From positions 2,308,384-2,372,383 of the forward strand of contig NZ_CP017006.1 of NCBI RefSeq assembly GCF_001719125.1: a stretch of 64,000 bases of DNA. Reading direction: 5' to 3'. The number at the start of each line of letters is the position of its first letter. The first letter of the stretch is position 1. The notes under the pieces are model-generated. The model was not told the DNA's origin. It made no database searches and was given only the letters and a program-made list of their open reading frames with translations. The position numbers and the translations under genes were made by a program. Below are positions 1 to 64,000 of the stretch, piece after piece. The DNA is from Sulfolobus sp. A20 (GTDB taxonomy: Archaea; Thermoproteota; Thermoprotei_A; Sulfolobales; Sulfolobaceae).

Positions 1-1
1 T

Positions 2-2347
2 CTAGGGCAAGTAAGCTTCCTCTCTACATTAGTCAACTATATTAGTGCATACTCTTCTTTTGGATTTCTATTTCTTGGTATTTTTTTCTCTTCCATATAC
101 TTTTTAAGGAAGTACTTTAATGCAGAGGGACCCCTTTTATACATCACTTCAATTATGATATCTGTCCCAGTCCCAATAACTTGGTACGCAGTAGATGGCG
201 TAATATACTTTTACCCCGGCTTATTTGCGGTTTCCTTAGCCTTATTTGACTACGCCTTAGACGTCTTAAAGGTTTCATTTAAGGAAGCTCTAAAACGCGG
301 TGCGATATTGGCTTTGGCTGTAACGCTAGATTTTACAGACCCTAGGGGAATCGTTTTCTCTATCTTGACCTTTTTTGCCTATTCTCTATATTTCCTTGCT
401 GTAAAGAGAAGTTTTAGGTACGTGATAAGCTGGTTTAAGATGTTCCTGTTCGGCTTCATCTTCTTTTTACTTCTAAACGTGAACACAATAATATACACGA
501 AACTGATTTCACCCTTTATTTCTCTAGTAGGTGTTTCAACTGTGTATAATCAGCTTGGGATAGCCCTGCAGACAGTAAATCCTTTCTATACGTTAACGGG
601 CGTAATGTATTGGCTGGGTCCCTCTTTCTATATCGATGCATATCACGCTATCATCATCTTTGGGGCTATCCTCACTGCCATCTCCCTTTCAGCGTTACTT
701 ATAAGGAGAAAACCAATTGTTATCTTCCTCTCTATTTTCCTCTTGGCTGTTGCCACTTATAATTACGTTGGTTCCAGTTACCTTGGCTATTGGCTAGCTC
801 AAACCCCTTACGTTGGTTACTTGGTTTATCTTTACCCCACTTATTTGCCGTCTTACTTGTTCGTAGCCCCGTTTTATCTCCTTTTAGGCTTCGTAATTTA
901 TGTAGCTGGATCTAAATTGATTTCCACTAATTTCATCAATTGGAAGTATATAAAGTACTTGAAAGCAACTCCTTTGGTTGCTCTGTTTCTGATATTGGCT
1001 ATCCTGTTTTACATGCCCATAGCCAATTCCTTCGTTTCTACATATTACTCATCGCCGCCTAAGGAAGTGGTGAACAGTCTCTACGACATTGCCTACAATG
1101 ATACTGGGATTGTCTTAGCAATTGGGGATGTGAATTTAGCTAACTATTATGCAGTATTGCCTACTCTTGTTAACCCCTCCTTTGACGGTTATCTGAATTT
1201 CATGTGGTTCTCTATAACAAATTCGCCGAATCCAGCTAAGGCTTTGTCCTACCTTGGGGTTCAATACGTGGCTTTTCTTAACGATTCCAATTCCCAGTGC
1301 TTCCGTGCCGTTAACTCTAGCCCTTACTTTAGGCTAGTTTATAACCAATATAATGTTACCGTGTTCTATAACACTCTTTACTCACCCTATTGGGTTAATA
1401 AAGGAGTCTACATAGCCTTTAACTTCCCCCTAGTGATCGATAAATTGTCATCATTTAACACAAGTTACGTAGTGATCCCCTTCTATTATGTAAACGACTT
1501 ACAAGATATTCTCCCATATGTAAAGGGCTTTATAGGGTATAACTTATCACCAAACGACTTAATTCCAATGCTGGTAAACAACTCGTCCCTAATAATCACT
1601 GCCTCTAATATCTATGTTAATCAGTATTATTCAGGTGGTTGGGTTCACCAGTCTCCCTTCTGGACCCCTGATGCGTTAGACGCTATCGTAAGCGGAAATC
1701 CTTCAGTCCCCTTGACCCTGCACGTCCCTAATGGTAATTACTACGTTTACGCGATACTGAGTTTGACAACGTTAAACGGGATTTATGGCGGTGGTAGTAT
1801 TAAGTTAAAGTCCGGAGAAAGTTCAATAACTTACGAGATGTCAAACATCGCATATAACGTAAGTTGGAGCTATCTAGGGCAGTTAAGGATAGTAAACAAT
1901 ACTCTCACCTTATATGATAGAGGATTAAACGTGGTAAAAGTAGTCCTCGTGCCTGCGTCAGAATATGGAAATCTATATCAAGAAGCGTCCTCATTGCTCT
2001 CCAGTAGGTCTACAATCTCGTTTACGCCTCATGGAGTTGTGGTAAAGGAGGGAAGCTTCTCGCCGAAGAGTTACAGCGCGACAGTGGTAATGAACCCTTG
2101 GTATACATTTTTCACCTTTAATCATGAGGTCTTCATTAAAAATGCGATAGCTTCGTTTAACTATTACTTTGGAGTAGCGAATGTTTACATCTCGTCTTCT
2201 CATCCCTTAGTGAGTTTGGCGTATATAAGCGATTTTCCATACTTAGTTTTGAATCTAGTAGTCGATATTATTGTCTTGTTATACGTAATTTGGGGAGATA
2301 AGGTCATAAAGACCTTAAGGTTTAAGATGTTAGGAGAGTATAACTAA
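2..2347 (+). CDS. Large polytopic membrane protein, YfhO/GT-C-like (5' partial)
   Basis: The frame is open from base 2, so the gene starts left of the window. About 781 residues are visible and the first in-frame ATG is at 155. Roughly ten hydrophobic segments fill the part up to about base 1,060. A long polar, probably extracytoplasmic region follows, rich in N-x-S/T sequons. One last membrane helix near base 2,250 leads to a short basic tail (KVIKTLRFKM). The stretch KALSYLGVQYVAFLND resembles the soluble part of YfhO-like and GT-C membrane proteins. A role in surface glycan or lipid-linked sugar transfer is inferred from this shape and the neighbouring glycosyltransferases. The exact family is uncertain. 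Confidence 0.6.
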   Translation, partial: LGQVSFLSTLVNYISAYSSFGFLFLGIFFSSIYFLRKYFNAEGPLLYITSIMISVPVPITWYAVDGVIYFYPGLFAVSLALFDYALDVLKVSFKEALKRGAILALAVTLDFTDPRGIVFSILTFFAYSLYFLAVKRSFRYVISWFKMFLFGFIFFLLLNVNTIIYTKLISPFISLVGVSTVYNQLGIALQTVNPFYTLTGVMYWLGPSFYIDAYHAIIIFGAILTAISLSALLIRRKPIVIFLSIFLLAVATYNYVGSSYLGYWLAQTPYVGYLVYLYPTYLPSYLFVAPFYLLLGFVIYVAGSKLISTNFINWKYIKYLKATPLVALFLILAILFYMPIANSFVSTYYSSPPKEVVNSLYDIAYNDTGIVLAIGDVNLANYYAVLPTLVNPSFDGYLNFMWFSITNSPNPAKALSYLGVQYVAFLNDSNSQCFRAVNSSPYFRLVYNQYNVTVFYNTLYSPYWVNKGVYIAFNFPLVIDKLSSFNTSYVVIPFYYVNDLQDILPYVKGFIGYNLSPNDLIPMLVNNSSLIITASNIYVNQYYSGGWVHQSPFWTPDALDAIVSGNPSVPLTLHVPNGNYYVYAILSLTTLNGIYGGGSIKLKSGESSITYEMSNIAYNVSWSYLGQLRIVNNTLTLYDRGLNVVKVVLVPASEYGNLYQEASSLLSSRSTISFTPHGVVVKEGSFSPKSYSATVVMNPWYTFFTFNHEVFIKNAIASFNYYFGVANVYISSSHPLVSLAYISDFPYLVLNLVVDIIVLLYVIWGDKVIKTLRFKMLGEYN

Positions 2348-2471
2348 GAAATTCCCTTTGTCAAGATCAACGATAAAAGTTCATTTTGATCCTCAAACTC
2401 CCTTTCCTATTGACATGTGGGATTTTTACCTTAGTCATAAGTTTTTTATTATGGCATAGAACGTCTCTAAC

Positions 2472-2564
2472 TTATTGAGCCCCCTTCAAGAAGTTAATCA
2501 CTGCCCTACTCTGACCGTCGTGATGGGATAAGTGACCAACTAAAAACGAGATCATTTTAACCAC
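2472..2564 (-). pseudogene. GT4 glycosyltransferase, N-terminal fragment
   Basis: A 30-codon reading frame begins at GTG 2564 and overlaps the stop of the GT2 fragment upstream. It reads FLVGHLSHHDGQSRAVINFL and then stops at TAA. The DGQSRAVINF stretch matches the start of the GT4 relic at 3829-3058 (DGQSKAIINF), so this is probably the first strand-helix unit of a GT4 enzyme whose remainder has been deleted. It is too short to work. No continuation is visible in the 120 bases before the next gene. Confidence 0.45.
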
Positions 2565-3103
2565 TAGCTTAAGTAGCCAATTAAGTAGGGAATGCCCTTC
2601 GACAAGACTAAGGGTAAGAGCTCAACCCTTTCCTTGAAGCTCCCTTTCCTAATGCCCTTGTTCTTTAAAAAGAACTCGTACTCAGTATGTTTTAAAATTT
2701 TAGAAGACTTGCCGTATTTGTACCACTTCTTCATATATCTGAACAGGGACTCCTCCTCCAAATGGTAGATTGCCCTTTCAACATAACCTACGTCTGTAAG
2801 GCAACTGTTAGAGAGTTTATACGCCTCGTAGTATACCACTGCGTCCTCATACATGATGAGCTTGTCTGCTAGCCCGTTGATATCCCTGTAGACCTTTAAC
2901 AATATGTCCCTATCGTAGAACCTGGGCTTTATAACGCCTAATACTGGATTCAAGTTCTCTCTCCAGTGCCTATGTACTATTTCCTTGTCTAGCCTGTTTA
3001 GTCTTGCTATTATTCCCTTTCCAACGCTAGTCTCCTCAAGGGCCACTATCTTTTTCTCTACCTTTGGGATAAAGAGTAACTGAAGCCATAGAATATAGTT
3101 CCC
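2564..3103 (-). pseudogene. GT2-like glycosyltransferase, C-terminal fragment
   Basis: The frame runs from a stop at 3104 to TAG at 2564; a GTG at 3046 could start 160 residues. It lacks the N-terminal Rossmann-like half of GT2 enzymes. The C-terminal part resembles the intact GT2 at 4905-5687: both have YxKYGKS followed by an acidic-tyrosine stretch (HTEYEFFL here, GTKYEYFL there) and end in a KGIPYLIG or RGVPFLIG helix. Its upstream end abuts the broken end of a GT4 relic in another frame near base 3100, as expected for a deletion junction between two glycosyltransferase genes. It is probably non-functional. Confidence 0.55.
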
Positions 3104-3829
3104 TTAAGCTCACTATCGCTGATATTACTACCCAAATACTCTGTACCAGGTATCTTAGCCCCTATGACCTTTACCTTGACCTTCTCCGCTATTTTCTCAA
3201 GCAACTCTACATGGCTAAGATACCCCCTCTTGAGGATCACCAGTGCGAACTCCTCTTTGTCTTTAGAAAATTTATAGTTTGACACATCTAGGGGAGGATA
3301 TACTACTCCTTCGGGGTTTCTATTGTAAAATAGTGATACAATCGTTGCTGAGATCTTGCTGTTGGCTAAAACAAGGTCGTAAAGACTCACGTATTCAGAG
3401 AACTTCAACGCATTATGAACGGCTAAAAAACTAGTTATTTTACCCGTAGCTTTAAGTCTCTGATATAACGGTTTCCAAAAGAATATGCTAGCTAGTGCCC
3501 CTTGACTCCAATATACCATTTTATTAGACGACCTATACTTAACGACTGATACAGCGTCATCATTAGCAACAACGCAAATGGCATAATCGCCTATATAATC
3601 TTTGAAGACTTTAAATACGTTACCTCTTCCTAACATTACGTTAACGTTATAGTAGAAATTTAACTTCCTATGTAAGTCTATAAGATTAGTGTTGCTTTGA
3701 GAGAGCATCTCTTTAATGTTATCAGATACATTATACGAAATAATGCAGGAATCCAAGCTAGTAAGTTTCTTTATACCTTTGGCGAAATTGATTATTGCCT
3801 TGCTTTGCCCGTCAAAGAGCTTAAGATGT
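3058..3829 (-). pseudogene. GT4 glycosyltransferase, broken at both ends
   Basis: Homology-like sequence begins just after an in-frame TGA (about 3830) with LFDGQSKAIINFAKG, a typical GT4 N-terminal unit. The first usable start is only at TTG 3756. The frame ends after 232 codons with an unrelated tail. The second Rossmann half, which should carry the E-x7-E nucleotide-sugar motif, is missing. Motifs seen include YPPLDVSNY between the two domains. The truncated 3' end lies beside the GT2 fragment. I infer a dead gene or at best a truncated product. Confidence 0.55.
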
Positions 3830-3962
3830 CAGGTTAGAAAACATATTTTCATTATGATATTTTACATGTAGGGATCATATAAGGTTACTCATTTCCTATA
3901 CGTATTATTACAATTTAAGAAGTTAATTGTAAAAGTTTTTAAAATAAGTTAATAAATAAATA

Positions 3963-4870
3963 TTAAGTTTTTTCTTTATATGCTCTAAGAATTCCTATTC
4001 TTTTGTTCTTGTCATATTTAACTATAAACCCTGCTTGAGTGAGAATAGTGGGTATGAATTGAGGATAATCATGATACTCCATAATAATCTTATTTATGAT
4101 TTGAAATGGTAGGGTAGGTATTATATCATATTCACAACCTTCACAGTCTATTTTAACTAAATCTATGTTTTTAATATTATATATTGAAACCAATGTATTG
4201 AACGTTATCTGTTTAACTTTAGTAGAGCCAAATGTTGTTTCAGAATCAATGCTACCTATTGCATAGGGCAATATTATTACCTTATCATTTAAACCGTTTG
4301 TCTCTATATTTTTTATAGCAATCTTAGCTAAAATAGGGTTTACTTCAAGGCCTATTACTTTCGAAGCACCGTTAATTGCAAAGTAAATTGACGAATCTCC
4401 TATTTCTGCACCTATATCAATAACTACTCCACTAACTTCAATATCATATGTCTTTATTTCGAAAATCTCATAAATGGTAAGATAATTTCCACTTGTATAA
4501 GGCAAAGTATGAAAACAAAGATCATCTTCACATAATAGAATATCATAACTACTTGCATGTTTTATGAGATAACCACTATCTACCAATTTTAGAAGATAAA
4601 ATAAGTTATATAATGAAATATTTTTAATTACATTACCGTTTTTAGTTTGGCTTCTGGAACAATAAATTCTGCTGGATTACTAGATAATATCTTAAATAGA
4701 TTATTTAAGATAAATTTATAATATTGCAGATCGCTGATGTGCTTAATATAGAGAACGACAAATGTGAAAAGTTTACTAATATAGTCTCTACTTAGTAAAC
4801 GTGAAACACTATCGACAATCGTTACCATGCTTAAAAATATACTTGACTTACTCCTATAAATTTTAGTCAT
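3963..4870 (-). pseudogene. FkbM-family SAM methyltransferase, one frameshift
   Basis: Two overlapping frames make one protein. The first, from 4870, ends at the TAA at 4628 after PEAKLK. The second continues from about 4640 in another phase with NGNVIKNISLYNLFYLLK and runs through the methyltransferase core to 3963. Core motifs are VVIDIGAEIGDSSIYFA (SAM-binding motif I) and the FkbM-typical DLVKIDCEGCEYDI. The break lies in an A-rich run. Restored length would be near 300 residues, normal for the archaeal family. FkbM enzymes often O-methylate sugars, which fits the locus. Sequencing error, a true lesion, or two separate proteins are all possible. Confidence 0.65.
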
Positions 4871-4904
4871 GTAAACGAATGCAATCCTAGTCTACTAATG
4901 AGCG

Positions 4905-5687
4905 CTAAAATGCCTTCTCACCAATTAGAAACGGGACACCTCTAGCCATGTAGAGTATATAGAGAAGAAGTTTATTTCCCTTGCATATCTTTCTCTTTTT
5001 TCTTGAGACGTTAAGAAAATACTCGTACTTGGTACCCTTTAATACTTTGGTGCTCTTCCCGTACTTGTAGTACTTTTTAACTATCTCTAAGAGCGTCCTA
5101 TCACCATAATGAGAGATCAACTCTTCCCTAACTACGTTTACGCTATTTGAGAGTGAGGACGCCACATGGTATATCAGTTCGTGGTCAGGAAAAATCACTT
5201 GGTCGAACTTCTCCCCAAGATCTCTCCTTAGGATTCCAAAGGTCTTTGAGAGGAGGGGCGAAGAAATTACCCTAGGAAGAGCGAACCCCTTTATAGAATC
5301 AGGTTCATTACAATACATTATGTTGTCCTTATCTAGCTGAGCCAATTTTATCCAGAAGGAGTCTCCAACCTCCCTTTCTCCAATTATTATCATATCGCTT
5401 CTATCCTTATCTATTATTTCTAGGGCGTCTCTCCTCAAAACTCTAGTCTCATCTAACAGAATAGCCCTATCGCCCCTTGAATTTACGTGAGCTAAGTATC
5501 TAGCCTTTAAGAGCTTTACCCTCTCCTTGATTTCCTTAAACCCGTACTCCTTAATAACATCAGAAATTTCGTCACTGCCAGAGTTCACTACTATAACTTC
5601 ATAATCTTGAAACGTCTGCTGTCTTATGCTCTCAAAGACCTCTCTCAAATACTTACCGTGAGTTACTGGAATCTCTATGGAATACAT
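4905..5687 (-). CDS. GT2-like glycosyltransferase
   Basis: A 260-residue protein starting at ATG 5687. The N-terminus (IEIPVTHGKYLREVFESI, QTFQDYEVIVVNSG) is the GT2/GT-A nucleotide-sugar fold. RGDRAILLDETRV around residue 95 occupies the position of the acidic DxD-like motif. A C-terminal segment with KYYKYGKSTKVLKGTKYEYF and a final hydrophobic helix resembles the fragment at 2564. This is the only apparently complete glycosyltransferase on this strand of the locus. A TATA-like box lies about 40 bases upstream. It probably adds a sugar to a surface glycan; donor and acceptor are unknown. Confidence 0.8.
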   Translation of the reverse strand: MYSIEIPVTHGKYLREVFESIRQQTFQDYEVIVVNSGSDEISDVIKEYGFKEIKERVKLLKARYLAHVNSRGDRAILLDETRVLRRDALEIIDKDRSDMIIIGEREVGDSFWIKLAQLDKDNIMYCNEPDSIKGFALPRVISSPLLSKTFGILRRDLGEKFDQVIFPDHELIYHVASSLSNSVNVVREELISHYGDRTLLEIVKKYYKYGKSTKVLKGTKYEYFLNVSRKKRKICKGNKLLLYILYMARGVPFLIGEKAF

Positions 5688-5718
5688 TATTGAGACTACT
5701 TGTCATTTTACCTCAGAG

Positions 5719-5732
5719 CAATATATAAATAT
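5719..5732 (-). promoter_or_regulatory. Probable TATA box for the GT2 gene
   Basis: The sequence reads tttatatatt on the minus strand, centred about 40 bases above the GT2 start, so a short leader is expected. The rest of 5688-6091 shows no coding pattern, repeat or RNA-like fold that I could recognise. Confidence 0.4.
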
Positions 5733-6091
5733 TATTTTGATTTGAATTTTTTAAATTACCTATATCTAAACCCTAGAGTTAACTGCAGAAATGAAAAGAA
5801 CTTGAGAGAAACTGATTTAAGGTACTTGATGTCTCTTATTTAAAAGTCTTGAAGAATCTATTTTAACTTCCTCCCGTTAATCAAAGAAGAAAAATGCTAT
5901 AATTATCAACACTAGGGCAAATCATTTTACTAACTGGTTAAAGGTGATTAAATAGAATGGTAAAACTGTTTTTCCACGTAGTTAATGAAACTAGGTGTTA
6001 AATAAGTTAGGTCTTCCTCGCCTCAAAGAAGTGCATTAGTTTTCATACAGTCCATATTCAGGGATGAAGTCTCTTAACGTGGGACTCCCAG

Positions 6092-6436
6092 CTATATTTT
6101 AGGAATTACTCCTCTAATGTTGTTCTGAAGCTCAGTATATTCATTCTCTTTTATGTTTTCAACAAAAGCCTTAATCGTATCTGCATCAATACTAGATAAT
6201 ACTTTACCAATATTATTCTCCTTAACCATATAAGCTGTCCCTAGTTGGTCATTGATTATCACAGGTAAACAGTAATCTAATGCCTCAATTACGCTCGTTG
6301 CAAGACCGTATTTTCCGAATCCAAATCCTAAGAAGAACTTACTCTTACGATAAAGCTCGGCGAGTTTACTTTTAGATTATCTCTTAGGAATACTCTATCT
6401 GTGGGAGCACGCCGTTTTATTTCGTTAATGATGTCC
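6092..6436 (-). pseudogene. GT4 glycosyltransferase, C-terminal remnant
   Basis: Reading from 6436 gives NQDIINEIKRRAPTDRVFL, then after a phase change near 6375 LAELYRKSKFFLGFGFGKYG, TSVIEALDYCLPVIINDQLG and a stop at 6092. This is the second Rossmann domain of a GT4 enzyme, with the FGFGKYGLATSVIEAL segment at the E-x7-E position. The N-terminal half is absent. The piece joins directly onto a GT2 N-terminal piece at 6441, so two partial genes appear fused by deletion. Confidence 0.55.
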
Positions 6437-6440
6437 TGAT

Positions 6441-6719
6441 TTAAACTCTAGATCCTCCTCTAGCTAGGAACTGGTCAGAGTCCATGTTAAGCACGAACTC
6501 CCCAGTGGCGTTCAAAGCACCTATTATCCTAGCCCTCAGCCTATTACTCTTCTGCCTTACTACAGTGGCGTACTTCTCAGCTACCTCTGCAGTACCATTA
6601 GTAGAGAAGGAGTAGACTACTATAACCTCTATAGGGACTGTCTGTTCCTTAAGAGACCTCAAAGCAGTCTCTATAGTTTTAGCGGAGTTGAAAGTCGGTA
6701 TCACGACACTAACTCTCAT
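6441..6719 (-). pseudogene. GT2 glycosyltransferase, N-terminal fragment
   Basis: A 92-codon frame with an excellent GT2 start (MRVSVVIPTFNSAKTIETAL) reaches the first acidic motif (FVLNMDSDQFLARGG) and then stops at TAA 6441. A complete GT2 protein would continue for 150-250 more residues. The cut lies just after the DxD position, so the acceptor-binding half is lost. It is divergent from the intact GT4 gene at 6759, with only about 40 bases between the starts. Confidence 0.6.
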
Positions 6720-6758
6720 ACTAACACTTTTTTATTAACATCTATACTTAAAAAATAT

Positions 6759-7829
6759 GTGGACAAGAAGTTAACGGTTGTACTAAGGGTCTTATGGAAC
6801 GGCGGAGTCGCTAGGATGGCAGTTGAGGAGGCAAGAAGGTTAGGGAAACTGTTTGTACTAAGGGAAAGTTTCCACGATTATGGCTTGACTGATGTAAAAG
6901 TTGAGATTGTAAGGAAAGGACATGGTAAGTTAACTCCCATATTTTGGGCTATAACCTCATTGTACGCGAAGGGAAGGGGGAAAGAGGCAACTGTTGACTT
7001 GGACTTGATCCTTACGAAATGGCTAAAAGTCTCACCCCCAGCCTTATACCACGACCAGTTTGCTGGTATCATGGGCTACTTGAACAAGGTGTTTAGGGGT
7101 CAAGACTACGCCCTGTACCTCCACGAGACCAACTTAAGGGCAAAAGGGGTGAAGTGGTACTTTCCAAGGTTGTTGGACAGGGAAGTGATGTCAAAGGCTA
7201 AGGTCGTCTTTACCAACAGCAAGGAGAACCAAAAGGTATTGGCTGAGTACGGCTTCTCCTCTGTTGTAGTTTACCCAGGCTGTTACCCTAGAGATGGAAA
7301 AAAGGAGAGAGAGCCCATAGTTTTGGCTGTCTCGATGTGGGATAAGGGGAGGTTTCCAGAGTGGTATGGAGAAGTCGCTAAGAGGTTAAAAAGGGGGAAG
7401 TTGATCATGGCTGGCTCTTGGGCTGTAAAGGAGGAGAAGGAGAGGTTCAAAAAGGAGTACCCACAAGTAGCGGTGACAGGAAGGTTGAGCGAGGAAAAAC
7501 TTCAAGAGCTTTATGACAGGGCTTCTATTGTCTTACGTTTTGGCTTTAATGAGTTGGGTCCAGGTATGGGGATCATAGAGGGGATATGTAATGGTTTGAT
7601 CCCTATAGTAAATGAGGGCTTAGGCTCTAAAGAGCTCATAGTTAATGACGTCAACGGTTACGTAGTTAAGGACTATGAGGAGGCAGCTGAGAAGATAAAC
7701 TACCTGTTTGAAAATGATGATAGGCTGAACAAGATGAGGGAGGAGTTGAGGAGTTTGGCGGACGATCTCTCATGGGACAACCACGCTAGGAAGATAAGGG
7801 AGGAGCTAGAGAAGGTTGGAATGTTATGA
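6759..7829 (+). CDS. GT4 family glycosyltransferase
   Basis: A 356-residue protein starting at GTG 6759. The C-terminal Rossmann domain contains IVLAVSMWDKGRFPEW and the diagnostic GT4 signature NELGPGMGIIEGICNGLIP, with both glutamates of the E-x7-E motif in place near residues 270-280. The N-terminal half has NGGVARMAVEEARRL, the usual acceptor-side loop. The final helices are charged, as in soluble or peripheral membrane GT4 enzymes. It probably transfers an activated hexose during surface glycan assembly. An FkbM gene follows 35 bases downstream on the same strand. Confidence 0.82.
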   Translation: MDKKLTVVLRVLWNGGVARMAVEEARRLGKLFVLRESFHDYGLTDVKVEIVRKGHGKLTPIFWAITSLYAKGRGKEATVDLDLILTKWLKVSPPALYHDQFAGIMGYLNKVFRGQDYALYLHETNLRAKGVKWYFPRLLDREVMSKAKVVFTNSKENQKVLAEYGFSSVVVYPGCYPRDGKKEREPIVLAVSMWDKGRFPEWYGEVAKRLKRGKLIMAGSWAVKEEKERFKKEYPQVAVTGRLSEEKLQELYDRASIVLRFGFNELGPGMGIIEGICNGLIPIVNEGLGSKELIVNDVNGYVVKDYEEAAEKINYLFENDDRLNKMREELRSLADDLSWDNHARKIREELEKVGML

Positions 7830-7863
7830 GGAGTGATATCGACCAAAAAATTAAAAATATTAA

Positions 7864-8618
7864 ATGAATGATCAATCTCAGATGGAAATCTTACTCAAGT
7901 ATAACGGCTTAAAGTTACTCGTCAACAAAGAAGAAGCATTTATCTATTACGCCACGTTCATTGTAGGAGAGTACTCATTTTTAAAGATAAGAAGGGATGA
8001 TGTAGTTTTAGACATTGGTGCCTCAATAGGGGACTTCACTCTTCAAGAAGGGCTAAAAGGGTTATAGCGATAGAGCCAAACCCTAGTTACTTAGAATTTC
8101 TGAGGAAGAACCTAGAGCTGAACAACGTAATTAACGTTGAAGTATTGCCCTTTGCAGTTGGCGAAATTGAAGGAAGGATGAAATTTAGGTTAAACGGTGT
8201 TACATCGTCTTTATCTGGAGAAGGCATAGAAGTCGAGGTTAAACCTTTAGACTCTCTAGTCTCTCACGCTGACGTAATAAAGATGGATATAGAGGGGGCT
8301 GAAAAATATGCTATAAAGAGCGACGTTGTTAAAAACGCTAGGGAGATAGTTATGGAACTCCACGGAAGGGAGAACGTTGAGTTCATTCCTCGTTACTTAA
8401 GGGAGATAGGCTTTGAAGTGAGGGAGATAACTTACAGAGACCTTCGGAAGAACGCGATAAAGAACTCCATACTCCACCTCCCCAGCCTTCTAGACGCTGA
8501 GATAAAAACTAACTTTCATGCTACTAAAGTTTTCCTAAGAAGAGGGAGGACCTCCATCCCTTCAGTATCTCACGAGGAGTACAAACTGATTTACGCATAT
8601 AATGTAAGTAGGGATTGA
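7864..8618 (+). pseudogene. FkbM-family SAM methyltransferase, one frameshift
   Basis: The frame from ATG 7864 reads VVLDIGASIGDFTL, the SAM motif I, then loses phase near 8043 and stops at TAG 8067. The other phase continues SRRAKRVIAIEPNPSYLEFL and on to IKMDIEGAEKYAI and a normal end at 8618. One base change would restore about 250 residues. The downstream half alone could start at ATG 8145 but would lack the SAM pocket. The gene follows the GT4 gene and probably methylated the same glycan. The second FkbM gene of the locus also carries a single frameshift. Confidence 0.65.
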
Positions 8619-8625
8619 TAAAAAT

Positions 8626-8662
8626 AACGGCAAACCTCGTCGGTAGAGGAGTAGGTCAGCTT
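8626..8662 (+). repeat. Short IS200/IS605-derived palindromic repeat
   Basis: The sequence acggcaaacctcgtcgg followed by gaggagtaggtcag is the reverse orientation of the short repeat found at 18716, 27657 and 47362. Relics of this kind mark ends of TnpB-type elements here. It lies inside the open frame that leads into the membrane protein at 8675. Confidence 0.5.
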
Positions 8663-8674
8663 CGTTTGCCAGCA

Positions 8675-9058
8675 TTGGCAATCCGTAAAAAGAGAATAGG
8701 CGCAAGGTTTTTAAGCACATATGTCATAGCTTATCTTAGTATGGCAATAGTGGGAGTCTATTACGACGTGATTACAAGTTTCCAGAGGTTGGAGTTGTTG
8801 TTAACCATAAACGTCTTAATCTTTTTCATCATGTACATAGTCATATTTATAATACCAAGTAGTAACAAGTACTTCAAACCAACTGTCTTGATATTATTAG
8901 CATTAGATTTCCTTATTGATGGTGTATATAATTCGACCACTGGTATGATATTAACCTACATCGGAATAGGCTTGCTTGTTGCCACAATCTTGTACTTAAT
9001 CTACATCTTCAAGTCGTATGGCACAGGCGGTGATGGGCCAGACTTCGATGTAGTGTAG
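8675..9058 (+). CDS. Small integral membrane protein, unknown
   Basis: The open frame extends back to TTG 8615, but its first 15-20 codons are encoded by a transposon-derived repeat, so I place the start at TTG 8675 (MAIRKKRIGARFL); ATG 8741 is another option. About four hydrophobic helices follow, preceded by a basic patch that suggests a cytoplasmic N-terminus. The tail is GTGGDGPDFDVV. I recognise no family. It sits at the end of the glycan locus and could have had a longer N-terminus before the repeat arrived. Confidence 0.5.
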   Translation: MAIRKKRIGARFLSTYVIAYLSMAIVGVYYDVITSFQRLELLLTINVLIFFIMYIVIFIIPSSNKYFKPTVLILLALDFLIDGVYNSTTGMILTYIGIGLLVATILYLIYIFKSYGTGGDGPDFDVV

Positions 9059-9216
9059 GGGTAGAGAGGTAAATACTAAGGTTTATTGAAAAGAAAAAAG
9101 TCGAGCTGGAAACAGCATCTCCTGCATTAACCTTTATCCTGATATTTTAAACTACGGAGTACTCTTACTGGAAGATTACCTCTCAAGTACATTACTAAAA
9201 GGTAAGTATAAGTTCA

Positions 9217-9360
9217 CGAGGACAAAACGTACCCATACCGTGTTTGCAAGGACGCAAAAGAGGTATGTATTTATGACACAGCAAATACGTTGAAGGACAT
9301 GAGCTCTGTAGACGCTATAGACCTATAGCATAACTACGCTTTCCTAGCTGACGACAATTA
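9217..9360 (+). pseudogene. Coding relic of unknown gene
   Basis: One frame reads EDKTYPYRVCKDAKEV, then DTANTLKDMSSVDAIDL, a stop, and HNYAFLADDN before a second stop. The composition looks coding, but there is no usable start and there are internal stops. I recognise no family. The rest of 9061-9378 shows nothing further. Confidence 0.25.
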
Positions 9361-9378
9361 AGTGTTCTATTTACTTCT

Positions 9379-9418
9379 GACCTCCTCCCCGTCCTAAATG
9401 AAGAGGCTTTCTTAACTT
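9379..9418. repeat. Short IS200/IS605-derived repeat
   Basis: The sequence starts gacctcctccccgtcc and continues to aagaggctttcttaac. It matches the left part of the short repeat family listed at 25621 and 37989, with a damaged central palindrome. Confidence 0.45.
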
Positions 9419-9510
9419 AAACCAAGTAGGGAAAGCCTTTTTTACCTTAAAAAATGGCGGGTAAGCTTTAGCCGGTCTCTTCAATATTACGAAGTTAAGG
9501 AAGCTCTGAT

Positions 9511-9578
9511 GGTGGGGGAGAAGGAGGTAAGATCACTAAAACTGAACCAAAGAATAGGTACGTTGTGGCTAACATAAC
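9511..9578 (+). repeat. Direct repeat, copy 1 (uninterrupted site)
   Basis: About 68 bases starting ggtgggggag and ending ggtacgttgtggctaacata are repeated at 10157. One frame reads GGGEGGKITKTEPKNRYVV, so the pair may be pieces of a duplicated gene. In this copy gttgtgg runs directly into ctaacataac. In copy 2 a TnpB relic lies exactly between these words. Confidence 0.5.
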
Positions 9579-9797
9579 GTGTGTAGACAACGATTTCATC
9601 CACATATTCCAACTTATGCCAATATATTTCGAGTATACTGTATTGAAGAATTTTTTAGCAATCTCGTCATTGGTTGAGTTAGGTGAGTGTTAGGAAATCA
9701 AACCCATTCTCGCCCCAATATATGAGTTACCTCACACAAAACACTTTTCCATCTAAAGAAAATTCAATTTATATCAACCAAATTGTTGTCCATACAC
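9579..9797. mobile_element. MITE-like derivative of the IS6-type element
   Basis: A 219-base element with ends gtgtgtagacaac and gttgtccatacac, imperfect inverted repeats. The outer parts correspond to the two ends of the IS6-type element at 26279-27079, with the transposase-coding middle deleted. Other copies are at 12093, 17567, 49219 and 51012. Confidence 0.65.
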
Positions 9798-10156
9798 TCT
9801 TCTAACGGAGTAACTCCTATAACGCTTTAGACATAGGAGGAGGGGAACAGTTGTCAGTATTAGCTCTGCGTGGAAGGAGGAGGACAGACCTCAACCTGTA
9901 TAGTGGGGAAAAGACAAGACGAGAGAATGCTCCATCATCTTTAGAAAACCTTTTTACCTTAGAAACGATATAAAAATTAGGGAGTGGCGGGTCAGCCTGG
10001 TTTGGGCTCTTCATAGGTCTGCTCGCACGGTATTCATCATTCCCTGCCACTCCCAATTCCTCTTCTGCAAGCGTATATTTAAAAACTTTTCTTTTTCGCT
10101 CTATTATCTTTAATAACGCATCAGTAATAATATTATAAGTTAGGAGAGACTTGAGT
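9798..10156. other. Non-coding relic stretch with a long inverted repeat
   Basis: The first 50 bases (ggagtaactcctataacgct and gacataggagga) resemble the right-end relic at 15430-15495. Bases 9980-9991 (gggagtggcggg) pair with 10042-10054 (ccctgccactccc) over 12-13 positions, closing a loop of about 50 bases. A TATA-like gatataaaaa precedes the stem. I considered a tRNA and rejected it because there is no T-arm. One plus-strand frame (SAWFGLFIGLLARYSSF) looks faintly coding. No complete gene is present. Confidence 0.35.
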
Positions 10157-10220
10157 GGTGGGGGAGAGGGAGAAGGAGGTAAGATTGCTAAAACTGAACC
10201 AAAGAATAGGTACGTTGTGG
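10157..10220 (+). repeat. Direct repeat, copy 2 (interrupted)
   Basis: This is the partner of the 9511 copy. It ends at gttgtgg, where the TnpB relic 10221-10529 begins; the expected continuation ctaacataac resumes at 10530. The pair shows the element's boundaries. Confidence 0.5.
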
Positions 10221-10529
10221 GGTTTGGGTTTCATCGGATCTCATATATATCGAGGGCTTTCACGGGAGTCAAGCGAAATTTTCGCCCTCACCCGCCCCAT
10301 TAGCGGGATAATCTAAACCCACCTAAGTGGGGGAACCCGCACATCTTTAGGAAAATATTCAATGAAGCATTCAACTGCCTATCTAACTTAAACCCACACT
10401 TCTCACATGTAAAGGTCTTACCAACCTTTCGGGATACATATCCACATCTGGGGCAAGACCTTTTTCATTCAGTGCAATGTAAGATATCAATTATAAACTT
10501 AATTCTCTCACTGGAACTGCTTACCATGG
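10221..10529 (-). mobile_element. TnpB (IS200/IS605 OrfB) C-terminal relic
   Basis: On the minus strand a frame reads SCPRCGYVSRKVGKTFTC and EKCGFKLDRQLNASLNIF, the treble-cysteine zinc ribbon and last catalytic-aspartate region of TnpB, then MCGFPHLGG at its C-terminus. A structured right-end sequence follows, with a gcccc-attagc-gggat palindrome. The N-terminal nine-tenths of the gene are missing. A close relative lies at 24148-24409. Boundaries are defined by comparison with the empty site at 9511-9578. Confidence 0.6.
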
Positions 10530-10617
10530 CTAACATAACTAGTTAAATATTCCCATGCCTATATATACGTCGACGAAATATTTTGAGGTTAACTTAAGTA
10601 ATGGGTAAACCACAAGT

Positions 10618-11091
10618 CTAATAGTATATCTGGAGAGATTTTAGAGCTGAGCGATAAGGTCTTATCTTATGAGAACGTGGTTGAGAGAAATACTGAGACG
10701 TGGAATTTAGCTGACCTCCTCCCCGCCCTAAAGGGCGAGGGTTCCCTTAGAGCGGTTCACTGGTTTATGGTTTACCGCCTTCACCACTTCATAGCTAGTG
10801 GGCTTTAACGCCCGCTCCGTTCATCCAGCGGTAGACCAAAGGCTGGGTCTTCAGCCACTTTACCCCTATCCCTTGGGTAGAGGAGCCCTCGCTCCACCCT
10901 CCTCGAGACTTGGGGATATGTACTGAGGAGGAAGGACACGTTCTCATTACGCTTTATGGCTTCCCTCCTCCCCAACAACTTTGCTTCACTAAAAGCTTAA
11001 AAACTTTACCTCATGGCGAGGCTTGTCCTTCCTTTGTCACTAACAAATTGGACGATTTTAATGAGAAGTTTAAAATAAACCTCATAAAGCT
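10618..11091 (+). pseudogene. HTH_10 regulator fragment split by a mobile element
   Basis: Bases 10620-10710 match 34961-35051, inside the bat-type regulator gene at 34721, nearly base for base (tatcttatgagaacgtggtt). The match resumes at 11040 with ctaacaaattggacgatttt and ends near 11085. Between the halves lies the 327-base element 10713-11039. Only about 140 bases of the regulator remain: no start, no helix-turn-helix and no stop. This is a partial duplication that later received an insertion. Confidence 0.6.
10713..11039. mobile_element. TnpB-less element of 327 bases, copy A
   Basis: The element starts gacctcctccccgcccta and ends gtccttcctttgtca. It is nearly identical to 17858-18178. 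It encodes no convincing protein but is full of local inverted repeats. On the minus strand its 3' end reads ccctttagggcggggagga, the right end seen after TnpB relics such as 15321-15495. I infer a deletion derivative of an IS200/IS605-family element that kept its ends and perhaps the RNA-coding right-end region. Insertion into the regulator fragment fixes both borders. Confidence 0.6.
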
Positions 11092-11137
11092 GACCTCCTC
11101 CTTGCCTTAAAGGGCGAGGCTTTTTCCATTTTATAAG

Positions 11138-12091
11138 ACTTATACCCATCTTGATTATTATGAAATTAGACTTGTTAGATACTTCTAAAACTATTCAACT
11201 GATGAGAGAGTAGTGAAAGGATAAGGTTTTTTATTCTACTACAATTGAGGTGATTATTGTAACTCCTTCTTTTTCTAACTCCTCCTTAATCTTCTTTTCA
11301 ACGTAGTTTGCTATTAAAAATAGCTTCACTGGCTTGTTGAAGAGTTGTGGTATCAACTTTTTTCTAATGAGTATTTGCTCTAAAGCACCCTCATCGGCAA
11401 AGTTCTTAACCTCAAAGACGTAAACGTAATCATCAGTCTCATAAAAATCAACCTCAAATATCCTACCCTTATCTATAATGCCAAGAGTATCAACAATACT
11501 ACCGTGTTTAACATTATTTGGGTTTATCCCATGCAACTCCAAAGCCTCCTTATAAACCATCATAATAGTCCTCTCCAAACCCCTACCAGCCCTACTAGTA
11601 AAACTACCAATCTCAGTAGCAAGCTTACTCAAAAGCTTAGAATTCTCCCTAATAGCCTCTTCATGTTCTTTCAAAATTTCACCCTGTTGTTTAATAGCCT
11701 CTTGTAGACCTTTAATTGCCTCTCCTTGTTGTTTTATAGCTTCTTGTAAGCTTTTGATTGCTTCCCCATGTTCTTTTAAAATTTCTCCTTGTTGTTTTAC
11801 AGTCTCTTGTAAACTTTTGATCGCCTCTTGTAAGCTTTTGATCGCCTCTCCATGCTCCTTCAAAATTTCTCCTTGTTTCTTAACAGTCTCTTCTAGGCTT
11901 TTTATGGCACTGCTGTTCTCTTCTAATTTCTTTATTACTACTTCGTCTTTTAGCTTGTCGTAAATTTTGTTTGCTAATGCTGATATGAATTTAGGATCAT
12001 TTAACAGCTTTTCAATCATCTCGTCAGTCTCAATCGCCATACAGTTTTAATCTTTAAAGAAAGGGCTTAATATTTATTTCCTATCTGAAAC
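11138..12091. repeat. Duplicated cassette, copy 1 (pairs with 36920-37893)
   Basis: About 950 bases are shared with 36920-37893, including non-coding flanks: acttatacccatcttgatt at the low end and cttaatatttatttcct at the other. The unit contains one gene with its promoter. No terminal inverted repeats are visible. Confidence 0.6.
11231..12040 (-). CDS. Coiled-coil protein with C-terminal PD-(D/E)XK nuclease-like domain (DUF3782-like)
   Basis: A 269-residue protein from ATG 12040. Residues 1-45 are a conserved head (MAIETDEMIEKLLNDPKF). Next come about twelve perfect or near-perfect heptads of types EAIKSLQ, ETVKQQG and EILKEHG, a long coiled coil. The last 125 residues hold RIFEVDFYETDD and VYVFEVKNF, an Asp...Glu-x-Lys pattern of PD-(D/E)XK nucleases. 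A near-copy at 37012 has thirteen heptads. Such proteins are common in Sulfolobales; their function is unknown. A restriction-like or DNA-end role is inference. A TATA-like taatatttat lies about 28 bases upstream. Confidence 0.8.
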   Translation of the reverse strand: MAIETDEMIEKLLNDPKFISALANKIYDKLKDEVVIKKLEENSSAIKSLEETVKKQGEILKEHGEAIKSLQEAIKSLQETVKQQGEILKEHGEAIKSLQEAIKQQGEAIKGLQEAIKQQGEILKEHEEAIRENSKLLSKLATEIGSFTSRAGRGLERTIMMVYKEALELHGINPNNVKHGSIVDTLGIIDKGRIFEVDFYETDDYVYVFEVKNFADEGALEQILIRKKLIPQLFNKPVKLFLIANYVEKKIKEELEKEGVTIITSIVVE

Positions 12092-12092
12092 A

Positions 12093-12337
12093 GTGTGTGG
12101 ACAACAATTTCACCTATCCCCATAAAATTCAATTTTATTCCAACTTATGCCAATAGATTTTGAGTAAATTGTGTTGAAGAATATTTTTAGCCATCTCGTC
12201 ATTGTGTTTGTTGTTGAGTTAGGCGAGTTTTAGGAAATCAAACCTGTTCTCTTCCCAATAGATGAGTTGCCTCACACAAAACACTTTTCCATCTAAAGAA
12301 AATTCAATTTATATCAACCAAATTGTTGTCCACACAC
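12093..12337. mobile_element. MITE-like derivative of the IS6-type element
   Basis: A 245-base element with ends gtgtgtggacaac and gttgtccacacac, perfect inverted repeats. The internal sequence is the two outer parts of the 26279 element joined. It abuts the duplicated nuclease cassette. I see no obvious target duplication. Confidence 0.7.
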
Positions 12338-12681
12338 CCTCTTCCTATGACACTCCCTTCTTGTCAACTTAAAGATCATGAGGAGTGGAGCTTTCTCCCG
12401 CAATACCAGAAGGAGAACAGAGGGGGAATGAGGGAAATCTTCAAGCTGTAGCTCTGATTTCACTTTTTTTAACCCCTCTGCTCATAGATATGGAAAAAAG
12501 TACTTTGCTATCTACGCCATAAAGGGCTTGCCTCACTTTGTAAAAACTTAAGATAGTCATTTATGTCTACTAAACGGGGTGGGACACTAGACTGAATCCC
12601 TTTCCCCATGAGAGGCTTTCTTCATTTTTGCTCACGGTATATGCAGAATAATAGAGATGCATATGGGTATTAACGTCTCTT
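12338..12681. other. Non-coding stretch with TnpB left-end relics
   Basis: The part ggagctttctcccgcaatacc is the reverse complement of the block at 27560-27620 upstream of a TnpB start, and also resembles 53845-53900. Near 12510-12535, gccataaagggcttgcctca leads to ctttgtaa, a member of the short repeat family at 43118, 45889 and 57596. No gene is seen. Confidence 0.4.
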
Positions 12682-12909
12682 TCAATCTCCTAGTAATTCC
12701 TTAAGTGCGTATATCTGCTTATTAAACACTTTCTCAGTGATGTCTTTATTAGTAAGCATGTAATGGATTACTAATATGTCAAGCTCTTTTATCTCCTTTC
12801 TATTACATGCAACCTTTTTACTTAAATTTTCATACTGTTTTTTGACATATTCATAAGCTTTTTTAGGGTCGTTAGCTACGATCTGTAGCTGTAAGCCCAA
12901 TTTTCCCAA
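12682..12909 (-). CDS. Small protein, third member of the lectin/ATPase module
   Basis: A 75-residue basic, helical protein (KKAYEYVKKQYENLSKKVAC, EIKELDILVIHYML). The first start is TTG 12909, 23 bases after the TOPRIM-like gene. The same frame is open a little further upstream (LRDKQIENSLGKLG), so this may instead be the C-terminal end of the preceding protein after a frameshift. I recognise no family. Its orientation and spacing place it in the same transcript as the ATPase gene. Confidence 0.45.
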   Translation of the reverse strand: MGKLGLQLQIVANDPKKAYEYVKKQYENLSKKVACNRKEIKELDILVIHYMLTNKDITEKVFNKQIYALKELLGD

Positions 12910-12932
12910 AGAGTTCTCTATTTGTTTGTCCC

Positions 12933-13418
12933 TCAGGGATCGTCTTCTTCAATCTCGTGCTGGGTAAACTGGCTATTTCCTTTATTGCCGTTAAAGGTTA
13001 TAATGATGTGTCTCTCAAGTTCAAAATCAAGCTCAAAGACTTCACGTTTTATTTCCGTTACATTATAGTGTTCTAGTGAACTCCTCAGTTTTTGGTACTT
13101 ATCTTCATTATCTATATCTCCTATGAACATTACGTTCTTCAAGCTTCTTTTTTCCACTTCCTCTTTCAGTCCTCTTATTGCGTTTTGCCAATTATCTATA
13201 CCTTTTATCTTAAGTTTTATGATGTTTATGGTCTTTTCACATTTAGTATAAACAATAGCGATTAGCGGCAATATTATCTTAATGTCCAGACTTCCGTCCA
13301 TAACAACTATTGTATGTTCCCCAGTTTCCTTCAAGCTAAGTTTGTGGCGTCTCAGCTCCTTAAATATTTGTAAAAATTGTGAGTAATCTGTTCCAAATAA
13401 AAACTTAACCTTAGCCAA
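12933..13418 (-). CDS. Unknown protein, possibly TOPRIM-like (DUF3226-like)
   Basis: A 161-residue protein that overlaps the ATPase gene by 8 bases, so translation is probably coupled. The layout FLFGTDYSQFLQIFKEL, then KNVMFIGDIDNEDKYQKL, resembles the acidic motifs of TOPRIM/DUF3226 proteins (E-G-x-D and D-x-D). The first catalytic glutamate is not visible, so the match is weak. The C-terminal third is polar and ends in EIEEDDP. Known two-gene defence systems such as PARIS and OLD/Gabija pair an AAA_15 ATPase with a TOPRIM or nuclease partner. A similar effector role is inferred. Confidence 0.55.
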   Translation of the reverse strand: MAKVKFLFGTDYSQFLQIFKELRRHKLSLKETGEHTIVVMDGSLDIKIILPLIAIVYTKCEKTINIIKLKIKGIDNWQNAIRGLKEEVEKRSLKNVMFIGDIDNEDKYQKLRSSLEHYNVTEIKREVFELDFELERHIIITFNGNKGNSQFTQHEIEEDDP

Positions 13419-15162
13419 CTGTCTCTCCTCTGACGATCACTCTTGGGTCTAAGCCCAACTCCAAGTATTTTGAAAGGTCTTCTATTTCTCTTATGATGAG
13501 TTTACCACCACTTTTTATGTCGACTGCCAGACACCTTGCACCCAAAGTTTCCACAATGTCCTCAGCCACATCTAGGTTATGCGTAGTGACCACAATCTGC
13601 CCGGGTATATCATCAAACCAAGCTATTATCCTTCCCAACAGCTTTGGATTCAGATGGCTCTCTATATCGTCCCATAGTATTAGCCCAGGCTTCAAGAACT
13701 CATAGAGTAGCCTTACTGTCAAGAATATCTGCAGTCCTTCTCCTAGGTCAAAGAGCCTCACTCTCTTACCGTCCGATCTCATCAAATAGAAGGTGTTTTG
13801 TCCTCCAAAGGGCTCAAAAGTTATTGTTGGTATGTACTCCTCGTTGTTCACTTCATTAATGTCTGAGATCACTTCCTTTATTACGTCTGTCATGTTCGAT
13901 ATTGTCTCCCAGTTATTTTCAATGTATGAGATATACTTTCTTAGTAACAACGAATTTATGAATAGTGATCTCTGCTCGCCTTTCGTGACCTCCTTATCTC
14001 CTTCTAAAACCCTTTTAATTATGTTGTTATCATACGTTATCTTAACTACCCTTTTTCCTCCCTCTATCTCTACTGGAAGTTGAGTGTTATAAAAGTGGAA
14101 AAGGAACCTACTCTTTTGCGCGTTATTTTCAATACCGTGAAGATAAGCTAGGAGCTCGATGGAGTCGTTAAACCCTGCTGGTTTTTGCTCTGCAGAGGCT
14201 AACAAGTAAAGGGCTTCGAGAAGGCTAGTCTTCCCTGCATTATTAGCTCCTATGATGACGTTAACTTTCCCTAAATCTATGCTTCCCTCTGAAATTCCCT
14301 TGAAGTTTTTGATTCTGACTTTCTCAAACCCTACCTGTTGGACCTCCTTTACCCCTAAATATTTACCATCATATAAGATTAAGGAATTTATTCTTATTTT
14401 AGAGGTCAAAATACCGCTATTACCCACCACGTATATGTGACCAGGCTTACTGTTTGACGCAAGATAGATAGGAGGCAACTCAGCTCTATCAAGAGAGATA
14501 GTAAGTGAGCTGTAGTTTAAGACTATCTTTAAGGTATGTCTCCCTTTAACCTCATTGATATTAATAGGTAACAGCTCGCAGTTCCCATCAGGATTTACTA
14601 AAACGATACTATCTTTTATAGGACTATTAGGGGTTTGTAATTTTCGAGAGTATATAGGGTTAAAACCCACAGCGTAGCTACCCTTAGCGTAATATTTATC
14701 GCAACCACCTAAGAGTTGGCCGTTACAGTTAGCTTTAGAATCGGGCTCACTTTCCGCTAAAAAGCCTACTATTAGGTTATCCCCCTCTCCTTCATAGGTG
14801 TAATCAACTTCTAAGTAAAATGACGGTCCTATTTCCTTACGTGTGAACAAATAGGTTGCAGTATTAGTTTCCCCGTTAATTAGCGTTCCGTCAAAATCTT
14901 GTAACTCCTTTGCGTTCTTACAATCCTCATATTTTACTACTTTAAAGTCATGGACTAGAAAATCTTTATCATCAGGAAGAGTGTCAGGCTTATCTTTAAC
15001 AAAATAAATATATGTTATGCCTTTATCGACATTTACGTAAACCTTTCCATTGTGTGCGAAAGCCCCAACTAAATTATAGTGGTCATCATATACTTTATAA
15101 CCTTTAGCATCAAAATTAATTATTGCTAGTCCCTCGCCCTCTACTTTAGCCCTATATATCAT
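13411..15162 (-). CDS. AAA_15-type ATPase with N-terminal lectin-like domain
   Basis: The frame opens at 15186; I prefer ATG 15162, which fits a TATA-like box at 15194-15204. Residues about 1-270 look like a beta-sandwich of the concanavalin/LamG type (SFYLEVDYTYEGEGDN, NLIVGFLAES, GSYAVGFNPI, GRHTLKIVLNYSSLTISLD). The ATPase half has RIKNFKGISEG, Walker A GANNAGKTS, a signature-like LGEGLQIFL, Walker B LILWDD followed by IESHLNP, and an H-loop VVTTHNLD. The Walker B second acidic residue is Asp, not Glu. A lectin-like domain fused to an OLD/RecF-like ATPase is unusual. It overlaps the next gene, its probable effector. Confidence 0.75.
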   Translation of the reverse strand: MIYRAKVEGEGLAIINFDAKGYKVYDDHYNLVGAFAHNGKVYVNVDKGITYIYFVKDKPDTLPDDKDFLVHDFKVVKYEDCKNAKELQDFDGTLINGETNTATYLFTRKEIGPSFYLEVDYTYEGEGDNLIVGFLAESEPDSKANCNGQLLGGCDKYYAKGSYAVGFNPIYSRKLQTPNSPIKDSIVLVNPDGNCELLPININEVKGRHTLKIVLNYSSLTISLDRAELPPIYLASNSKPGHIYVVGNSGILTSKIRINSLILYDGKYLGVKEVQQVGFEKVRIKNFKGISEGSIDLGKVNVIIGANNAGKTSLLEALYLLASAEQKPAGFNDSIELLAYLHGIENNAQKSRFLFHFYNTQLPVEIEGGKRVVKITYDNNIIKRVLEGDKEVTKGEQRSLFINSLLLRKYISYIENNWETISNMTDVIKEVISDINEVNNEEYIPTITFEPFGGQNTFYLMRSDGKRVRLFDLGEGLQIFLTVRLLYEFLKPGLILWDDIESHLNPKLLGRIIAWFDDIPGQIVVTTHNLDVAEDIVETLGARCLAVDIKSGGKLIIREIEDLSKYLELGLDPRVIVRGETVG

Positions 15163-15193
15163 AATAATAAATATGTGGTAAATCATAATAATC

Positions 15194-15204
15194 TTTTTTA
15201 AGGC
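15194..15204 (-). promoter_or_regulatory. Probable TATA box of the lectin/ATPase module
   Basis: The minus strand reads ccttaaaaaaga about 35 bases above ATG 15162. It would place transcription near 15172 and support the second of two possible starts. Confidence 0.35.
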
Positions 15205-15320
15205 TATCCAGAGAGGAACGTTAAACCTCGCCTTTTAGGGCTGAGTCACTTCAAAGCTTTGTGCTTTTCATAACTTTAAGATTGAGAGGAAGCCTGGGTT
15301 GTTATTAACTGTCCTTTAAG

Positions 15321-15495
15321 TCACAAGCTTCACAGTGATGTTAACGTAGCTTTAAACATAATAAAAAATAAAGAGGATTGTAAGCGTATTAAAGAAGCCC
15401 CTTTCCTTTCTAGTTTCTTCAAATGGAGTAACTCCCTTAAAGGGGAGTAACGCTTTAGACCTCGGTAGAACCCTTTAGGGCGGGGAGGAGGTCAG
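15321..15495 (+). mobile_element. TnpB C-terminal relic with right end
   Basis: The frame reads KLHSDVNVALNIIKNKEDCK, the final helix region of TnpB, and ends at TAA near 15451. The right end follows and terminates ccctttagggcggggagga plus ggtcag. The rest of 15187-15651 holds a damaged short repeat (cctcgccttttagggctga) and otherwise nothing recognisable. Confidence 0.55.
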
Positions 15496-15651
15496 TGAAA
15501 TGCGTTGAACTACAATTTTTTAGAACCAAGAGGTAAACGTACTTGGCAAGCTCTTCAACGCAAGATGCTAGGTGAATGAACTTATATCTATTTTCATATG
15601 ATTCTAGCCTATCAAATATTTCTAAATGTGTTTCAGTGACCTTGCGTATCC

Positions 15652-16161
15652 TTATCTAAACTCATTTTCAAGACCTTTATAAACAAGTATTGGAAATCCA
15701 TACTTATTCTCATATTCACAGACTATCTTCTCAACCTTTTCGAGTTTTCCTCCTATTAAATAACCCGCTAACCCTCCTAAAACTGCAGAACTAACAGCTA
15801 TTAGCAAATCTTTCTTAGTAGCAGAAGATAAATTGGCTGTTGAACCAGCAATTATTCCTCCCTCTTCTTCATAAGTTGTAGTCTCATAGATTTCAATGAC
15901 CTTCCACACAATTCCTAACTCCTCAAGAAATTTTACTATAACTGAAACCGCTTCACATATGTTATTATATTTAAATACTTTTATAGGATTATTGAAATCG
16001 ACCCTAAGGCTTATGAAATCGATCTTACCGTTATTCAACGTTATCTTTGGTTTATCATCAATGTTAAGGTATTTTGATGCAGCCTTTTCAACATCTTCCT
16101 TACTTATCATCTCCCTTACATCCTTAACTCTTATCAATACTCTATAATGCTTACGCATCAC
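15652..16161 (-). CDS. Unknown protein with glycine-rich hydrophobic segment
   Basis: A 169-residue protein from ATG 16161. The N-terminal 100 residues are mixed alpha/beta (LNIDDKPKITLNNGKIDFIS). Residues about 118-140 (AVSSAVLGGLAGYLIGG) form a small-residue membrane or glycine-zipper helix. The charged C-terminus is EKIVCEYENKYGFPILVYKG. The arrangement of soluble domain, glycine-zipper helix and short tail would fit a pore-forming or membrane-associated effector, but I recognise no family. The unknown protein at 50386 has a similar glycine-rich segment (AKTVLGSAIGLTIG). It stands alone between a TnpB relic and the DUF3800 gene. Confidence 0.55.
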   Translation of the reverse strand: MMRKHYRVLIRVKDVREMISKEDVEKAASKYLNIDDKPKITLNNGKIDFISLRVDFNNPIKVFKYNNICEAVSVIVKFLEELGIVWKVIEIYETTTYEEEGGIIAGSTANLSSATKKDLLIAVSSAVLGGLAGYLIGGKLEKVEKIVCEYENKYGFPILVYKGLENEFR

Positions 16162-16211
16162 TGTACTATATGTCTCCTTAGACTTATATAGTTAAATTTG
16201 AAGTTGCTGAC

Positions 16212-16290
16212 GTGTGTGGGCAAGGATTTCATTTTATAAAAATTTTATCTTATGCTTATCAATTTCAGGATTGTAGGGCGGGGAGGAGGT
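16212..16290. repeat. Relics of IS6-type end and TnpB right end
   Basis: gtgtgtgggcaaggatttca followed by ttttatcttatgcttatc is a degraded end of the IS6-type element. At 16274 it meets gtagggcggggaggaggtga, a TnpB-type right end. Confidence 0.45.
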
Positions 16291-16371
16291 GAGAATTGTG
16301 AGAGAGTGAGAGAGAAAAGAATAAAAGACTAAAAAGCGAATAATAAGTTAGGTGATGCACCTGGATGAGGG

Positions 16372-16396
16372 GATCCTTGGTGTTGCACCAGGGATC
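16372..16396 (+). other. Strong hairpin, 11-bp stem
   Basis: gatccttggtg pairs with caccagggatc around a ttg loop, with one G-T pair. It lies 75 bases beyond the end of the DUF3800 gene. It could be a small RNA, a terminator-like fold or a transposon subterminal palindrome. No conserved box motifs could be assigned with confidence. The rest of 16291-16472 shows nothing else. Confidence 0.4.
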
Positions 16397-16472
16397 TCTG
16401 ACAAAAAAGATGATATCACGAGGGGTAGGAGGTTAGAGTAAGTCTAACTAAAGTTAAAATTTTAGTTAGCAA

Positions 16473-17294
16473 TTAACCATACTTTGAAATATAGAATTTC
16501 CACCGTTTTATACCATATCCTAACACAAGTTCTTCTGGATTTTCTTTGTAGTCCAAAACCTGCCTTTTAGAGTCAAAAGCTTTTAATAAGATTTTAAAAG
16601 CTTCGTCCGCTATCCTCTTAAATTCATTATCGTTTCCAAAGTAATGCTTCCTTAATATATATCCCACAAAATCAGATATCTGTAAGCAGTCCATTTTAGA
16701 TGATGTGAAAAGTATCGGTGTGAATACTCTGGTCTTAGCAGGCATGTCCTTTATATAAATGCCGTGGTTCAACTCGTCATTTAGTAACTCTATTAGTTCC
16801 CTCTGTCCTCTGGACATTTCCTTCTCGTCCATAACGTCAATTATGTCATGAACTATTAATATCCAATCGTTATGGCGGTTCTTGTCTGCAAACTTAAATA
16901 TTCTCTCAAATAGTAACTCGTATGCCTTTTTCAGTATATCTTTTTCCGCCCTCCTAACTACGCTCTTCTTATTCAGTTTAGTTAATTCTTTCTCAACTAT
17001 CACAGATATTATTTTTAGATTCATTCCAGATATCTCTTTAGCCATGTCTAAGATGAACTCACGCACTTGTTCCCTTTCCAATTTTCCGAAAGGGTTACTT
17101 GAAGATGGATGAAACAAATCCTTAGCATGAACCTCTAAATCTGGGTCAAGTCCATATTTTATTTTTATATCAGCAAATCTATTTCTACACTCAGTTATAG
17201 TAGCATCTTCCCATACAATAGTCGAGGTAACTATAAAAGGGCTGTCTTCCTTGATAGTAGGCTTACCGCTCTCATCAATAAAGCATACCAGCAC
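16473..17294 (-). CDS. DUF3800 family protein
   Basis: A 273-residue protein from GTG 17294. DUF3800 hallmarks are present: the N-terminal VCFIDESGKP with its acidic DE pair, LEVHAKDLFH at about residue 55, WILIVHDII in the middle, and the late SSKMDCLQISDFVGYILRKH near residue 215, where the D-x-x-x-x-S-D pattern completes an RNase H-like active site. Length is normal for the family. DUF3800 proteins are predicted nucleases often found in defence or mobile contexts. It is a single gene here. Confidence in the family is high; the biochemical role is inferred. Confidence 0.8.
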   Translation of the reverse strand: MLVCFIDESGKPTIKEDSPFIVTSTIVWEDATITECRNRFADIKIKYGLDPDLEVHAKDLFHPSSSNPFGKLEREQVREFILDMAKEISGMNLKIISVIVEKELTKLNKKSVVRRAEKDILKKAYELLFERIFKFADKNRHNDWILIVHDIIDVMDEKEMSRGQRELIELLNDELNHGIYIKDMPAKTRVFTPILFTSSKMDCLQISDFVGYILRKHYFGNDNEFKRIADEAFKILLKAFDSKRQVLDYKENPEELVLGYGIKRWKFYISKYG

Positions 17295-17566
17295 AATAAT
17301 GCGTTTAATTTTCCATTTTATATGTGTTTTGGTAATAAGTACAGATAAGCATAAGTTTTGATATAAGCTAAGTTTCCCTACTATAGAAAGATTTTGATTA
17401 TTTAATTAATGTGTAGAGGGCAAAATTTTACTATTCATAAATTCGCTGAGAACTCTTGCTCAACACCAAAATAGAGGTCATGAGGTGAAACAATAGAAGA
17501 CTCATCTTAGTTGTTTAAAGGGACACGGAGGTACAATCAGTTCAGAGAATCATCTTTTAATGACAT
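17295..17566. other. Non-coding stretch beyond DUF3800
   Basis: AT-rich sequence with no gene. It may include the far end of the split vapC gene, but I could not join a convincing frame. Confidence 0.3.
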
Positions 17567-17818
17567 GTGTGTGGACAACAATTTCACCCATCCCCATAAA
17601 ATTCAATTTTATTCTCACTTATGCCAATAGATTTCGAGTAAATTGTATTGAAGAATATTTTTAGCCATCTCGTTATTGTGTTTCTTGTTGAGTTAGGTGA
17701 GTGTTAGGAAATCAAACCCATTCATCTTCTCGCCCCAATAGATGAGTTGCCTCACACAAAACACTTTTCCACAATAAAGAAAATTCAATTTATATCAACC
17801 AAATTGTTATCCACACAC
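17567..17818. mobile_element. MITE-like derivative of the IS6-type element
   Basis: A 252-base element with ends gtgtgtggacaac and gttatccacacac. It is closely similar to the 12093 copy. It is separated from the 17858 element by only 39 bases, which read as vapC sequence on the minus strand. Confidence 0.7.
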
Positions 17819-18371
17819 GGTAACGTTATAACCGAAAAAGAAAACCTCGCAGGAACTGACCTCCTCCCCGCCCTAAAGGGCGAGGGTTCCCTTAGAGCGG
17901 TTCACTGGTTTATGGTTTACCGCCTTCATTTTCACCACTTCATAGCTAGTGGGCTTTGACACCCGCTCCGTTCATCCAGCGGTAGACCAAAGGCTGGGTC
18001 TTCAGCCACTTTACCCCTATCCCTTGGGTAGAGAAACCCCACCCTCCTCGAGACTTGGGGATATGTACTGAGGAGGAAGGACACGTTTTCACTACGCTTT
18101 ATGGCTTCCCTCCTCCCCAATAAATTTGCTTCACTTAAAAAACTTTACCCCAGGGCGAGGCTTGTCCTTCCTTTGTCAGATTGAAGTCATCAATTATTTT
18201 GAGCAGGTAGGGTAAAGGATTATCGTTAATGTTTCTCGAAAGGTAGCTCAATAGTTCGACTAACCCGAGCTCTGATACTACACCGCCCCCTTTTAACTCC
18301 TCTTTAGCAATAAACCTTCTCTCGTCCTTACTTATAGCTAGTACGATGACACTAGTATCGAAATACCTCAA
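17819..18371 (-). pseudogene. vapC: VapC toxin (PIN domain) split by two elements
   Basis: The start at ATG 18371 overlaps the antitoxin gene by 4 bases. It reads MRYFDTSVIVLAISKDERRF, with the first PIN aspartate, and VVSELGLVELLSYLSRN with the conserved glutamate. After KIIDDFNLT the frame enters the inserted 17858-18178 element, which adds the tail KEGQASPWGKVF and a stop. Beyond that element 39 bases continue the protein plausibly (LVPARFSFSVITL), and then the 17567 MITE follows. The later PIN acidic residues are lost, so the toxin should be inactive. Confidence 0.7.
17858..18178. mobile_element. TnpB-less element of 321 bases, copy B
   Basis: It starts gacctcctccccgcccta and ends gtccttcctttgtca, and is nearly identical to 10713-11039 apart from small indels. 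It sits inside vapC. Its structure is as described for copy A. Confidence 0.65.
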
Positions 18372-18613
18372 AACCTGTCCCTTTCTTTAAGGAATTCCTC
18401 TAATGGCTTATCTATCAAGACTTCTACCCCTCTCTTCTTCAACTCCTCATACTTCTTTATTATATCCTCCCAAGACTTAAACTCGTCAAGTCCCACCTTG
18501 ATTACAGTATTCAGCGCTTCGTTCCTTGAACTAAATATACCCATTGCTATGAGTTCATCAATCTTCTTTAACACCTCTTTATCGATCCTTATGGTCACAG
18601 TAGTAGTACCCAT
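18368..18613 (-). CDS. vapB: VapB-type ribbon-helix-helix antitoxin
   Basis: An 81-residue protein from ATG 18613. The N-terminus TTVTIRIDKEVLKKIDELI and SSRNEALNTVIKVGLDEF is a ribbon-helix-helix DNA-binding domain. The C-terminal half (IIKKYEELKKRGVEVLIDKP) is charged and should be the toxin-binding arm. The gene overlaps vapC by 4 bases. The TATA-like aaagtttatg about 27 bases upstream suggests a leaderless, autoregulated transcript. The antitoxin is intact while its toxin is broken. Confidence 0.8.
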   Translation of the reverse strand: MGTTTVTIRIDKEVLKKIDELIAMGIFSSRNEALNTVIKVGLDEFKSWEDIIKKYEELKKRGVEVLIDKPLEEFLKERDRF

Positions 18614-18715
18614 ATTGTGCTATGGGAAGTACACACACATAAACTTTATGTCATCTCTCACGCTAAACGTGGAATTCAATATTTAGATCCGTAAAGTCAA
18701 AAGTTAAAAAACGTT

Positions 18716-18751
18716 ACCCCGCCTTAAAAGGCGAGATTTGCCGTTCTTTTA
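18716..18751. repeat. Short IS200/IS605-derived repeat
   Basis: ccccgccttaaaaggcgag followed by atttgccgttctttta, with a central palindrome. It is the same family as 27657-27694 and 47362-47401. Confidence 0.5.
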
Positions 18752-18842
18752 TTAAGTTCACCCCTAGACCAAAAGAATAATGGAAAAGTGAGATTTCTGC
18801 TTTCAGAGGTATAACCACTGTTCAAAATTTTGAACTCTATCC

Positions 18843-18854
18843 TATATTTAAATA
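18843..18854 (+). promoter_or_regulatory. TATA box of the ABC transporter operon
   Basis: tatatttaaata lies about 27 bases before ATG 18876, as expected for a leaderless crenarchaeal transcript. Confidence 0.5.
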
Positions 18855-18875
18855 TTCTACCTCCTATTCTAAACT

Positions 18876-19685
18876 ATGAGACTATTAAAATACGTCACAA
18901 AACGAATGATAACTAACCCTTATTTGCTCTTTTGGGGAGTAGGTTTCTTAATATTTTGGGAGATCATAGGGGCTTTCGTTGAATCTTCTAGTATACCCAA
19001 GGTAGTTTATGCTGAGGAATACTATACGGCATCATGGTACGGAATAATAATTACTTTAAGCTCCAGTGCTCTAGGAGTCAGCATAAATTACGTGCTAAGT
19101 TATCAGACTGGTGGTTTGCCCCATTTATTTAGGTACTCCAGATTAACTCCAAAATATTACCTTTCGTCAACGTATATAGGCATGGGAGTAGTCAACTTGA
19201 TACTATCCATAGTTATGTTAGCCACAACGTACCTATTGTTTGGTATAAAGTTTGGTTTTAGCGAGGCCATTCCTAAAAATTTTCCCTTATTGCTCATAAC
19301 AGCGTTAATAGCAGGTCTATTTTACACAGCGTTATCCTTTAACTTATCGATGCTGACCCTTAAGACCTCTAGGAAGATGGAGAATTTGATCGACTTCATC
19401 CCCTTGGTTTTAGGTTATTTATTCGGCTTTTCTTACCTTTACGCTAACGCTGGCTACGTCTTCGCCTTTTCTCCCTTTAGCGAGGTTGCTATGTTAGGAA
19501 TAAGTGGCTTTACGGGCTCTAATCCGCCTATATACACAATCCAACAAACAAACCCCCAACAAACGATAACTTTCGTTTACCCATTACTAGGATTGATACT
19601 CTGGACTTTAGCCCTCAGTGGTGTTGCCGTATTTAACCTAAGGAAGTTGTACTATAAACCATTAGAGGAGGGGAAGACAATATGA
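18876..19685 (+). CDS. ABC-2 type transporter permease
   Basis: A 269-residue membrane protein starting at a leaderless ATG. Six hydrophobic helices are visible: LLFWGVGFLIFWEIIGAF, WYGIIITLSSSALGV, GVVNLILSIVMLATTYLLF, PLLLITALIAGLFY, LIDFIPLVLGYLFGF and a C-terminal one. The layout and small size fit ABC-2 export permeases. It overlaps the ATPase gene by 4 bases (ATGA), so the two are translated together. The substrate is unknown; lipids, peptides or drugs are usual for the class. Confidence 0.75.
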   Translation: MRLLKYVTKRMITNPYLLFWGVGFLIFWEIIGAFVESSSIPKVVYAEEYYTASWYGIIITLSSSALGVSINYVLSYQTGGLPHLFRYSRLTPKYYLSSTYIGMGVVNLILSIVMLATTYLLFGIKFGFSEAIPKNFPLLLITALIAGLFYTALSFNLSMLTLKTSRKMENLIDFIPLVLGYLFGFSYLYANAGYVFAFSPFSEVAMLGISGFTGSNPPIYTIQQTNPQQTITFVYPLLGLILWTLALSGVAVFNLRKLYYKPLEEGKTI

Positions 19686-20446
19686 TAGAGCTTAAAGAGG
19701 TAAAGGTCTACAGAGAGAAGAGCCTAATAATAAAGGAAGCTAACATGCAGATTTCATCTAAGAGCTTACTCTTAGGGCCTAATGGGAGCGGAAAGACTAC
19801 ACTACTTAGAGCTATATGCGGGATAATAGACTATGAGGGGAGTGTACTTGTGGACGGCCAAGAGGTTAGGGGGTTGAAAAATTATAATGAACTGTCTTGT
19901 AACTTAGCCCAAGTCTACTCTCTGGGAGTTAGGTTAGAGGACGTCATTTCAATTTACGAGGAGATAAAGGGAATTGACGTCAAATTGGCTAAAGAAATGC
20001 TTAAAGAGGTCGGGATAAGCGACCTTAAGAAAAAGGTTTACAATTTATCAGCAGGTCAGTCCTCACTCTTCTATGCTATATTATCACTGGCTTCAGACCC
20101 CAAGTACGTGATGATAGATGAGCCCTTTGAAAACGTGGATTACGCAAAGAGGAAGATCCTCATCAACTGGTTTAAGGAGTATGGAGAAGCTGGACTTGTG
20201 GTAACTCATGAGCTAGACATGTTAACCATATTCAACAACTATTCAACCTATTTAATATTTGATGGGAAGGTGTATGGACCAATAAGGGTAGAGGACTTCC
20301 TGGAGTCTTCAATAATCAATGGAGAAGATCCATCAGCTTTACTAGTCTTAGAGATTAAAGGTAGGAAATTCTCATTAGTTAAGGGAAAAGGTGAGGACAA
20401 GATAAGGAACTTGGGGAATATTGATAAACTATACTTAGTGGTATGA
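19682..20446 (+). CDS. ABC transporter ATP-binding protein
   Basis: A 254-residue ATPase. Walker A is LLLGPNGSGKTTLL, the Q-loop region is CNLAQVYSL, the signature is a variant LSAGQSS, Walker B is YVMIDEPFENVD, and the H-loop is LVVTHELD. It is slightly longer than a minimal ABC domain, with a C-terminal extension to residue 254. A Shine-Dalgarno-like gaggagggga precedes ATG 19682. It powers the permease encoded just upstream and perhaps the membrane protein downstream. Confidence 0.9.
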   Translation: MIELKEVKVYREKSLIIKEANMQISSKSLLLGPNGSGKTTLLRAICGIIDYEGSVLVDGQEVRGLKNYNELSCNLAQVYSLGVRLEDVISIYEEIKGIDVKLAKEMLKEVGISDLKKKVYNLSAGQSSLFYAILSLASDPKYVMIDEPFENVDYAKRKILINWFKEYGEAGLVVTHELDMLTIFNNYSTYLIFDGKVYGPIRVEDFLESSIINGEDPSALLVLEIKGRKFSLVKGKGEDKIRNLGNIDKLYLVV

Positions 20447-20447
20447 A

Positions 20448-21059
20448 TTGACTGAGACAATTGTCAAAGAAGCAAAGAAGATCGCTGAGCGGATAATAAA
20501 GTACGAGACTAGGAAGTATTTAGGCAAAGTTTACATCCTTTGGTCTACTTATCCCTTGATTATAACTTTATTTTACTCTATCATCGTAGACTACTTCCCT
20601 TCTCTATATAATGACAAATTTTTCACGTTTAGCTTTCAAGCCCTGCTTATAGGCTTATATTTTGTAATTATTTACATGTTGATAAGAAAACTAGTTATCA
20701 CTACCTTAAGGTACAACGGGATTTATGGCAAAGGGAGTAAAAAGCGATCTCGCATTGTAACCCCATTATTGTGGTCTTTGATAATACTTGTAACTTTGGT
20801 CATGTTCTTAGGGTACTATACGTCGGATATCCTTCTGGCGGTATCAGGTTCCTCTATTTACACTGTTTTCGTAATTTACTCATTTTATGACTCTTTGAGG
20901 ATTGTTGGTATCAAGTATTATGACGTTTTAGCCTTAGCCTCTTTCGCAATTGGTATGATGGCTATTCCTTTCGGAATTTACTTACCTTTCTATATAATGA
21001 GCGTTTTCTGGATTTACGCTGGTTATAAATCGCTTGTGGAGGTAATTGAGGATGAGTGA
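20448..21059 (+). CDS. Membrane protein of the ABC operon
   Basis: A 203-residue protein starting at TTG 20448, one base after the ATPase stop. Six hydrophobic helices follow a basic N-terminal helix (KEAKKIAERIIKYETRKYLG). It may be a second permease subunit or accessory factor. I recognise no named family. Its end overlaps the regulator gene by 8 bases. Confidence 0.65.
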   Translation: MTETIVKEAKKIAERIIKYETRKYLGKVYILWSTYPLIITLFYSIIVDYFPSLYNDKFFTFSFQALLIGLYFVIIYMLIRKLVITTLRYNGIYGKGSKKRSRIVTPLLWSLIILVTLVMFLGYYTSDILLAVSGSSIYTVFVIYSFYDSLRIVGIKYYDVLALASFAIGMMAIPFGIYLPFYIMSVFWIYAGYKSLVEVIEDE

Positions 21060-21354
21060 AGACGTAAAGAAGTTACTGGAGATGATGAAGAACCCTGCCC
21101 TATCAAACTCTTTAAGGCTAGGCATTTTAATATCCTTATACGTTCTAAAGCGGACTTCTTTCTCTAGCTTACAGAAGTCCTTAGGAGTTCCCAAGAGCTC
21201 CTTACATGCGAGTTTACAAGTTTTAGAGGAGAGCGGTTTGATAAGAGTAAGGAAATTGCCTACGCCTCTAGGTCCTAGGACATTCATAGAGTTAACCGAC
21301 GAGGGGAATAGGGTAATTAAAGAGTACATGAGTATCATAAAGAAAATAGAATGA
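21052..21354 (+). CDS. Winged-helix transcriptional regulator (ArsR/MarR-like)
   Basis: I take ATG 21052 as the start; TTG 21046 is also open. About 100 residues form one winged-helix domain: SNSLRLGILISLYV, SFSSLQKSLGVPKSSLHASL as the recognition helix-turn-helix, and a wing at IRVRKLPTPLGPRTFIEL. The final helix REYMSII-like sequence (NRVIKEYMSIIKKIE) could mediate dimers. Being the last gene of the transporter operon, it probably senses the exported compound and autoregulates the operon. Confidence 0.8.
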   Translation: MSEDVKKLLEMMKNPALSNSLRLGILISLYVLKRTSFSSLQKSLGVPKSSLHASLQVLEESGLIRVRKLPTPLGPRTFIELTDEGNRVIKEYMSIIKKIE

Positions 21355-21390
21355 AATTCATTACATGCGAAACCTACTTATGAAGAGGTT

Positions 21391-22541
21391 ACAAAGTTAA
21401 GGAAAGCCTCGTAGGGAGGGGATGACAAAGCATATAAACTCTTTATTATGGGTAGAGGGCTAAAAAGGGTGGGAAAGAAATCAGAGCTATAGTTTCAAGA
21501 TGTTCCCTCCACTGCTCGCTCTCGTATCTAATTATGGAAAAGGTCTACGTTTAGTTTTAGAGTGGTTAAGAGAAAATAAGCCAAAAATTTGTTAAAAGAC
21601 ATGGATAAGGGTACTTACGAAACACTAAGGCAAAAGTTTAATCTACCGTCAAAGGTTACCATAGACTGTTATAGGAATGCTATAGCAAAGTACAAGTCGT
21701 GGTTGAAGAACCCTAAACGTGGTAGGTACCCTACAGTACGTAAGGTCTCTCTCTGGTTAACGCCAGAACAATCATACTCTATTGATTTCAACAAGATGGT
21801 CGTGAGGATAGTAGGAGTTGGTGAGTTGAAAATCCTAAGTTATCCAAGGAACTTATTTGAATACAAGGACTGGGAAATAAAGGAAGCTAGGCTATTGCTA
21901 AAGGAAGGCAAAGCGTACCTAAAGGTCACTCCTCTAAAGGAATGGAAGGTACCAGAGGCTAAAGATGGTGTAGCAGTTGATATTAACATGGCTGAGGTAG
22001 TTTTAGGTAAAGACGATAAACAGTACGTTAGGATACCCACAAGATTAGAGGATGCCCATCACTACAAGAGCTTAGCTGAGGGCTTTTAGAAGAGGTGGAA
22101 AGAGAACGACAGGTCTTGAACAGGAATAAACACTTTCACAAGAGGGCTAAAGACATGCTGGAGGTAGATAAGTGGATTGTAGAGGTGGCTAAGTCATTTA
22201 ACGTCTCAAAGGTGTTCATTGAAGACCTCATCAAGAAAGTTAAGAAGCTACTAACTGAGTTTAGAGATAAACTCTATCTAATACTGGATTGAATGACAAG
22301 CTAAGAAACATGGGCTAAAGGTAGTGTATGTTGATCCATAATACTCCTCCACTCATTGTCCTAATTGCGGTAGTAAGATGGAGGAAGTAAGACATATTTT
22401 CATTGTGCTAGTTGTGGTTATGAAAACGACCGTTATTCCAAATTATGAACATTTATGGTTCTCTGACCCCCTCGACATATGAGAGATGTAAGCACTAACC
22501 GATGAGGGGAAAACCCTCTAAGGGGAGGAAATCAGTAATGG
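21391..22541 (+). mobile_element. tnpB: Degraded IS200/IS605-family element with tnpB pseudogene
   Basis: Left-end sequence (aggaaagcctcgtaggga) is followed by a tnpB with several lesions. Bases 21520-21590 read SNYGKGLRLVLEWLRENKP before a phase change. Bases 21589-22089 give TYETLRQKFNLPSKVTIDCY and VAVDINMAEVVLG, the first RuvC-like Asp region. After a TAG, 22095-22292 gives FNVSKVFIEDLIKK, the Glu region. Then HCPNCGSKMEE, another phase change, and CASCGYENDR complete the zinc ribbon. The right end closes with ctctaaggggaggaaatcag. No functional TnpB can be made. Confidence 0.75.
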
Positions 22542-22594
22542 CTTTCTGCTGATAGACAATGAAGGTTTTTATCTCTAAATCGTTAGTGTTCCCC

Positions 22595-23788
22595 ATGAAG
22601 ATAGGGATTAAAAGCATCGGTCCCATTAAAGAGGCAAATATTGATTTTCATGATAAGGTTGTAATAGTTGGGGGTAATTCCACTGGCAAGACTTTTATCT
22701 CAATCTTAGTGTACTTTCTCCTAACTCTGCCAAGTATGTTGAGTGGACCACTAAAGTACAAGTTAGAACTCCCAGCTATTGAGGTAAACAATGAGGTCTC
22801 TCTAGAGGTTCCAGTGAGTTTTAAGGAGTTAATTGAGGAGAACAAGGATATAATATCTAAAAGAACCGGGGAAGGGTTAAAGTCTGTATTTGGTGTAAAC
22901 ATTAAAGAATTAATAAGGTTTCAAGATAACGAAAGCGTAATCAAGAGCGATAAGATTAAGATTGTCTTGCATGGAGACGACGTTGACGTGGAAACTAAAA
23001 TAGATGAGAGAGCAAACTTTAACGTAACAGTTGTGAAGATCTCTGCTGGATTTCAAACTTGTAGTAGTACAAGTGGTCCAGAGGGCAAAATAGTGGTTAT
23101 TACTGGGGATAGAGTAGAGGAGTGCCTTGAAAACTCATTAGCGTATCATTCCTTAGTGAAGTTCCTTATGGAGCCCTCTTATTACCCTGTGGCATTTTTA
23201 AGTACTGAAAGGATAGCCTCAGCGTTCTATTTACCTAACTTAAATAAGCTAATTTTGCCCCCGGTTTCCGCGAGCTTAGGTAAACCCTTAATCGCTGATT
23301 TCTTAAAATATATAATTCCTGGCGTTAAGTTTGAGCTATTCGGTCATGAAGTGGAGGTAAGCAAGGACTTCTCAATTAGGGTGTCTAAGGAGGAGAGAGA
23401 AGTTAACCCTTCGTTAGTATCTACTGGAATATACCAGTTGATCCCAGTCGAGTTAGCTCTGAGGAACCCTATACTTAGGACTGTCATAATAGAGGAACCT
23501 GAAATAAACTTACATGTTGACGCACAAATTGAAGTGGCAAAAAGGTTGGCTAATGAAAATACTAAGAAGCTGTTTATAACCACTCATAGTGAGTGGATCC
23601 CAATGTTTATAGCTAAGGTGGGTAAGACTGAAGGTCTAAGGATTTATGAGATTGTTGAAGGTGTACTGGAAGAGAGAAAGGTAGACGAGGAAGGCTTTGT
23701 GGAGACCTTCAAGACGATCTTCCCTAAGGCAAATAAAGGAATAGAGGAGTTATTCCAAGAGGTGAGTAAGGTAAGTGAAATTAAATGA
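22595..23788 (+). CDS. AAA_21/OLD-like ATPase
   Basis: The frame is open from ATG 22559, but the usual start of these ATPases (MKIGIKSIGPIKEANIDF) is at ATG 22595. Walker A is GGNSTGKTF, a signature-like VSTGIYQLIP, Walker B TVIIEEPEINLHVD with Glu at the usual Asp, and an H-loop FITTHSEWIP. About 250 residues lie between Walker A and the signature, with ISAGFQTCSSTSGPEG as an odd serine-rich insertion. The right end of the TnpB relic stops about 20-50 bases upstream. It is probably the sensor/ATPase of a two-gene conflict system with the overlapping small gene. Confidence 0.75.
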   Translation: MKIGIKSIGPIKEANIDFHDKVVIVGGNSTGKTFISILVYFLLTLPSMLSGPLKYKLELPAIEVNNEVSLEVPVSFKELIEENKDIISKRTGEGLKSVFGVNIKELIRFQDNESVIKSDKIKIVLHGDDVDVETKIDERANFNVTVVKISAGFQTCSSTSGPEGKIVVITGDRVEECLENSLAYHSLVKFLMEPSYYPVAFLSTERIASAFYLPNLNKLILPPVSASLGKPLIADFLKYIIPGVKFELFGHEVEVSKDFSIRVSKEEREVNPSLVSTGIYQLIPVELALRNPILRTVIIEEPEINLHVDAQIEVAKRLANENTKKLFITTHSEWIPMFIAKVGKTEGLRIYEIVEGVLEERKVDEEGFVETFKTIFPKANKGIEELFQEVSKVSEIK

Positions 23789-24053
23789 ATTTATGAGTAT
23801 TGGAAATGGAGTCTTATGTATAAAATATGATAAACTCTGCAAAGGAGAGAAAAAGAGTGTTGATGCAGTCTGCATAGCTCTAAACGATACCAAATATGAT
23901 GAGAAGATTTATTGTGTTAAAGTTGAGAACAATAATGAGATATTGCTAGAAAGAGAGAAAGAACTTAGAATTCCCATAAATTGTGTTTGCTTAGACAGGG
24001 AAATAGAGGAAAGAGTAAGAAATTTTGTGATGGCTGCACGTGAGTTAAGCTAG
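23775..24053 (+). CDS. Small partner protein of the AAA_21 ATPase
   Basis: A 92-residue protein from GTG 23775, overlapping the ATPase gene by 14 bases. It contains six cysteines (GVLCIKYDKLC, VDAVCIAL, KIYCVKVE, NCVCLDREIEE) and a charged C-terminal helix. I recognise no family. The strong overlap means its expression is tied to the ATPase. It could be an effector, a regulator or a shortened relic of a longer nuclease. Confidence 0.55.
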   Translation: MKLNEFMSIGNGVLCIKYDKLCKGEKKSVDAVCIALNDTKYDEKIYCVKVENNNEILLEREKELRIPINCVCLDREIEERVRNFVMAARELS

Positions 24054-24081
24054 AAAATTATAGTGAATAGAATTCCTCTCT

Positions 24082-24409
24082 GACCTCCTCCCCTTAGAGG
24101 GTGAGGATTTCTTTGTCTTTTGTCATATCGGGTCTAGCTTTATTAATGTGGGGTTTGGTTTCATCGGATCTCATATATATCAACCCTTGGGCTTCACGGG
24201 AGTCAAGCGAATTCTTCGCCCTCACCCTCTTCCGCCCCATTAGCGGGATAACCCCAACCCACCTAGATGGAATACCATCTAAGTGGGGAAACCCGCACAT
24301 CTCGGGCTATGCCAGCCTTTCGGGATGCATGCCCACATCTGGCATTATGTAAAAATATTAGTATGGAGTTGTATAAACTTAATTCTCTCACTGGAACTGC
24401 TTACCACGG
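24082..24409 (-). mobile_element. TnpB right-end and C-terminal relic
   Basis: At the low end gacctcctccccttagaggg is a short-repeat type end. From about 24148 to 24409 the sequence parallels the 10221-10529 relic: gtttcatcggatctcatata, the gccccattagcgggat palindrome, TnpB C-terminus MCGFPHLDGIPSRWVG, and the border ctggaactgcttaccacgg. The zinc ribbon itself is damaged. The next 95 bases may be more of the same. Confidence 0.5.
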
Positions 24410-24505
24410 CTTTTTTGTTGGAGTAAGTCGCATCCCTTGGACGGACTTACCGTTCTCATGTCTAATCAATACCGGAGCGTCTTGGGGTCACTCCTGTCTT
24501 TACTC

Positions 24506-24916
24506 CTAGTTTTCGCTGAGGATCTCCCCCATACACTTCTTCTCCTTATCTCTTTCGTCTCTAGTCGGAAAAAAGGTTATTATAGTTACGTCTGCCCCCT
24601 TAACTTCAGCTACAATGACGAGGACGTGGTCGTCGATTAATTGAAAACAGTAGCTCCTCCTAATACTATATGTACACCCCTCTATACACTCCCAATGATC
24701 TCCAGTTTGGCATTGAAAGCAAGAGAACTATTCAGGCCTCTGACAAACCCTATTAAGTAATGAGCACACAATTCCTATATCCTGTCCACGGATTTCTAAC
24801 ATTCTTTTCTTATAGGATGCTAACTTGAGCTTTAGAAGATTTCTTTTATGCAGAGAACTAACAAATTTACAACTTATTTCACATTCGTCAAGGAAATCCA
24901 TGAGACCCTCACACAA
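24506..24916 (-). pseudogene. Cysteine-rich small protein with in-frame TAG, unknown
   Basis: The frame starts at TTG 24916 (or ATG 24901, MDFLDECEISCKFVSSLHKR) and overlaps the previous gene's stop. An in-frame TAG lies at 24728. The same frame continues with good coding character: FSCFQCQTGDHWECIEGC, then QLIDDHVLVIVAEVKG and DERDKEKKC to TAG 24506. Total length would be about 136 residues. The C-x2-C...C...C set could bind zinc. I treat it as a nonsense-mutated gene; whether the first half alone works is unknown. It is the third gene of a three-gene cassette. Confidence 0.45.
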
Positions 24917-25275
24917 GGATACCCTAGATCATCCCTGAAGCCCGGGTATACGAACACGCTAGTTATCTTCGGTTTCACTGTTATCTCTTTGCTGCCAGCC
25001 TGTATTATCACTACGCCCTCGTCAATGAACTCTATATTGCTTGGAACTACGGGGGTTGATGACCCTATCATGTTACACGGAAATCCCATCTTGGGCTTAT
25101 TCGACTCCACAGTCAATGTGGCCGTTACGCTAACAACAAAGCCATCCTCTTGGACTTTCACGTGTGCAGGGATAGGAAAGACCCTGATGAAGACTATTTC
25201 ATCATTAATAACTATTTTTGCCACTAAAGGCTTAATTACCTTAACCTCGTATGAGGGCTTAAGGCTTTGGCTCAT
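24874..25275 (-). CDS. Unknown beta-rich protein of a three-gene cassette
   Basis: I start at ATG 25275 (MSQSLKPSYEVKVIKPLV); TTG 25290 is also open. 133 residues follow with a strong alternating beta pattern: IVINDEIVFIRVF, GFVVSVTATLTVES, EGVVIIQAG and EITVKPKITSVFVY. The middle loop KPKMGFPCNMIGSSTPVVP is distinctive. It overlaps the gene before it by 17 bases and the gene after it by about 40, so the three are a translational unit. No signal peptide and no recognised family. The longer plus-strand frame opposite has a poorer composition. Confidence 0.5.
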   Translation of the reverse strand: MSQSLKPSYEVKVIKPLVAKIVINDEIVFIRVFPIPAHVKVQEDGFVVSVTATLTVESNKPKMGFPCNMIGSSTPVVPSNIEFIDEGVVIIQAGSKEITVKPKITSVFVYPGFRDDLGYPCVRVSWISLTNVK

Positions 25276-25550
25276 CCGAATCGTCCTCAAATTCTATCTC
25301 AATAGTGGAGATCTTCCCATGTCTGTCCCTATAGATCAGAACAAGGGCATCGTGGGACTCCGCGGTATAGTACTCGCCCCCCAAAGTCTATGACAAGGCC
25401 AGCCTCGCCGAACTCCTCTACCTTCACGTCCTTGTGTTGGGGCCCGGAAATAAGCGGGTCCCCCTTTACGTTGCTAGAGACAAAGGTAGCGTTGGAGTTA
25501 AAAACGACAGAAGTTGCCTCAACCGGAAGTGCGTTCACTACCCCCGCCAT
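25259..25550 (-). pseudogene. Unknown small protein with frameshift in a G6 run
   Basis: From ATG 25550 it reads MAGVVNALPVEATSVVF and VEEFGEAGLVIDFGG, then meets a run of six G (25377-25382) and ends early at 25329. Removing one G gives EYYTAESHDALVLIYRDRHG, KISTIEIEFEDDSDEPKP and a stop at 25259, overlapping the next gene. Full length would be 96 residues. The improved reading and tight overlap suggest a real gene with a homopolymer slip, or phase variation. No family recognised. Confidence 0.5.
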
Positions 25551-25620
25551 TAAAGGTGGAACCGCTTTTCCTAAACGCGTCTCTCATATACATTTCTGTG
25601 AGTAGAGGGTTAAAAAGTCT

Positions 25621-25665
25621 GACTTCCTCCCCGCTTTAAAGGGCGAGGCTTGCCCTTCCTTTGTC
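25621..25665. repeat. 45-base IS200/IS605-derived repeat
   Basis: gacttcctccccgctttaaa, then gggcgaggcttgcccttcct and ttgtca. It has the same two ends as the 327-base elements, joined without the middle. The second full copy is 37989-38033. Confidence 0.55.
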
Positions 25666-26005
25666 ACAGATCCTCTTGGATCTTTGTCACCATCTAGGTA
25701 ATATGAACGTTCAAGCATTATTATCGCAAGAATCAACTAAATCTACCCTAACCTTAGAGAGTAGGGTAAAGAAATAGTTTACAAACTGAGAAAAGCCTCA
25801 CTCATTAGGTCAGGGTCTGTAAAAGAATTAATTATTTAAAAACGACTTAGAAAAGAGAAATGGATAACTCGCGTTCACGATTCTAAAGTTAAGTGGGAGC
25901 CATAGACCTTAATACGTTATCTTTTAGGGAAAGTTTACTATCAGTACTAAGAAGTCCTTCTCCCCCTTAGGATTTACAGCCTTTTTTAGGCCTCTAGTTT
26001 AAGCC
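25666..26005. other. Intergenic stretch, nothing recognised
   Basis: No frame of note, no repeat and no RNA-like fold was seen. It may contain decayed DNA, since it lies between a transposon scar and a truncated transporter. Confidence 0.3.
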
Positions 26006-26278
26006 TCACTGACGCTCAGCCGTGTTTAACTCGAGTAGTAAGATTATCGATAGCAGAGAAAGCGAAAACTCAATTAGGTAAGACAAGTGAAGGTCGTTAA
26101 AGTACCCCAAGAAGACCAACAATAATGAGGAAGCCAAACCGCTCAAAAACGAGAGCAAAGAGTAAGTTGTTGCGGTACGTTTAGTCTTCTTAGAGATGAT
26201 CTCGCTAATCAGCAAGTTAAGATTAGGAGTTAGCAGACCCCATGCAAGCTCGAAGAGAAATAAACCTATTGTGTTCCT
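26006..26278 (-). pseudogene. MFS transporter, C-terminal fragment
   Basis: About 90 codons encode two to three membrane helices (NTIGLFLFELAWGLLTPNLN, FLSGLASSLLLVFLGYFND, LIEFSLSLLSIILLLEL) in the pattern of the last helices of MFS carriers. The upstream end is cut exactly by the IS6-type element at 26279, whose end supplies the apparent start. The rest of the gene is not visible beyond the element. Confidence 0.5.
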
Positions 26279-27079
26279 GTGTGTGGACAACAATTTGGTT
26301 GTTTTGATATAAATTGAATTTTCTTTATTGTGGAAAAGTGTTTTTAGGGTGAGGGCGAGTTATTTATGGGGGTGAGAATATCAATAGGTTTGATTTCCTC
26401 GCCCTCACCCAAATTATCTCTACCCTTTTAAAGTATATAAGTGTTAAGCCTAGGTTTCATTCCTTGGATGATATTGCATTAGCCTTAACCTCTTACTTGC
26501 TAGGCTTGTCAAGTTGGAGGACTTTATTACCTCACACTACCTTGCTCTACTATTTTCACAAGTTGGCTAATGTTAATTATGAGGTTAAGGTTGATGTTAA
26601 GCGTGGGGATTATTTGCTCGTTGATGAGACTAAGGTTTTGAGGGTTAATGGTGAGTATTACTACTTATGGGTTGTTAGGCATTACGAGTCTGGGCTTGTT
26701 GTGTTCTTCATGTTGACTAGTCTTAGGAGTGGTTTCCACGTTTATGTGATATTAAATGGTATTAAGCTTGAGAATTGGAGGATAAGGTTATCTTCCTACA
26801 CGATAAGGCATCAGTCTACAAGGCATTCTCTTGGTTCAATGCAAAACACGAGGTTGAAACTTTTGGCAAGAGAAGCTTAGTAGAACTAGTTTTTAGGAGC
26901 TTAAAACATAGGCTAGCAAGCATGGACTCACACTTCACATGGAACTCAACAAGGAACACAATAACGAGATGGCTAAAAATATTCTTCCTAATCTACAACA
27001 CAATTTACTCGAAATCTATTAGCATAAGTTGGAATAAAATTGAATTTTATGGGGGTGGATGAAATTGTTGTCCACACAC
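26279..27079 (+). mobile_element. IS6-type insertion sequence (ISC735/ISC774-like)
   Basis: An 801-base element with perfect 13-base ends gtgtgtggacaac and gttgtccacacac. It carries one transposase gene in two phases. This is the longest, best-preserved copy here and the parent type of the MITEs at 9579, 12093, 17567, 49219 and 51012. Assignment to the IS6 family rests on the transposase motifs. No target duplication is apparent, perhaps because the right end was later duplicated. Confidence 0.7.
26464..27062 (+). pseudogene. IS6-type DDE transposase, one-base frameshift
   Basis: The first phase reads SLDDIALALTSYLLGLSS-like sequence and YLLVDETKVLRVNGEYYYLW with the first catalytic Asp. The second phase, from about 26775, reads VIFLHDKASVYKAFSWF with the second Asp and SLVELVFRSLKHRLASM with the catalytic Glu. 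The phase changes at tggaggataagg. The fossil copy at 29490 has tggagggataagg, which would restore ENWRDKV. So one G was lost here. Intact length would be about 200 residues. Confidence 0.75.
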
Positions 27080-27276
27080 AGAAGCTTAGTAGAACTAGTT
27101 TTTAGGAGCTTAAAACATAGGCTAGCAAGCATTGACTTCACATGGAACTCAACAAGAAACACAATAACTAGATGGCTAAAAATATTCTTCCTAATCTACA
27201 ACACAATTTACTCGAAATCTATTAGCATAAGTTGTAATAAAATTTTATGGGGTGGATGAAATTGTTGTCCACACAC
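27080..27276 (+). repeat. Tandem duplicate of the IS right end
   Basis: 197 bases repeat the last 209 bases of the element (26871-27079), from agaagcttagtagaactag to gttgtccacacac, with two small deletions. The parent and duplicate lie back to back. Confidence 0.7.
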
Positions 27277-27289
27277 CGAATTGCGGTAG

Positions 27290-27694
27290 TTTATCTTTAT
27301 TCTTCAGTGATGAGAAAAAGGATGACCATGCTTCATTGTTCTTCTGTAATACGGTTTGTGCATTAGTTTTAAGAATATCCTTATACTTCTCATAATACTT
27401 GTCCCAAGTACCTTTTAGGTCTACTTTCTTTTGCTGGAAGAACTGTTATCTTCTCTCATAGTTTACTACGTTGTATAACCTCGCTGATGCGCCTGCTAAT
27501 TTTTTCAATTTCCTCTGTTGTGCTCCATTAGGGAACAATCTGACAGTTACAGTACGGACGCTCTGGTATTGCGGGAGAAATCGGCTCCTCATAGAGAAGT
27601 TGACCAGAAGGGAGTGTCGTAGGAAAAGGTAGAGAGAAAAGGAGTTTAAAAACATTTACCCCCGCCTTAAAGGGCGAGGTTTGCCGTTCTTCCT
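27290..27694 (-). mobile_element. TnpB N-terminal relic with left end
   Basis: The left end (cccccgccttaaagggcgag and gtttgccgttctt) lies at 27657-27694. It is followed on the minus strand by a leader containing tattgcggga and a frame reading VRTVTVRLFPNGAQQRKLKK and ASARLYNVVNYERR, then a stop, then FQQKKVDLKGTWDKYYEKYK. This is the N-terminal domain of TnpB. The rest is missing; the break near 27280 coincides with the end of the IS6 duplicate. Confidence 0.6.
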
Positions 27695-27695
27695 A

Positions 27696-28949
27696 TCAAT
27701 ATAGTAACAAGAACTTCCATAACGGTACAACCTTTACCCTCTTGTCTCCCTCTACAACTAACTCTTCCTCGTAGTCCCAGCTTACTAAGATTAAGTCATT
27801 ATATCCCGTGACCTCACTACCCTTTAACAACCCTTTTATCTCCCTTTCCTTAATCTCATCTCTCCCAGAGGCATAACTCACCTGTACCAACCTCCTATTT
27901 ACACTGTCCACAAAGTCCACCTCGTATTCTTGTTCCTTCAGATAGCTTACACCCTCAAGCTGGTTCTTCCTAAGCAGATGTATAGCCACAACGTTTTCCA
28001 TTAGTTTAGAGACAGACCTCTCTACAGTAAAGTTGTTAATTATCCCAGTGTCTACTACGTACACTTTCTTCTCTGAATTCAGAGGCTTAGGGCTCCTACT
28101 AAACCTCTCTAGCATAAAGACTAAGTAGGACTCTCTCAAACCGTTTAACCATTTCTCTAACGTTGCTGTACTTATGTTAAGCATCTTCGCCATCCTCCTC
28201 ACGCTTATCTCGCTACTGTAATATTTTATTATACTATAGGCAAAGGTCTTGAACTTGTTAACCTCTGCCACCTTGTATCTAAAGATTATGTCCTTGCTTA
28301 TTATGTCATTTATTATAGAGCTGAGTACTCGCTTGCCCATTACAACAGTCTCTGGAAATCCACCGACAGTGAGGTACTCTTCTAGTTCCCTCTTTAGTGA
28401 GCTCTTAGACTTGATCGAGAAAATGTCATGAGTCTCTTTTCCTTTATACCTTAAGAACTCCTTAAATGAGAATGGGAAAAGGACTAAATCCACATGCCTA
28501 CCAGTTAGTGAAGTAGCTAACTCTCCAGAGAGTAGTTTTGAGTTGCTACCAGTTAAGATTACAGTCTTATTTACTCTAAGCGAACTGACGAAGCGTTCCC
28601 ATCCGTTAACGTTCTGTACTTCGTCTAGTAAAATGTAGTTAAAGTCCCCGTAGAGCTCGTAGAACCCCTTTAGCAAGTTTTCAAAATCACTTGTTGAGAA
28701 CTCTATTAGCCTATAATCGTCAAAGTTGATGTATGCGAAAGTACTTAAAATTTCCCTTAAAAGCGTGTAGGAGAATACAGACTTGCCACACCTTCTCACT
28801 CCCAACACTGCTATTATGTTTGGGTGGTTTAAATAGTTAGATAGGTCAAACGGTGTGTCTCTCTTTATTATCCTCTCCCTTGTTAACAGTTCTTCCATAC
28901 TCTCCTTTTGGTCTAGTATTACGCCCTTCAGCTTTTCACTATCCATCAT
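27696..28949 (-). CDS. AAA_14/DUF4143 ATPase
   Basis: A 417-residue protein from ATG 28949. Walker A is VLGVRRCGKSVF, Walker B YILLDEVQNVNGWE, sensor I ILTGSNSKLLSGELA, and TGRHVDLVLFPFSFKEFL is characteristic of the family. The middle holds a winged helix (ISVRRMAKMLNISTATLEKW). The C-terminal DUF4143 part ends with EYEVDFVD and RLVQVSYA, a degenerate D...Q-x-x nuclease-like motif. Such ATPases are common in archaea and often mobile; the function is unknown. It is a single gene flanked by transposon scars, and distinct in sequence from the gene at 29856. Confidence 0.82.
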   Translation of the reverse strand: MMDSEKLKGVILDQKESMEELLTRERIIKRDTPFDLSNYLNHPNIIAVLGVRRCGKSVFSYTLLREILSTFAYINFDDYRLIEFSTSDFENLLKGFYELYGDFNYILLDEVQNVNGWERFVSSLRVNKTVILTGSNSKLLSGELATSLTGRHVDLVLFPFSFKEFLRYKGKETHDIFSIKSKSSLKRELEEYLTVGGFPETVVMGKRVLSSIINDIISKDIIFRYKVAEVNKFKTFAYSIIKYYSSEISVRRMAKMLNISTATLEKWLNGLRESYLVFMLERFSRSPKPLNSEKKVYVVDTGIINNFTVERSVSKLMENVVAIHLLRKNQLEGVSYLKEQEYEVDFVDSVNRRLVQVSYASGRDEIKEREIKGLLKGSEVTGYNDLILVSWDYEEELVVEGDKRVKVVPLWKFLLLY

Positions 28950-29130
28950 TATAATAAGATATGCCTTGAATATATGTTTTAATGGAATAAAACAGTTTAA
29001 CGTAAAAGTGTTTTAGTATACTAAAACAGTTTCTGGATAGCGAGTAGTTAATCTATGATTTCCCTTTTCAACTGACCTCTTCTTCGCCCTAAAGTGTTCC
29101 CTTAGAGCGGTTCACAAGTTTATCGCCTAT
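28950..29130. other. Intergenic stretch with a truncated TnpB-less element
   Basis: From 29071, ctgacctcttcttcgccctaa and cccttagagcggttcac is the first 55 bases of the 327-base element type, cut by the IS6 fossil at 29131. The first 120 bases hold the TATA region of the ATPase gene. Confidence 0.4.
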
Positions 29131-29718
29131 GTGTGGACAACAATTTGGTTGATATATATTGAATTTTCTTTATTGCGAAAAAGTATTTTTAGGGCGACAA
29201 CGGGTTTGATTTCCCAAATTATCTTTACCCTTTTAAGCTTACTTTCATTCCTTTGGATGAGATTGTATTAGCCTTAACATCTTACTTGTCAAGTTGGAAG
29301 ACTTCACTACCTCACTAGCTCTCCACAAGTTGGCTAATGTTAATTACGATGTCAAGGTTAATATTAAACATGGTGATTATTTGCTTGTTGATGAGGGTTT
29401 AATAATGAGTTAGGCATTATGGGCTAGCTAGTTGTATTCTTCATGTCTTAGGAGTGTATTTCACGTCTACGGAAGCTCGAGAATTGGAGGGATAAGGTTA
29501 CACGATAAGGCAACAAAGCATTCTCTTAGTTCAATACAGAGGTTTAAACATTTAGCAATAGAACACTAGTAGAACTATATATTCAAAGTTTAAAACTAAC
29601 AAGCATGGACTCAACATGGAACTCAACAAGATAGTTAAAAATATTCTTCAACACGATTTACTCTAAATCTATTGGCATAAGTTGGAATATGGGGGTGAAT
29701 GAAATTATTGTCTACACA
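29131..29718 (+). mobile_element. Fossil IS6-type element
   Basis: About 588 bases with ends gtgtggacaacaatttgg and attattgtctacaca. Many small deletions run through the transposase region, but pieces such as ttgcttgttgatgag, ggagggataagg and aaaatattcttcaacac are clear. No frame survives. It preserves the ancestral G lost at the 26279 element. Confidence 0.6.
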
Positions 29719-29855
29719 TTGACTGATAACGGTTAGATTTTAAGGAAGGTTCTTCTGCAGAGTATACTTATAGGAGCCATACCTTCGTAATGTAGGAAAC
29801 TTATTTAATATGATATAAAATTATTTTATCTTAATTGTTATTTTCATATAAAAAT

Positions 29856-31193
29856 ATGGTCTGTAATAGACCAGTTTTGGCGTTAATCTGGTCAGAATTA
29901 GACTTATTAGTACAAACTTCTTATTATACTGTTGTGGAAGAAAGGTTAAGGAGCTACATCGCGGAATGGCTCACCTCTCCTCTCCCAAACGTCATAAGGA
30001 GAGACATTTCACTCCCTTTAGATAAAGACTACATAATAACCGTAACTGGCGGTAGAAGAAGCGGTAAAACGTTCACTTTATATCAGACTATCCAAGACAT
30101 AATAAAGAGCGGTTTAGCATCTCATGACGAGATACTTTACGTTGATTTTGAAGATTATAGATTAAAGGGCTTTAAGGTAGAGGACTTAGATAAGATTTTG
30201 ACCATTTTTGTGGAGTTGACCGGAAAACAGCCTAGATATATTTTTCTAGATGAAGTTCAAAACGTTGAAAACTATGGAAGTTGGTTTAGGAAAAGGCTTA
30301 CTTCCAGAGTTTACCTCTCTGGTTCTTCATCGCTACTAACTCCCTTAAGAATCGCCGAAGAGTTGAGGGGGAGGAGTGTAAACTATGAAGTTTTTCCGCT
30401 CTCCTTTAAGGAATTTTTAAGATTTAAGAGTTTCGAGTATAATAGGTTAATTGAATATACATTTGAAAGAGGCAAAATACTGTCGCTTCTGAGGGAGTAC
30501 CTATATTACGGCTCCTATCCAGCTGTAGTTCTTGAAAAAGAGAATAATGAGAAGATAAGATTGTTGAAATCCTATTTTGATTCGATTATAGTAAGGGACT
30601 TCTCGACAATTAAAGCTGATATTGCTTCACTTTTTGCTAACTATTTGATATCAAATTACGCTAGACCAACAACTATCAACAAGGTTTATGAATATATGAG
30701 AAGCTTAGGGATTAAGATAGGGAAGGAGACAGTCATCGAGCTCTTCAATAGGGCTAAGGAGACTTACTTTTCCTTCTTTGTAGAGGAGTTTGAGAAGAGC
30801 GAGAGGAAGAGGAAAGCCAATCTGAAAAAATTATACATAATTGACACTGGTTATCCGACGGCTTTAGGCTACGAATTTTCAATATCCAATGCAATGGAGA
30901 ATTTAGTATACATAGAGCTTCTGAGGAGAGGGTATAGAGAAGTGTTTTACTGGAGGGGAAAGAGAGATGTGGATTTTGTAGTAGCTAAGAACTTCAATCC
31001 CATAACTCTAATTCAAGTGACGTATGCTACCGATAAGGTGGAGGATAGGGAAGTTGAGGCAATCATTGAGGCTAAGTCTGAGCTCAAGGTTGACAACGCG
31101 ACGATAATAACATGGGACTATGAGGATGAGATAAAAGGCATTAAGGCTATACCAATGTGGAAGTGGTTGCTGGGCGAAGACAACTTAGTATAA
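29856..31193 (+). CDS. AAA_14/DUF4143 ATPase (second type)
   Basis: I take ATG 29856 as the start; TTG 29835 is also open. 445 residues. Walker A is VTGGRRSGKTFT, Walker B YIFLDEVQNVENYG, sensor region YLSGSSSLLTPLRIAEELRG, and then the FPLSFKEFL motif. The C-terminal DUF4143 has RDVDFVVAKN and LIQVTYA. The overall plan is the same as the gene at 27696, with low identity, so they are not a recent duplication. A TATA-like gatataaaatta lies about 40 bases upstream. The role is unknown. Confidence 0.82.
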   Translation: MVCNRPVLALIWSELDLLVQTSYYTVVEERLRSYIAEWLTSPLPNVIRRDISLPLDKDYIITVTGGRRSGKTFTLYQTIQDIIKSGLASHDEILYVDFEDYRLKGFKVEDLDKILTIFVELTGKQPRYIFLDEVQNVENYGSWFRKRLTSRVYLSGSSSLLTPLRIAEELRGRSVNYEVFPLSFKEFLRFKSFEYNRLIEYTFERGKILSLLREYLYYGSYPAVVLEKENNEKIRLLKSYFDSIIVRDFSTIKADIASLFANYLISNYARPTTINKVYEYMRSLGIKIGKETVIELFNRAKETYFSFFVEEFEKSERKRKANLKKLYIIDTGYPTALGYEFSISNAMENLVYIELLRRGYREVFYWRGKRDVDFVVAKNFNPITLIQVTYATDKVEDREVEAIIEAKSELKVDNATIITWDYEDEIKGIKAIPMWKWLLGEDNLV

Positions 31194-31208
31194 ATTTCTT
31201 ACTGGTTT

Positions 31209-31256
31209 ATTGTTAGTCCTAAAGGACGAGAATCCCCTTCAGCGGTTCATCAGTTC
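31209..31256. repeat. Damaged copy of the TnpB-less element end
   Basis: tcctaaaggacgagaatccc followed by cttcagcggttcatcag matches the first 50 bases of 10713 with changes. Confidence 0.35.
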
Positions 31257-31273
31257 CACCCATCGATTCGGAA

Positions 31274-32431
31274 TTATGTCTCATTCCTCAGATCATTCAT
31301 AATACATTCATAAATCTCACTTACCTTATGAATGTTCTTTAGTTCAATAGACTCGTTAGGGTTATGAGCCTCTTTACCGGGTCCTATATTTATGACTTCA
31401 GAAAACTTGCTGAAGAAGATAGCGTCAAACCTTATTGCCGAAACTAATTTTTGAGGATTCACTCCTATTTTTCTTAGAACACAGTCCTCAGCTAGTTTCA
31501 CTAATTTAGAATCTTTGTTTAACTCGTAGCCCTTAACAAATGATTTCACGTTCATCTCATACTCAACGTTTAACCTCTTAGCGATATCTCTAACTGTTTC
31601 CTTTATCTCCTCTTCAACATTCTCTTCATTAGGCAATGTAGTTCTATAAAAGCTAAATGAAAATTCCCCTGGCACAATACCGTCACTCTCACTGGAGTTA
31701 ATAGTATATCCTCCTAAGTTTAAGGACAAAGGAAAATCCTTGACTTCTTTACTTTTAATTACTTTCCTATACTCCTCATCTATAGTTAAAGCCAGTTTAG
31801 AGGCTAATATAAAAGCGTTTTTTCCTTCATGGGACATACTAGCGTGGACTTGTTTACCCTTAACCTTAATCAAACCTCTGATGATACCATAATGTCCAAC
31901 GTATATATTAGGAAAGCTTGGCTCAGCTATGATAGTGTATTTAGCTCTTATCCCTCTATTTTCTGTTAAAAACTTAGAACCTATTCCACCACTTTCTTCA
32001 TCAGGCACAAAGGATATTTCCATGGGAATATCGTTATTTATAGAGAGGGCTTGATAAATACTTACAATACCACCCTTCATGTCAGAGACCCCCCTACCGT
32101 ATGCTACGCCATTGACTACCTTCATCTTAAAGGGGTCACTCTCCCATCCATTACCTGGAGGTACTACATCATAATGTGCGTTGAAGTGTAGTATTGGATT
32201 TTCATCATTTCTAGCGTAAATTATAACTCTCTTGTGACCTCTATGTAAAGGAGAATAAATATAATGTTTTTCTAAAAATTCTTCTGGAATTTCAATTAAT
32301 TCTACTTTAAAACCTATGTTTTCTAGAAGATCTTTTAGATATGAAGCCATCCTATCATATTCTCTTCCAGGAGGGTTAACTGTCCTAAATGAGACTAAAT
32401 CCTCTAAAATCTTTACCTCTAAAGTCTTCAA
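31274..32431 (-). CDS. M20 family metallopeptidase / amidohydrolase (ArgE/DapE-like)
   Basis: A 385-residue protein. M20 zinc-site motifs are present: LHFNAHYDVVPPGNGWESD (first His-x-Asp), YGRGVSDMKGG with the bridging Asp, PDEESGG with the catalytic Glu pair, and TIIAEPSF. The lid domain lies at residues about 180-290. It probably hydrolyses an N-acylated amino acid or dipeptide. Its start overlaps the DUF1177 gene end by 4 bases, making it the last gene of a three-gene operon. Succinyl-diaminopimelate desuccinylase itself is less likely given the oxidase context. Confidence 0.85.
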   Translation of the reverse strand: MKTLEVKILEDLVSFRTVNPPGREYDRMASYLKDLLENIGFKVELIEIPEEFLEKHYIYSPLHRGHKRVIIYARNDENPILHFNAHYDVVPPGNGWESDPFKMKVVNGVAYGRGVSDMKGGIVSIYQALSINNDIPMEISFVPDEESGGIGSKFLTENRGIRAKYTIIAEPSFPNIYVGHYGIIRGLIKVKGKQVHASMSHEGKNAFILASKLALTIDEEYRKVIKSKEVKDFPLSLNLGGYTINSSESDGIVPGEFSFSFYRTTLPNEENVEEEIKETVRDIAKRLNVEYEMNVKSFVKGYELNKDSKLVKLAEDCVLRKIGVNPQKLVSAIRFDAIFFSKFSEVINIGPGKEAHNPNESIELKNIHKVSEIYECIMNDLRNET

Positions 32432-33318
32432 CTCTTCTTCAACCTCATAAGGTTTGACTCTCCTAACTTTTCCTTCAACTCTTTTAATTCACTCTCCTCG
32501 TAAACTCTTCCTCCCTTCTCTACATATTTAAGTACTTCTAAGCAAAACCTAGAAGCGTGTTCTAACATTTCAATATTTAAAACACCGGTTACATAACCCG
32601 GAATAACTTGTTTTGACACAGTAGCAATTCCTATTAGAGGAGAACTAGAATATAGCCAAGGTGAGACTAACGTACTTATGTGATAAACGTTATATTCCAT
32701 TGGAGTCAAGTCCCCTGTGGTTAAGGGGACGAAATATACCTCATGCCCAGTAACCCTATTATAAATGTCTATTAAATCGTCCTTTACCTTCAGAATATAT
32801 CCATCTTTTATCACATGGGTTATGGCGAAATCATCATACTTAGCTATCCTATTTCCCTTTGTTGAGTCTATAGATAATATCAGATTAGCCTCATTATCTA
32901 CCTCCTCTTTTAGGGCTTCATCTAAGCCTACTAATGGTACCATGAAGTTAAAGGGCTCATGAGGAATCAACTTAGCATCTAAAGATATGTTTGTCACGAA
33001 CGAGACATCAATGTCTAATTCAATTCCCTTTTCCCTTAGATTTAGTAATTCGAATAGGACTGTTAAGCTTATTATTGCCCCATCGGCATCAGATACTAAA
33101 CCCTTCTCTTGGCTCATCTGTATTGCCCCTAACCTACCTAAGATTTCCACTCTCTCCCTCCCTTTTTTACCCTTATATAGGCACTTTATGTAAGTGACCT
33201 TGCCTAATTGTTTCTCCTCGTAGTGATCTATCCTTCCCTTCAATTTCTCTCTAATCTTATCTACTGGATCTTTAGACTCTAAAATGTCAATTACTTCCAT
33301 TAACGTCTTCAGCATCAT
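32428..33318 (-). CDS. DUF1177 family protein
   Basis: A 296-residue protein. Family features are EILGRLGAIQMSQEKGLVSD with DADGAIISL, HEPFNFMVPLVGLDEAL, and LILSIDSTKGNRIAKYDDFA. A GLVSDADGA plus SIDSTKGNR combination is typical of DUF1177, which often neighbours M20 peptidases and resembles their metal-dependent fold. No catalytic assignment is established. It overlaps both neighbours by 4 bases, so it is part of the FAD oxidase - DUF1177 - M20 operon and presumably acts on the same substrate. Confidence 0.75.
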   Translation of the reverse strand: MMLKTLMEVIDILESKDPVDKIREKLKGRIDHYEEKQLGKVTYIKCLYKGKKGRERVEILGRLGAIQMSQEKGLVSDADGAIISLTVLFELLNLREKGIELDIDVSFVTNISLDAKLIPHEPFNFMVPLVGLDEALKEEVDNEANLILSIDSTKGNRIAKYDDFAITHVIKDGYILKVKDDLIDIYNRVTGHEVYFVPLTTGDLTPMEYNVYHISTLVSPWLYSSSPLIGIATVSKQVIPGYVTGVLNIEMLEHASRFCLEVLKYVEKGGRVYEESELKELKEKLGESNLMRLKKS

Positions 33319-34559
33319 ACTATCAGCTTCCCCGGATTTAGTATGTTATGAGGGTCTATCATCTTCTTGAACTTCTTCATTAAGTCCAATCTGAACTCCT
33401 CATCTACCCTATAATTTACTTCTATAGAATGAATTTCAAATGGAATCCCTTCCTTTAACATTATGTTGTCGATTACGTCGAAATTACTCTTATCAGATAT
33501 AAATACGGTGTAAATTATTATCTCTCCTCTCAAAGTCATCACATCCCCATGAATCAAGACTTTACTGCCCAAAGCCTCCTTGACCTGCTTTACGATTCTA
33601 GAGAAGCTCTCTAAGGGTAACAATCTAACCTCGTAGAAGTACTCTTTAAAACTAGTTAATCTACTCATTGTAACGTAAATTGCTGCAAATGCTAATTCAT
33701 CTAAAAACCTCATGTTGACCTCCTCTCCTAAGCTTAAAGTACTCGCAACTATTACGTTCCATTCACCTATCTTATCTAACCTATCTTTAGCTACCAGTGA
33801 AAGTGCCCCCTTATCTTCTATCGTAATTCTCCTAATCTTATCTCTATACTCTCCCATTTTCTTCAAGTACTTTGAGACTTCTTCTACATCATTGAAGGTT
33901 ATTAGTTGATCCTTCCAGTCCTCGTAATCTACTATTGCCAATTCCGCTGAGGAAATTATACCAGTTGTTCCTGCAGCTTGGGCTATTGCTAAGGTATCCT
34001 TACCTTTTAGCTCATATTTTCCAGTAGGTCCTATAACTTTTATCGAATTTATTCCTCCATTATCGAAGTGATAGCCATATTGAAATGAGCCTATTCCTAC
34101 GTCTCCTCCAGCTATATATCCTCCCAAGGTGGATATGTAAAAACTACTGGGATAAACTCTCAACTCTTTTCCCCTCTTTCTCAAGTACTGTAATGCCTTC
34201 AATACTTTCACACTAGGAGTTACTCTTACCCAATTATCATCTAGCTCTATTACTTCCTTCATTTTGTTAATATCTAACACTATGGTAGAAGGTGAAATAG
34301 GTAAGACTTGTCCTATAGTACTAGTCCCAGCTCCCCTAGCTAATAGTGGTATACGATATATATCACATAGCCTTACGGCATTAGATATGTCATCCTCATC
34401 CTCTGCCATAATGACTCCTATTACTTTTTTACCCATTTTTGACAAAATTGGAGAAACTAAATAAGGAGCCCTAGACTCTTCTTCCAGAATTTTATTGTCA
34501 GTAATAAATTTTTTACCGAACTCCTTTTCAAAAGCCTTAATAGCGATCTCAACTTCCAT
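33315..34559 (-). CDS. FAD-binding oxidoreductase (GlcD/D-2-hydroxyacid dehydrogenase-like)
   Basis: A 414-residue protein, first gene of the operon. The FAD_binding_4 domain contains PLLARGAGTSTIGQVLP and STIVLDINKMKEVIEL, then STLGGYIAGGDVGIGSFQYG. The C-terminal FAD-oxidase domain ends IDPHNILNPGKLIV, the family's terminal signature. No Fe-S cysteine motif is fused. It probably oxidises a 2-hydroxy or amino acid released by the partner hydrolases. A TATA-like atatatt box about 25 bases above ATG 34559 suggests a leaderless transcript divergent from the HTH_10 gene. Confidence 0.85.
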   Translation of the reverse strand: MEVEIAIKAFEKEFGKKFITDNKILEEESRAPYLVSPILSKMGKKVIGVIMAEDEDDISNAVRLCDIYRIPLLARGAGTSTIGQVLPISPSTIVLDINKMKEVIELDDNWVRVTPSVKVLKALQYLRKRGKELRVYPSSFYISTLGGYIAGGDVGIGSFQYGYHFDNGGINSIKVIGPTGKYELKGKDTLAIAQAAGTTGIISSAELAIVDYEDWKDQLITFNDVEEVSKYLKKMGEYRDKIRRITIEDKGALSLVAKDRLDKIGEWNVIVASTLSLGEEVNMRFLDELAFAAIYVTMSRLTSFKEYFYEVRLLPLESFSRIVKQVKEALGSKVLIHGDVMTLRGEIIIYTVFISDKSNFDVIDNIMLKEGIPFEIHSIEVNYRVDEEFRLDLMKKFKKMIDPHNILNPGKLIV

Positions 34560-34577
34560 GAGAATATTTACGTAGAA

Positions 34578-34590
34578 TATATATTAAAGT
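34578..34590 (-). promoter_or_regulatory. Probable TATA box of the FAD oxidase operon
   Basis: The minus strand reads ctttaatatatat, centred about 25 bases above the start. The 161-base gap to the divergent regulator is the likely site of control. Confidence 0.4.
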
Positions 34591-34720
34591 GTGATCTTTG
34601 ACAGTGTAAAAGGGGAAAAGTTTCTAAATGTGACACATCAACATGGATATATTTTCTAAAAAATGTTAAAGCACTAACATAGTAATTCTTAAATAGTATA
34701 AGCAACAGTTCAATATAGGA

Positions 34721-35323
34721 ATGAAAACATTATATAACGTTAAGTTTACAATAATGCACGAAGGATGTTGGACAGAAAGTGTTAACATTAAAGTTAAGAC
34801 CATTAAAATTGATGAGTATAATTCCAAGAAAGTCAGAGTTATAATAGCATCTCCAATAAATTTGGTCAAAAACTTAGAAAATGCGGATAACGTTTATGAA
34901 ATTATTAAGTTCAGAAAGCTTGGTGATGGTTATTTAATAGAATTTGTTGAAGATAGGAGCAATAGTATATCTGGAAAGATTTTAGAGTTGAGTGATAAGG
35001 TCTTATCTTATGAGAACGTGGTTGAGAGAAATACTGAGACGTGGAATTTAGTAGTTACTAACAAAAAGGTTTTAGATGATTTTAACGAGAAGTTTAAAAT
35101 AAACCCTATACAAGTCAAGAAAGTAGGGATAAATGATATCCTAGGAAATAGACTAACTGAGAAGGAGATGAACGTGTTAAGGACCGCAATGATGATGGGT
35201 TATTTAGATTATCCTAGAAAAGTAAAAGCTAAGGATGTAGCTGAAGTTTTAGGAATTTCTAAACAAGATTTCTTATATCATTTAAGGAATGCGTTAAATA
35301 AGATCGTTTTATCCTCTTTTTGA
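34721..35323 (+). CDS. HTH_10 (bat-type) transcriptional regulator
   Basis: A 200-residue protein. The N-terminal sensor-like half begins VKFTIMHEGCWTESVNIKVK, where the HExCW motif recurs in the regulator at 63742. The C-terminal HTH_10 domain reads LTEKEMNVLRTAMMMGYLDY, PRKVKAKDVAEVLGISKQDF and LYHLRNALNKIVL. A TATA-like cttaaatag lies about 28 bases before ATG 34721, so the mRNA is leaderless. It probably controls the divergent FAD oxidase operon and the downstream permease. A partial copy of this gene lies at 10618-11091. Confidence 0.85.
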   Translation: MKTLYNVKFTIMHEGCWTESVNIKVKTIKIDEYNSKKVRVIIASPINLVKNLENADNVYEIIKFRKLGDGYLIEFVEDRSNSISGKILELSDKVLSYENVVERNTETWNLVVTNKKVLDDFNEKFKINPIQVKKVGINDILGNRLTEKEMNVLRTAMMMGYLDYPRKVKAKDVAEVLGISKQDFLYHLRNALNKIVLSSF

Positions 35324-35428
35324 CTGTATAAAAAGTTCACCTTTAACATAGTTAAACACCAAAACGTTAATTTTTCCATTAATAAAAGAAAGATAAAAAA
35401 TAAATATCTTTTCTTAAAAACTAAACAT

Positions 35429-36832
35429 ATGGACGAAAGAAAAGGATTAAAGAGGGACGTTTTAGGTACATGGCTAGTTGCTAGTTATGGAATAGCAGCA
35501 AATGCACCTATTGCAGTAGCTACGTTATATTTTGTAGGTATAGCTGGTTTGGCAGGTGGATCAATGCCTTTAGTCACTATACTCTCCTATTTAATTTATG
35601 CAACTACTTTAGTAGTAGTCTATGAGTGGAGTAAAAATATAGCAGCTTCCTATGGCTACGTGGCAATGATAAAGAAAGGATTAAACAGTAGTTTAGCCTC
35701 ATTCATGGTTGGGTATGGATACATTTACCAATATTTGGTTGCAGGTGCAGCAGGGTTTGGAATATTAGGAGTAGCATCATTTCTTTACCTAGTCTATCCC
35801 TCAATACAGACCACTATGCCTTGGTTATGGGCAGTTATAGCAATAATAGTCACAGTGGAAACTACAATGATTATGTATCTTGGAGTTAAGCCAGGTGGAA
35901 TGATAAATTTAATAATAGGTTTAATTTCAATAATTTTCTTAGTTATCACATCCATTATCTTAATAGTGATTGCGGGAAGTAAAAATACCCTATCACCATT
36001 TACAGCCCAACCGGTTAATGGAAACTGGGTTCTAATCTTAACTTCAATGATATTTGGGATAACGACCTTTGGAGGTGCTACCACACCAATAGGAGTAGCT
36101 GAGGAAGCAAAGATACCTAAAAAGACTTTACCTAAAGCGTTATTAATAGAATTTTTATTATTGGGTTTTGGACTTATACTAAATGCTTACGCTCAAACTG
36201 TCGTATATGGAGTTGATAAAATGTTTGATTACGCTAGTTTACCAGATCCTATGATAATAATTTATAGTAAATACTTTCCTACAGCAGTTGTAATACTTCT
36301 CATTGTATTGGTAGCGTTTATGTTCAACTCATCAACTATCGCCTTTGCGACAAGTGCAAGTAGAATGGTCTATGGTATGTCACGGGATAACGTCCTCTAT
36401 CCTAAGACCTTCTCTAAAATAAATAAGTATGGTGTACCGGGAAATGCGATAATACTAATAGGCGCAATTGCCGGAACCTTAAGCTTAATTAGCGGTTATA
36501 TATTAGGTCCACTTGAGGCTAGTATATTCCTCATCACTTTTGGATCATTCTATGTAGCATTCGGTCATTTGTTCGCAGCAATTGGATTGATGAAGTATAA
36601 AATTAGTATGAAAGAGAAATTAAACTTGTTAAAACATATCGTAGTTCCTATAATATCGGCATTAGTATATATTTTGACGATATACTTTGGAACTTATCCA
36701 GCTCCAGCCTTTCCATTAAATATCGCAGTTTATTTAGCTTGGGCTGTACTATTTATACACGGTCTAGTGTACTATATATTAAAGAAAAAGAACCCCGAGA
36801 TTATGAAGAAGTTCGGTGATTTCAGTTTATGA
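35429..36832 (+). CDS. APC superfamily amino acid permease
   Basis: A 467-residue membrane protein with about twelve hydrophobic helices. Helix 1 GTWLVASYGIAANAPIAV and the helix 6 region FGITTFGGATTPIGVAEEAK match the unwound substrate-binding helices of APC carriers. The signature KIPKKTLPKALL-like loop (AKIPKKTLPKALL) follows. AtaTATA-like aaaaataaatatc lies about 27 bases before ATG 35429, suggesting a leaderless message. Together with the adjacent peptidase and oxidase it probably imports an amino acid or derivative that they degrade. Confidence 0.88.
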   Translation: MDERKGLKRDVLGTWLVASYGIAANAPIAVATLYFVGIAGLAGGSMPLVTILSYLIYATTLVVVYEWSKNIAASYGYVAMIKKGLNSSLASFMVGYGYIYQYLVAGAAGFGILGVASFLYLVYPSIQTTMPWLWAVIAIIVTVETTMIMYLGVKPGGMINLIIGLISIIFLVITSIILIVIAGSKNTLSPFTAQPVNGNWVLILTSMIFGITTFGGATTPIGVAEEAKIPKKTLPKALLIEFLLLGFGLILNAYAQTVVYGVDKMFDYASLPDPMIIIYSKYFPTAVVILLIVLVAFMFNSSTIAFATSASRMVYGMSRDNVLYPKTFSKINKYGVPGNAIILIGAIAGTLSLISGYILGPLEASIFLITFGSFYVAFGHLFAAIGLMKYKISMKEKLNLLKHIVVPIISALVYILTIYFGTYPAPAFPLNIAVYLAWAVLFIHGLVYYILKKKNPEIMKKFGDFSL

Positions 36833-36919
36833 CAAATAAAAGATAAGCCTAATTAGGGTGGGAAGGAGATCAGCTTTATTTAACGATTAGGAGAAAGAGC
36901 TGATAATGAGTCTGCAAGA

Positions 36920-37893
36920 ACTTATACCCATCTTGATTATTATGAAATTAGATTTGTTAGATACTTCTAAAACTATTCAACTGATGAGAGAGTAGTGAAA
37001 GGAAAGGTTTTTTATTCTACGACAATTGAGGTAATTATTGTAACTCCTTCTTTCTCCAACTCCTCCTTAATCTTCCTTTCAACGTAGTTTGCTATTAAGA
37101 ACAGTTTTACTGGCTTGTTGAAGAGTTGTGGGACTAACTTCTTTCTAATAAGTATTTGCTCTAAAGCACCCTCATCAGCAAAGTTCTTAACTTCAAAGAC
37201 ATAAACGTAATCATCAGTCTCATAAAAATCAACCTCAAATATCCTACCCTTATCTATAACGCCAAGAGTATCAACAATACTACCGTGCTTAACATTATTT
37301 GGATTTATCCCATGCAACTCCAAAGCCTCCTTATAAACCATCATAATAGTCCTCTCCAAACCCTTACCAGCCCTACTAGTAAAACTACCAATCTCAGTAG
37401 CAAGCTTACTCATAAGCTTAGAATTCTCCCTAATAGCCTCTCCCTGCTCCTTTACAGCTTCTTGTAGACTTTTGATCGCTTCCCCCTGCTGTTTTACTGC
37501 TTCTTGTAGGCTTTTAATAGCCTCCCCATGTTCTTTTAAAATTTCACCTTGTTGTTTAATAGCATCTTGTAGGCTTTTAATAGCTTCCCCGTGTTCTTTT
37601 AAAATTTCTCCTTGTTTCTTAACAGTTTCTTGTAAGCTTTTGATCGCCTCTCCTTGTTGTTTTACAGTCTCTTCTAGGCTTTTGATCGTTTCTTGTAGGC
37701 TTTTTATGGCGCTGCTGTTCTCTTCTAATTTCTTTATTACTACTTCGTCTTTTAGCTTGTCGTAAATTTTGTTTGCTAATGCTGATATGAATTTAGGATC
37801 ATTTAACAGCTTTTCAATCATCTCGTCAGTCTCAATTGCCATACAGTTTTAATCTTTAAAGAAAGGGCTTAATATTTATTTCCTTTCCGAAAC
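36920..37893. repeat. Duplicated cassette, copy 2 (pairs with 11138-12091)
   Basis: The low end begins acttatacccatcttgatt and the high end finishes atttatttcctttccgaaac. It contains the second coiled-coil nuclease gene and its promoter. Confidence 0.6.
37012..37842 (-). CDS. Coiled-coil protein with C-terminal PD-(D/E)XK nuclease-like domain (DUF3782-like), paralogue
   Basis: 276 residues, nearly identical to the 11231 protein in the head and C-terminal domain. The coil has about thirteen heptads in a different order (ETIKSLE, EAVKQQG, DAIKQQG). The C-terminal domain keeps RIFEVDFYETDD and VYVFEVKNF. Differences concentrate in the heptad region, showing repeat-unit gain, loss or conversion. 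A TATA-like taatatttat precedes ATG 37842 by about 28 bases. Confidence 0.8.
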   Translation of the reverse strand: MAIETDEMIEKLLNDPKFISALANKIYDKLKDEVVIKKLEENSSAIKSLQETIKSLEETVKQQGEAIKSLQETVKKQGEILKEHGEAIKSLQDAIKQQGEILKEHGEAIKSLQEAVKQQGEAIKSLQEAVKEQGEAIRENSKLMSKLATEIGSFTSRAGKGLERTIMMVYKEALELHGINPNNVKHGSIVDTLGVIDKGRIFEVDFYETDDYVYVFEVKNFADEGALEQILIRKKLVPQLFNKPVKLFLIANYVERKIKEELEKEGVTIITSIVVE

Positions 37894-37988
37894 CTAACTT
37901 CCTCTCCTTAAGGAGATCCCCCTAATTGGTTCTCATAAGAGTGGTAGTAGAGAAGCTTAGAGAATTATTGTTGCAACAATGCGTCTCT

Positions 37989-38033
37989 GACCTCTTCTTG
38001 TCTTAAAGGGCGAGGCTTGCCCTTCCTTTGTCA
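37989..38033. repeat. 45-base IS200/IS605-derived repeat
   Basis: gacctcttcttgtcttaaag then ggcgaggcttgcccttcctt and tgtca. This is the second full copy of the 25621 repeat. Confidence 0.55.
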
Positions 38034-38082
38034 GTGGGCAGTATAGTTCACAAAATCAGATCCCCTTTGGGACTAGCGGAAT

Positions 38083-38661
38083 TCAGCTTTCTAATTTTCT
38101 TATTTTCTCTATCAAATATCTAGATATTATTATGAATATGATAGCAAAGATTATGAGAGCAATAAAAGGGTTGAGACTTAAAATATTAGCCTTAGTAATT
38201 CCAATATAAACAATTACTGATAGTGTAAACGCTAAAGTAATGATGGAAATTATTGACCTTGACAAGGCACTTAACTCACTCTCTATTTCCTTTTTATCAA
38301 AGCCCTTAAGATTAAACTCTTTGACGTATCTACTATATAACTTATCCATGTAAGCTAATATTAGAGAGTACTCTGGTGCTATTATTGACCCATTAAAGAG
38401 AGGTATATCGCTTATCCTTATTAGGGCTATATGAAAGACAAAAGGTATATAGCCTTGAGATAAAATTGAGATGAAGGAGGTTAATATCAGCGAGAACCAT
38501 GAAGCGTAGTGAAGATTATTCCTTAAGAGACTGATGGCTCCAATCGCACCTATAATAGAAATTATTACAATTCCTAATGTGGTATATCCCATTAAGAGAA
38601 TAATTATGAAAGGTAACATGGGAAGTATAATAGATAAAGAAATTAGTGTAGGCCTCATCAT
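38083..38661 (-). CDS. Membrane protein, last gene of the MoxR/DUF58 operon
   Basis: 192 residues with about six hydrophobic helices (ILPMLPFIIILLMGYTTL, IVIISIIGAIGAISLL, YASWFSLILTSFISIL). A short charged loop KEFNLKGFDKKEIESELSAL lies in the middle. No family recognised. It overlaps the DUF58 gene by 4 bases. Confidence 0.65.
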   Translation of the reverse strand: MMRPTLISLSIILPMLPFIIILLMGYTTLGIVIISIIGAIGAISLLRNNLHYASWFSLILTSFISILSQGYIPFVFHIALIRISDIPLFNGSIIAPEYSLILAYMDKLYSRYVKEFNLKGFDKKEIESELSALSRSIISIITLAFTLSVIVYIGITKANILSLNPFIALIIFAIIFIIISRYLIEKIRKLES

Positions 38662-39944
38662 AAATCAGCCATGTACTTTGATATCTTAGCTACAACCTTA
38701 CCGATACTCTCACAGACTGGATCCCAGCTTACTACTTTTGCATTACTTGGCAACTTCTCATAAATTAGCTCTTTCTTATCTCTTATAAACCACTCGTTAC
38801 AAGGATTTCCCTCTACTACGTTTTTTAGTAATATATTATCTGGTATTATATCAACTATAATTACTCTTTTATTAGAAAAAACGCTAGACAAGTAAGCTAA
38901 GTTGTTTTCCATTAGATTTGTGACTATGATCATTATTGGTTTCATTGAACTCCACGCTTTTAATACACTCTTATCAATTACTCCCGTATAAGCTGGGTAT
39001 CCTCTTACTCTCATTAGAGCACTCATTAATCTATAATATTGGTCCGAATCAGAACTCGGAATTACTTTCTCCCCAGAAGGAATAGTCCATAAGCCAACGT
39101 TATAACCTTGCCTCAATAATACCTTACTTAAAGAGAGGATAAGAGATATTCCATACTCTAGTGAGTTCTCGACCTCAGTTCCGAACCTCATCATCCAACT
39201 TCTATCTAATAATATGATAATACTTCTAACTCCTTCCCTTTCGTATTCATTGATCATTAACTCGTTCCCAGGATTTCTCGCCGTTGCCTTCCAGTTAATG
39301 AACTTATAGGGATCTCCTATTTCATATTTCCTTATTGACTTAAAGTCAGTTGAATAAGGTCCGACTTTTGATGGGGAAAATCTAGGGAAGGCTTCCTTAG
39401 GCTTAATGTTGTTGGGTATTCTATAAATTATCTTTATTTTAGGCAATACTTTTACTTCTTCTTTTATGTTGATAGAATCCTTGATTATTTCATGAGCACC
39501 AAAGGGATGATAAAAAGTATATTCAACTTTATCTAATGGATAAACCCCTCTCTTTAACGCCTTCAAAGTATATTCAAAGTCCTTATTAACCCTTTTAAAT
39601 CCCTTAAATATTACGTGAACGTTCGTACCTTTAACGAGTTCAAAGCCTTCAGCCATTTGAGTCTTTGGTATGGGAGGTGATCTAAAGATTATTAATCCAA
39701 ATCCTTTTTCCAAGTTTACATTGACCTTGACTTTTAACTCATCTCCCACGTAGATAACATTTTTTTCAACGCTTACTGAAATATGTATTAGCGGTCTCTC
39801 ATCTAGATTTAGGGCTAGGAAAATTATAAATAAAGGGAAAAGTATTGCGATTATATACCATTTAGAGGTAGTCATTACTAGAACTAACGCCATGAATATT
39901 GGTAGTATTGAAAGAATGATAATAGTCTTGTTTAGTTCCTTCAT
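38658..39944 (-). CDS. DUF58 domain protein (MoxR-associated)
   Basis: I place the start at ATG 39944 (MKELNKTIIILSILP), 7 bases after the MoxR stop; the frame also opens upstream at 39986. Two N-terminal membrane helices precede a beta domain. The DUF58 core has SIRKYEIGDPYKFINWKATA, RNPGNELMINEYE and a von Willebrand A-like ILLDRSWMMRFG. DUF58 proteins accompany MoxR ATPases and are thought to help assemble or insert metal or cofactor into partner proteins. The neighbours here are consistent with that. Confidence 0.85.
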   Translation of the reverse strand: MKELNKTIIILSILPIFMALVLVMTTSKWYIIAILFPLFIIFLALNLDERPLIHISVSVEKNVIYVGDELKVKVNVNLEKGFGLIIFRSPPIPKTQMAEGFELVKGTNVHVIFKGFKRVNKDFEYTLKALKRGVYPLDKVEYTFYHPFGAHEIIKDSINIKEEVKVLPKIKIIYRIPNNIKPKEAFPRFSPSKVGPYSTDFKSIRKYEIGDPYKFINWKATARNPGNELMINEYEREGVRSIIILLDRSWMMRFGTEVENSLEYGISLILSLSKVLLRQGYNVGLWTIPSGEKVIPSSDSDQYYRLMSALMRVRGYPAYTGVIDKSVLKAWSSMKPIMIIVTNLMENNLAYLSSVFSNKRVIIVDIIPDNILLKNVVEGNPCNEWFIRDKKELIYEKLPSNAKVVSWDPVCESIGKVVAKISKYMADL

Positions 39945-39951
39945 TGCAATC

Positions 39952-40899
39952 TCACTTCGGTACTGGAAGTTTATTAAGATATTCAAAGATTATTTCCTCT
40001 CCCTTAACTCCTTCAAGCGATATCTCAGGCTTCAACACTATTCTATGTGACAATACTTCAATGGCTACCCTCTTCACGTCATCTGGTATCACGTAATCTC
40101 TTCCCTCTATGAAGGCAACACTCCTACTTACGCTCATCAAAGATATCAATGCCCTAGGGCTAGGTCCAGCTAAAATCCTAGGATCATCTCTTATAGTCTT
40201 AAAACTAACAATGTATTTCATCACTTCATCACTAACTTTAACGCCATATTCTATTAAGTTCCTAATCTTTATCAGATCGCTTTCACTCATCATAACCTTT
40301 ATTTGTGATAGGGGATCATTACTACGCCACGAGATCCTCCTCTTCAATAACTCAACTTCGTCTTTGGGATAGCCTAACTTAATCCTTATCAAGAATCTGT
40401 CTAACTGAGCCTCTGGTAGTGGATAAGTTCCCTCCAATTCTATTGGGTTTTGAGTTGCAACTACTATGAACGGATTTGGGAGTTTAATCGTCTCTCCCTC
40501 AATTGTGACTTGCCCTTCTTGCATAGCTTCTAAGAGTGCCGATTGAACCTTAGGTGGAGCCCTATTTATTTCATCAGCTAAGATGAAGTTGGCAAAGATA
40601 GGTCCTAGAACGGTCTCAAATGTTCCCTTATCTTGTCTCCATACCTTAGTACCTATTATATCGCTAGGTAATAAATCTGGAGTGAACTGTATTCTACTGT
40701 ATTTCAGTCCAAGTACTTTAGCTAAAACCTTAGAGAGGAAAGTCTTACCTATACCCGGTACGTCTTCCATTAAAACGTGTCCGTTAGCTAATATTGACGC
40801 AATTATCTTAACTATTACCTCCCTTTCACCAACGAAATACTTCATAATCTCGTCAATGACTTCATTAACTTTTTTCGTCATGTAAGATATTTCACTCAC
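39952..40899 (-). CDS. MoxR family AAA+ ATPase
   Basis: 315 residues. Walker A is EDVPGIGKTFLSK, Walker B FILADEINRAPPKVQSAL, and sensor 1 FIVVATQNPIELEGTYPLPE; LLEAMQEGQVTI is a MoxR hallmark. An arginine in QLDRFLIRI follows. The C-terminal lid includes GPSPRALISL. It is a likely chaperone-like ATPase acting with the DUF58 protein on the operon's membrane and secreted partners. Confidence 0.93.
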   Translation of the reverse strand: MSEISYMTKKVNEVIDEIMKYFVGEREVIVKIIASILANGHVLMEDVPGIGKTFLSKVLAKVLGLKYSRIQFTPDLLPSDIIGTKVWRQDKGTFETVLGPIFANFILADEINRAPPKVQSALLEAMQEGQVTIEGETIKLPNPFIVVATQNPIELEGTYPLPEAQLDRFLIRIKLGYPKDEVELLKRRISWRSNDPLSQIKVMMSESDLIKIRNLIEYGVKVSDEVMKYIVSFKTIRDDPRILAGPSPRALISLMSVSRSVAFIEGRDYVIPDDVKRVAIEVLSHRIVLKPEISLEGVKGEEIIFEYLNKLPVPK

Positions 40900-40915
40900 A
40901 TGAAGAATATAGTGT

Positions 40916-41944
40916 CTAAGTATTTTTATTTACCGCCAATACCTCTCTCAGCAACTCCTTAACTAAGTTAAGCCTTTTCTGAATTTCCCTCTCAATGACC
41001 TTTCTGTTAACCCTTTTTTTATCTTGAGGATAAGTTGTTGTATAGTTAACTAAGTTGCTTAGTTTAACTAAAATCTCCTCATAGGATAATCCATCCTTAG
41101 TCAGCTCGTAAGTTAAGTACGTTATTAACTTCTCTTTCCTCCCGTACGTAACAAACTCCTTTATTGCACTATCTAGCCTAACGAATTCTGGAGTTAGAAC
41201 TAGATTTTCCTTACGTTGATATTTTTCATAAATTTCCTCACTTATCCTCTCGACAGTCTTAACACCACTATTATAAAGTCGATATGCCGTAAACGCAATT
41301 AAAAGTGAGGCGATTATTGTAAACGCAATAATTACGTAAGTGTTATCTTGGGCTGGTTTAGGAATAATCAATACTGTGTAAAACAAGCCTATCCCGAATG
41401 CAGATATTAACAAAAAGGTTAGATTGTCCGTTATCCAGACGTAGTTCTTACTTAAGGCTGGTAAGGGAGATGCAATAAGGTAAACTAATGATACGGCTAA
41501 GAAGGGATAAAACAAAGGAGCATATATTCCAAACAAGTACGCTAAGCCTAAGAAGAGGAAGAACCTTGAAGCGTACTTTATAGAATCCATTAGTTCTACC
41601 TTATCCACTTCCTTTTCTAAACGAGCTACGAATTGACTTATTAAGAGTAAAGTTAGAAAACTTATGAAATAACCTATAACGTATGTCTTAAAAGCTGAAG
41701 TTAGATAACTAGATAACGTGCTAAAAAACAAGTAGGTGAACACTGATGGAGCTACAACTCTCTTTAAGGCTATGGAAGTTAAGCCTTTGAGAAAGTCTCC
41801 TATTAACATTGCTGTTACCATAGCTATCGACGGAATTAATATGAGAGTAACTAAGTAAAACCCTAAAGTATGTAGAAGGAGTAAGAATAAAGGAATCAAG
41901 GCAAATAAAATTATGTAAACTATAATGTAATTACGAATTTTCAC
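40916..41944 (-). CDS. Membrane protein of the MoxR operon
   Basis: 342 residues with about nine hydrophobic helices and a C-terminal cytoplasmic region of roughly 120 residues (DSAIKEFVTYGRKEKLITYL, QKRLNLVKELLREVLAV). It overlaps the upstream gene by 14 bases and precedes moxR by 16. No named family recognised; the position suits the membrane component often found between MoxR and DUF4129 genes. Confidence 0.65.
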   Translation of the reverse strand: MKIRNYIIVYIILFALIPLFLLLLHTLGFYLVTLILIPSIAMVTAMLIGDFLKGLTSIALKRVVAPSVFTYLFFSTLSSYLTSAFKTYVIGYFISFLTLLLISQFVARLEKEVDKVELMDSIKYASRFFLFLGLAYLFGIYAPLFYPFLAVSLVYLIASPLPALSKNYVWITDNLTFLLISAFGIGLFYTVLIIPKPAQDNTYVIIAFTIIASLLIAFTAYRLYNSGVKTVERISEEIYEKYQRKENLVLTPEFVRLDSAIKEFVTYGRKEKLITYLTYELTKDGLSYEEILVKLSNLVNYTTTYPQDKKRVNRKVIEREIQKRLNLVKELLREVLAVNKNT

Positions 41945-43037
41945 AGATTATCACCTTGTTGAAGGTTCTGCCTATTGCCCTCAAGAACTCCTCGTATCTT
42001 ACCCTATCCACGTTTTTATGCCCATATTTCACGTCTTCAAAAGTCCTTATAATTGTATTTGAATCATAAGAGCTTTCCCTCATGATCTCTCTTATGGTTT
42101 TAGGGCTTTCCACATCACCTATGTTGACTCTTATTAACCTTATCACGTCTTCATCATAGTTAACTCCCCTTATAAAGAATGTCTTCTCATCTCCTTTCTC
42201 ATTAATCGCTTTTATAGCATAGCATCCTGGTTCAGGCATGTAAAGCTTGTTGTCAGCTATCATACCTTTATTCCCCATATTTACCAATCTATAGCCCTCC
42301 TTTTTCAAGTGAACTGGGAGAGGCGTTCTGTAATCCCATATCAATGGTAGATCGTTTGCAATAGGTAGTCCTATTATATCACTTCCTCCCCAGCCTTTAA
42401 AGGACGCTAATATCTCCTTAGGTAGTAGTTTAACCTCCTCCTTCTCTTCATTAGATGTAACTTGCTGTGTAACTTTCTTAGGTAATGAAACTTGAGAGCT
42501 CATCTGTGGCATTTGAGGTGTGTTCAGCCTAATTGTCTTCCTCGCAATAAAGAATGAACTAGTAGCTAATATTATTACTACTAATGCGAGTAATATTATG
42601 TAAAGTAATGGCGGTATTGTAACAGTTACTATCGTTGACTGATTATTACCCCCACTACTTCCCGATGACTCACCATTACCGTTTCCTACTCCATTCCCTT
42701 GTCCAGATCCTAAACTATTACCTTTTCCACTACCTAATCTTGGCAATTTTACATTAGGAATATGTATTTGTGGAAGTATTATTGGCACTGATACTAGTTT
42801 AACGTTCTCGACACTAGCGTTATAAAGTGAGTATTTGAAATTATACGTAATGTTAGGTAGAGTGTAATTAATCGTAGGAAGATTTGGTATGTGAATCCCA
42901 TTACCTCCTCCACCTCCATTATTACCTAAGTTAACCCCCTTACTTTGGTTATTCACTGTGATCACATTAATTGATGACGCTAATATCCAAGCAACTATTA
43001 GACCTACTATAAGTATTATGATGGCAATCTTATTCAT
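41931..43037 (-). CDS. Membrane-anchored DUF4129-like protein, first gene of the MoxR operon
   Basis: 368 residues. An N-terminal helix (IAIIILIVGLIVAWIL) is followed by an extracytoplasmic part rich in Asn and Gly (GVNLGNNGGGGGNGIHIP, GNGVGNGNGESSGSSGG). A second helix (LLYIILLALVVIILATSS) and a cytoplasmic domain follow, ending with RTFEDVKYGHKNVDRVRYEE, a DUF4129-like pattern. A TATA-like ttaatataat about 28 bases above ATG 43037 marks the promoter of the five-gene operon. No transglutaminase domain is seen. Confidence 0.65.
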   Translation of the reverse strand: MNKIAIIILIVGLIVAWILASSINVITVNNQSKGVNLGNNGGGGGNGIHIPNLPTINYTLPNITYNFKYSLYNASVENVKLVSVPIILPQIHIPNVKLPRLGSGKGNSLGSGQGNGVGNGNGESSGSSGGNNQSTIVTVTIPPLLYIILLALVVIILATSSFFIARKTIRLNTPQMPQMSSQVSLPKKVTQQVTSNEEKEEVKLLPKEILASFKGWGGSDIIGLPIANDLPLIWDYRTPLPVHLKKEGYRLVNMGNKGMIADNKLYMPEPGCYAIKAINEKGDEKTFFIRGVNYDEDVIRLIRVNIGDVESPKTIREIMRESSYDSNTIIRTFEDVKYGHKNVDRVRYEEFLRAIGRTFNKVIICENS

Positions 43038-43117
43038 AAATATAATTTCCTAATAGTATTATATTAAATCTTTCATAACCAGATAGGCACGAGGAATAGT
43101 TTTTAAGCCTTAATGGA

Positions 43118-43157
43118 GACTTCCTCCCCGACAGTCAAGCTTTCCTCACTTTGTAAC
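43118..43157. repeat. Short repeat of the TnpB-end type
   Basis: gacttcctccccgacagtc then aagctttcctcactttgtaa. Relatives occur at 12500, 45889 and 57596. Confidence 0.45.
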
Positions 43158-43250
43158 TTCAAACGTATTTATGTTGGTTACGAAAAGACTAAGAAAAAAC
43201 TTCAAGAATCCTAATTAGCTTACGTATTAACCTGCAGATCCTTAACTATC

Positions 43251-43826
43251 CTATATAGTCTCTCCTAAGCCTAAAAAAATTAAGAAAGAGCCTATAGTAA
43301 TCATTATCCCTCCTAAGATAGGTAATATGAGAAGTACGAAACCTGAGATGGTGATTATTGAACCTAACTTTAATTTAGTTGATGACAATTTCACGCTTAG
43401 GGAGATTATAATGAGTGTGAAACCGATTATGCCCATAATGATTGAAATTAAAGTGTATATGGGTAGAGATAATGAATATAAGCTTAAACTACTGAAGATA
43501 GTATGACCTTCAGATATTTTTATTGTAAACGAGCCCTTCATTATTAGAATACTTATAAAATTTAAAAGGTAGGATAGTCCGTCGATTGAACAACCTATTA
43601 ACCCTATCATAAACTTTTTATCGTTTCTTATCAATCTCATGAATCCCATAAAGGTTAAAATTATAAATAATAAGTAAGGTATTAATGAAGCTACTATGTA
43701 AAATGTGTATAAAGCTAAAGTGATGAAAACGTAGGAAATCAACGATAACGAGACTAAGAGAGTGAAAATTAAAGCTGAAATCGAAACAACTATTAACGAA
43801 ATGCGTAGATTCTGAATTCCTTCCAT
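43251..43826 (-). CDS. Membrane protein, DUF973-like
   Basis: 191 residues, almost entirely hydrophobic, with five to six helices and small polar loops (FMRLIRNDKKFMIGLIGC, SSTKLKLGSIITISG). The composition and repeated Gly-rich helices resemble the DUF973 proteins of Sulfolobales. No enzymatic motif is visible. The assignment is tentative. Confidence 0.6.
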   Translation of the reverse strand: MEGIQNLRISLIVVSISALIFTLLVSLSLISYVFITLALYTFYIVASLIPYLLFIILTFMGFMRLIRNDKKFMIGLIGCSIDGLSYLLNFISILIMKGSFTIKISEGHTIFSSLSLYSLSLPIYTLISIIMGIIGFTLIIISLSVKLSSTKLKLGSIITISGFVLLILPILGGIMITIGSFLIFLGLGETI

Positions 43827-44136
43827 TACATAACAATGTGAACTCAGAAATAAAAGGACATTTCTTGGTACTGAAAGTGATAGTTAATACAAAAATTGGG
43901 CAAAAAATTAATTTTACTAATAGTAATATAAATATTAAATTACAAACTTTCTGGAATTGACTTTTGAAATCAAGTCTCAAGAACCTTAAAATTAAGGTAT
44001 AAAGTGAGTGAATTATTTGCGATTAAATTTTTGAAAAATTCATCGATAAGCTTGTCGAGACTAGTTTTCCTATCTGTATAATGGCATTAAGAAAAAAGGG
44101 GAGTAATGCTTAAAATATCTGTTTTAATATTACTTC
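43827..44136. other. Divergent intergenic region
   Basis: AT-rich with no frame of note. At 44110-44119 cttaaaatat lies about 26 bases before ATG 44137, a probable TATA box for a leaderless message. Nothing else recognised. Confidence 0.4.
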
Positions 44137-44757
44137 ATGATGAAGAGAAGATTTTACATGACAGAAATAGTTCCATTAACAATTTTAAGGGTTCCTAGAA
44201 GATCTATAGTTTTTCTACAAGCTATAAAAGACCATTATGCAGCGGCAGATGATGGTATATATAAGGTAAACTTTAGGAAGCAGGTTGGTATACATGCGGG
44301 AGGCATGTTTTTGGGCTTGGGAATATTTTTTGGAGGGGCGTTAGGAATAGGCTTCCTATATTTTGGTTTTCAGCAACTTTTAGATTTAGCCAACAGTTCA
44401 CTATCTGCAGTAATTATAAGTGTTATATCAGCAGTTATATTTATACTAATAGGGATAGGTATTTTATACGGGATTTATAGGCTGGTAAAATACTTGTGGA
44501 AAATAAGTAATAAGGGAAATTACATTGATGGGGAATTAGTAATTCCATGGAGTTATGTAAATAAAATAATAGTATCTAACGTTAGACAAGAGACTTATGC
44601 TTATGGTGGTTTATTATTACCTAGTAGTGCTGTCACTTATACTATCGGAGACTGGTTAATTACTACTAAGGATGGTAAAAACATTTATATTTATAACGTA
44701 GTGGAACCATACACGAAATTAGATGAAGTAAGGCAAAGGTTTAATCTACACTTCTAA
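44137..44757 (+). CDS. Membrane protein of unknown function
   Basis: 206 residues. Two membrane helices (IHAGGMFLGLGIFFGGALGI and VIISVISAVIFILIGIGILY) separate an N-terminal soluble part from a C-terminal beta-rich domain (GELVIPWSYVNKIIVS, YTIGDWLITTKDGKNIYIYN) that resembles a PH-like or bPH fold. No family recognised with confidence. It is a single gene. Confidence 0.65.
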   Translation: MMKRRFYMTEIVPLTILRVPRRSIVFLQAIKDHYAAADDGIYKVNFRKQVGIHAGGMFLGLGIFFGGALGIGFLYFGFQQLLDLANSSLSAVIISVISAVIFILIGIGILYGIYRLVKYLWKISNKGNYIDGELVIPWSYVNKIIVSNVRQETYAYGGLLLPSSAVTYTIGDWLITTKDGKNIYIYNVVEPYTKLDEVRQRFNLHF

Positions 44758-44829
44758 ATTATTAATCTAAAGACGCTAAATGGATTATTTTTTAGAGTCA
44801 GTAAATATTTGACAAAGAAAGGCAGGCCT

Positions 44830-44992
44830 TTAGGGCGGGGAGTAGGTCAGTTATTACATTAGTTAGGAAAGGCCTCATAAGCGGGGATGAAAAGTCTAAA
44901 AAACCAATTCTACATGCAGAAGGATTCTCTGAGCCTCTCGAGATATGATAAATGTAAGCTTAAATCGATAAGAGAAAAGGGGAGGAAGTCAG
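44830..44992 (+). mobile_element. Internally deleted TnpB-type element
   Basis: At 44830 ctttagggcggggagtagg is a right-end scar. From 44864, taggaaaggcctcataagcg matches the left end of 21391. At 44930-44992, cctctcgagatatgataaat and ggggaggaagtcag match its right end. About 1 kb between them, the tnpB gene, is missing. The remaining sequence to proC is otherwise empty. Confidence 0.5.
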
Positions 44993-44997
44993 ATTAT

Positions 44998-45816
44998 TCA
45001 CTTTCCATTACTCTCCCTTAACCTTTTATCAATCTCCTCACCTATTGCATAAGCCCTCTGATAAGCTGACTCAATGGTTTTAATTAATGCTGACTTGACT
45101 CCTTCACTCTCCATTACCATTAACCCTCTAATTGTAGTACCAGCAGGAGTTGTGACTTGATCCCTAAGCATTACAGGATGATTTAAATTACTTTTTAACA
45201 TCTTTATCGTTCCTTCAATCATGTCAAGTATTGCATAGTAAGCTAAGTCCCTAGGCATCCCACAAGCAACTGCACCTAAGGCGAAGGCATCAATTATTTC
45301 TGAAATGAAAGCGGGACCACTTCCTATTAAAGCAGTCCAAGCGTCTAACATATCCTCTGGAACCCAATAAACGCTTCCTAACGACTTAAAAATACTTTCA
45401 ACATACTCCTTCCCCCTCCCATCCCTTTCTGCTATTGCGGTAGTAGACCTATTTACTAAAGCGTTAATGTTAGGCATAGCCCTATATACTTCAGCATTAG
45501 GTATGAGAGAGGAAAGTGTTGAAACCTTTATACCAGCCATTACCGATATCACTATCTTACCCATCCAAGAATCCTTGTTTACTTGTCGTAATACTACTGG
45601 AAAATGTTGAGGCTTAACGGTCAACACTATGACTTCAGCTTCCCTAACTGCATAATCATTATCCTTAGTAGCCTCAACTCCCATCCTTTTAACGTTTTCA
45701 ATAGTCTCATCCCTTCTCCCTGTTGCGATAATTCTTATTGACGGATAGTTCCCCTTAACTGCCTTTAATATCCCACTGCCTATCTTACCACTCCCTATTA
45801 TTGCTATGCTCTTCAT
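44998..45816 (-). CDS. proC: Pyrroline-5-carboxylate reductase
   Basis: 272 residues. The Rossmann start IAIIGSGKIGSGILKAV binds NAD(P)H. AMPNINALVNRSTTAIAE, IGSGPAFISEIIDAFALGAV and the terminal signature VTTPAGTTIRGLMVMESEGV are all typical of ProC. It catalyses the last step of proline synthesis. Length is normal. A TATA-like ccattttatac lies above ATG 45816. It is a single gene. Confidence 0.95.
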   Translation of the reverse strand: MKSIAIIGSGKIGSGILKAVKGNYPSIRIIATGRRDETIENVKRMGVEATKDNDYAVREAEVIVLTVKPQHFPVVLRQVNKDSWMGKIVISVMAGIKVSTLSSLIPNAEVYRAMPNINALVNRSTTAIAERDGRGKEYVESIFKSLGSVYWVPEDMLDAWTALIGSGPAFISEIIDAFALGAVACGMPRDLAYYAILDMIEGTIKMLKSNLNHPVMLRDQVTTPAGTTIRGLMVMESEGVKSALIKTIESAYQRAYAIGEEIDKRLRESNGK

Positions 45817-46125
45817 TAGTTTGAATTAGTATAAAATGGTTAATATGCTTGATTTTCATCTTTATTTTTTTATACCCTCACTTATCATCTTCCTCCCCAC
45901 TATAGAGGCTTTCCTCAACTTTGTAATAGATCTAAAAAGAGAAGAATAGTAGGAAGGAATCGTGCAAGATTAAGTTATAACGTTTTTGTTATTGTATTAA
46001 TTTCTATGTAGATAATTTTAAGTGGACAAATTAATTTATTTAAGATTTTGAGAAAGTGAATCAGTGAGGCTTTTCCGTTTTATACGTAATGACGCTTTTA
46101 GTTTTTCTTAAAAATATAACATAAA
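45817..46125. other. Intergenic region with short repeat
   Basis: The repeat at 45889-45926 reads cttcctccccactatagagg then ctttcctcaactttgtaa, the same type as 43118 and 57596. Outside it nothing is recognised beyond the proC promoter. Confidence 0.4.
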
Positions 46126-46851
46126 TTAAAAATTACCTTCAACGTTCTTCATTATTATTTCATCGAACTCCTTAGGTCTAGGAAGTTTTATGGACTTTAG
46201 TGAATTTATGAATTCCTCTTTGTTATTTATACTAAACAACTTGTTATACTTTCTCTCAAAACCTATGGTTGATGACGGTTTTCCACTTATCCCAAATCCA
46301 CACGCTGAACCGGAAGTATGGGCAGGGAAAACTTCAATGTAATCTGGTAATACCTTAAGTTTTTGTAAACTGTAAAAGAGCCGTTCTGCTGAGTCCTCAC
46401 CTCCTATATCTATCCTACCAATTCCACCCACAAATAACGTATCACCAGTTAATACTGCCCAAGGCTCATCTCCTCTTCTTAAGTCAGTTATGAGTACAGA
46501 AACACTATCCGGAGTATGCCCGGGCGTATAAAGGAACTTTATTTTAACGTTACCAACTTTTATTTCCTCATTATCCCTAACCTTTTGTGCAAACTTCACC
46601 TTAGTACTCTCATGCATATAAACATTAGCCCTAGTCATGTCAGCTAACCTTTTTGCCCCAGATAAGTGGTCAGCGTGAGTGTGAGTATCTATAATGTAAG
46701 ATATCCTCATGTCGTATAATTCAGAAAAGTTCATCAAATCGTCAACTAAGTCAAGCCTAGGGTCAACGATTATTAATTCCCCTGCTTGAGTGCATCCAAT
46801 GACGTAAGTTAAGCATCCTCCACTTTTTGAGATCAGCTGTCTAAATAACAT
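46126..46851 (-). CDS. Metallo-beta-lactamase hydrolase, ETHE1/persulfide dioxygenase-like
   Basis: 241 residues. The HxHxDH motif is THTHADHLSG, the second zinc region YTPGHTPDSVSVL, then LTGDTLFVGGIGRIDIGG, and FPAHTSGSACGFGISG. The DTLFVGGIGR and ACGFG stretches point to the ETHE1-like (persulfide dioxygenase) rather than the glyoxalase II branch. It may act on sulfane sulfur, which would suit a sulfur-metabolising archaeon. The substrate is not proven. Confidence 0.85.
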   Translation of the reverse strand: MLFRQLISKSGGCLTYVIGCTQAGELIIVDPRLDLVDDLMNFSELYDMRISYIIDTHTHADHLSGAKRLADMTRANVYMHESTKVKFAQKVRDNEEIKVGNVKIKFLYTPGHTPDSVSVLITDLRRGDEPWAVLTGDTLFVGGIGRIDIGGEDSAERLFYSLQKLKVLPDYIEVFPAHTSGSACGFGISGKPSSTIGFERKYNKLFSINNKEEFINSLKSIKLPRPKEFDEIIMKNVEGNF

Positions 46852-46900
46852 ATGTTAATGTAATCAACATGATAAAAAAAGGGTTATTCACTATTTCCAG

Positions 46901-47350
46901 TTAATGGTTTACGTTTAAGACCTTTAAATTAAACTTTTCAACAAGCTCCTTGGGTGAAATACGTAGTAATGTCTTTTCATCTCCTCCACCACAATAGACG
47001 TAATCGCTATCGCTAGCTAAATCCAAATCTACGATAGTTTCTACTCCTTCTATAATTGGAGGAACTCCACCAACTTGATAACCTGTTAATTCCCTTACCT
47101 CCTTAGCCTTCGCTATCCTAACCTCGCTAACTCTCAAAAATTCTTTTACCTTTTCTAGATTTACCCTTTTATTGCCCCTTAAGAATATTGCTAATGGCTT
47201 ATTGTCTGCAATGACAATCACAGTCTTAGCTATTTTACCTTCATCAATTCCTAAAGAGTTGGAAGCGTCTTTAACAGTCTTAGCGTCTTTGACTTTGACG
47301 AACTGATAATTAATTCCTCTACTTTTTAATATTTCCTCCAGCGAGGTCAC
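46901..47350 (-). CDS. YbaK/EbsC-type aminoacyl-tRNA deacylase
   Basis: 149 residues, a single YbaK domain. Features are IAKTVIVIADNKPLAIFLRG with the conserved Lys, RVNLEKVKEFL, and TGYQVGGVPPIIE with the substrate-loop GGVPP. These proteins remove mischarged amino acids from tRNA in trans. It is on the same strand as the TrmB gene upstream; a short repeat lies between them. Confidence 0.85.
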   Translation of the reverse strand: MTSLEEILKSRGINYQFVKVKDAKTVKDASNSLGIDEGKIAKTVIVIADNKPLAIFLRGNKRVNLEKVKEFLRVSEVRIAKAKEVRELTGYQVGGVPPIIEGVETIVDLDLASDSDYVYCGGGDEKTLLRISPKELVEKFNLKVLNVNH

Positions 47351-47361
47351 AATTTCTTAAC

Positions 47362-47401
47362 CTCCTTCCCACCTTAAAACGTGAGGTTTGCCGTTCTTTT
47401 A
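47362..47401. repeat. Short IS200/IS605-derived repeat forming the end of the trmB-like gene
   Basis: acctccttcccaccttaaaa followed by cgtgaggtttgccgttcttt. On the minus strand it encodes the last residues of the regulator and its stop codon. Confidence 0.5.
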
Positions 47402-48069
47402 TCCTTGTTAAATATTAACTTAAAGTGTTCCATTGAATGGATCATACAACCTAAACACGACTCTACAGTAACGTAAGATTCGTCGGTAAAAACAGCAGTT
47501 ATCTCGTCATTAAAAATTATGAACTTTGAATTGACTTCATCATTGTATTTAATCTTTCCTTTCAAGCCCTTAACCTTCTCCATATCTTCACTTCTTACCA
47601 CTAAGTATAGTTCGCCGTTAAAGTTTCTCAATAGCTTTACCATCCAGCTTGGTATTCTCGGATATACCACCTTAAGAGTTTTTGCCTCACTGATCATGTT
47701 TTTCACGAAGCTCATTACTTGTCTTCTCCCTTCAATTACGGTAGACCTTTCTTTGCTCTTATCCTTGGTAATGGTGTTTATCTCAGCAACTATTTTGTCT
47801 ATCTGCTCTATGATAGTTTGCTTATAATTTTCAAAACTTATGTTAGGATCTATGAGTTTAACCCTCTTCGGTTTTCCATTTATCACTTTAACAAAACCTC
47901 TCTTCTCAAGTCTCGAAACTACGTCATACACCTTTTGGTATGGAACGCCAGACAGTTCTGCCAATTCCCTCATTTTAGCGTTGCAGATTTTAGTTAATGT
48001 AGAGTAAACTTTACTCTCATATCTTGAAAAACCTATCTTAATTAATTTCTCTTCCAATTCACCACTCAT
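47374..48069 (-). CDS. TrmB-family transcriptional regulator
   Basis: 231 residues. The winged helix is SRYESKVYSTLTKICNAKM, RELAELSGVPYQKVYDVVSR and LEKRGFVKV. The C-terminal effector domain ends with FTDESYVTVESCLGCMIHSM before a short repeat contributes the tail KRTANLTF. It is divergent from an MFS gene with 42 bases between the starts, and that gap contains ttattgttaataag, a possible operator overlapping both promoters. It probably represses or activates the transporter. Confidence 0.85.
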   Translation of the reverse strand: MSGELEEKLIKIGFSRYESKVYSTLTKICNAKMRELAELSGVPYQKVYDVVSRLEKRGFVKVINGKPKRVKLIDPNISFENYKQTIIEQIDKIVAEINTITKDKSKERSTVIEGRRQVMSFVKNMISEAKTLKVVYPRIPSWMVKLLRNFNGELYLVVRSEDMEKVKGLKGKIKYNDEVNSKFIIFNDEITAVFTDESYVTVESCLGCMIHSMEHFKLIFNKDKRTANLTF

Positions 48070-48111
48070 AGTGAATAATACTAATTTATTGTTAATAAGA
48101 CTTTATAGTTA

Positions 48112-49188
48112 ATGAGTAAGAAGAAGAACTTTCAACTTTTCACCGTATTAGTCTTCTTCACGGGAATTTACTTAGGAGTATTCAGGGTGGCCTTCCCAGT
48201 CCTTGAATTGAATGAATACTATTTCGTACTATACTCGATTATTATTTTTGGTTTCACCAAAGCTTTAATGAATTACATTTCTGGACATTTATCAGATATA
48301 ATAGGTAGGAAAAAAGTGTTAATATTAGGTTGGTTAGTCTCAATTCCTTTACCATTAATAGCAATTATAGTCAAATCTCCTATATTAGTGACATTATTTA
48401 CAGTGTTTTTAGGAGTAAATCAAGCCTTAACTTGGACTACTACAGTAACTTCGCAGATTGACATATCTGGCAAAAGGAGGGCAGGTTTAGCAGCTGGGAT
48501 AAATGAAACTTTTGGATACTTAGGTGTCTCGATGGGGAGTTTTCTCTCTGGTTTAATAATTTCTTCTTTTTTCTCGCCTTATTACTTGATGTTACTAGTA
48601 GGGTTATTAGCTTTGGTATTCTCAAGTAAAGCATCAGAGACTAAACCTAACACAAGTTTAGGTAAGGGAGGATTAATATCCTCTCTACTTATAGGTATTG
48701 CTGGACTATTGGAGAAGTTTGTGGACGCATTCTTCTGGGTCTTAGTGCCATTGTACTTATCTGCTAAAGGTCCATTCGAGATTTCCACCATAGTGACAAT
48801 ATATACACTAACCTGGGCATTATTACAGATACCTTTTGGACATATAAGCGATGTGAAAGGTAGACTCTTGTTATTAGTGTTAGGGTTCATTTTTATGGGA
48901 ATTGGAGTATCTATCTTCACGATCCAATATTACATTATTTCCGCCTTTATAGCTGGGTTGGGAATGGCAATGGTATATCCTAATCTCATAGCCTATGTAA
49001 ATGACTATTGTAGCGATATGAATAGAGGGAGGTCTTTAGGAATTTATAGATTGTTGAGGGATTCAGGTTATGGATTTGCTGGGCTAATTTTCTTACTAAT
49101 ATATAAAGACTTATTAACAGCAGTAACGCTAGTAGTTCTCTTACAACTCGTATCCATATTTCCCCTAGTGTACGTTAGGAGGATTTAA
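48112..49188 (+). CDS. MFS transporter
   Basis: 358 residues with ten to twelve helices. The MFS loop 2-3 motif is ISGHLSDIIGRKKVLILG and the matching second-half motif GHISDVKGRLLLLVLG. It is on the short side for the superfamily. The divergent TrmB-type regulator suggests control by its substrate, which is unknown. Confidence 0.85.
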   Translation: MSKKKNFQLFTVLVFFTGIYLGVFRVAFPVLELNEYYFVLYSIIIFGFTKALMNYISGHLSDIIGRKKVLILGWLVSIPLPLIAIIVKSPILVTLFTVFLGVNQALTWTTTVTSQIDISGKRRAGLAAGINETFGYLGVSMGSFLSGLIISSFFSPYYLMLLVGLLALVFSSKASETKPNTSLGKGGLISSLLIGIAGLLEKFVDAFFWVLVPLYLSAKGPFEISTIVTIYTLTWALLQIPFGHISDVKGRLLLLVLGFIFMGIGVSIFTIQYYIISAFIAGLGMAMVYPNLIAYVNDYCSDMNRGRSLGIYRLLRDSGYGFAGLIFLLIYKDLLTAVTLVVLLQLVSIFPLVYVRRI

Positions 49189-49218
49189 GAAAATTTTCTA
49201 GTGTGTCTAGATATTACA

Positions 49219-49448
49219 GTGTGTTGACAACAATTTCGTCCAACTGTAAAATTTTTTATGCAAGAGTCTATTGCAGAAGAATATTTTCAGCCATCTTGCT
49301 ATTGTGTTTCTCGTTGAGTTAGGTGAGTCCTAGGAAATCAAACCTATTCATCTTCTCGCCCAATAAATAAGTTGCCTCACCTTAAAAATACTTTTCATAA
49401 TAAAGAAAATTCAATTTATATCAAAACAACCAAATTGTTGTTCACACC
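49219..49448. mobile_element. Degraded MITE of the IS6-type
   Basis: Ends gtgtgttgacaac and gttgttcacacc. The interior follows the pattern of the 17567 copy with several deletions. Confidence 0.55.
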
Positions 49449-49454
49449 AAGAAA

Positions 49455-49855
49455 GCTAGGAATATTTTAGAGGACTCTGCAAAAGAGGGTTGTTGATATA
49501 GCTAAGTTGTTTAATGTCTCAGCTATTTTCTTAGAGGACTTAAACAACCTCATCAAGAGGTTAAAGGATCTACCAACTGAGTTTAGAGATAAATTCTATC
49601 TCATGCGGTACCGTAGACTACTTTACTGGACTAAATAGCAGGCGAAAAACATGGGCTAAAGATAGTGTACGTTGATCCGCACTAATGCCCAAAGTGCGGG
49701 AAAGAAATGAAGGAAGCAGGACATAGGTACTTCCACTGTTCATGCGGTTAGAGAATGATCGTGACATTATCACAGTTATGAAACTCTATGGCTCTTTTAT
49801 CCTCTCTAATACCCCCGGATGAGAATCGATGAGTGGAGGAAGTTAGGAACAAGAA
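49455..49855 (+). mobile_element. tnpB: TnpB C-terminal relic
   Basis: Pieces read LFNVSAIFLEDLNNLIKRLK (catalytic Glu region), KIVYVDP-like and CPKCGKEMKEAGHRYFHC (zinc ribbon), with several stops and phase changes. The end gatgagtggaggaagttagg is a right-end relic like those at 22541 and 44992. Between here and 49936 nothing else is seen. Confidence 0.6.
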
Positions 49856-49935
49856 TATTAGCTATATGATTTGTTTAAAGGTACTTATTTTAAATTCAAT
49901 AAGAAGATTCGATAGAAATTTACAAAATCAGTTAC

Positions 49936-50389
49936 CTAGAAGTTAGAGATAACGTAACCTTTGAGAACGTAAATAAAAAATTCCATCCTTAACCTTATCA
50001 AGGATCCGCTAAAACCTTCATCGAAGCTTGCTAAATAGCCAACTTGATGCGTAGTCATAATTATAGCACAGTCGGTGAAACTTAATTTATTGTTGAGGTT
50101 TTCATTTAACTTGATGAACGCGTTTATAATCTCTTCAATTGATAAGTCGTTCATGACACTTTCAAAAAGATACCTACCCCTCAATTGTAGAATCTTTTCC
50201 GATAGTAGCTTGACGTAGTTGAAGGGTTGCCTACTTATCGCCAAGGTTAATAACTCGTCCACAACGTAGTCTAAAAGTATGGGCTTTCCGTACTTACCCT
50301 CTTCAATCTCGTCCATTATCTTTAAAGCTATTCCATGCTTACTCTCATTCTTATTTAGCGTATAGAAATGAAGTATCTAATAATATCAT
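49936..50389 (-). pseudogene. PIN-domain (VapC-like) toxin with frameshift
   Basis: From ATG 50389 the start MILLDTSFLYAK has the first PIN Asp, then meets a stop. The adjacent phase resumes after the taaataag run near 50355 with NKNESKHGIALKIMDEIEEG and continues KPILLDYVVDELLTLAI (conserved Glu), LSFTDCAIIMTTHQVGYLAS (conserved Asp pair) to 49936. A small deletion would explain the loss. The gene overlaps its upstream partner as ATGA. Toxin activity is unlikely unless the shift is bypassed. Confidence 0.6.
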
Positions 50390-50796
50390 TTCCATTCCGT
50401 TATTGCTTCAGCGAATGGGTTCTCTTTTCTAGGTAGACAAGGGGACTTAATACTAAACTTTTCCCTTTCAACTTCCATTACAGAATCAATAATATGCCCT
50501 ATGGTTAACCCTATCGCACTGCCTAAAACTGTCTTAGCTATAGTATCAATTGTTTTGTCGTCGGAGATCTTGTAGTCAGCAGAGTGTGAGAGTAAGTTTG
50601 GAGTAACGGTACCTATAATTTTACCTAATGGTGATATACTAACTAGTTCAGATACCGAATACTCCTTAATGTCGAATTTTTCACATAGCTCCTGCAATAC
50701 TTTGTCCAAGTCTTCATAGATTTTGGGTTCTTCTCCTTCAAGCCTCAGCGAGTAAGTCTTTCCTTGTATCTTGTACTTTACTACAAGATTAACCAT
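50386..50796 (-). CDS. Unknown protein upstream of VapC-like gene
   Basis: 136 residues from ATG 50796. The N-terminus is beta-like (VKYKIQGKTYSLRLEGEEPK), then helical. A glycine-rich hydrophobic segment lies at about residues 88-106 (IAKTVLGSAIGLTIGHIIDS). The tail is SPCLPRKENPFAEAITEWK. Its stop overlaps the VapC start, the place an antitoxin normally holds, but it has no ribbon-helix-helix, AbrB or Phd pattern. It may be a new antitoxin type or an unrelated cotranscribed gene. Confidence 0.5.
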   Translation of the reverse strand: MVNLVVKYKIQGKTYSLRLEGEEPKIYEDLDKVLQELCEKFDIKEYSVSELVSISPLGKIIGTVTPNLLSHSADYKISDDKTIDTIAKTVLGSAIGLTIGHIIDSVMEVEREKFSIKSPCLPRKENPFAEAITEWK

Positions 50797-51011
50797 ATAG
50801 ATAAATTAGACTAATCCCTCCTATTTATTTTTGCTTCTACAGAATTATTTCTGACTTCCTCCCCACTTTAAATGGCGAGACTTTCTCGATTTCTCTATCC
50901 CAGTTCCCCTTGAACTGGATCTATAGGACAGTCTTCGAACTGTTCATCACTCTACAAGCACCGTGTCTACGTATGTCCAGGATTTCTCATACTGTTTTCT
51001 ATCCTGGTTAG
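50797..51011. other. Intergenic stretch with short repeat
   Basis: At 50853, gacttcctccccactttaaa and tggcgagactttctcg is a short TnpB-end repeat. The next 110 bases hold a ccccttgaactgg/ccagttcccc-type local palindrome and no frame. Confidence 0.35.
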
Positions 51012-51261
51012 GTGTGTGGACAACAATTTGATTGATGTAAATTGAATTTTATTTATTGTGGAAAAGTATTTTTAGGGTGAGGGTAAGTTATTTATTGTAG
51101 GAAGAAGATGAATGGGTTTGATTTCCTAACACTCACCTTACTTAACAAGAAACACAATGACGAGATGGTTAAAAAAATTCTTCAACACAATTTACTCGAA
51201 ATCTATTGGCATAAGTTGGAATAAAATTTTATGGGGGTGGATGAAATTGTTGTCCACACAC
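51012..51261. mobile_element. MITE-like derivative of the IS6-type element, inverted
   Basis: 250 bases with perfect ends gtgtgtggacaac and gttgtccacacac, in the opposite orientation to the 12093 and 17567 copies. It stops 50 bases before the aminotransferase start, so its end may lie within that gene's promoter region. Confidence 0.7.
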
Positions 51262-51310
51262 CATTTCACGAGATGAAAGGAAATAAATACTGGTTGTCAA
51301 TCTCTACTAT

Positions 51311-52393
51311 ATGTACCCTGAGTTTTGCCTAGAGAGATGGCAATCATTAAGGGATTGGAGGGCTAAATACGTTTTATCAGAAAGTGGTGTTGAACCACTT
51401 TCCTCTAGAGAAGTAGAGCTTCCCCCTGAAGTGAAGTTCGAGTATGGGCATACTAAAGGATTGATAAAGTTAAGGGAATTAATTTCAAGCTTATATGAGG
51501 TAAAAGACGCAGAGAAGGTTATAATAACAAATGGAGGTGCTGAGGCGAACTACATCACTATCCTATCGTTAATAAAGCCTAATGATGAGGTAATTGTAGA
51601 AATGCCAAATTACATGCAAATACCGGGCTTATTAAAGGGTATTAACGCAAAAGTTAAGAACATTTGGCTTAAGGAAGAGAAAGGTTTTCACTTAGACTTG
51701 AACGAGTTAAATGAAATGGTAAGTAAGAATACTAAAGCAATTGTAATAACTAATCCAAATAACCCTACTGGAATGGCATTATCTAAAGACGAAATTAAGG
51801 GAATTGTTGAGATAGCTGAGGACAATCACGCTTATATAATTTCAGATGAAGTTTACAGAGGTTCAGAGATTGATGGTAACGTTTCTCCTAGTTTTGTTGA
51901 TTTATACGAAAAGGCTATTAGCACTAACAGTATGTCTAAAGTTTACGGTTTACCCGGCATAAGGATAGGCTGGGTTGTTGCAAATGATAAGGAGATAATA
52001 GATAAAATGTGGAGTGTAAGAGATTACACGACAATATCACCCTCAGTTTACAGTCAAGAAATAGCTTATAACGCCTTAATGAGGAGAGAGGAACTGATGA
52101 TGAGGGCTAGGAACATAGCTTTAACTAATTTCAAGTTATTTGAGGAAATGCTTAATGAAAAAATAAAATGGGTAAAACCTAACGCTACTGTACTTGCTTT
52201 CGTAAAGTCAATAGGTGTAGATAACACCTATGAGTTCAGTGAAAGCTTATTTAACAAATATAGCGTATTGATTAACCCCGGTGAGTGCTTTGAAATGCCA
52301 GGGTATGTTAGAATAGGGCTAGGTAGTAAGGATCAAAACTTCCTAAGAGAGGCATTAAGTCTGTTCATTAATCATTTAAATACTAAGCATTAG
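51311..52393 (+). CDS. Class I/II aminotransferase (PLP-dependent)
   Basis: 360 residues. Motifs are ITNGGAEANYITILSLI (cofactor phosphate loop), VITNPNNPTGMALSKDEI, YIISDEVYRGSEI, and the PLP lysine in STNSMSKVYGLPGIRIGWV. The C-terminal Arg for the carboxylate is in GYVRIGLG. The subfamily resembles aspartate aminotransferase-like enzymes of archaea; the amino donor is not defined. An inverted MITE ends just upstream. The next gene is convergent. Confidence 0.9.
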   Translation: MYPEFCLERWQSLRDWRAKYVLSESGVEPLSSREVELPPEVKFEYGHTKGLIKLRELISSLYEVKDAEKVIITNGGAEANYITILSLIKPNDEVIVEMPNYMQIPGLLKGINAKVKNIWLKEEKGFHLDLNELNEMVSKNTKAIVITNPNNPTGMALSKDEIKGIVEIAEDNHAYIISDEVYRGSEIDGNVSPSFVDLYEKAISTNSMSKVYGLPGIRIGWVVANDKEIIDKMWSVRDYTTISPSVYSQEIAYNALMRREELMMRARNIALTNFKLFEEMLNEKIKWVKPNATVLAFVKSIGVDNTYEFSESLFNKYSVLINPGECFEMPGYVRIGLGSKDQNFLREALSLFINHLNTKH

Positions 52394-52408
52394 TTAATCC
52401 GTCAACTT

Positions 52409-53641
52409 CTACCCTTCCGAACCTATCCTAGCACTGATCTTTTTCCTTTCCCTAGCCTCCGGAACGTTCCAGAAGAATCTATAGTATAAGTATAGGTTAG
52501 TCATGTTCGTTACGAAAGCTAAAGCGAAAGGAAATATGACCGAAACGCTTAGTAGAAATCCTGACAAAAGCGTAGATAAGGCTGAAGGTAATAGTCTTGC
52601 AGTTTGATTGGTACCACTCGCAGTAGCCCTTCTCCTACCACTAACTAAGGTCATCATTAAGGCTTGTTGTGCTGGTAATGCGAACACTCTAAAAGAAGTA
52701 AATACGATGTAATCAATACTCGCTAGTAAGGGAAGCCTCAAGAAAGGAAAGGCTAAGGTCAAGATAGTCGACACTAGCCTAGTATAGATAATAAATCTGA
52801 CGAAACCAAGTTTTTCATTCATTATTGGGGTTAACCATATTATTGAGGCTGAGACAATGCCTCCTATAAATACTATGTCACCTATCTGAGCCTGTGTTAA
52901 TCCGTAAAACTGCTCAAAAATGATTGGTATGAAGGGTATTATTAGACCTTGTGATATACCATTAAACATTCCAGTATAAGTGAACTTTTTAATTATATCT
53001 AAGTCCTTCTTCTTAATGGTAGCTAAGTCCTCTTTCTTCTTGTTATCTACTATCGTTTCCTCGTTCAATTTTTTCGATTTCTCCTCTCTTATTGGTATGG
53101 CTACTAAGAATGAGGCTAAAGACAATACTAAACCTATCATAAATAGCTCAGTATAATCACTAATGTTAGCAAAAAGGGCACCAAATGCTCCACTATATGT
53201 TGATAATGTAGTGAAGATTGAATAAACTTTAGTCAGTTCATCTTTTTTACTTTTCTCAGCTAAAATAGCGGTCTGTATTGGGGCAACAATCGCACCCACA
53301 CCTCCACCTACTAAACCTCCAGCTATTCCAAATCCTCCTAAGGCTGACGATAATGCTAATAATGCGAAGTTTCTAGTAGTCAAGAGTATTATTATGCTAA
53401 TTGGCAAGAAGGCTAACGTCATGAGGAGGAACATCTTTTTACTGTACCTATCAGCGTATATTGAGAAAATGAGGGAAAGGAGCGGGGTTGCGAATGCGCC
53501 TATACCAAATAGTACGCCTATTTCAACGTCAGTCAATCCTATCTTCAAGAAATATAAGCCTATTACTACTGCTAGGAAGCCTGCTACCAAACTTCTAAGA
53601 ATTCTTGAAACCATCAGTAAGTAAACGTCAAGTTTCTCCAT
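52409..53641 (-). CDS. MFS transporter
   Basis: 410 residues with about twelve helices. The first-half motif is SIYADRYSKKMFLLMTLA. A central charged loop is EEKSKKLNEETIVDNKKKE. It is of the drug/metabolite exporter type by general layout. Substrate unknown. It ends 16 bases from the convergent aminotransferase. Confidence 0.85.
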   Translation of the reverse strand: MEKLDVYLLMVSRILRSLVAGFLAVVIGLYFLKIGLTDVEIGVLFGIGAFATPLLSLIFSIYADRYSKKMFLLMTLAFLPISIIILLTTRNFALLALSSALGGFGIAGGLVGGGVGAIVAPIQTAILAEKSKKDELTKVYSIFTTLSTYSGAFGALFANISDYTELFMIGLVLSLASFLVAIPIREEKSKKLNEETIVDNKKKEDLATIKKKDLDIIKKFTYTGMFNGISQGLIIPFIPIIFEQFYGLTQAQIGDIVFIGGIVSASIIWLTPIMNEKLGFVRFIIYTRLVSTILTLAFPFLRLPLLASIDYIVFTSFRVFALPAQQALMMTLVSGRRRATASGTNQTARLLPSALSTLLSGFLLSVSVIFPFALAFVTNMTNLYLYYRFFWNVPEARERKKISARIGSEG

Positions 53642-54050
53642 AAATAATGACTCTCAATAGTTGGAATATAAATCTTCTGTTTACTAACTTAAATATAAAC
53701 TGTAAAGGTTTAAATTTATCTTTCCTCGAATAGCCCTCCCTTTAGATACTTTAGCACAGTTATGTTAAATCCCTTAGCTAGAGCAATTGGATTACCCCAC
53801 TTTACCGTGGTCAGTAGTTTCAGTGAGAGAATTAAGTTTATATAACTCCAGTATTGCGGGAGTAATGATCCGGCTCCTACTCTTTATTAGGTTAACCAGA
53901 AGGGAGTTTTATGAAAGAAAAATGTCTTAAAAACTTTTACCCCGCCCTAAAAGGCATGGTTTTTAAACCTTTTAATTGCGGAAATAGTGATGATCATTGG
54001 TATTTTATTGTCTAGAGAAACATATACTGGGAAAAAGGAGGATGTGATAT
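53642..54050. other. Intergenic region with TnpB left-end relic
   Basis: Bases 53845-53965 (tattgcgggagtaatgatcc to ccgccctaaaaggcatgg) match the leader and left end at 27560-27694. At 54040, aaaggaggatgtgat is a clear Shine-Dalgarno for the peptidase gene. An intact-looking promoter is not obvious. Confidence 0.45.
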
Positions 54051-54902
54051 ATGAATAAGAGGATAAGTATTGATGGAGTATTAGTGGGAGGGTATACTGA
54101 TGATAATGCGAAGTCTGGCTTAACAGTAGTAGTAATGGATAATAGGAACAACACTGTCGGCTTATCTCAAAGGGGTGGATCTCCAGCAACCTTGGGGACT
54201 GATCTGTTAAGACCATTACACAGAAGGGATCAATCAGTTGACGCTATAGTGCTTACGGGAAGGAGTGTGTTTGGTTTTAGGGCGGTTAATGGCGTATTAT
54301 TGGGTTTATACGAGATGGGTAAGGGTTTTAAGATAGGGGATATGAGAGTACCTATTGTAGCAGCTGCAGCTATTTACGACTTCTACGATAATCATATACT
54401 ACCCACAGAGGAGTGGGGACTTAAAGCTTTGAAAAATTTATCTCAACAAATAATGATTGGAAGATATTGGGCTGGAAGAGGTGCTACTGTTGGTAAACTC
54501 AATGGGATTAGAGATGCTAAGCCTTCTGGACAAGGATATTATGAGTTGGAGAAAGGTAAAGTAAAAGTGGGCGTTATCTCAGTGGTTAACAGCATAGGTA
54601 ACGTCTATGATGAAGAAGGTAATTTGATAGCTGGAAACGAAAGTGATGAAATGAGGTTAAGTACTCCAGGGACGACTTTAGGAGTAGTATTAACCAATGC
54701 TAAGCTTTCTAACTCCGATGCTTGTAGAATAGCTAGTAGTGCTGAAAACGGTTTTTCAGCAATCATAAGACCTTATAACCTCTCCTTGGATGGGGACACC
54801 GTTTTCACGATATCTACTAACGAAGTTGACGTTAACGTAGATGATCTAATATTTTTAACTTACGAATCCAGTAAAAAGTCTGTGTTATCCATATTTAAGT
54901 AG
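54051..54902 (+). CDS. P1 family peptidase (DmpA/S58-like aminopeptidase)
   Basis: 283 residues. The family pattern is clear: GLTVVVMDNRNNTVGLSQRG, IVLTGRSVFGFRAVNGV, and STPGTTLGVVLTNAKLSNSD, where Thr after Gly is the autocatalytic nucleophile of this Ntn-hydrolase fold. It presumably self-cleaves into alpha and beta chains. It removes N-terminal residues from small peptides or hydrolyses amides. A strong ggagg ribosome site precedes ATG 54051. It begins an operon with the SDR and M20 genes. Confidence 0.85.
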   Translation: MNKRISIDGVLVGGYTDDNAKSGLTVVVMDNRNNTVGLSQRGGSPATLGTDLLRPLHRRDQSVDAIVLTGRSVFGFRAVNGVLLGLYEMGKGFKIGDMRVPIVAAAAIYDFYDNHILPTEEWGLKALKNLSQQIMIGRYWAGRGATVGKLNGIRDAKPSGQGYYELEKGKVKVGVISVVNSIGNVYDEEGNLIAGNESDEMRLSTPGTTLGVVLTNAKLSNSDACRIASSAENGFSAIIRPYNLSLDGDTVFTISTNEVDVNVDDLIFLTYESSKKSVLSIFK

Positions 54903-54911
54903 GTGAAGTAC

Positions 54912-55700
54912 ATGGATTATAAGGATTTGTTTTCAGTTAAGGGAATGAACGCTGTAGTAATTGGAGCTGCTAGTGGAATAGGGAGGAGTATTTCCGAGAT
55001 GTTTGTAAGTTTAGGAGGGAAAGTAATAGCAAGCGATGTAAACGAGGAAGAACTAAATAAGTTAATAAATGAGCTCTCCTCAAAAGGATATGAAATTAAA
55101 GGAATCAAAGCTGACATTACTAAGGTAGAAGATGTTAGAGACAAGTTATTGCCTTTTATCCTTTCGAATTTCAAGAAAATAGACGCTCTATTTATTACAC
55201 CTGCTATAAATGTTAGAAAATCTATTGAAAACTACACTTATGAGGAGTTTGATAGGGTTATTAATGTAAATCTTAAGGGTCCCTTTATAGTGTTAAAGGA
55301 ATTTCTGAAGTTTATGAAAGATGGTGGAAGTGTTGTATTATTCTCTTCAATAAGAAGTATAGTAGTTGAACCGGGACAATCCGCGTATTCTGCTTCAAAA
55401 GCTGGTATAGTACAATTAGCTAAAGTAGCAGCAGCTGAATATGGTAAATATAATATAAGGGTTAATTTAATTGCCCCCGGAGTTGTTGACACTCCTTTTA
55501 CTAAGCAGATAAAGAGTAAGCCAGATTGGTATAAGGCTTATGCTGAGAAGACGATCTTTAAGAGGTGGGCTACTCCAGAGGAAATAGCTAGCGTCGCAAT
55601 CTTTTTAGTAATGCCTGCCTCATCATACATTACTGGTACCGTCATTTTCGTAGATGGTGGATGGACTGCGATAGATGGGAGATATGAGCCGGAGGTGTAA
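54912..55700 (+). CDS. Short-chain dehydrogenase/reductase
   Basis: I take ATG 54912, preceded by taggtga, as start; GTG 54903 is possible. 262 residues. Cofactor site VVIGAASGIGRSISEMF, then VINVNLKGPF, the catalytic Ser in VVLFSSIRSI and YSASKAG with Tyr and Lys. The end YITGTVIFVDGGW is the classical SDR C-terminus. An Asp after the beta-2 strand (ASDVNEEEL) predicts NAD(H). It probably oxidises a hydroxyl in the same pathway as the flanking hydrolases. Confidence 0.9.
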   Translation: MDYKDLFSVKGMNAVVIGAASGIGRSISEMFVSLGGKVIASDVNEEELNKLINELSSKGYEIKGIKADITKVEDVRDKLLPFILSNFKKIDALFITPAINVRKSIENYTYEEFDRVINVNLKGPFIVLKEFLKFMKDGGSVVLFSSIRSIVVEPGQSAYSASKAGIVQLAKVAAAEYGKYNIRVNLIAPGVVDTPFTKQIKSKPDWYKAYAEKTIFKRWATPEEIASVAIFLVMPASSYITGTVIFVDGGWTAIDGRYEPEV

Positions 55701-55703
55701 TGG

Positions 55704-56936
55704 TTGACTGAACTAGATGAGGAGTTAAAACAAGAGTCCTTAAACTTCTTAAAAGAACTAATAAGAATACCTACTGAAAATCCGCCCGGGCTTAACTACG
55801 ACATTATAGTTAAAAAGATGAAGGAGAAGTTAGACGAGTTAGGCTATAATACTGAAGTCTTTTCCTTGAGTGATGATGATTTAAAGAGATTAGTTAAGTT
55901 TGGGAAGGGAGGAAGACATAACTTAGTTGGCTATTTAGGTAATGGAAATATTAGGATAGCCTTTAACGGGCATTACGATGTTGTTCCGGCTGGAGATGGT
56001 TGGAGCGTTAATCCCTATGAAGGAATTATTAAAGATGGCAAATTATATGGAAGAGGATCTGCAGATATGAAGTCTGGAATAGTATCCCAGATATATGCGG
56101 TTGAGTTGTTGAGAAGGAATAAAGTATTCCCTTCAAACCTTCAAATAGTTCAAACGTTAGTTCCAGATGAGGAGACTGTAGGTAATATTAACGCTGGTAC
56201 TTATTACTTAGTTGAGAAAGGAATTTTAAAGAAAGGAAAAATAAATTACGTGATTTTCACTGAACCAACTGGTGCAGATAATGTATGTTATGGTCATAGG
56301 GGTGCGATATGGGCTATTGTAAGGGTTTACGGTAAGAAAAGTCATGGAGGATTGCCACAATTAGGTATTGACGCTGTGAGAGCATCAACTAAGATGATCC
56401 AAGAATTGTACAACTCTCTTCCAGACATAACGTCTAAGTACGAGATAATTCCAGAGGTCTCTAAGAAGCCATCTATTCTAGTGGGAACTGTGAAATGCGG
56501 GAATTGGGTTAATACAGTAGCTGACTATTGTGAGTTTTCCATAGTAAGAAGGTTAGTACCAGAGGAAAACCTAGATGAGGTAAGAGGTAAGATCTTAGAC
56601 ATACTAGAAGGAGTAAGTAAAGAGTTTAAGGCAAGGTATGAGTATGATGAGTTTTATGCAATAGATACTATAACGTCAGATGTTAATGACAAAATATATG
56701 AAATAATGAGGAGAAAAGTTAAGGAGATTAGAGGTGTAGAGCCTAGGCTTGTATTATCTCCCGGTACTTTTGACATGAGGTTTACTGTAAAAGAGGGAAT
56801 ACTCTCAATTAATTACGGTCCAGGGAGAATAGAGCTAGCCCATGCTACTGATGAATATGTTGAAATTAATGACTTTTACGATTCGATAAAAATATTAGCA
56901 ATGACTTTAATGGAGTTAAGTAAACTAGATCACTAG
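55704..56936 (+). CDS. M20 family metallopeptidase / amidohydrolase
   Basis: 410 residues starting at TTG 55704, six bases after a ggaggtg ribosome site. Zinc-site motifs: FNGHYDVVPAGDGWSVN, YGRGSADMKSGI, VPDEETVGNI, and FTEPTGADN. The C-terminus has PGTFDMRFTV and HATDEYVEI. It resembles but is distinct from the M20 at 31274. It ends the P1-SDR-M20 operon and overlaps the convergent membrane gene by 12 bases. Confidence 0.88.
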   Translation: MTELDEELKQESLNFLKELIRIPTENPPGLNYDIIVKKMKEKLDELGYNTEVFSLSDDDLKRLVKFGKGGRHNLVGYLGNGNIRIAFNGHYDVVPAGDGWSVNPYEGIIKDGKLYGRGSADMKSGIVSQIYAVELLRRNKVFPSNLQIVQTLVPDEETVGNINAGTYYLVEKGILKKGKINYVIFTEPTGADNVCYGHRGAIWAIVRVYGKKSHGGLPQLGIDAVRASTKMIQELYNSLPDITSKYEIIPEVSKKPSILVGTVKCGNWVNTVADYCEFSIVRRLVPEENLDEVRGKILDILEGVSKEFKARYEYDEFYAIDTITSDVNDKIYEIMRRKVKEIRGVEPRLVLSPGTFDMRFTVKEGILSINYGPGRIELAHATDEYVEINDFYDSIKILAMTLMELSKLDH

Positions 56937-57425
56937 GTTTGCCATTATGAAGATTATAATTATTTGAAATATAACTTGACTACCAGAGACATAAATGTTC
57001 CTCATTCCCAACTTGACTACCTTATTTAAATCTGGGTCTTCATTTCTTAATTCCAACACTATTCTAACCTCATTAGGTAATATGATTCCAAAACCTTGTA
57101 TAATTAATATTAGAACGACTACGCCAGATAATAGGATATAGATGCTTTTTAAGTTGAATATTCCTAGCCATGAGGCTAAGAAATATCCGGCAGTAGTTGC
57201 CACTGACGCTAGGGATGGCATGAAGAAGAGCATTATTGGAACTAACCTCTTTATTATCTCAGCCCTACCCTTAGGGTCTAACGATCTCAAAACTCTACTC
57301 ATTACCAAGCCCATGAATAAATCTATGCCCGTCCAAGTTCCTCCAGTTAGCACATGAACGTAATCTAGTATTAGTAAACTTCTTAACGCTAATGCTACCA
57401 ATAACCCAGCTATCGGTACTAACAA
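56925..57425 (-). CDS. Integral membrane protein, unknown (DUF2269/CopD-like layout)
   Basis: 166 residues with about four to five helices. The stretch LLILDYVHVLTGGTWTGIDL carries a helix histidine followed by a Gly-Thr-Trp loop, a pattern found in CopD/DUF2269-like heme or copper membrane proteins. A Pro-Asn-Glu-Val-Arg loop lies near residue 125. Start is TTG 57425. The family guess is tentative. Confidence 0.55.
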   Translation of the reverse strand: MLVPIAGLLVALALRSLLILDYVHVLTGGTWTGIDLFMGLVMSRVLRSLDPKGRAEIIKRLVPIMLFFMPSLASVATTAGYFLASWLGIFNLKSIYILLSGVVVLILIIQGFGIILPNEVRIVLELRNEDPDLNKVVKLGMRNIYVSGSQVIFQIIIIFIMANLVI

Positions 57426-57924
57426 GGTTAATATGGAATAAGGGGGTTACAAATTTGGTCGTATATGCCATAATTATATATCTTTACTTTTCTAACTAAT
57501 ATATTTTTTCTAAAGAATGACCTTTGAGTACATTTTGTGAGGGATTAAAAGTATCTTTTCTTAAATCGAGCATATGTGAATGCTGTTATATAAGCCCGGC
57601 TTCCTCCCCCGCCATAGAGGCTTTCATCACTTTGTAAAAATATTAATAATATTCAGCTTATGGTGAACTAGATTATTTAAATGATTACACATTTATACTT
57701 TCAAGACGGGAATATATCTGTGGACAACATTTTTGTTATTTTAATATGAGCATAATTCATTTAGGGAAGTTTATTAACAAAGAGAACGACAAGCCTCGCC
57801 CTTTAGGACTAGGAGGAGGTCAGAAAGAATAATTTTTCCGATTAGGTAGTATCTAATTAGGTAGTATCTAAACAGATTAATCTTAATTGCCTTAAAGTGA
57901 AATTTTTGATCACGCATAGTCCAG
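57426..57924. other. Intergenic region with several repeat relics
   Basis: At 57596-57635 ggcttcctcccccgccatag then aggctttcatcactttgtaa is a short repeat. At 57718 tgtggacaacatttttg is an IS6-type end scrap. At 57785-57825 acaagcctcgccctttagga and ctaggaggaggtcag is an inverted short repeat. gattaggtagtatctaatta near 57840 is a small tandem repeat. No gene. Confidence 0.4.
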
Positions 57925-59343
57925 TTACTCCAAGATTTCCCTCCATTTAACGATTACCCTTTCCACAATATCCTCACTAGGTCTTACCTCTCTGGGAAAG
58001 TCTTTGTTAAAGGGTTTGGTAGCATATATAATAGCTCTGGATGAGACGTATTCCTTTACGTTCTGCTTCCTTTCAGCCATGGGGTCTAAAGGAGTACTAG
58101 GAACGTTCTTAACAATTTCTATTGAATTAATAGGATCTGTTCTAGTACAAATCGCCCATAATACTTGATTTATATCTGACGGATCTATATCTTCATCTAC
58201 AACTATTACATATCTACCACCATAGGCTGTTAGAGGACTTGTTGCTAATATATGTCCTACCATGGTTTGTTGACCAGCAAAGGATTGCTTAATTGAAACT
58301 ACTATTAAAGCCCTTGAAAACCCTATTTCGTGAGCCCATACACCCTTAATATCCCTTACCCCAATTCTCTCTAACATATCCCATATCATTGCTGACCTCA
58401 GAGGACACCTAAAATAAGAGTAGTCGTAGGGAGGAATACTTGGAGCAGTACCTAAAAGTATGGGATTACTTCTATAATAAACCCTTTTAACCTCTATTAC
58501 AGGATTTTTCATCCTTCCTCCAGCGTAATATCCCATAAACTCCCCAAAAGGTCCCTCATCTGTTAACTCCCCACTTATATATCCCTCAATCACAATGTCA
58601 CTCTCAGCTGGAATAGGTAGTCCAGTCTCCTCTCCTCTAAATACCTTAAATCTTTTACCTACTATAGCCCCTGCGTAATTGTACTCAGATATACCTGCTG
58701 GGACTTCCATTCCTGCGAAAATGAACAAGTCTAATGGTGGGGAGAATGAAATCGCTATTGGACATTTTTTACCGGCTTTAAGATATTTCTCCACATGTAT
58801 CCTACCGTGATGAGAAGAATCAATGAATATTGATAACTTATTCCTATCAACTAACATGACTCTGTAAGCTCCTACATTTACCCAATCAGATTCTGGGTCT
58901 TTAGTTATTACAGCATCAGCTGTACCTATATATCTCCCTCCATCGAATTCATGCCATTTGGGGGCTGGAAACTTAAAAAGATTTACCTTATCATCACTAT
59001 CAACGTTCTCAAGGAATACTGCATCATTAACTTCCTCTGGTTCATAGCTTCTGTATTCCTTAGATGCTATGTTTAATCTATCCCTTAACTTTTTCACTAA
59101 ATCAATATCGTTAAGGGCATTTATATTGAGAGCTAGGTTTACTCTCTTATAATCTAATAATGCCCCAGTTAGTACTCTAAAACCTTTAGGGTAGTCCTTT
59201 ATTTCGTCGAAGAGTAAAGTAAACTTATGTTTCTTGGCATTTAAGTCAGTTATAGCTCCTATCTCTAAGTTCCAGTCAGCTCCTTTAACTTCTTTTAATA
59301 GACCTAAATTTCTTACTTCTTCGATGAACTTTCGTATATACAT
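57925..59343 (-). CDS. UbiD family decarboxylase (prenylated FMN-dependent)
   Basis: 472 residues, normal for UbiD. Features include LKEVKGADWNLEIGAIT at the N-terminus, EPEEVNDAVFLENV, SDWVNVGAYRVMLVDRNKL, and YISGELTDEGPFGEFMGYYAGG with the conserved Glu-Gly loop. It decarboxylates an aromatic or unsaturated acid using prenylated FMN. The flavin prenyltransferase UbiX is not in the window. It is divergent from the cyclase-family gene. Confidence 0.88.
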   Translation of the reverse strand: MYIRKFIEEVRNLGLLKEVKGADWNLEIGAITDLNAKKHKFTLLFDEIKDYPKGFRVLTGALLDYKRVNLALNINALNDIDLVKKLRDRLNIASKEYRSYEPEEVNDAVFLENVDSDDKVNLFKFPAPKWHEFDGGRYIGTADAVITKDPESDWVNVGAYRVMLVDRNKLSIFIDSSHHGRIHVEKYLKAGKKCPIAISFSPPLDLFIFAGMEVPAGISEYNYAGAIVGKRFKVFRGEETGLPIPAESDIVIEGYISGELTDEGPFGEFMGYYAGGRMKNPVIEVKRVYYRSNPILLGTAPSIPPYDYSYFRCPLRSAMIWDMLERIGVRDIKGVWAHEIGFSRALIVVSIKQSFAGQQTMVGHILATSPLTAYGGRYVIVVDEDIDPSDINQVLWAICTRTDPINSIEIVKNVPSTPLDPMAERKQNVKEYVSSRAIIYATKPFNKDFPREVRPSEDIVERVIVKWREILE

Positions 59344-59490
59344 TATTTTTATATTCTTTTGTAAGCTTTAATAAACATACGTGAACATATTAAAGTCGTT
59401 CTTGGCTACATTAACTACCATAACGAGAACGACAGTTATAATTACTGTCTCCCGTAAATTTTTTAAATTTTTTATCATTAATTGTTCCTC

Positions 59491-60441
59491 ATGAGGTATA
59501 ATTTTGAGGAAGAGGTTAAAAAAGCCCCTAAGAATTGGGGTAGATGGGGAAGAGATGATGAGATTGGTACTTTGAATTACATAACCAGTGAGTATCTTTT
59601 AGATTCTTTAAAGGTAATAAGGAAGGGAAAAGTATTCACTTTAGGTTTATGGATAAATAGGAGGGAAGGCGATCCTTTATGGATTGGAAGAAAACCCACT
59701 ATTCACTTAATGGTTAGGGACGAAAGTTCTTATATGGTAGGTAAATCTAAGCCTAGACCGGGTGGAGGAAAGTCAGCTGACGATATCATCATTATGCACC
59801 TTCAAGCTAGTACCCAAGTGGATGCTTTGGGTCACTATTGGAAGGATAACACGCTCTATAACGGTTATGATTCTAAACTCACTATAGGAGGATTAGTTAA
59901 GGATGACGTGAGTAAGTTAGCTGAGAAAGGTATTGTAGGCAGAGGTGTCTTGTTGGACGTAGCTAGATATAAGGGAAAGAGTAGTTTAGATAAGGGAGAA
60001 ATGATATCGTTTCAAGATTTATTAGAGACAGCTAAGTCGGAAGGGGTAAGGTTAAAGAAGCGTGACATCATACTCGTTAGGACCGGTTTTTTGAAGACTT
60101 TTTACGAGAAGGGAGCTGAAGAGTTTTATAAGGATTTTAATGAGCCTGGAATAACTTATGAGCCGGAGTTAGTTAATTGGTTCTACGAAAATGAGATAAT
60201 TGCTTATGGCTCTGATACGATAGCCTCTGAGCAGACTTATTCTAGCACATTGGGAATAATGCTCCCCTTACATATTTTCTTCTTAAACTATTTGGGCATG
60301 CCTATAATGGAGATGTTATGGTTAGAGGAATTAGCTGAAGATTGCTCAAGGGATGGGCAATACGAGTTCTTCTTCGTAGCATCACCACTGAAAGTCATAG
60401 GAGGTACCGGTTCACCCATAAATCCCGTTGCAATTAAGTAA
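59491..60441 (+). CDS. Cyclase-family hydrolase (kynurenine-formamidase-like)
   Basis: I choose ATG 59491 (MRYNFEEEVKKAPKNWGRWG); TTG 59482 is also open. A ttttttaaat box about 27 bases above fits leaderless start. 316 residues. The metal motif is IIIMHLQASTQVDALGHYW, a variant of HxGTHxDxxxH as seen in the large cyclase subfamily. RDIILVRTGFLKTF and AYGSDTIASEQ are also typical. It may hydrolyse a lactone or amide in the UbiD pathway. It overlaps the convergent ADH gene by 8 bases. Confidence 0.82.
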   Translation: MRYNFEEEVKKAPKNWGRWGRDDEIGTLNYITSEYLLDSLKVIRKGKVFTLGLWINRREGDPLWIGRKPTIHLMVRDESSYMVGKSKPRPGGGKSADDIIIMHLQASTQVDALGHYWKDNTLYNGYDSKLTIGGLVKDDVSKLAEKGIVGRGVLLDVARYKGKSSLDKGEMISFQDLLETAKSEGVRLKKRDIILVRTGFLKTFYEKGAEEFYKDFNEPGITYEPELVNWFYENEIIAYGSDTIASEQTYSSTLGIMLPLHIFFLNYLGMPIMEMLWLEELAEDCSRDGQYEFFFVASPLKVIGGTGSPINPVAIK

Positions 60442-61468
60442 TTTTAAGAACTTGCCTTCCACTAACTTTACCTTTTTCCAAGTTTTCTAAAGCTTCATTG
60501 GCTTCTTCTAGGCTTAAGGTTCTAGTTATAGCCGGCTTTATTTTACCATTCTCAGCTAATTTTAACACTTCTAGAAAGTCCTTCCTGTTACCAGTTAAGG
60601 TGCCGATAAATTGCCATCCCATGGAGTGAAGCTTTAAACCCGCATCATGAGGTAAACCTCCTCCAAAAGTTCCCACTTTGATGTATTTTCCCAACTTGGA
60701 TAGGAAGGTGTAGTAATTATTAATAGTCGTCTCAGATCCTACAAAGTCTACAATCACATCAACACCCCTATTATCCGTTATTTTCATCAATTCTTCTTTA
60801 TTTACCTTGCTCATTACGTAATCTGCCCCTAATTTAGAGGCTAATCTTAATCCATCATCACTTACGTCAACCCCTATAACTAAACTACCATAAACTGCCT
60901 TAGCTATTTGAATGGCTATACTACCCAATCCCCCTCCAGCTCCAATTATCATTACACTCTTCGCTGGATTTAGCTCTCCCAATCTTAAGGCTCTATAAGC
61001 TGTTACTCCCGAACAGGCTAAGGGTGAGGAGTCTAAAGTTGATAAATTCCTTAACTTATATAAATACTTGTAATCTGGAACTACTACATATTCCGCATAT
61101 CCTCCGTTCATACTAATCCCTAACCACTTGGGATTATCACAGTATTGATCTTCTCCGATTTTGCAGTAATAACATGAACCATCACCTATCCAAGGATTAA
61201 TCAAAACTTTATCACCTTTACTAAATCCACTTACTTCATCCCCAATCTCCTCAACAACTCCAGATATTTCATGACCTAATATTAACGGAAGTTTGGGTTT
61301 TTCCATACTAATTCTATTGTAAATTACTCCACTTTTTACCGAAAGATCAGTGTGGCAAACTCCAGTATATTCGACTTTAACTAATACTTGACTTCCTCTT
61401 ATCCTCGGCGTTTCAATATCATTTAATCGTAAAGGTTTCCCAAACTCGTTTAATAACATTGCCTTCAT
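60434..61468 (-). CDS. Zinc-dependent alcohol dehydrogenase
   Basis: 344 residues. Catalytic zinc ligands lie in GVCHTDLSVKSG and GHEISGVVEEIGDEV. The structural zinc lobe reads INPWIGDGSCYYCKIGEDQY then C, with Asp where most enzymes have the first Cys. The Sulfolobus solfataricus ADH has an acidic residue there too, so this is a paralogue of that enzyme. The cofactor site is VMIIGAGGGLGSIAIQIAKA with VIGVDVSDD, predicting NAD. It probably oxidises a pathway alcohol. Confidence 0.9.
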   Translation of the reverse strand: MKAMLLNEFGKPLRLNDIETPRIRGSQVLVKVEYTGVCHTDLSVKSGVIYNRISMEKPKLPLILGHEISGVVEEIGDEVSGFSKGDKVLINPWIGDGSCYYCKIGEDQYCDNPKWLGISMNGGYAEYVVVPDYKYLYKLRNLSTLDSSPLACSGVTAYRALRLGELNPAKSVMIIGAGGGLGSIAIQIAKAVYGSLVIGVDVSDDGLRLASKLGADYVMSKVNKEELMKITDNRGVDVIVDFVGSETTINNYYTFLSKLGKYIKVGTFGGGLPHDAGLKLHSMGWQFIGTLTGNRKDFLEVLKLAENGKIKPAITRTLSLEEANEALENLEKGKVSGRQVLKIT

Positions 61469-61477
61469 TCCATACCA

Positions 61478-62797
61478 CTAACCAAGTTTCTCTACTTCCT
61501 TAATTATATTTCCTCTCGTCTCTTGAGTCAATACTGATCCTATCAATATTATTAATCCCGCAAAGATGATTGAATAAAACATTACAATGGGGAATTTGGG
61601 GAATCCACCTACTGAGGCAAGTATCAGGCTAATAATCGTTGGAGAAGCTCCAGCTATTGCAAATCCAGTGTTCCATGTGAACGCTACTCCAGTACCTCTA
61701 ACACTTGTAGGATAGATCTCATTCAAATAAGTCATCACTATCCCTCCTCCGAAGTCGCTTAATAAGCTTATTAAGAAGGCTGTTAAAATTATTGAGTTTA
61801 GTACATGAAGAGAACCTAAGTATAGGAACAGAGGTGAGACCACTGCTATGACTATAATACCTCCAATCAAACTCATTAATTTCCTTCCAATGTGCTGGGA
61901 TATTTCGCCTCCTAGCGTTGGACCGATTATTACTCCTATAGATGCAATTATTAGCGTTATTGCAGCTTCAGTTTTAGGCAACTTATTAACTTCAGCTAAA
62001 AAGGTTGGAAATAATCCTTGAGGAATGTAATACATCAAAGCCCATCCGACTGTTATTACTAACGCTATACCTAAGGCTCTTCTATATTTTTTAGTAAATA
62101 ACTCTCTAACGGGAGATTTAACTAATTCTCCTTTAGACTTTATCTTATTCCACATCTCGGACTCTGGCGTCAAATAGTTAACGAATAAGAGAACTATCAG
62201 CGGTAATAGTCCTCCTAAGAACATCACTCTCCAACCCCATACTAAGTATTCAGAACCTGGATAAAGTATCGCCGTTAAGTAAAACCATCCTGCAGCTATT
62301 AAATAAGCAATACCTGCAGCAGAGAATCCAAGACCCCCTACCCAGCCTCTATGTCTCTCTGGTACGGATTCTGGACCTATAGTATGACTACCACTAGTAA
62401 CTCCTCCCACGAAAAATCCTTCAGCTAACCTTAAGATGATTAATAGTATAGGTGCGATTATTCCAGCTATCACGTATGTTGGTAATGCCCCTTGTAGCGT
62501 TGCAGTGATTACTAAACCTAAAATGCCGTAAAAAATCGCCCTCTTCCGCCCGGACTTATCGGAAATTTTCGTTCCGAAATACGTAGCACCAACGGGTCTC
62601 ATGATAAAGGATGTTAAAAAACTTGCGTAAGTTGCAGCTATGGAGAGGAGTAATATCTTTGAGGGAAAGAAGAGCTCAGCTATGAAAGGTGTGACGAAGA
62701 GTATGCTAAACAAGTCGTATAGGTCGAAGGTCCAAGCTAACATTGTTGCCAATATCCATTTAATATGCTTACTAGTTAATTTATCGTCTTTTTTCAT
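61478..62797 (-). CDS. MFS transporter, carboxylate-type (SHS/JEN-like)
   Basis: 439 residues, twelve helices. MFS motifs are FIMRPVGATYFGTKISDKSG with RKRAIFYG, and LRLAEGFFVGGVTSGSHTIG with PESVPERHRGW, which recall monocarboxylate/aromatic-acid proton symporters. The second-half motif is GGEISQHIGRKLMSLIGG. It sits directly behind the ADH gene on the same strand, so it likely imports the pathway substrate. A TATA box lies about 30 bases above ATG 62797. Confidence 0.85.
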   Translation of the reverse strand: MKKDDKLTSKHIKWILATMLAWTFDLYDLFSILFVTPFIAELFFPSKILLLSIAATYASFLTSFIMRPVGATYFGTKISDKSGRKRAIFYGILGLVITATLQGALPTYVIAGIIAPILLIILRLAEGFFVGGVTSGSHTIGPESVPERHRGWVGGLGFSAAGIAYLIAAGWFYLTAILYPGSEYLVWGWRVMFLGGLLPLIVLLFVNYLTPESEMWNKIKSKGELVKSPVRELFTKKYRRALGIALVITVGWALMYYIPQGLFPTFLAEVNKLPKTEAAITLIIASIGVIIGPTLGGEISQHIGRKLMSLIGGIIVIAVVSPLFLYLGSLHVLNSIILTAFLISLLSDFGGGIVMTYLNEIYPTSVRGTGVAFTWNTGFAIAGASPTIISLILASVGGFPKFPIVMFYSIIFAGLIILIGSVLTQETRGNIIKEVEKLG

Positions 62798-62823
62798 AAC
62801 AATACCCTTTTTTCACTAATCCT

Positions 62824-62834
62824 TTTTATATATA
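62824..62834 (-). promoter_or_regulatory. TATA box of the MFS-ADH transcript
   Basis: The minus strand reads cttatatataaaa about 30 bases above ATG 62797, leaderless spacing. The remaining 62835-63079 is AT-rich with nothing recognised. Confidence 0.45.
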
Positions 62835-63079
62835 AGTATGTGTTACATTTTATGATTATAAATATAAAAAAGGTTAGACAATACATTTTCTAAACCTACT
62901 CTTCCTCGAATATAATAGAATACCGAATAGGTTTAGCCCAACCGTAATTTTAAATGTAAGAACTAATCAAATAGAGTATAAAATTCTTATTTTTTAACGT
63001 AATGCTCTTACAAATCTTTCAATGCTATAAGACTTTTTAATCATTATTTTTATGGATTAACGTTATTTCGAAAAATCTT

Positions 63080-63742
63080 TTACACCGTTTCATGTCTCCT
63101 CAGTAGGCTCTCTACCATTTTCTTCTCGATTTTTCTTAAATGATAGATTAATGTTGATTCTCTAATCCCTAACATTTCAGCTAACTCCTTAGACTTGACC
63201 TTTCTGGGATAATCAAAGTAACCCATTTCATACGCTAATGAAAGTATCTTTAATTCATCATCTTTTAAAGAGTTTTGGGGCAAGTCGTCCTTTATAGTCA
63301 CATTTCTAATATCTGCAACCTCATCTAATTCCCTTAAAACCTTGTTTATCTTATACTCGTATAATAGCAAATTCCAAATCTCCATCCCATTATACTTCAT
63401 AGTATTCAATAAAATGCCGTTATTGTGTGAAATCACTGAAAATACTGAGTTATCATAATCCCTAGCTAAGTCTATGAATATTTTATCTCCATATCTATAA
63501 ACGTTGAAGATGTCCTTTATTCTCTCTTCAAATTTTAACTTACTTATCTCTTTATATCCCTTTTCCGACACTGTTGCAAACACTCTTAGAATGTTTTTTT
63601 CAGGATAGGGAGTTATGTTTATTATCCTCACTAAGTCCTCATTTGAATAGTATCTGCTCCAACAATTCTCATGAATTACAATAACTCTAACAAATTTTAA
63701 AGGGAAATTTGTGAAGTTCCTCACATAATAATTTATCTTCAC
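63080..63742 (-). CDS. HTH_10 (bat-type) transcriptional regulator
   Basis: 220 residues. The sensor half has VIVIHENCWSRYYSNEDLVR, with the same HExCW motif as the 34721 regulator. The C-terminal HTH_10 reads LKDDELKILSLAYEMGYFDY, PRKVKSKELAEMLGIRESTL and IYHLRKIEKKMVE. It is the last gene of the window, behind the catabolic cluster, and is the obvious candidate regulator for it. Confidence 0.85.
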   Translation of the reverse strand: MKINYYVRNFTNFPLKFVRVIVIHENCWSRYYSNEDLVRIINITPYPEKNILRVFATVSEKGYKEISKLKFEERIKDIFNVYRYGDKIFIDLARDYDNSVFSVISHNNGILLNTMKYNGMEIWNLLLYEYKINKVLRELDEVADIRNVTIKDDLPQNSLKDDELKILSLAYEMGYFDYPRKVKSKELAEMLGIRESTLIYHLRKIEKKMVESLLRRHETV

Positions 63743-63838
63743 GAGATTTATAAACTATAATGTCGTTGATATTCTGGTAATCAAAGATGAGATAAAATTA
63801 AGGAGTAGAGTAGTAATCCTAAATTCTCCCTTACTACT

Positions 63839-63862
63839 GACTTCCTCACCTTAGAGGTCTCA
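63839..63862. repeat. Short TnpB-end repeat scrap
   Basis: gacttcctcaccttagaggt, a partial copy of the short repeat family. The rest of 63743-64000 shows no gene or other recognised feature. Confidence 0.35.
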
Positions 63863-64000
63863 TCATCGATTAAGTCTCCTCTAATATTCCACTTACGCGT
63901 GACTATTAGCCTTATTTGACTTTCCAAATTCTTAATCCTCATTAAACTTCGTTACACTTCAGCAAGTTAATAAAAATTATTTAAGACTAAAGTATATCAT

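Follow-up and report, generated by a model that had tools for sequence, protein, structure and literature searches.

Probable omega-RNA minigenes derived from IS200/IS605 TnpA-TnpB transposons in Sulfolobus sp. A20 and other Sulfolobaceae

Analysis of a 64,000-nucleotide stretch of the genome of Sulfolobus sp. A20 (hereafter the window; positions 2308384-2372383 of a single contig of 2,688,317 bp) revealed two copies, A and B, of a repeat that is best read, with somewhat more than even confidence, as a non-autonomous IS200/IS605 minigene for an omega RNA that borrows both TnpA and TnpB in trans. The copies in A20, an isolate from Costa Rica (PMC5127849), are probably stranded. Both lie on the minus strand and are 91.3% identical over 335 columns (BLASTN, E 4e-137; 11 mismatches and three gaps), which bears out the two near-copies described in an earlier note on this DNA. 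As that note also said, neither contains a plausible protein: no long ORF lies inside either copy, and no transposase gene was found in them. Both fold more strongly than dinucleotide shuffles (z -2.5 and -2.3). The ends claimed for the repeat are real, but its edges had to be moved. Alignment with other A20 copies and with complete IS elements places copy A at 10711-11035, and alignment places copy B at 17856-18174, with the right end (...GGAGGAGGTCAG) at 10711 and 17856 and not at 10713 and 17858. On the other side, the extents 10713-11039 and 17858-18178 had taken in the TGAC tetranucleotides at 11036-11039 and 18175-18178 (minus strand), which are host target DNA outside the element and a candidate TAM. 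Nearly every copy has a conserved TGAC at its left edge. The count of two copies is correct for the window but not for the genome, where some 10 copies are near full length and some 10 more are diverged or partial. Covariance model R1, built from the 5' part of the A20 copies, found 20 loci in A20; several copies have lost parts of the scaffold and many are decayed.

The mini-elements share one order of parts: left end, box, hairpin domain and then TACATATCCCC (tnpB codons ILHIPES) through to TCAG. On the minus strand, the left end of copy A (AAAGGAAGGACAAGCCTCGCC, 11015-11035) matches the left ends of complete TnpA-TnpB elements of SMV1, pMGB1 and pHVE14, and that of copy B (18154-18174) is identical to it. 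Next comes a BRE/TATA-like box, a putative promoter, represented by GGTAAAGTTTTTAAG in copy A (10996-11010), where it is inherited from the IS left end, and by GGTAAAGTTTTTTAAG in copy B (18134-18149). A loose GGTAAAG-TTTTTAA pattern of this box fits 48 of 52 elements, and a comparable box is found 5' of tnpA in complete elements. The 5' hairpin occupies 10925-10973 in copy A (stem 10962-10973 with 10925-10936), as indicated by covariation and by a homologous hairpin in the zinc-ribbon codons of tnpB, and 18070-18118 in copy B (18107-18118 with 18070-18081), as indicated by sequence and fold. The predicted omega-RNA scaffold, made up of the tnpB 3' tail and the right end, extends over 10711-10922 in copy A (matches to the RNA families sot0042 and HgcC; about 80% identity to the tnpB tail) and 17856-18067 in copy B (sot0042 and HgcC matches). 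It includes a right-end hairpin, CCTCGCCCTTTAGGGCGGGG at 10721-10740 in copy A, that is common to tnpB right ends. In copies with an intact right end the scaffold ends exactly there, at TCAG, and unrelated flanks stand in the guide position. By analogy with IS200/IS605 TnpB, and with a length of 20 nt assumed, the predicted guide of copy A is the host flank at 10691-10710 and that of copy B, from its position, the flanking DNA at 17836-17855 (both minus strand). The earlier description of a structured right end that had been kept was sound for the right part, which is a complete guide-RNA region, but left two parts unnoticed, the promoter-like box and the 5' hairpin. With these the copies look like complete RNA minigenes, more than kept right ends.

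Comparison with complete IS200/IS605 elements revealed the ancestry of the repeat. Positions 120-331 of a 331-nt query matched the tnpB 3' end and right end of such elements at 79-83%, a match that recurs in many Sulfolobaceae genomes, and positions 3-27 matched the left end of complete TnpA-TnpB elements. The reference elements, from virus SMV1 and plasmids pMGB1 and pHVE14, carry TnpA (PF01797; E 5.6e-43 in the SMV1 element) and TnpB (PF01385 and PF07282). The mini-elements share both left and right ends with these autonomous elements of the Y1-transposase type, and lack tnpA, nearly all of tnpB and a short protein-constrained block between hairpin and scaffold. Judged by their sequence, copies A and B descend by internal deletion from TnpA-TnpB elements of the IS200/IS605 family that target TGAC, and are comparable to MITEs, PATEs and SMN elements. 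No full-length mini-element of their type was found in phage and plasmid collections, where complete IS elements are present.

Members of the IS200/IS605 family characteristically insert 3' of a short target and do not duplicate it. In S. tokodaii, copy L133 lies within a gene whose intact counterparts in genomes G028, G029 and A20 keep TGAC, so that at this site insertion occurred 3' of the short target with no duplication and no terminal inverted repeats; for copies A and B, the position of TGAC is the corresponding evidence. This form of insertion is as would be expected from TnpA acting in trans. The earlier note had proposed RNA-only derivatives moved in trans, or stand-alone guide-RNA genes. 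The copies are RNA-only derivatives in sequence and the form of insertion fits such movement, but no Y1 TnpA is detectable in the A20 genome and no intact TnpB of the parental kind was found there, only broken relics; copies A and B are therefore probably stranded. A20 also has one 383-aa TnpB ORF of another kind, with an apparently broken N-terminal part.

Copy B cuts a VapC-like PIN toxin gene (18179-18371, minus strand) after about 65 of about 142 codons, and the remaining vapC part was not found just beyond the copy. The cut gene adjoins a ribbon-helix-helix (vapB-like) gene in the region 18179-18613. On either side of copy A stand the relic of a TnpB zinc ribbon and a further right end, which weakly matches HgcC (10354-10461 and 11077-11171), and its neighbourhood reads as a cluster of transposon debris.

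Analysis of the window with Rfam models by E-value found sot0042 (RF02656) at full length (model positions 1-174) in both copies, at 10720-10921 (E 2.5e-6) and 17865-18066 (E 2.6e-6) on the minus strand, each with 37.9 bits against a gathering score of 88. These were the best two Rfam matches and the only such ones in the 64 kb. HgcC (RF00062) came next, at 10702-10843 and 17843-17966 (score 37.3, E 5.5e-5; gathering score 50). All scores reported here lie below the gathering scores, and a search at those scores gave no match. RF02656 consists of tnpB-overlapping RNAs of H. salinarum that are now recognised as omega RNAs (PMC12558985). The earlier note had named a covariance-model comparison as the check on guide-RNA structure, and its outcome is positive: a conserved tnpB-derived omega scaffold structure runs through both copies, though below the gathering score. 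The 5' boundary of the sot0042 match coincides with the start of the tnpB-tail homology. The same families were matched in the SMV1 element, which is of the parental kind (sot0042, E 1.6e-11), and in mini-elements L133, L147 and L161. Overall, these matches support the right part of each copy as a complete TnpB guide-RNA region, which would be transcribed and loaded into TnpB. Through GGGGAGGAGGUCAG, HgcC also matches the right ends of TnpB elements (L051:3064-3233; window 10702-10843), and this family of archaeal non-coding RNAs is possibly a TnpB guide RNA in its own right.

Eight complete tnpB genes were compared in pairs at codon positions 1/2/3, which separated RNA constraint from protein constraint. 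Divergence was.172/.093/.444 in the tnpB body (start to column 150) and.213/.135/.476 up to the zinc ribbon. The two hairpin strands gave 0/0/.173 and 0/.097/.235, and the NADLNGAIN block between them and the tail gave.068/0/.475; third-position divergence is thus lowered in the strands and not in the block, which points to an extra constraint on the strands. From ILHIPES to the stop, divergence was.16/.164/.149. The tail has no codon-position bias and its third positions are three times more conserved than those of the body, which argues that it is constrained as RNA. The NADLNGAIN-coding block is absent from the mini-elements, which on these figures retain the two RNA-constrained blocks without the protein-constrained one between. 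The 5' hairpin was also considered as a feature specific to mini-elements; this was rejected, as model R1 matches a counterpart inside complete tnpB over the zinc-ribbon codons CSLCGEA...CPRxGKV.

The 5' stem, of 9 bp, was compared across 20 mini-elements: it is paired in 90.1% of cases, with changes on both sides in seven of the nine pairs. Double-change cells number 27, against 10.0 +/- 2.5 in shuffled data and 2-9 with slid partners. Stems such as GGGGAGGAGGGA/TCCTTCCTCCTC or GCGTGAGGA/TCCTCATGC are incompatible with the CxxC codons of the tnpB stem; the compensatory changes therefore postdate the loss of coding. Some of them could have come from hairpin-templated mutation. In the tail, compared among 26 mini-elements, double changes that keep the pairing are seen at 14 of 25 consensus pairs, and part of this scaffold covariation may have been inherited from different tnpB parents.

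These compensatory changes also bear on another explanation, that the repeats are ordinary TnpA-mobilised MITEs whose omega region is a functionless passenger, kept since the deletions end at hairpins. The deletion edges are indeed located at hairpins, many A20 copies are decayed, and precedents exist among non-autonomous IS200/IS605 elements in SMN1 of Sulfolobus, moved by the ISC1733 transposase (PMC3718332), and in the PATEs of Haloquadratum (PMC3119063). Against it stand the compensatory stem changes made after coding was lost. Possibly mobile end-only forms of about 48 bp, with fused left and right hairpins and no RNA part, also accompany the mini-elements, with about 14 copies in A20 and about 14 in G010 (in the window at 25619-25667, 37987-38033 and 57771-57823, PATE-like), which argues against this explanation. 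Conservation in the A20 copies is also no lower in the interior (AAGGGATAGGGGTAA.97) than at the presumed TnpA-binding ends (.83 for the left end and.825 for the right-end hairpin), a comparison that is suggestive only, as the copies were found by similarity. We regard this explanation as unlikely, but as one to be taken seriously.

According to the minigene reading, the BRE/TATA-like box would drive an RNA of about 265 nt plus the guide. As the scaffold ends at the IS right end, host DNA beyond TCAG would be placed in the guide position. TnpA supplied in trans would move the mini-element to TGAC sites; TnpB supplied in trans would load its RNA and cut the empty site (TGAC with a match to the guide) once this had re-formed, and repair after the cut would restore the mini-element. 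Both proteins would be borrowed, and the A20 copies would be stranded descendants of such elements. In S. islandicus, TnpB7, which is a different TnpB, can work with a guide RNA that a separate plasmid supplies, and the full length of about 176 nt is required (PMC11043419); processed omega RNAs of other TnpBs range from 79 to 466 nt (PMC10278001). By this measure, the scaffold of about 212 nt would be long enough.

A kept RNA might also act as a decoy, occupying TnpB with no useful targeting and either lowering the activity of the parental transposon or shielding the element. In its favour, the scaffold that TnpB should recognise is kept behind a separate promoter-like box, in up to 20 copies per genome. 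The right end, however, is exact to TCAG at the target edge, so that each new copy acquires a guide fully matching the site it would leave empty; a decoy has no need of this. TCAG is required for transposition too, and the exact right end is therefore still compatible with a decoy. On balance we consider a decoy function improbable, and the protein-borrowing minigene is retained as the preferred reading.

Analysis of 31 Sulfolobaceae genomes revealed the mini-element architecture in 13, A20 included, with model matches in two more. The loci fell into two clear classes, one of mini-elements measuring about 300-375 bp and lacking an upstream tnpB, the other of elements with tnpB, in a search whose query was biased to the known tail, so that other deletion classes could escape it. 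A maximum-likelihood tree was built from 39 tails, 15 of complete elements and 24 of mini-elements. It is moderately supported (nine of 36 inner branches starred) and needs eight changes between these two states, at least four of them forced by well-supported branches, and a single origin of mini-elements was recovered in no bootstrap tree. In this tree the mini tails of S. tokodaii (G030), G020, G022 and G017 adjoin complete elements of the same or related genomes, and no complete element falls in the group made up of the tails from A20, G023 and G010. The mini-elements would have either originated repeatedly or had their tails converted by resident elements, since gene conversion with the latter could mimic independent origins on the tree; either way, the scaffold tracks the resident TnpB. 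A second type of mini-element (L099, L100, L151, L152 and L164) has a different 5' domain, TGTAGA...TCTACA around two small hairpins, with the same tail. A different right end (...CGGTAGAYC...TCAT) was observed in L101, L151, L152 and L160, and perhaps reflects a switch of transposase.

The S. tokodaii genome has seven Y1 transposase genes, nine mini-elements (model count) and complete TnpA-TnpB elements with both proteins intact; one TnpB of this clade lies in G030:C1:1157217-1159500. Near-identical mini-elements are found there (97.8-99.4%) and in G023 (93.7-98.6%, 11 copies). Mini-elements are also present in seven genomes without a detectable Y1 transposase (A20, G003, G010, G014, G019, G022 and G023) and are abundant in A20 and G023; one possibility is delivery by plasmids or viruses, of which pMGB1 and SMV1 are examples with complete elements. 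Host-domesticated regulatory or antisense RNAs of transposon origin would fit the retention of a structured RNA in hosts without TnpA, and transposon-derived antisense RNAs are known in S. solfataricus (cited in PMC12817955), but the near-identity of copies within genomes and their occurrence at unrelated sites with unrelated flanks, where no conserved position was seen, make this highly improbable. A host role at fixed loci was considered separately and was unsupported, the flanks of the copies being unrelated.

Beyond A20, the recurrence of mini-elements across Sulfolobaceae, some of them apparently of separate origin, points to the RNA on its own as what may be retained. It leads to a wider and more tentative proposal, to which we give a little less than an even chance: that TnpB transposons repeatedly spawn guide-RNA-only parasites of RNA-guided homing, which keep promoter, 5' hairpin and omega RNA, have a scaffold that tracks the resident TnpB, and persist on borrowed proteins, with TnpA for movement and TnpB for cutting at the empty sites that they leave. 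If true, the guide RNA alone, apart from the nuclease, would be the unit kept by selection in a selfish element, and the known Sulfolobus mini-elements would be more than deletion debris. S. tokodaii, with complete and RNA-bearing mini-elements together, would then offer a natural test system for the role of TnpB in transposon retention. For tnpB itself, the comparison shows which part is RNA-constrained and which protein-constrained.

Among known elements, SMN1 and SMN2 are among the closest to copies A and B by description, the basis on which they were compared: they are alike in size, host group, non-autonomy and use of an IS200/IS605-type transposase in trans. SMN1 is reportedly an element of S. 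islandicus REN1H1. It is 320 bp long and its transposition depends on the ISC1733 transposase, and both SMN1 and SMN2 are non-autonomous in Sulfolobus (PMC3718332, PMC3839810). SMN2 was sought in pMGB1 as a short left-end/right-end pair of the present type, and none was found. The PATEs of Haloquadratum walsbyi are likewise IS605-derived, with near-terminal palindromes, a short targeting sequence and no duplication, and their 52-bp terminal-only forms resemble the end-only elements of about 48 bp found here; a retained guide RNA, a promoter and a covarying 5' hairpin, as observed or predicted in our mini-elements, are not described in the accessible part of the PATE report (PMC3119063). In the literature surveyed, which covers the key papers incompletely, no report was found of an omega RNA in SMN1 or SMN2, or of any non-autonomous IS200/IS605 element described as an omega-RNA carrier. 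Non-autonomous IS200/IS605 elements (SMN1, SMN2, PATEs) are thus already known, and their carriage of an omega RNA is apparently new.

Among known guide RNAs, those of S. islandicus TnpB7 and SisTnpB1 (PMC11043419, PMC10640517) likewise comprise the tnpB 3' end and the right end, and TnpB7 can use its guide RNA in trans. Their elements differ in having a TTTAA target and, in the TnpB7 group, a TTCAC end, whereas those analysed here lie 3' of TGAC and end in TCAG. The likeness to HgcC is one of model match, over the 3' half and right end, and its relation to TnpB is proposed in this study. The likeness to sot0042 of Halobacterium extends to a full-length model match on both copies and to the same 5' boundary as the tnpB homology; unlike sot0042, which lies inside tnpB, the scaffold described here is free of a protein gene and has its own TATA-like box and an added 5' hairpin.

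Follow-up and report, generated by a model that had tools for sequence, protein, structure and literature searches.

Sulfolobus sp. A20 carries two copies of a gene for a coiled-coil protein with a predicted nuclease domain, and these copies differ by whole heptads, in phase; in the family to which they belong, coil length varies widely and its seven-residue phase is almost constant. We think it fairly probable that such genes encode an endonuclease with a heptad rod, that their 21-bp units recombine in phase and that selection filters the products for register and for the a/d core. The novel part is the change of stalk length in whole heptads, as the combination of a coiled coil with the PD-(D/E)XK type was already published in 2007 and 2016; our literature search, which lay mostly outside subscription journals, found no published report of heptad-number variation in this family.

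Two gene copies with rearranged coils

Copies A and B lie in a window of 64,000 nucleotides, the whole stretch of DNA analysed here (Table 1). A preliminary description had reported two cassettes of about 950 bases with promoter, gene and flank in common, and DNA alignment bore this out, with 86% identity over 996 columns and shared sequence on both sides of the gene. The A/T-rich element upstream of the start codon is presumably an archaeal TATA/BRE; Rfam gave no match within the 64-kb window. A search of the 2,688,317-base genome returned A and B as full-length copies and no third, the remaining matches being fragments of B, a 135-aa paralogue without a coil (L004) and a more remote relative that has one (L005).

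Table 1. Features of the two gene copies and their surroundings, in window coordinates.
Feature	Position	Strand	Remarks
Duplicated segment, copy A	11138..12091	-	54 nt upstream region, gene and ~95 nt 3′ flank; upstream region and 3′ flank common to A and B
Copy A gene	11231..12040	-	ORF, 269 aa: head, coiled coil and PD-(D/E)XK domain (predicted)
Copy A head, residues 1-43	11912..12040	-	1/129 nt unlike copy B
Copy A coil, 12 heptads	11660..11911	-	d-layer string L Q H L L Q H L Q L Q H
Copy A predicted PD-(D/E)XK domain, SFTSRAG to C-terminus	11234..11605	-	tail model pLDDT 75.3, residues 132-269
E210-V-K212, E-x-K motif	11405..11413	-	D198 at 11447-11449
A/T-rich promoter-like element	12064..12081	-	~25 nt 5′ of start codon; common to copy B, close in L010
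MITE, 18-bp perfect terminal inverted repeats	12092..12338	.	inverted repeat 12093-12110 / 12320-12337; repeats D6, D7
Hairpin beside copy A 3′ border	11100..11119	+	terminator/hairpin scan
Duplicated segment, copy B	36920..37893	-	match to 11138..12091
Copy B gene	37012..37842	-	ORF, 276 aa
Copy B coil, 13 heptads	37441..37713	-	d-layer string L L Q L Q H L Q H L Q L Q

Both ends of the gene had been called almost identical. This holds in that differences are few, but the two ends are not equally close: the head differs at 0.8% of nucleotides and the C-terminal part at 5.2% (22 of 420 nt; 16 codons changed silently, 5 with replacement). Fisher's test of this contrast gives p 0.02, or 0.045 once the 54 upstream nt are counted in. 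The pN/pS of the tail between A and B is 0.08, which indicates that both copies are constrained.

Counted from the residue after EENS to the common EAIRENS, the coil has the twelve and thirteen heptads, in changed order, that had first been noticed. Three heptad types can be told apart by position d: KSLQ-like with Leu, KQQG-like with Gln and KEHG-like with His. Heptad A4 equals B4, A6 equals B3 and A7 equals B9, and A2 is 20/21 like B5; periods in the repeat arrays are 21, 42, 63 and 84 bp. The differences between the copies are thus whole-heptad, in-phase and non-collinear rather than random point changes, and the same pattern is found family-wide. A full-length model (pTM 0.40) renders residues 1-131 as helices, H2-13 being followed by one long helix from residue 16.

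The coil also accounts for the full-length match lists from Pfam, NCBIfam and PADLOC; with the tail alone, PADLOC returned no match and Pfam and NCBIfam nothing convincing. PF01519/DUF16 scored 46.4 bits with B and 30.4 with A (curated cut-off 40), in a match that lies within the heptads and resembles coiled-coil cross-matching. Matches to spike proteins in a sequence search of the PDB were set aside as coiled-coil cross-matches.

Coil length and register across the family

A query with the full protein matched 29 of 31 Sulfolobaceae genomes, some of the matches being coil-only cross-matches, and a profile of the tail matched 38 of 250 genomes of the phylum at 1e-6. Each species was represented by one genome, so that comparisons lie between species or between paralogues. 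Matching open frames were reduced to a set of 44 members by removal of the duplicates L003, L034 and L035, the truncated frames L040, L046 and L051, the second piece of L055 and the coil-less L004 and L031. In-frame stops or lost heads leave L046, L051, L055 and L040 broken or truncated, which is a sign of ongoing gene loss.

Measured from fixed point to fixed point, the distance from head to tail ranges from 60 to 267 residues in the 44 members. It equals 4 modulo 7 in 39 of them—a count over related members, which are not independent—and takes 20 distinct values among those 39; the five off-phase members fall into three lineages (L024; L042 and L049; L054 and L055). In the 22 closest pairs, with tails 88-100% identical in nucleotides, every coil difference is a number of whole heptads, from 0 to 15, off-phase lineages included, and the only pair with a difference of zero consists of two identical genes. 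Mosaic rebuilding with free jumps gave 51 of 52 segments an offset divisible by 21 nt in nine of ten comparisons, nine of the segments being trivial first ones; the tenth, L049 versus L042, departs from a simple 21-nt mosaic.

At the syntenic loci L011 and L018, the difference is a single 63-nt gap, a block of three heptads. L023 and L039, which come from one genome, have no mismatch over the last 454 nt and differ by 3.5% in the head; their stalks are two heptads apart and differ in order, with several in-phase jumps and ~8% mismatch left after the best in-phase patching. For this pair slippage alone is insufficient, which leaves two routes: homogenisation of the tails by conversion, or rebuilding of the coils from further paralogues.

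Heptads of the same type, compared within or between copies, have a pS of ~0.7, near saturation, with a pN of 0.09-0.10 and a pN/pS of 0.12-0.15, against a pN/pS of 0.58 between types; so low a ratio at near-saturated pS indicates that the heptads are old, type-preserving and moving. Core position a is occupied by I, V or L in 93% of 700 heptads; at position d, L accounts for 49%, H for 23% and Q for 15%. Leucine and polar d layers alternate in 480 of 644 steps where 316 would be expected, an excess inflated by block duplication. Polar d layers recall parallel trimers. Selection on coil length or specificity had been suggested at the outset: phase and pN/pS favour selection on heptad type and register, but no evidence was found of selection for a particular length or order; lineages differ in number. 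A 21-bp repeat by itself biases indels to multiples of 21, so that the signal for register is partly confounded with mutation bias.

On the reading that we favour, the products of A and B would be intracellular, probably homotrimeric endonucleases, each chain starting with a short helical head and ending in a domain like that of NucS/EndoMS, with an unbroken heptad rod in between, the rod being composed of the three heptad types with Leu, Gln or His at core position d. Recombination of the 21-bp units out of register would take place inside one gene as well as between paralogues, through slippage, unequal crossing-over or gene conversion, and turnover of heptad number and order would outpace change at the ends. 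Selection would discard products in which head and nuclease have lost their seven-residue phase or the a/d core is spoiled, and would tolerate many lengths. Slippage or gene conversion of heptads, as first proposed, agrees in kind with the in-phase, non-collinear rearrangements in A, B and the family.

A simpler account treats the coil as a 21-bp minisatellite with neutral gain and loss of units, the constant phase being a mere effect of the repeat unit and neither register nor composition being under selection. In its favour are the periods of the repeat arrays and a tail tree of 43 of the 44 members (L055 was omitted as broken), on which 35 length changes occur over the 43 rows, with a heptad number of its own in almost every lineage. 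We nevertheless judge pure repeat instability rather improbable, as replacement changes are few in same-type heptads that are nearly saturated at silent sites, the Leu/polar alternation exceeds expectation, even if duplication inflates it, and the coils of L020, L027 and L030 look poor in internal repeats yet keep the common phase.

Diversifying selection on coil specificity, under which heptad order would be a pairing code that separates paralogous chains or partners and shuffling would itself be favoured, appears unlikely. It would suit the non-collinear mosaics between same-genome paralogues with converted or identical ends (A/B; L023/L039) and the up to 17 matching stretches, some of them coil-only, in G015, the maximum for one genome; but replacement changes are rare within heptad types, and no conserved neighbour that might be an operon partner was found across 21 sources. 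A further idea, which we hold to be distinctly unlikely, is phase-locked shuffling, in which heads and tails are interchangeable through gene conversion and heptads are traded, the order of Leu, Gln and His being a changeable assembly code. If true, such a code would set chain pairing and the distance of the nuclease from the target of the head, with a logic comparable to that of variable-repeat recognition proteins, acting via a coiled coil.

Coiled-coil rods are usually constant in length, since the phase must stay right. In this family the end-to-end distance varies more than four-fold with little change of phase, and there are natural pairs whose ends are near-identical. These pairs are ready-made material for the effect of rod length, polar core layers and register on nuclease assembly and activity, and give a handle on a widespread gene family of the Sulfolobaceae.

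The C-terminal domain

The C-terminal domain had been called nuclease-like, and structure prediction upholds this: it is predicted to adopt a PD-(D/E)XK fold, to which that of NucS/EndoMS is the nearest. A model of the tail built from four aligned sequences (mean pLDDT 75, with values <50 at tail residues 1-26; pTM 0.68) has the elements H23-38 E47-52 E63-70 E75-84 H86-103 E107-117 H118-126 E130-137, in the order of the PD-(D/E)XK core. NucS/EndoMS gave the best Foldseek matches (8.9e-4, 2vld_B), and VIA-align scored 2vld_A at Z 10.7 (100 residues, 2.9 Å) and 5gke_A at Z 10.6 (106 residues, 3.3 Å), above the unrelated phosphoribosyltransferases (Z ~7). By sequence, a profile of 45 tails also placed 2vld and 5gke first, at E values of only 0.06 and 0.27, with E-x-K aligned and the E and K of copy A paired with E179 and K181 of 5gke.

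The Asp, Glu and Lys residues that had been singled out are conserved: K81 is invariant in the 45 tails, and D67 and E79 are kept in at least 90%, these positions being K212, D198 and E210 of copy A. Exceptions at the D and E positions include rows from coil-less proteins.

The coil-less 135-aa paralogue of the A20 genome (L004, G000:C1:1246992-1247396) and L110-L116 keep the family sequence and have lost the motif D and E. Eight copies were read, from the A20 genome, five further genomes of the genus and two of genus g9, and the paralogue was also matched in G012 and G005; judged by its residues, it is predicted to be an inactive nuclease kept across two genera. Because all eight copies lack the acidic residues of the motif, the fold can evidently be kept without catalysis, and the domain in A and B might by analogy be a non-catalytic, nucleic-acid-binding relic in a structural protein. 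We consider that very unlikely, given the retention of D, E and K across the tails, and take catalysis by A and B to be probable.

Another coiled-coil protein of the A20 genome (L005:1489-2175) has a similar head but ends in a C-terminal domain of another kind, which also shows a motif, EIDLF...GEVK, and is perhaps a second PD-(D/E)XK subfamily.

Surroundings of the genes and known relatives

On its 5′ side copy A stops at the edge of a MITE, and no similarity between A and B resumes past this border. The 5′ flank of copy B is similar to L010 for ~76 nt past the position of that border, and the 3′ flank of copy A looks, by eye, similar to L010 a few bases past the 3′ border, beside which lies a hairpin that we take to be IS200/IS605-end-like. 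Two further duplicate or cross-genus pairs, G014a/b and G029/G013, share ~77 nt before and 36 nt after the gene and ~45 nt before and 6 nt after it, respectively. The similarity thus ends ~95, 36 or 6 nt past the stop in the three pairs, and ends so unequal are not constant ends. No common terminal motif or target duplication was seen at the borders of the copies. No empty site is shown for copy B, the left flank of which has 70% identity in the genus, the right flank being essentially confined to the A20 genome; the genes flanking copy A are hardly common to other genomes.

On the tail tree, genus labels need 22 changes where the least possible is 9, and A and B cluster with genes from two further genera (bootstrap 100, SH-aLRT 97), from which it follows that paralogue sorting or transfer is frequent. 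The first suggestion, that the cassette may be mobile, draws support from this patchy cross-genus distribution; it loses support at the borders, one of which is the MITE edge and neither of which is an element end, and in the unequal ends of the three pairs. A mobile cassette with defined ends and a transposase acting in trans would suit the conflict between tree and genera, TnpB-like genes near 5 of 21 sources and the fact that the three duplicate or cross-genus pairs have little beyond promoter and gene in common, but is most improbable in view of ends that differ in every pair, the MITE edge of A, the extended flank similarity of B and the lack of any common terminal motif or target duplication among the borders seen.

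The MITE family with 18-bp terminal inverted repeats occurs in the window at 9595-9800, 12092-12338, 17567-17818, 26871-27280 and 51011-51289, with one pair in tandem at a 203-bp period. A second repeat of ~250 bp, at 15248-15498, has more than 12 diverged copies in the A20 genome, and further ones elsewhere in the genus. No relative of A or B was found in viral contigs, and a viral or phage origin was rejected: the matches from phage and plasmid records were all bacterial coiled-coil ones, with ~29-35% identity over the coil, and were discounted.

A census of neighbouring genes covered 121 of 134 ORFs, 13 short ones having been omitted by hand under no strict length rule; the control comprised 111 ORFs, all 98 aa or longer, taken from 20 regions in other parts of genomes from this set. 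For each, the 25 commonest families were listed, so that families met with a single time mostly do not show. A single recurrent cluster was found, near 5 of the 21 sources, which looks like TnpB and which we name TnpB-like by inference. PIN, PaREP1 (HEPN), nucleotidyltransferase, AAA_21, TnpB-type and Csx1-type genes occur near the family genes, with Csx1-like matches in 4 of the 121 ORFs, and are absent among the control families listed. A paper on HEPN proteins places PaREP1/8 genes in operons that also contain genes for nucleotidyltransferases and DUF1626 nucleases (PMC3710099). The neighbours suggest mobile and conflict-gene islands, in which the family may have its role.

Adjoining copy A, window positions 13411-15186 encode an OLD/AriA-like ATPase with a long N-terminal extension (AAA_21; PADLOC AriA 8.9e-26), overlapped by a gene of 161 aa without a Pfam match (12933-13418, minus strand); together they are a candidate two-gene defence system.

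Among solved structures, the C-terminal domain of NucS/EndoMS (2vld, 5gke) has the closest fold to the predicted one, with E-x-K in the same place, but A and B are without the N-terminal domain of NucS and have a coiled-coil rod instead. The stalks of trimeric autotransporter adhesins are long heptad rods too, and core position d in them holds polar residues; A and B have no recognisable signal peptide, membrane anchor or adhesin domain, and the C-terminus is a predicted nuclease instead.

Closer relatives are found among archaeal families. DUF1626/COG5493 was placed in the PD-(D/E)XK superfamily in 2007, and an N-terminal coiled coil was noted; as the part of that paper on this family describes it, DUF1626 (PF07788/COG5493) is crenarchaeal, Sulfolobus included, and has the same order of strands and helices as the A/B family, but often a threonine where A and B keep the lysine of motif III (PMC1913061). 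The tail of copy A has no match to PF07788 at E 0.01; weak matches came from 9 of the 45 tails, the best at 2.2e-4. The stalks of DUF3782 were discussed in 2016 with trimeric structures of relatives, and the prokaryotic PD-(D/E)XK endonucleases treated in that paper have an N-terminal coiled-coil stalk ahead of the same kind of nuclease (PMC4786415). Copies A and B score 20.9 and 19.7 bits with PF12644/DUF3782, both below the Pfam cut-off of 24.4; the nonad beta-layer motif of the crenarchaeal DUF3782 stalks, [aliphatic]-A-T-[KR]-x-[DE], occurs in none of the 44 members, and the heptad core of the A/B family, unlike that of DUF3782, alternates Leu with His or Gln. With DUF3782 scores below cut-off, no match of the tail to PF07788 and no nonad motif, we file A and B as a branch next to DUF1626 and DUF3782.
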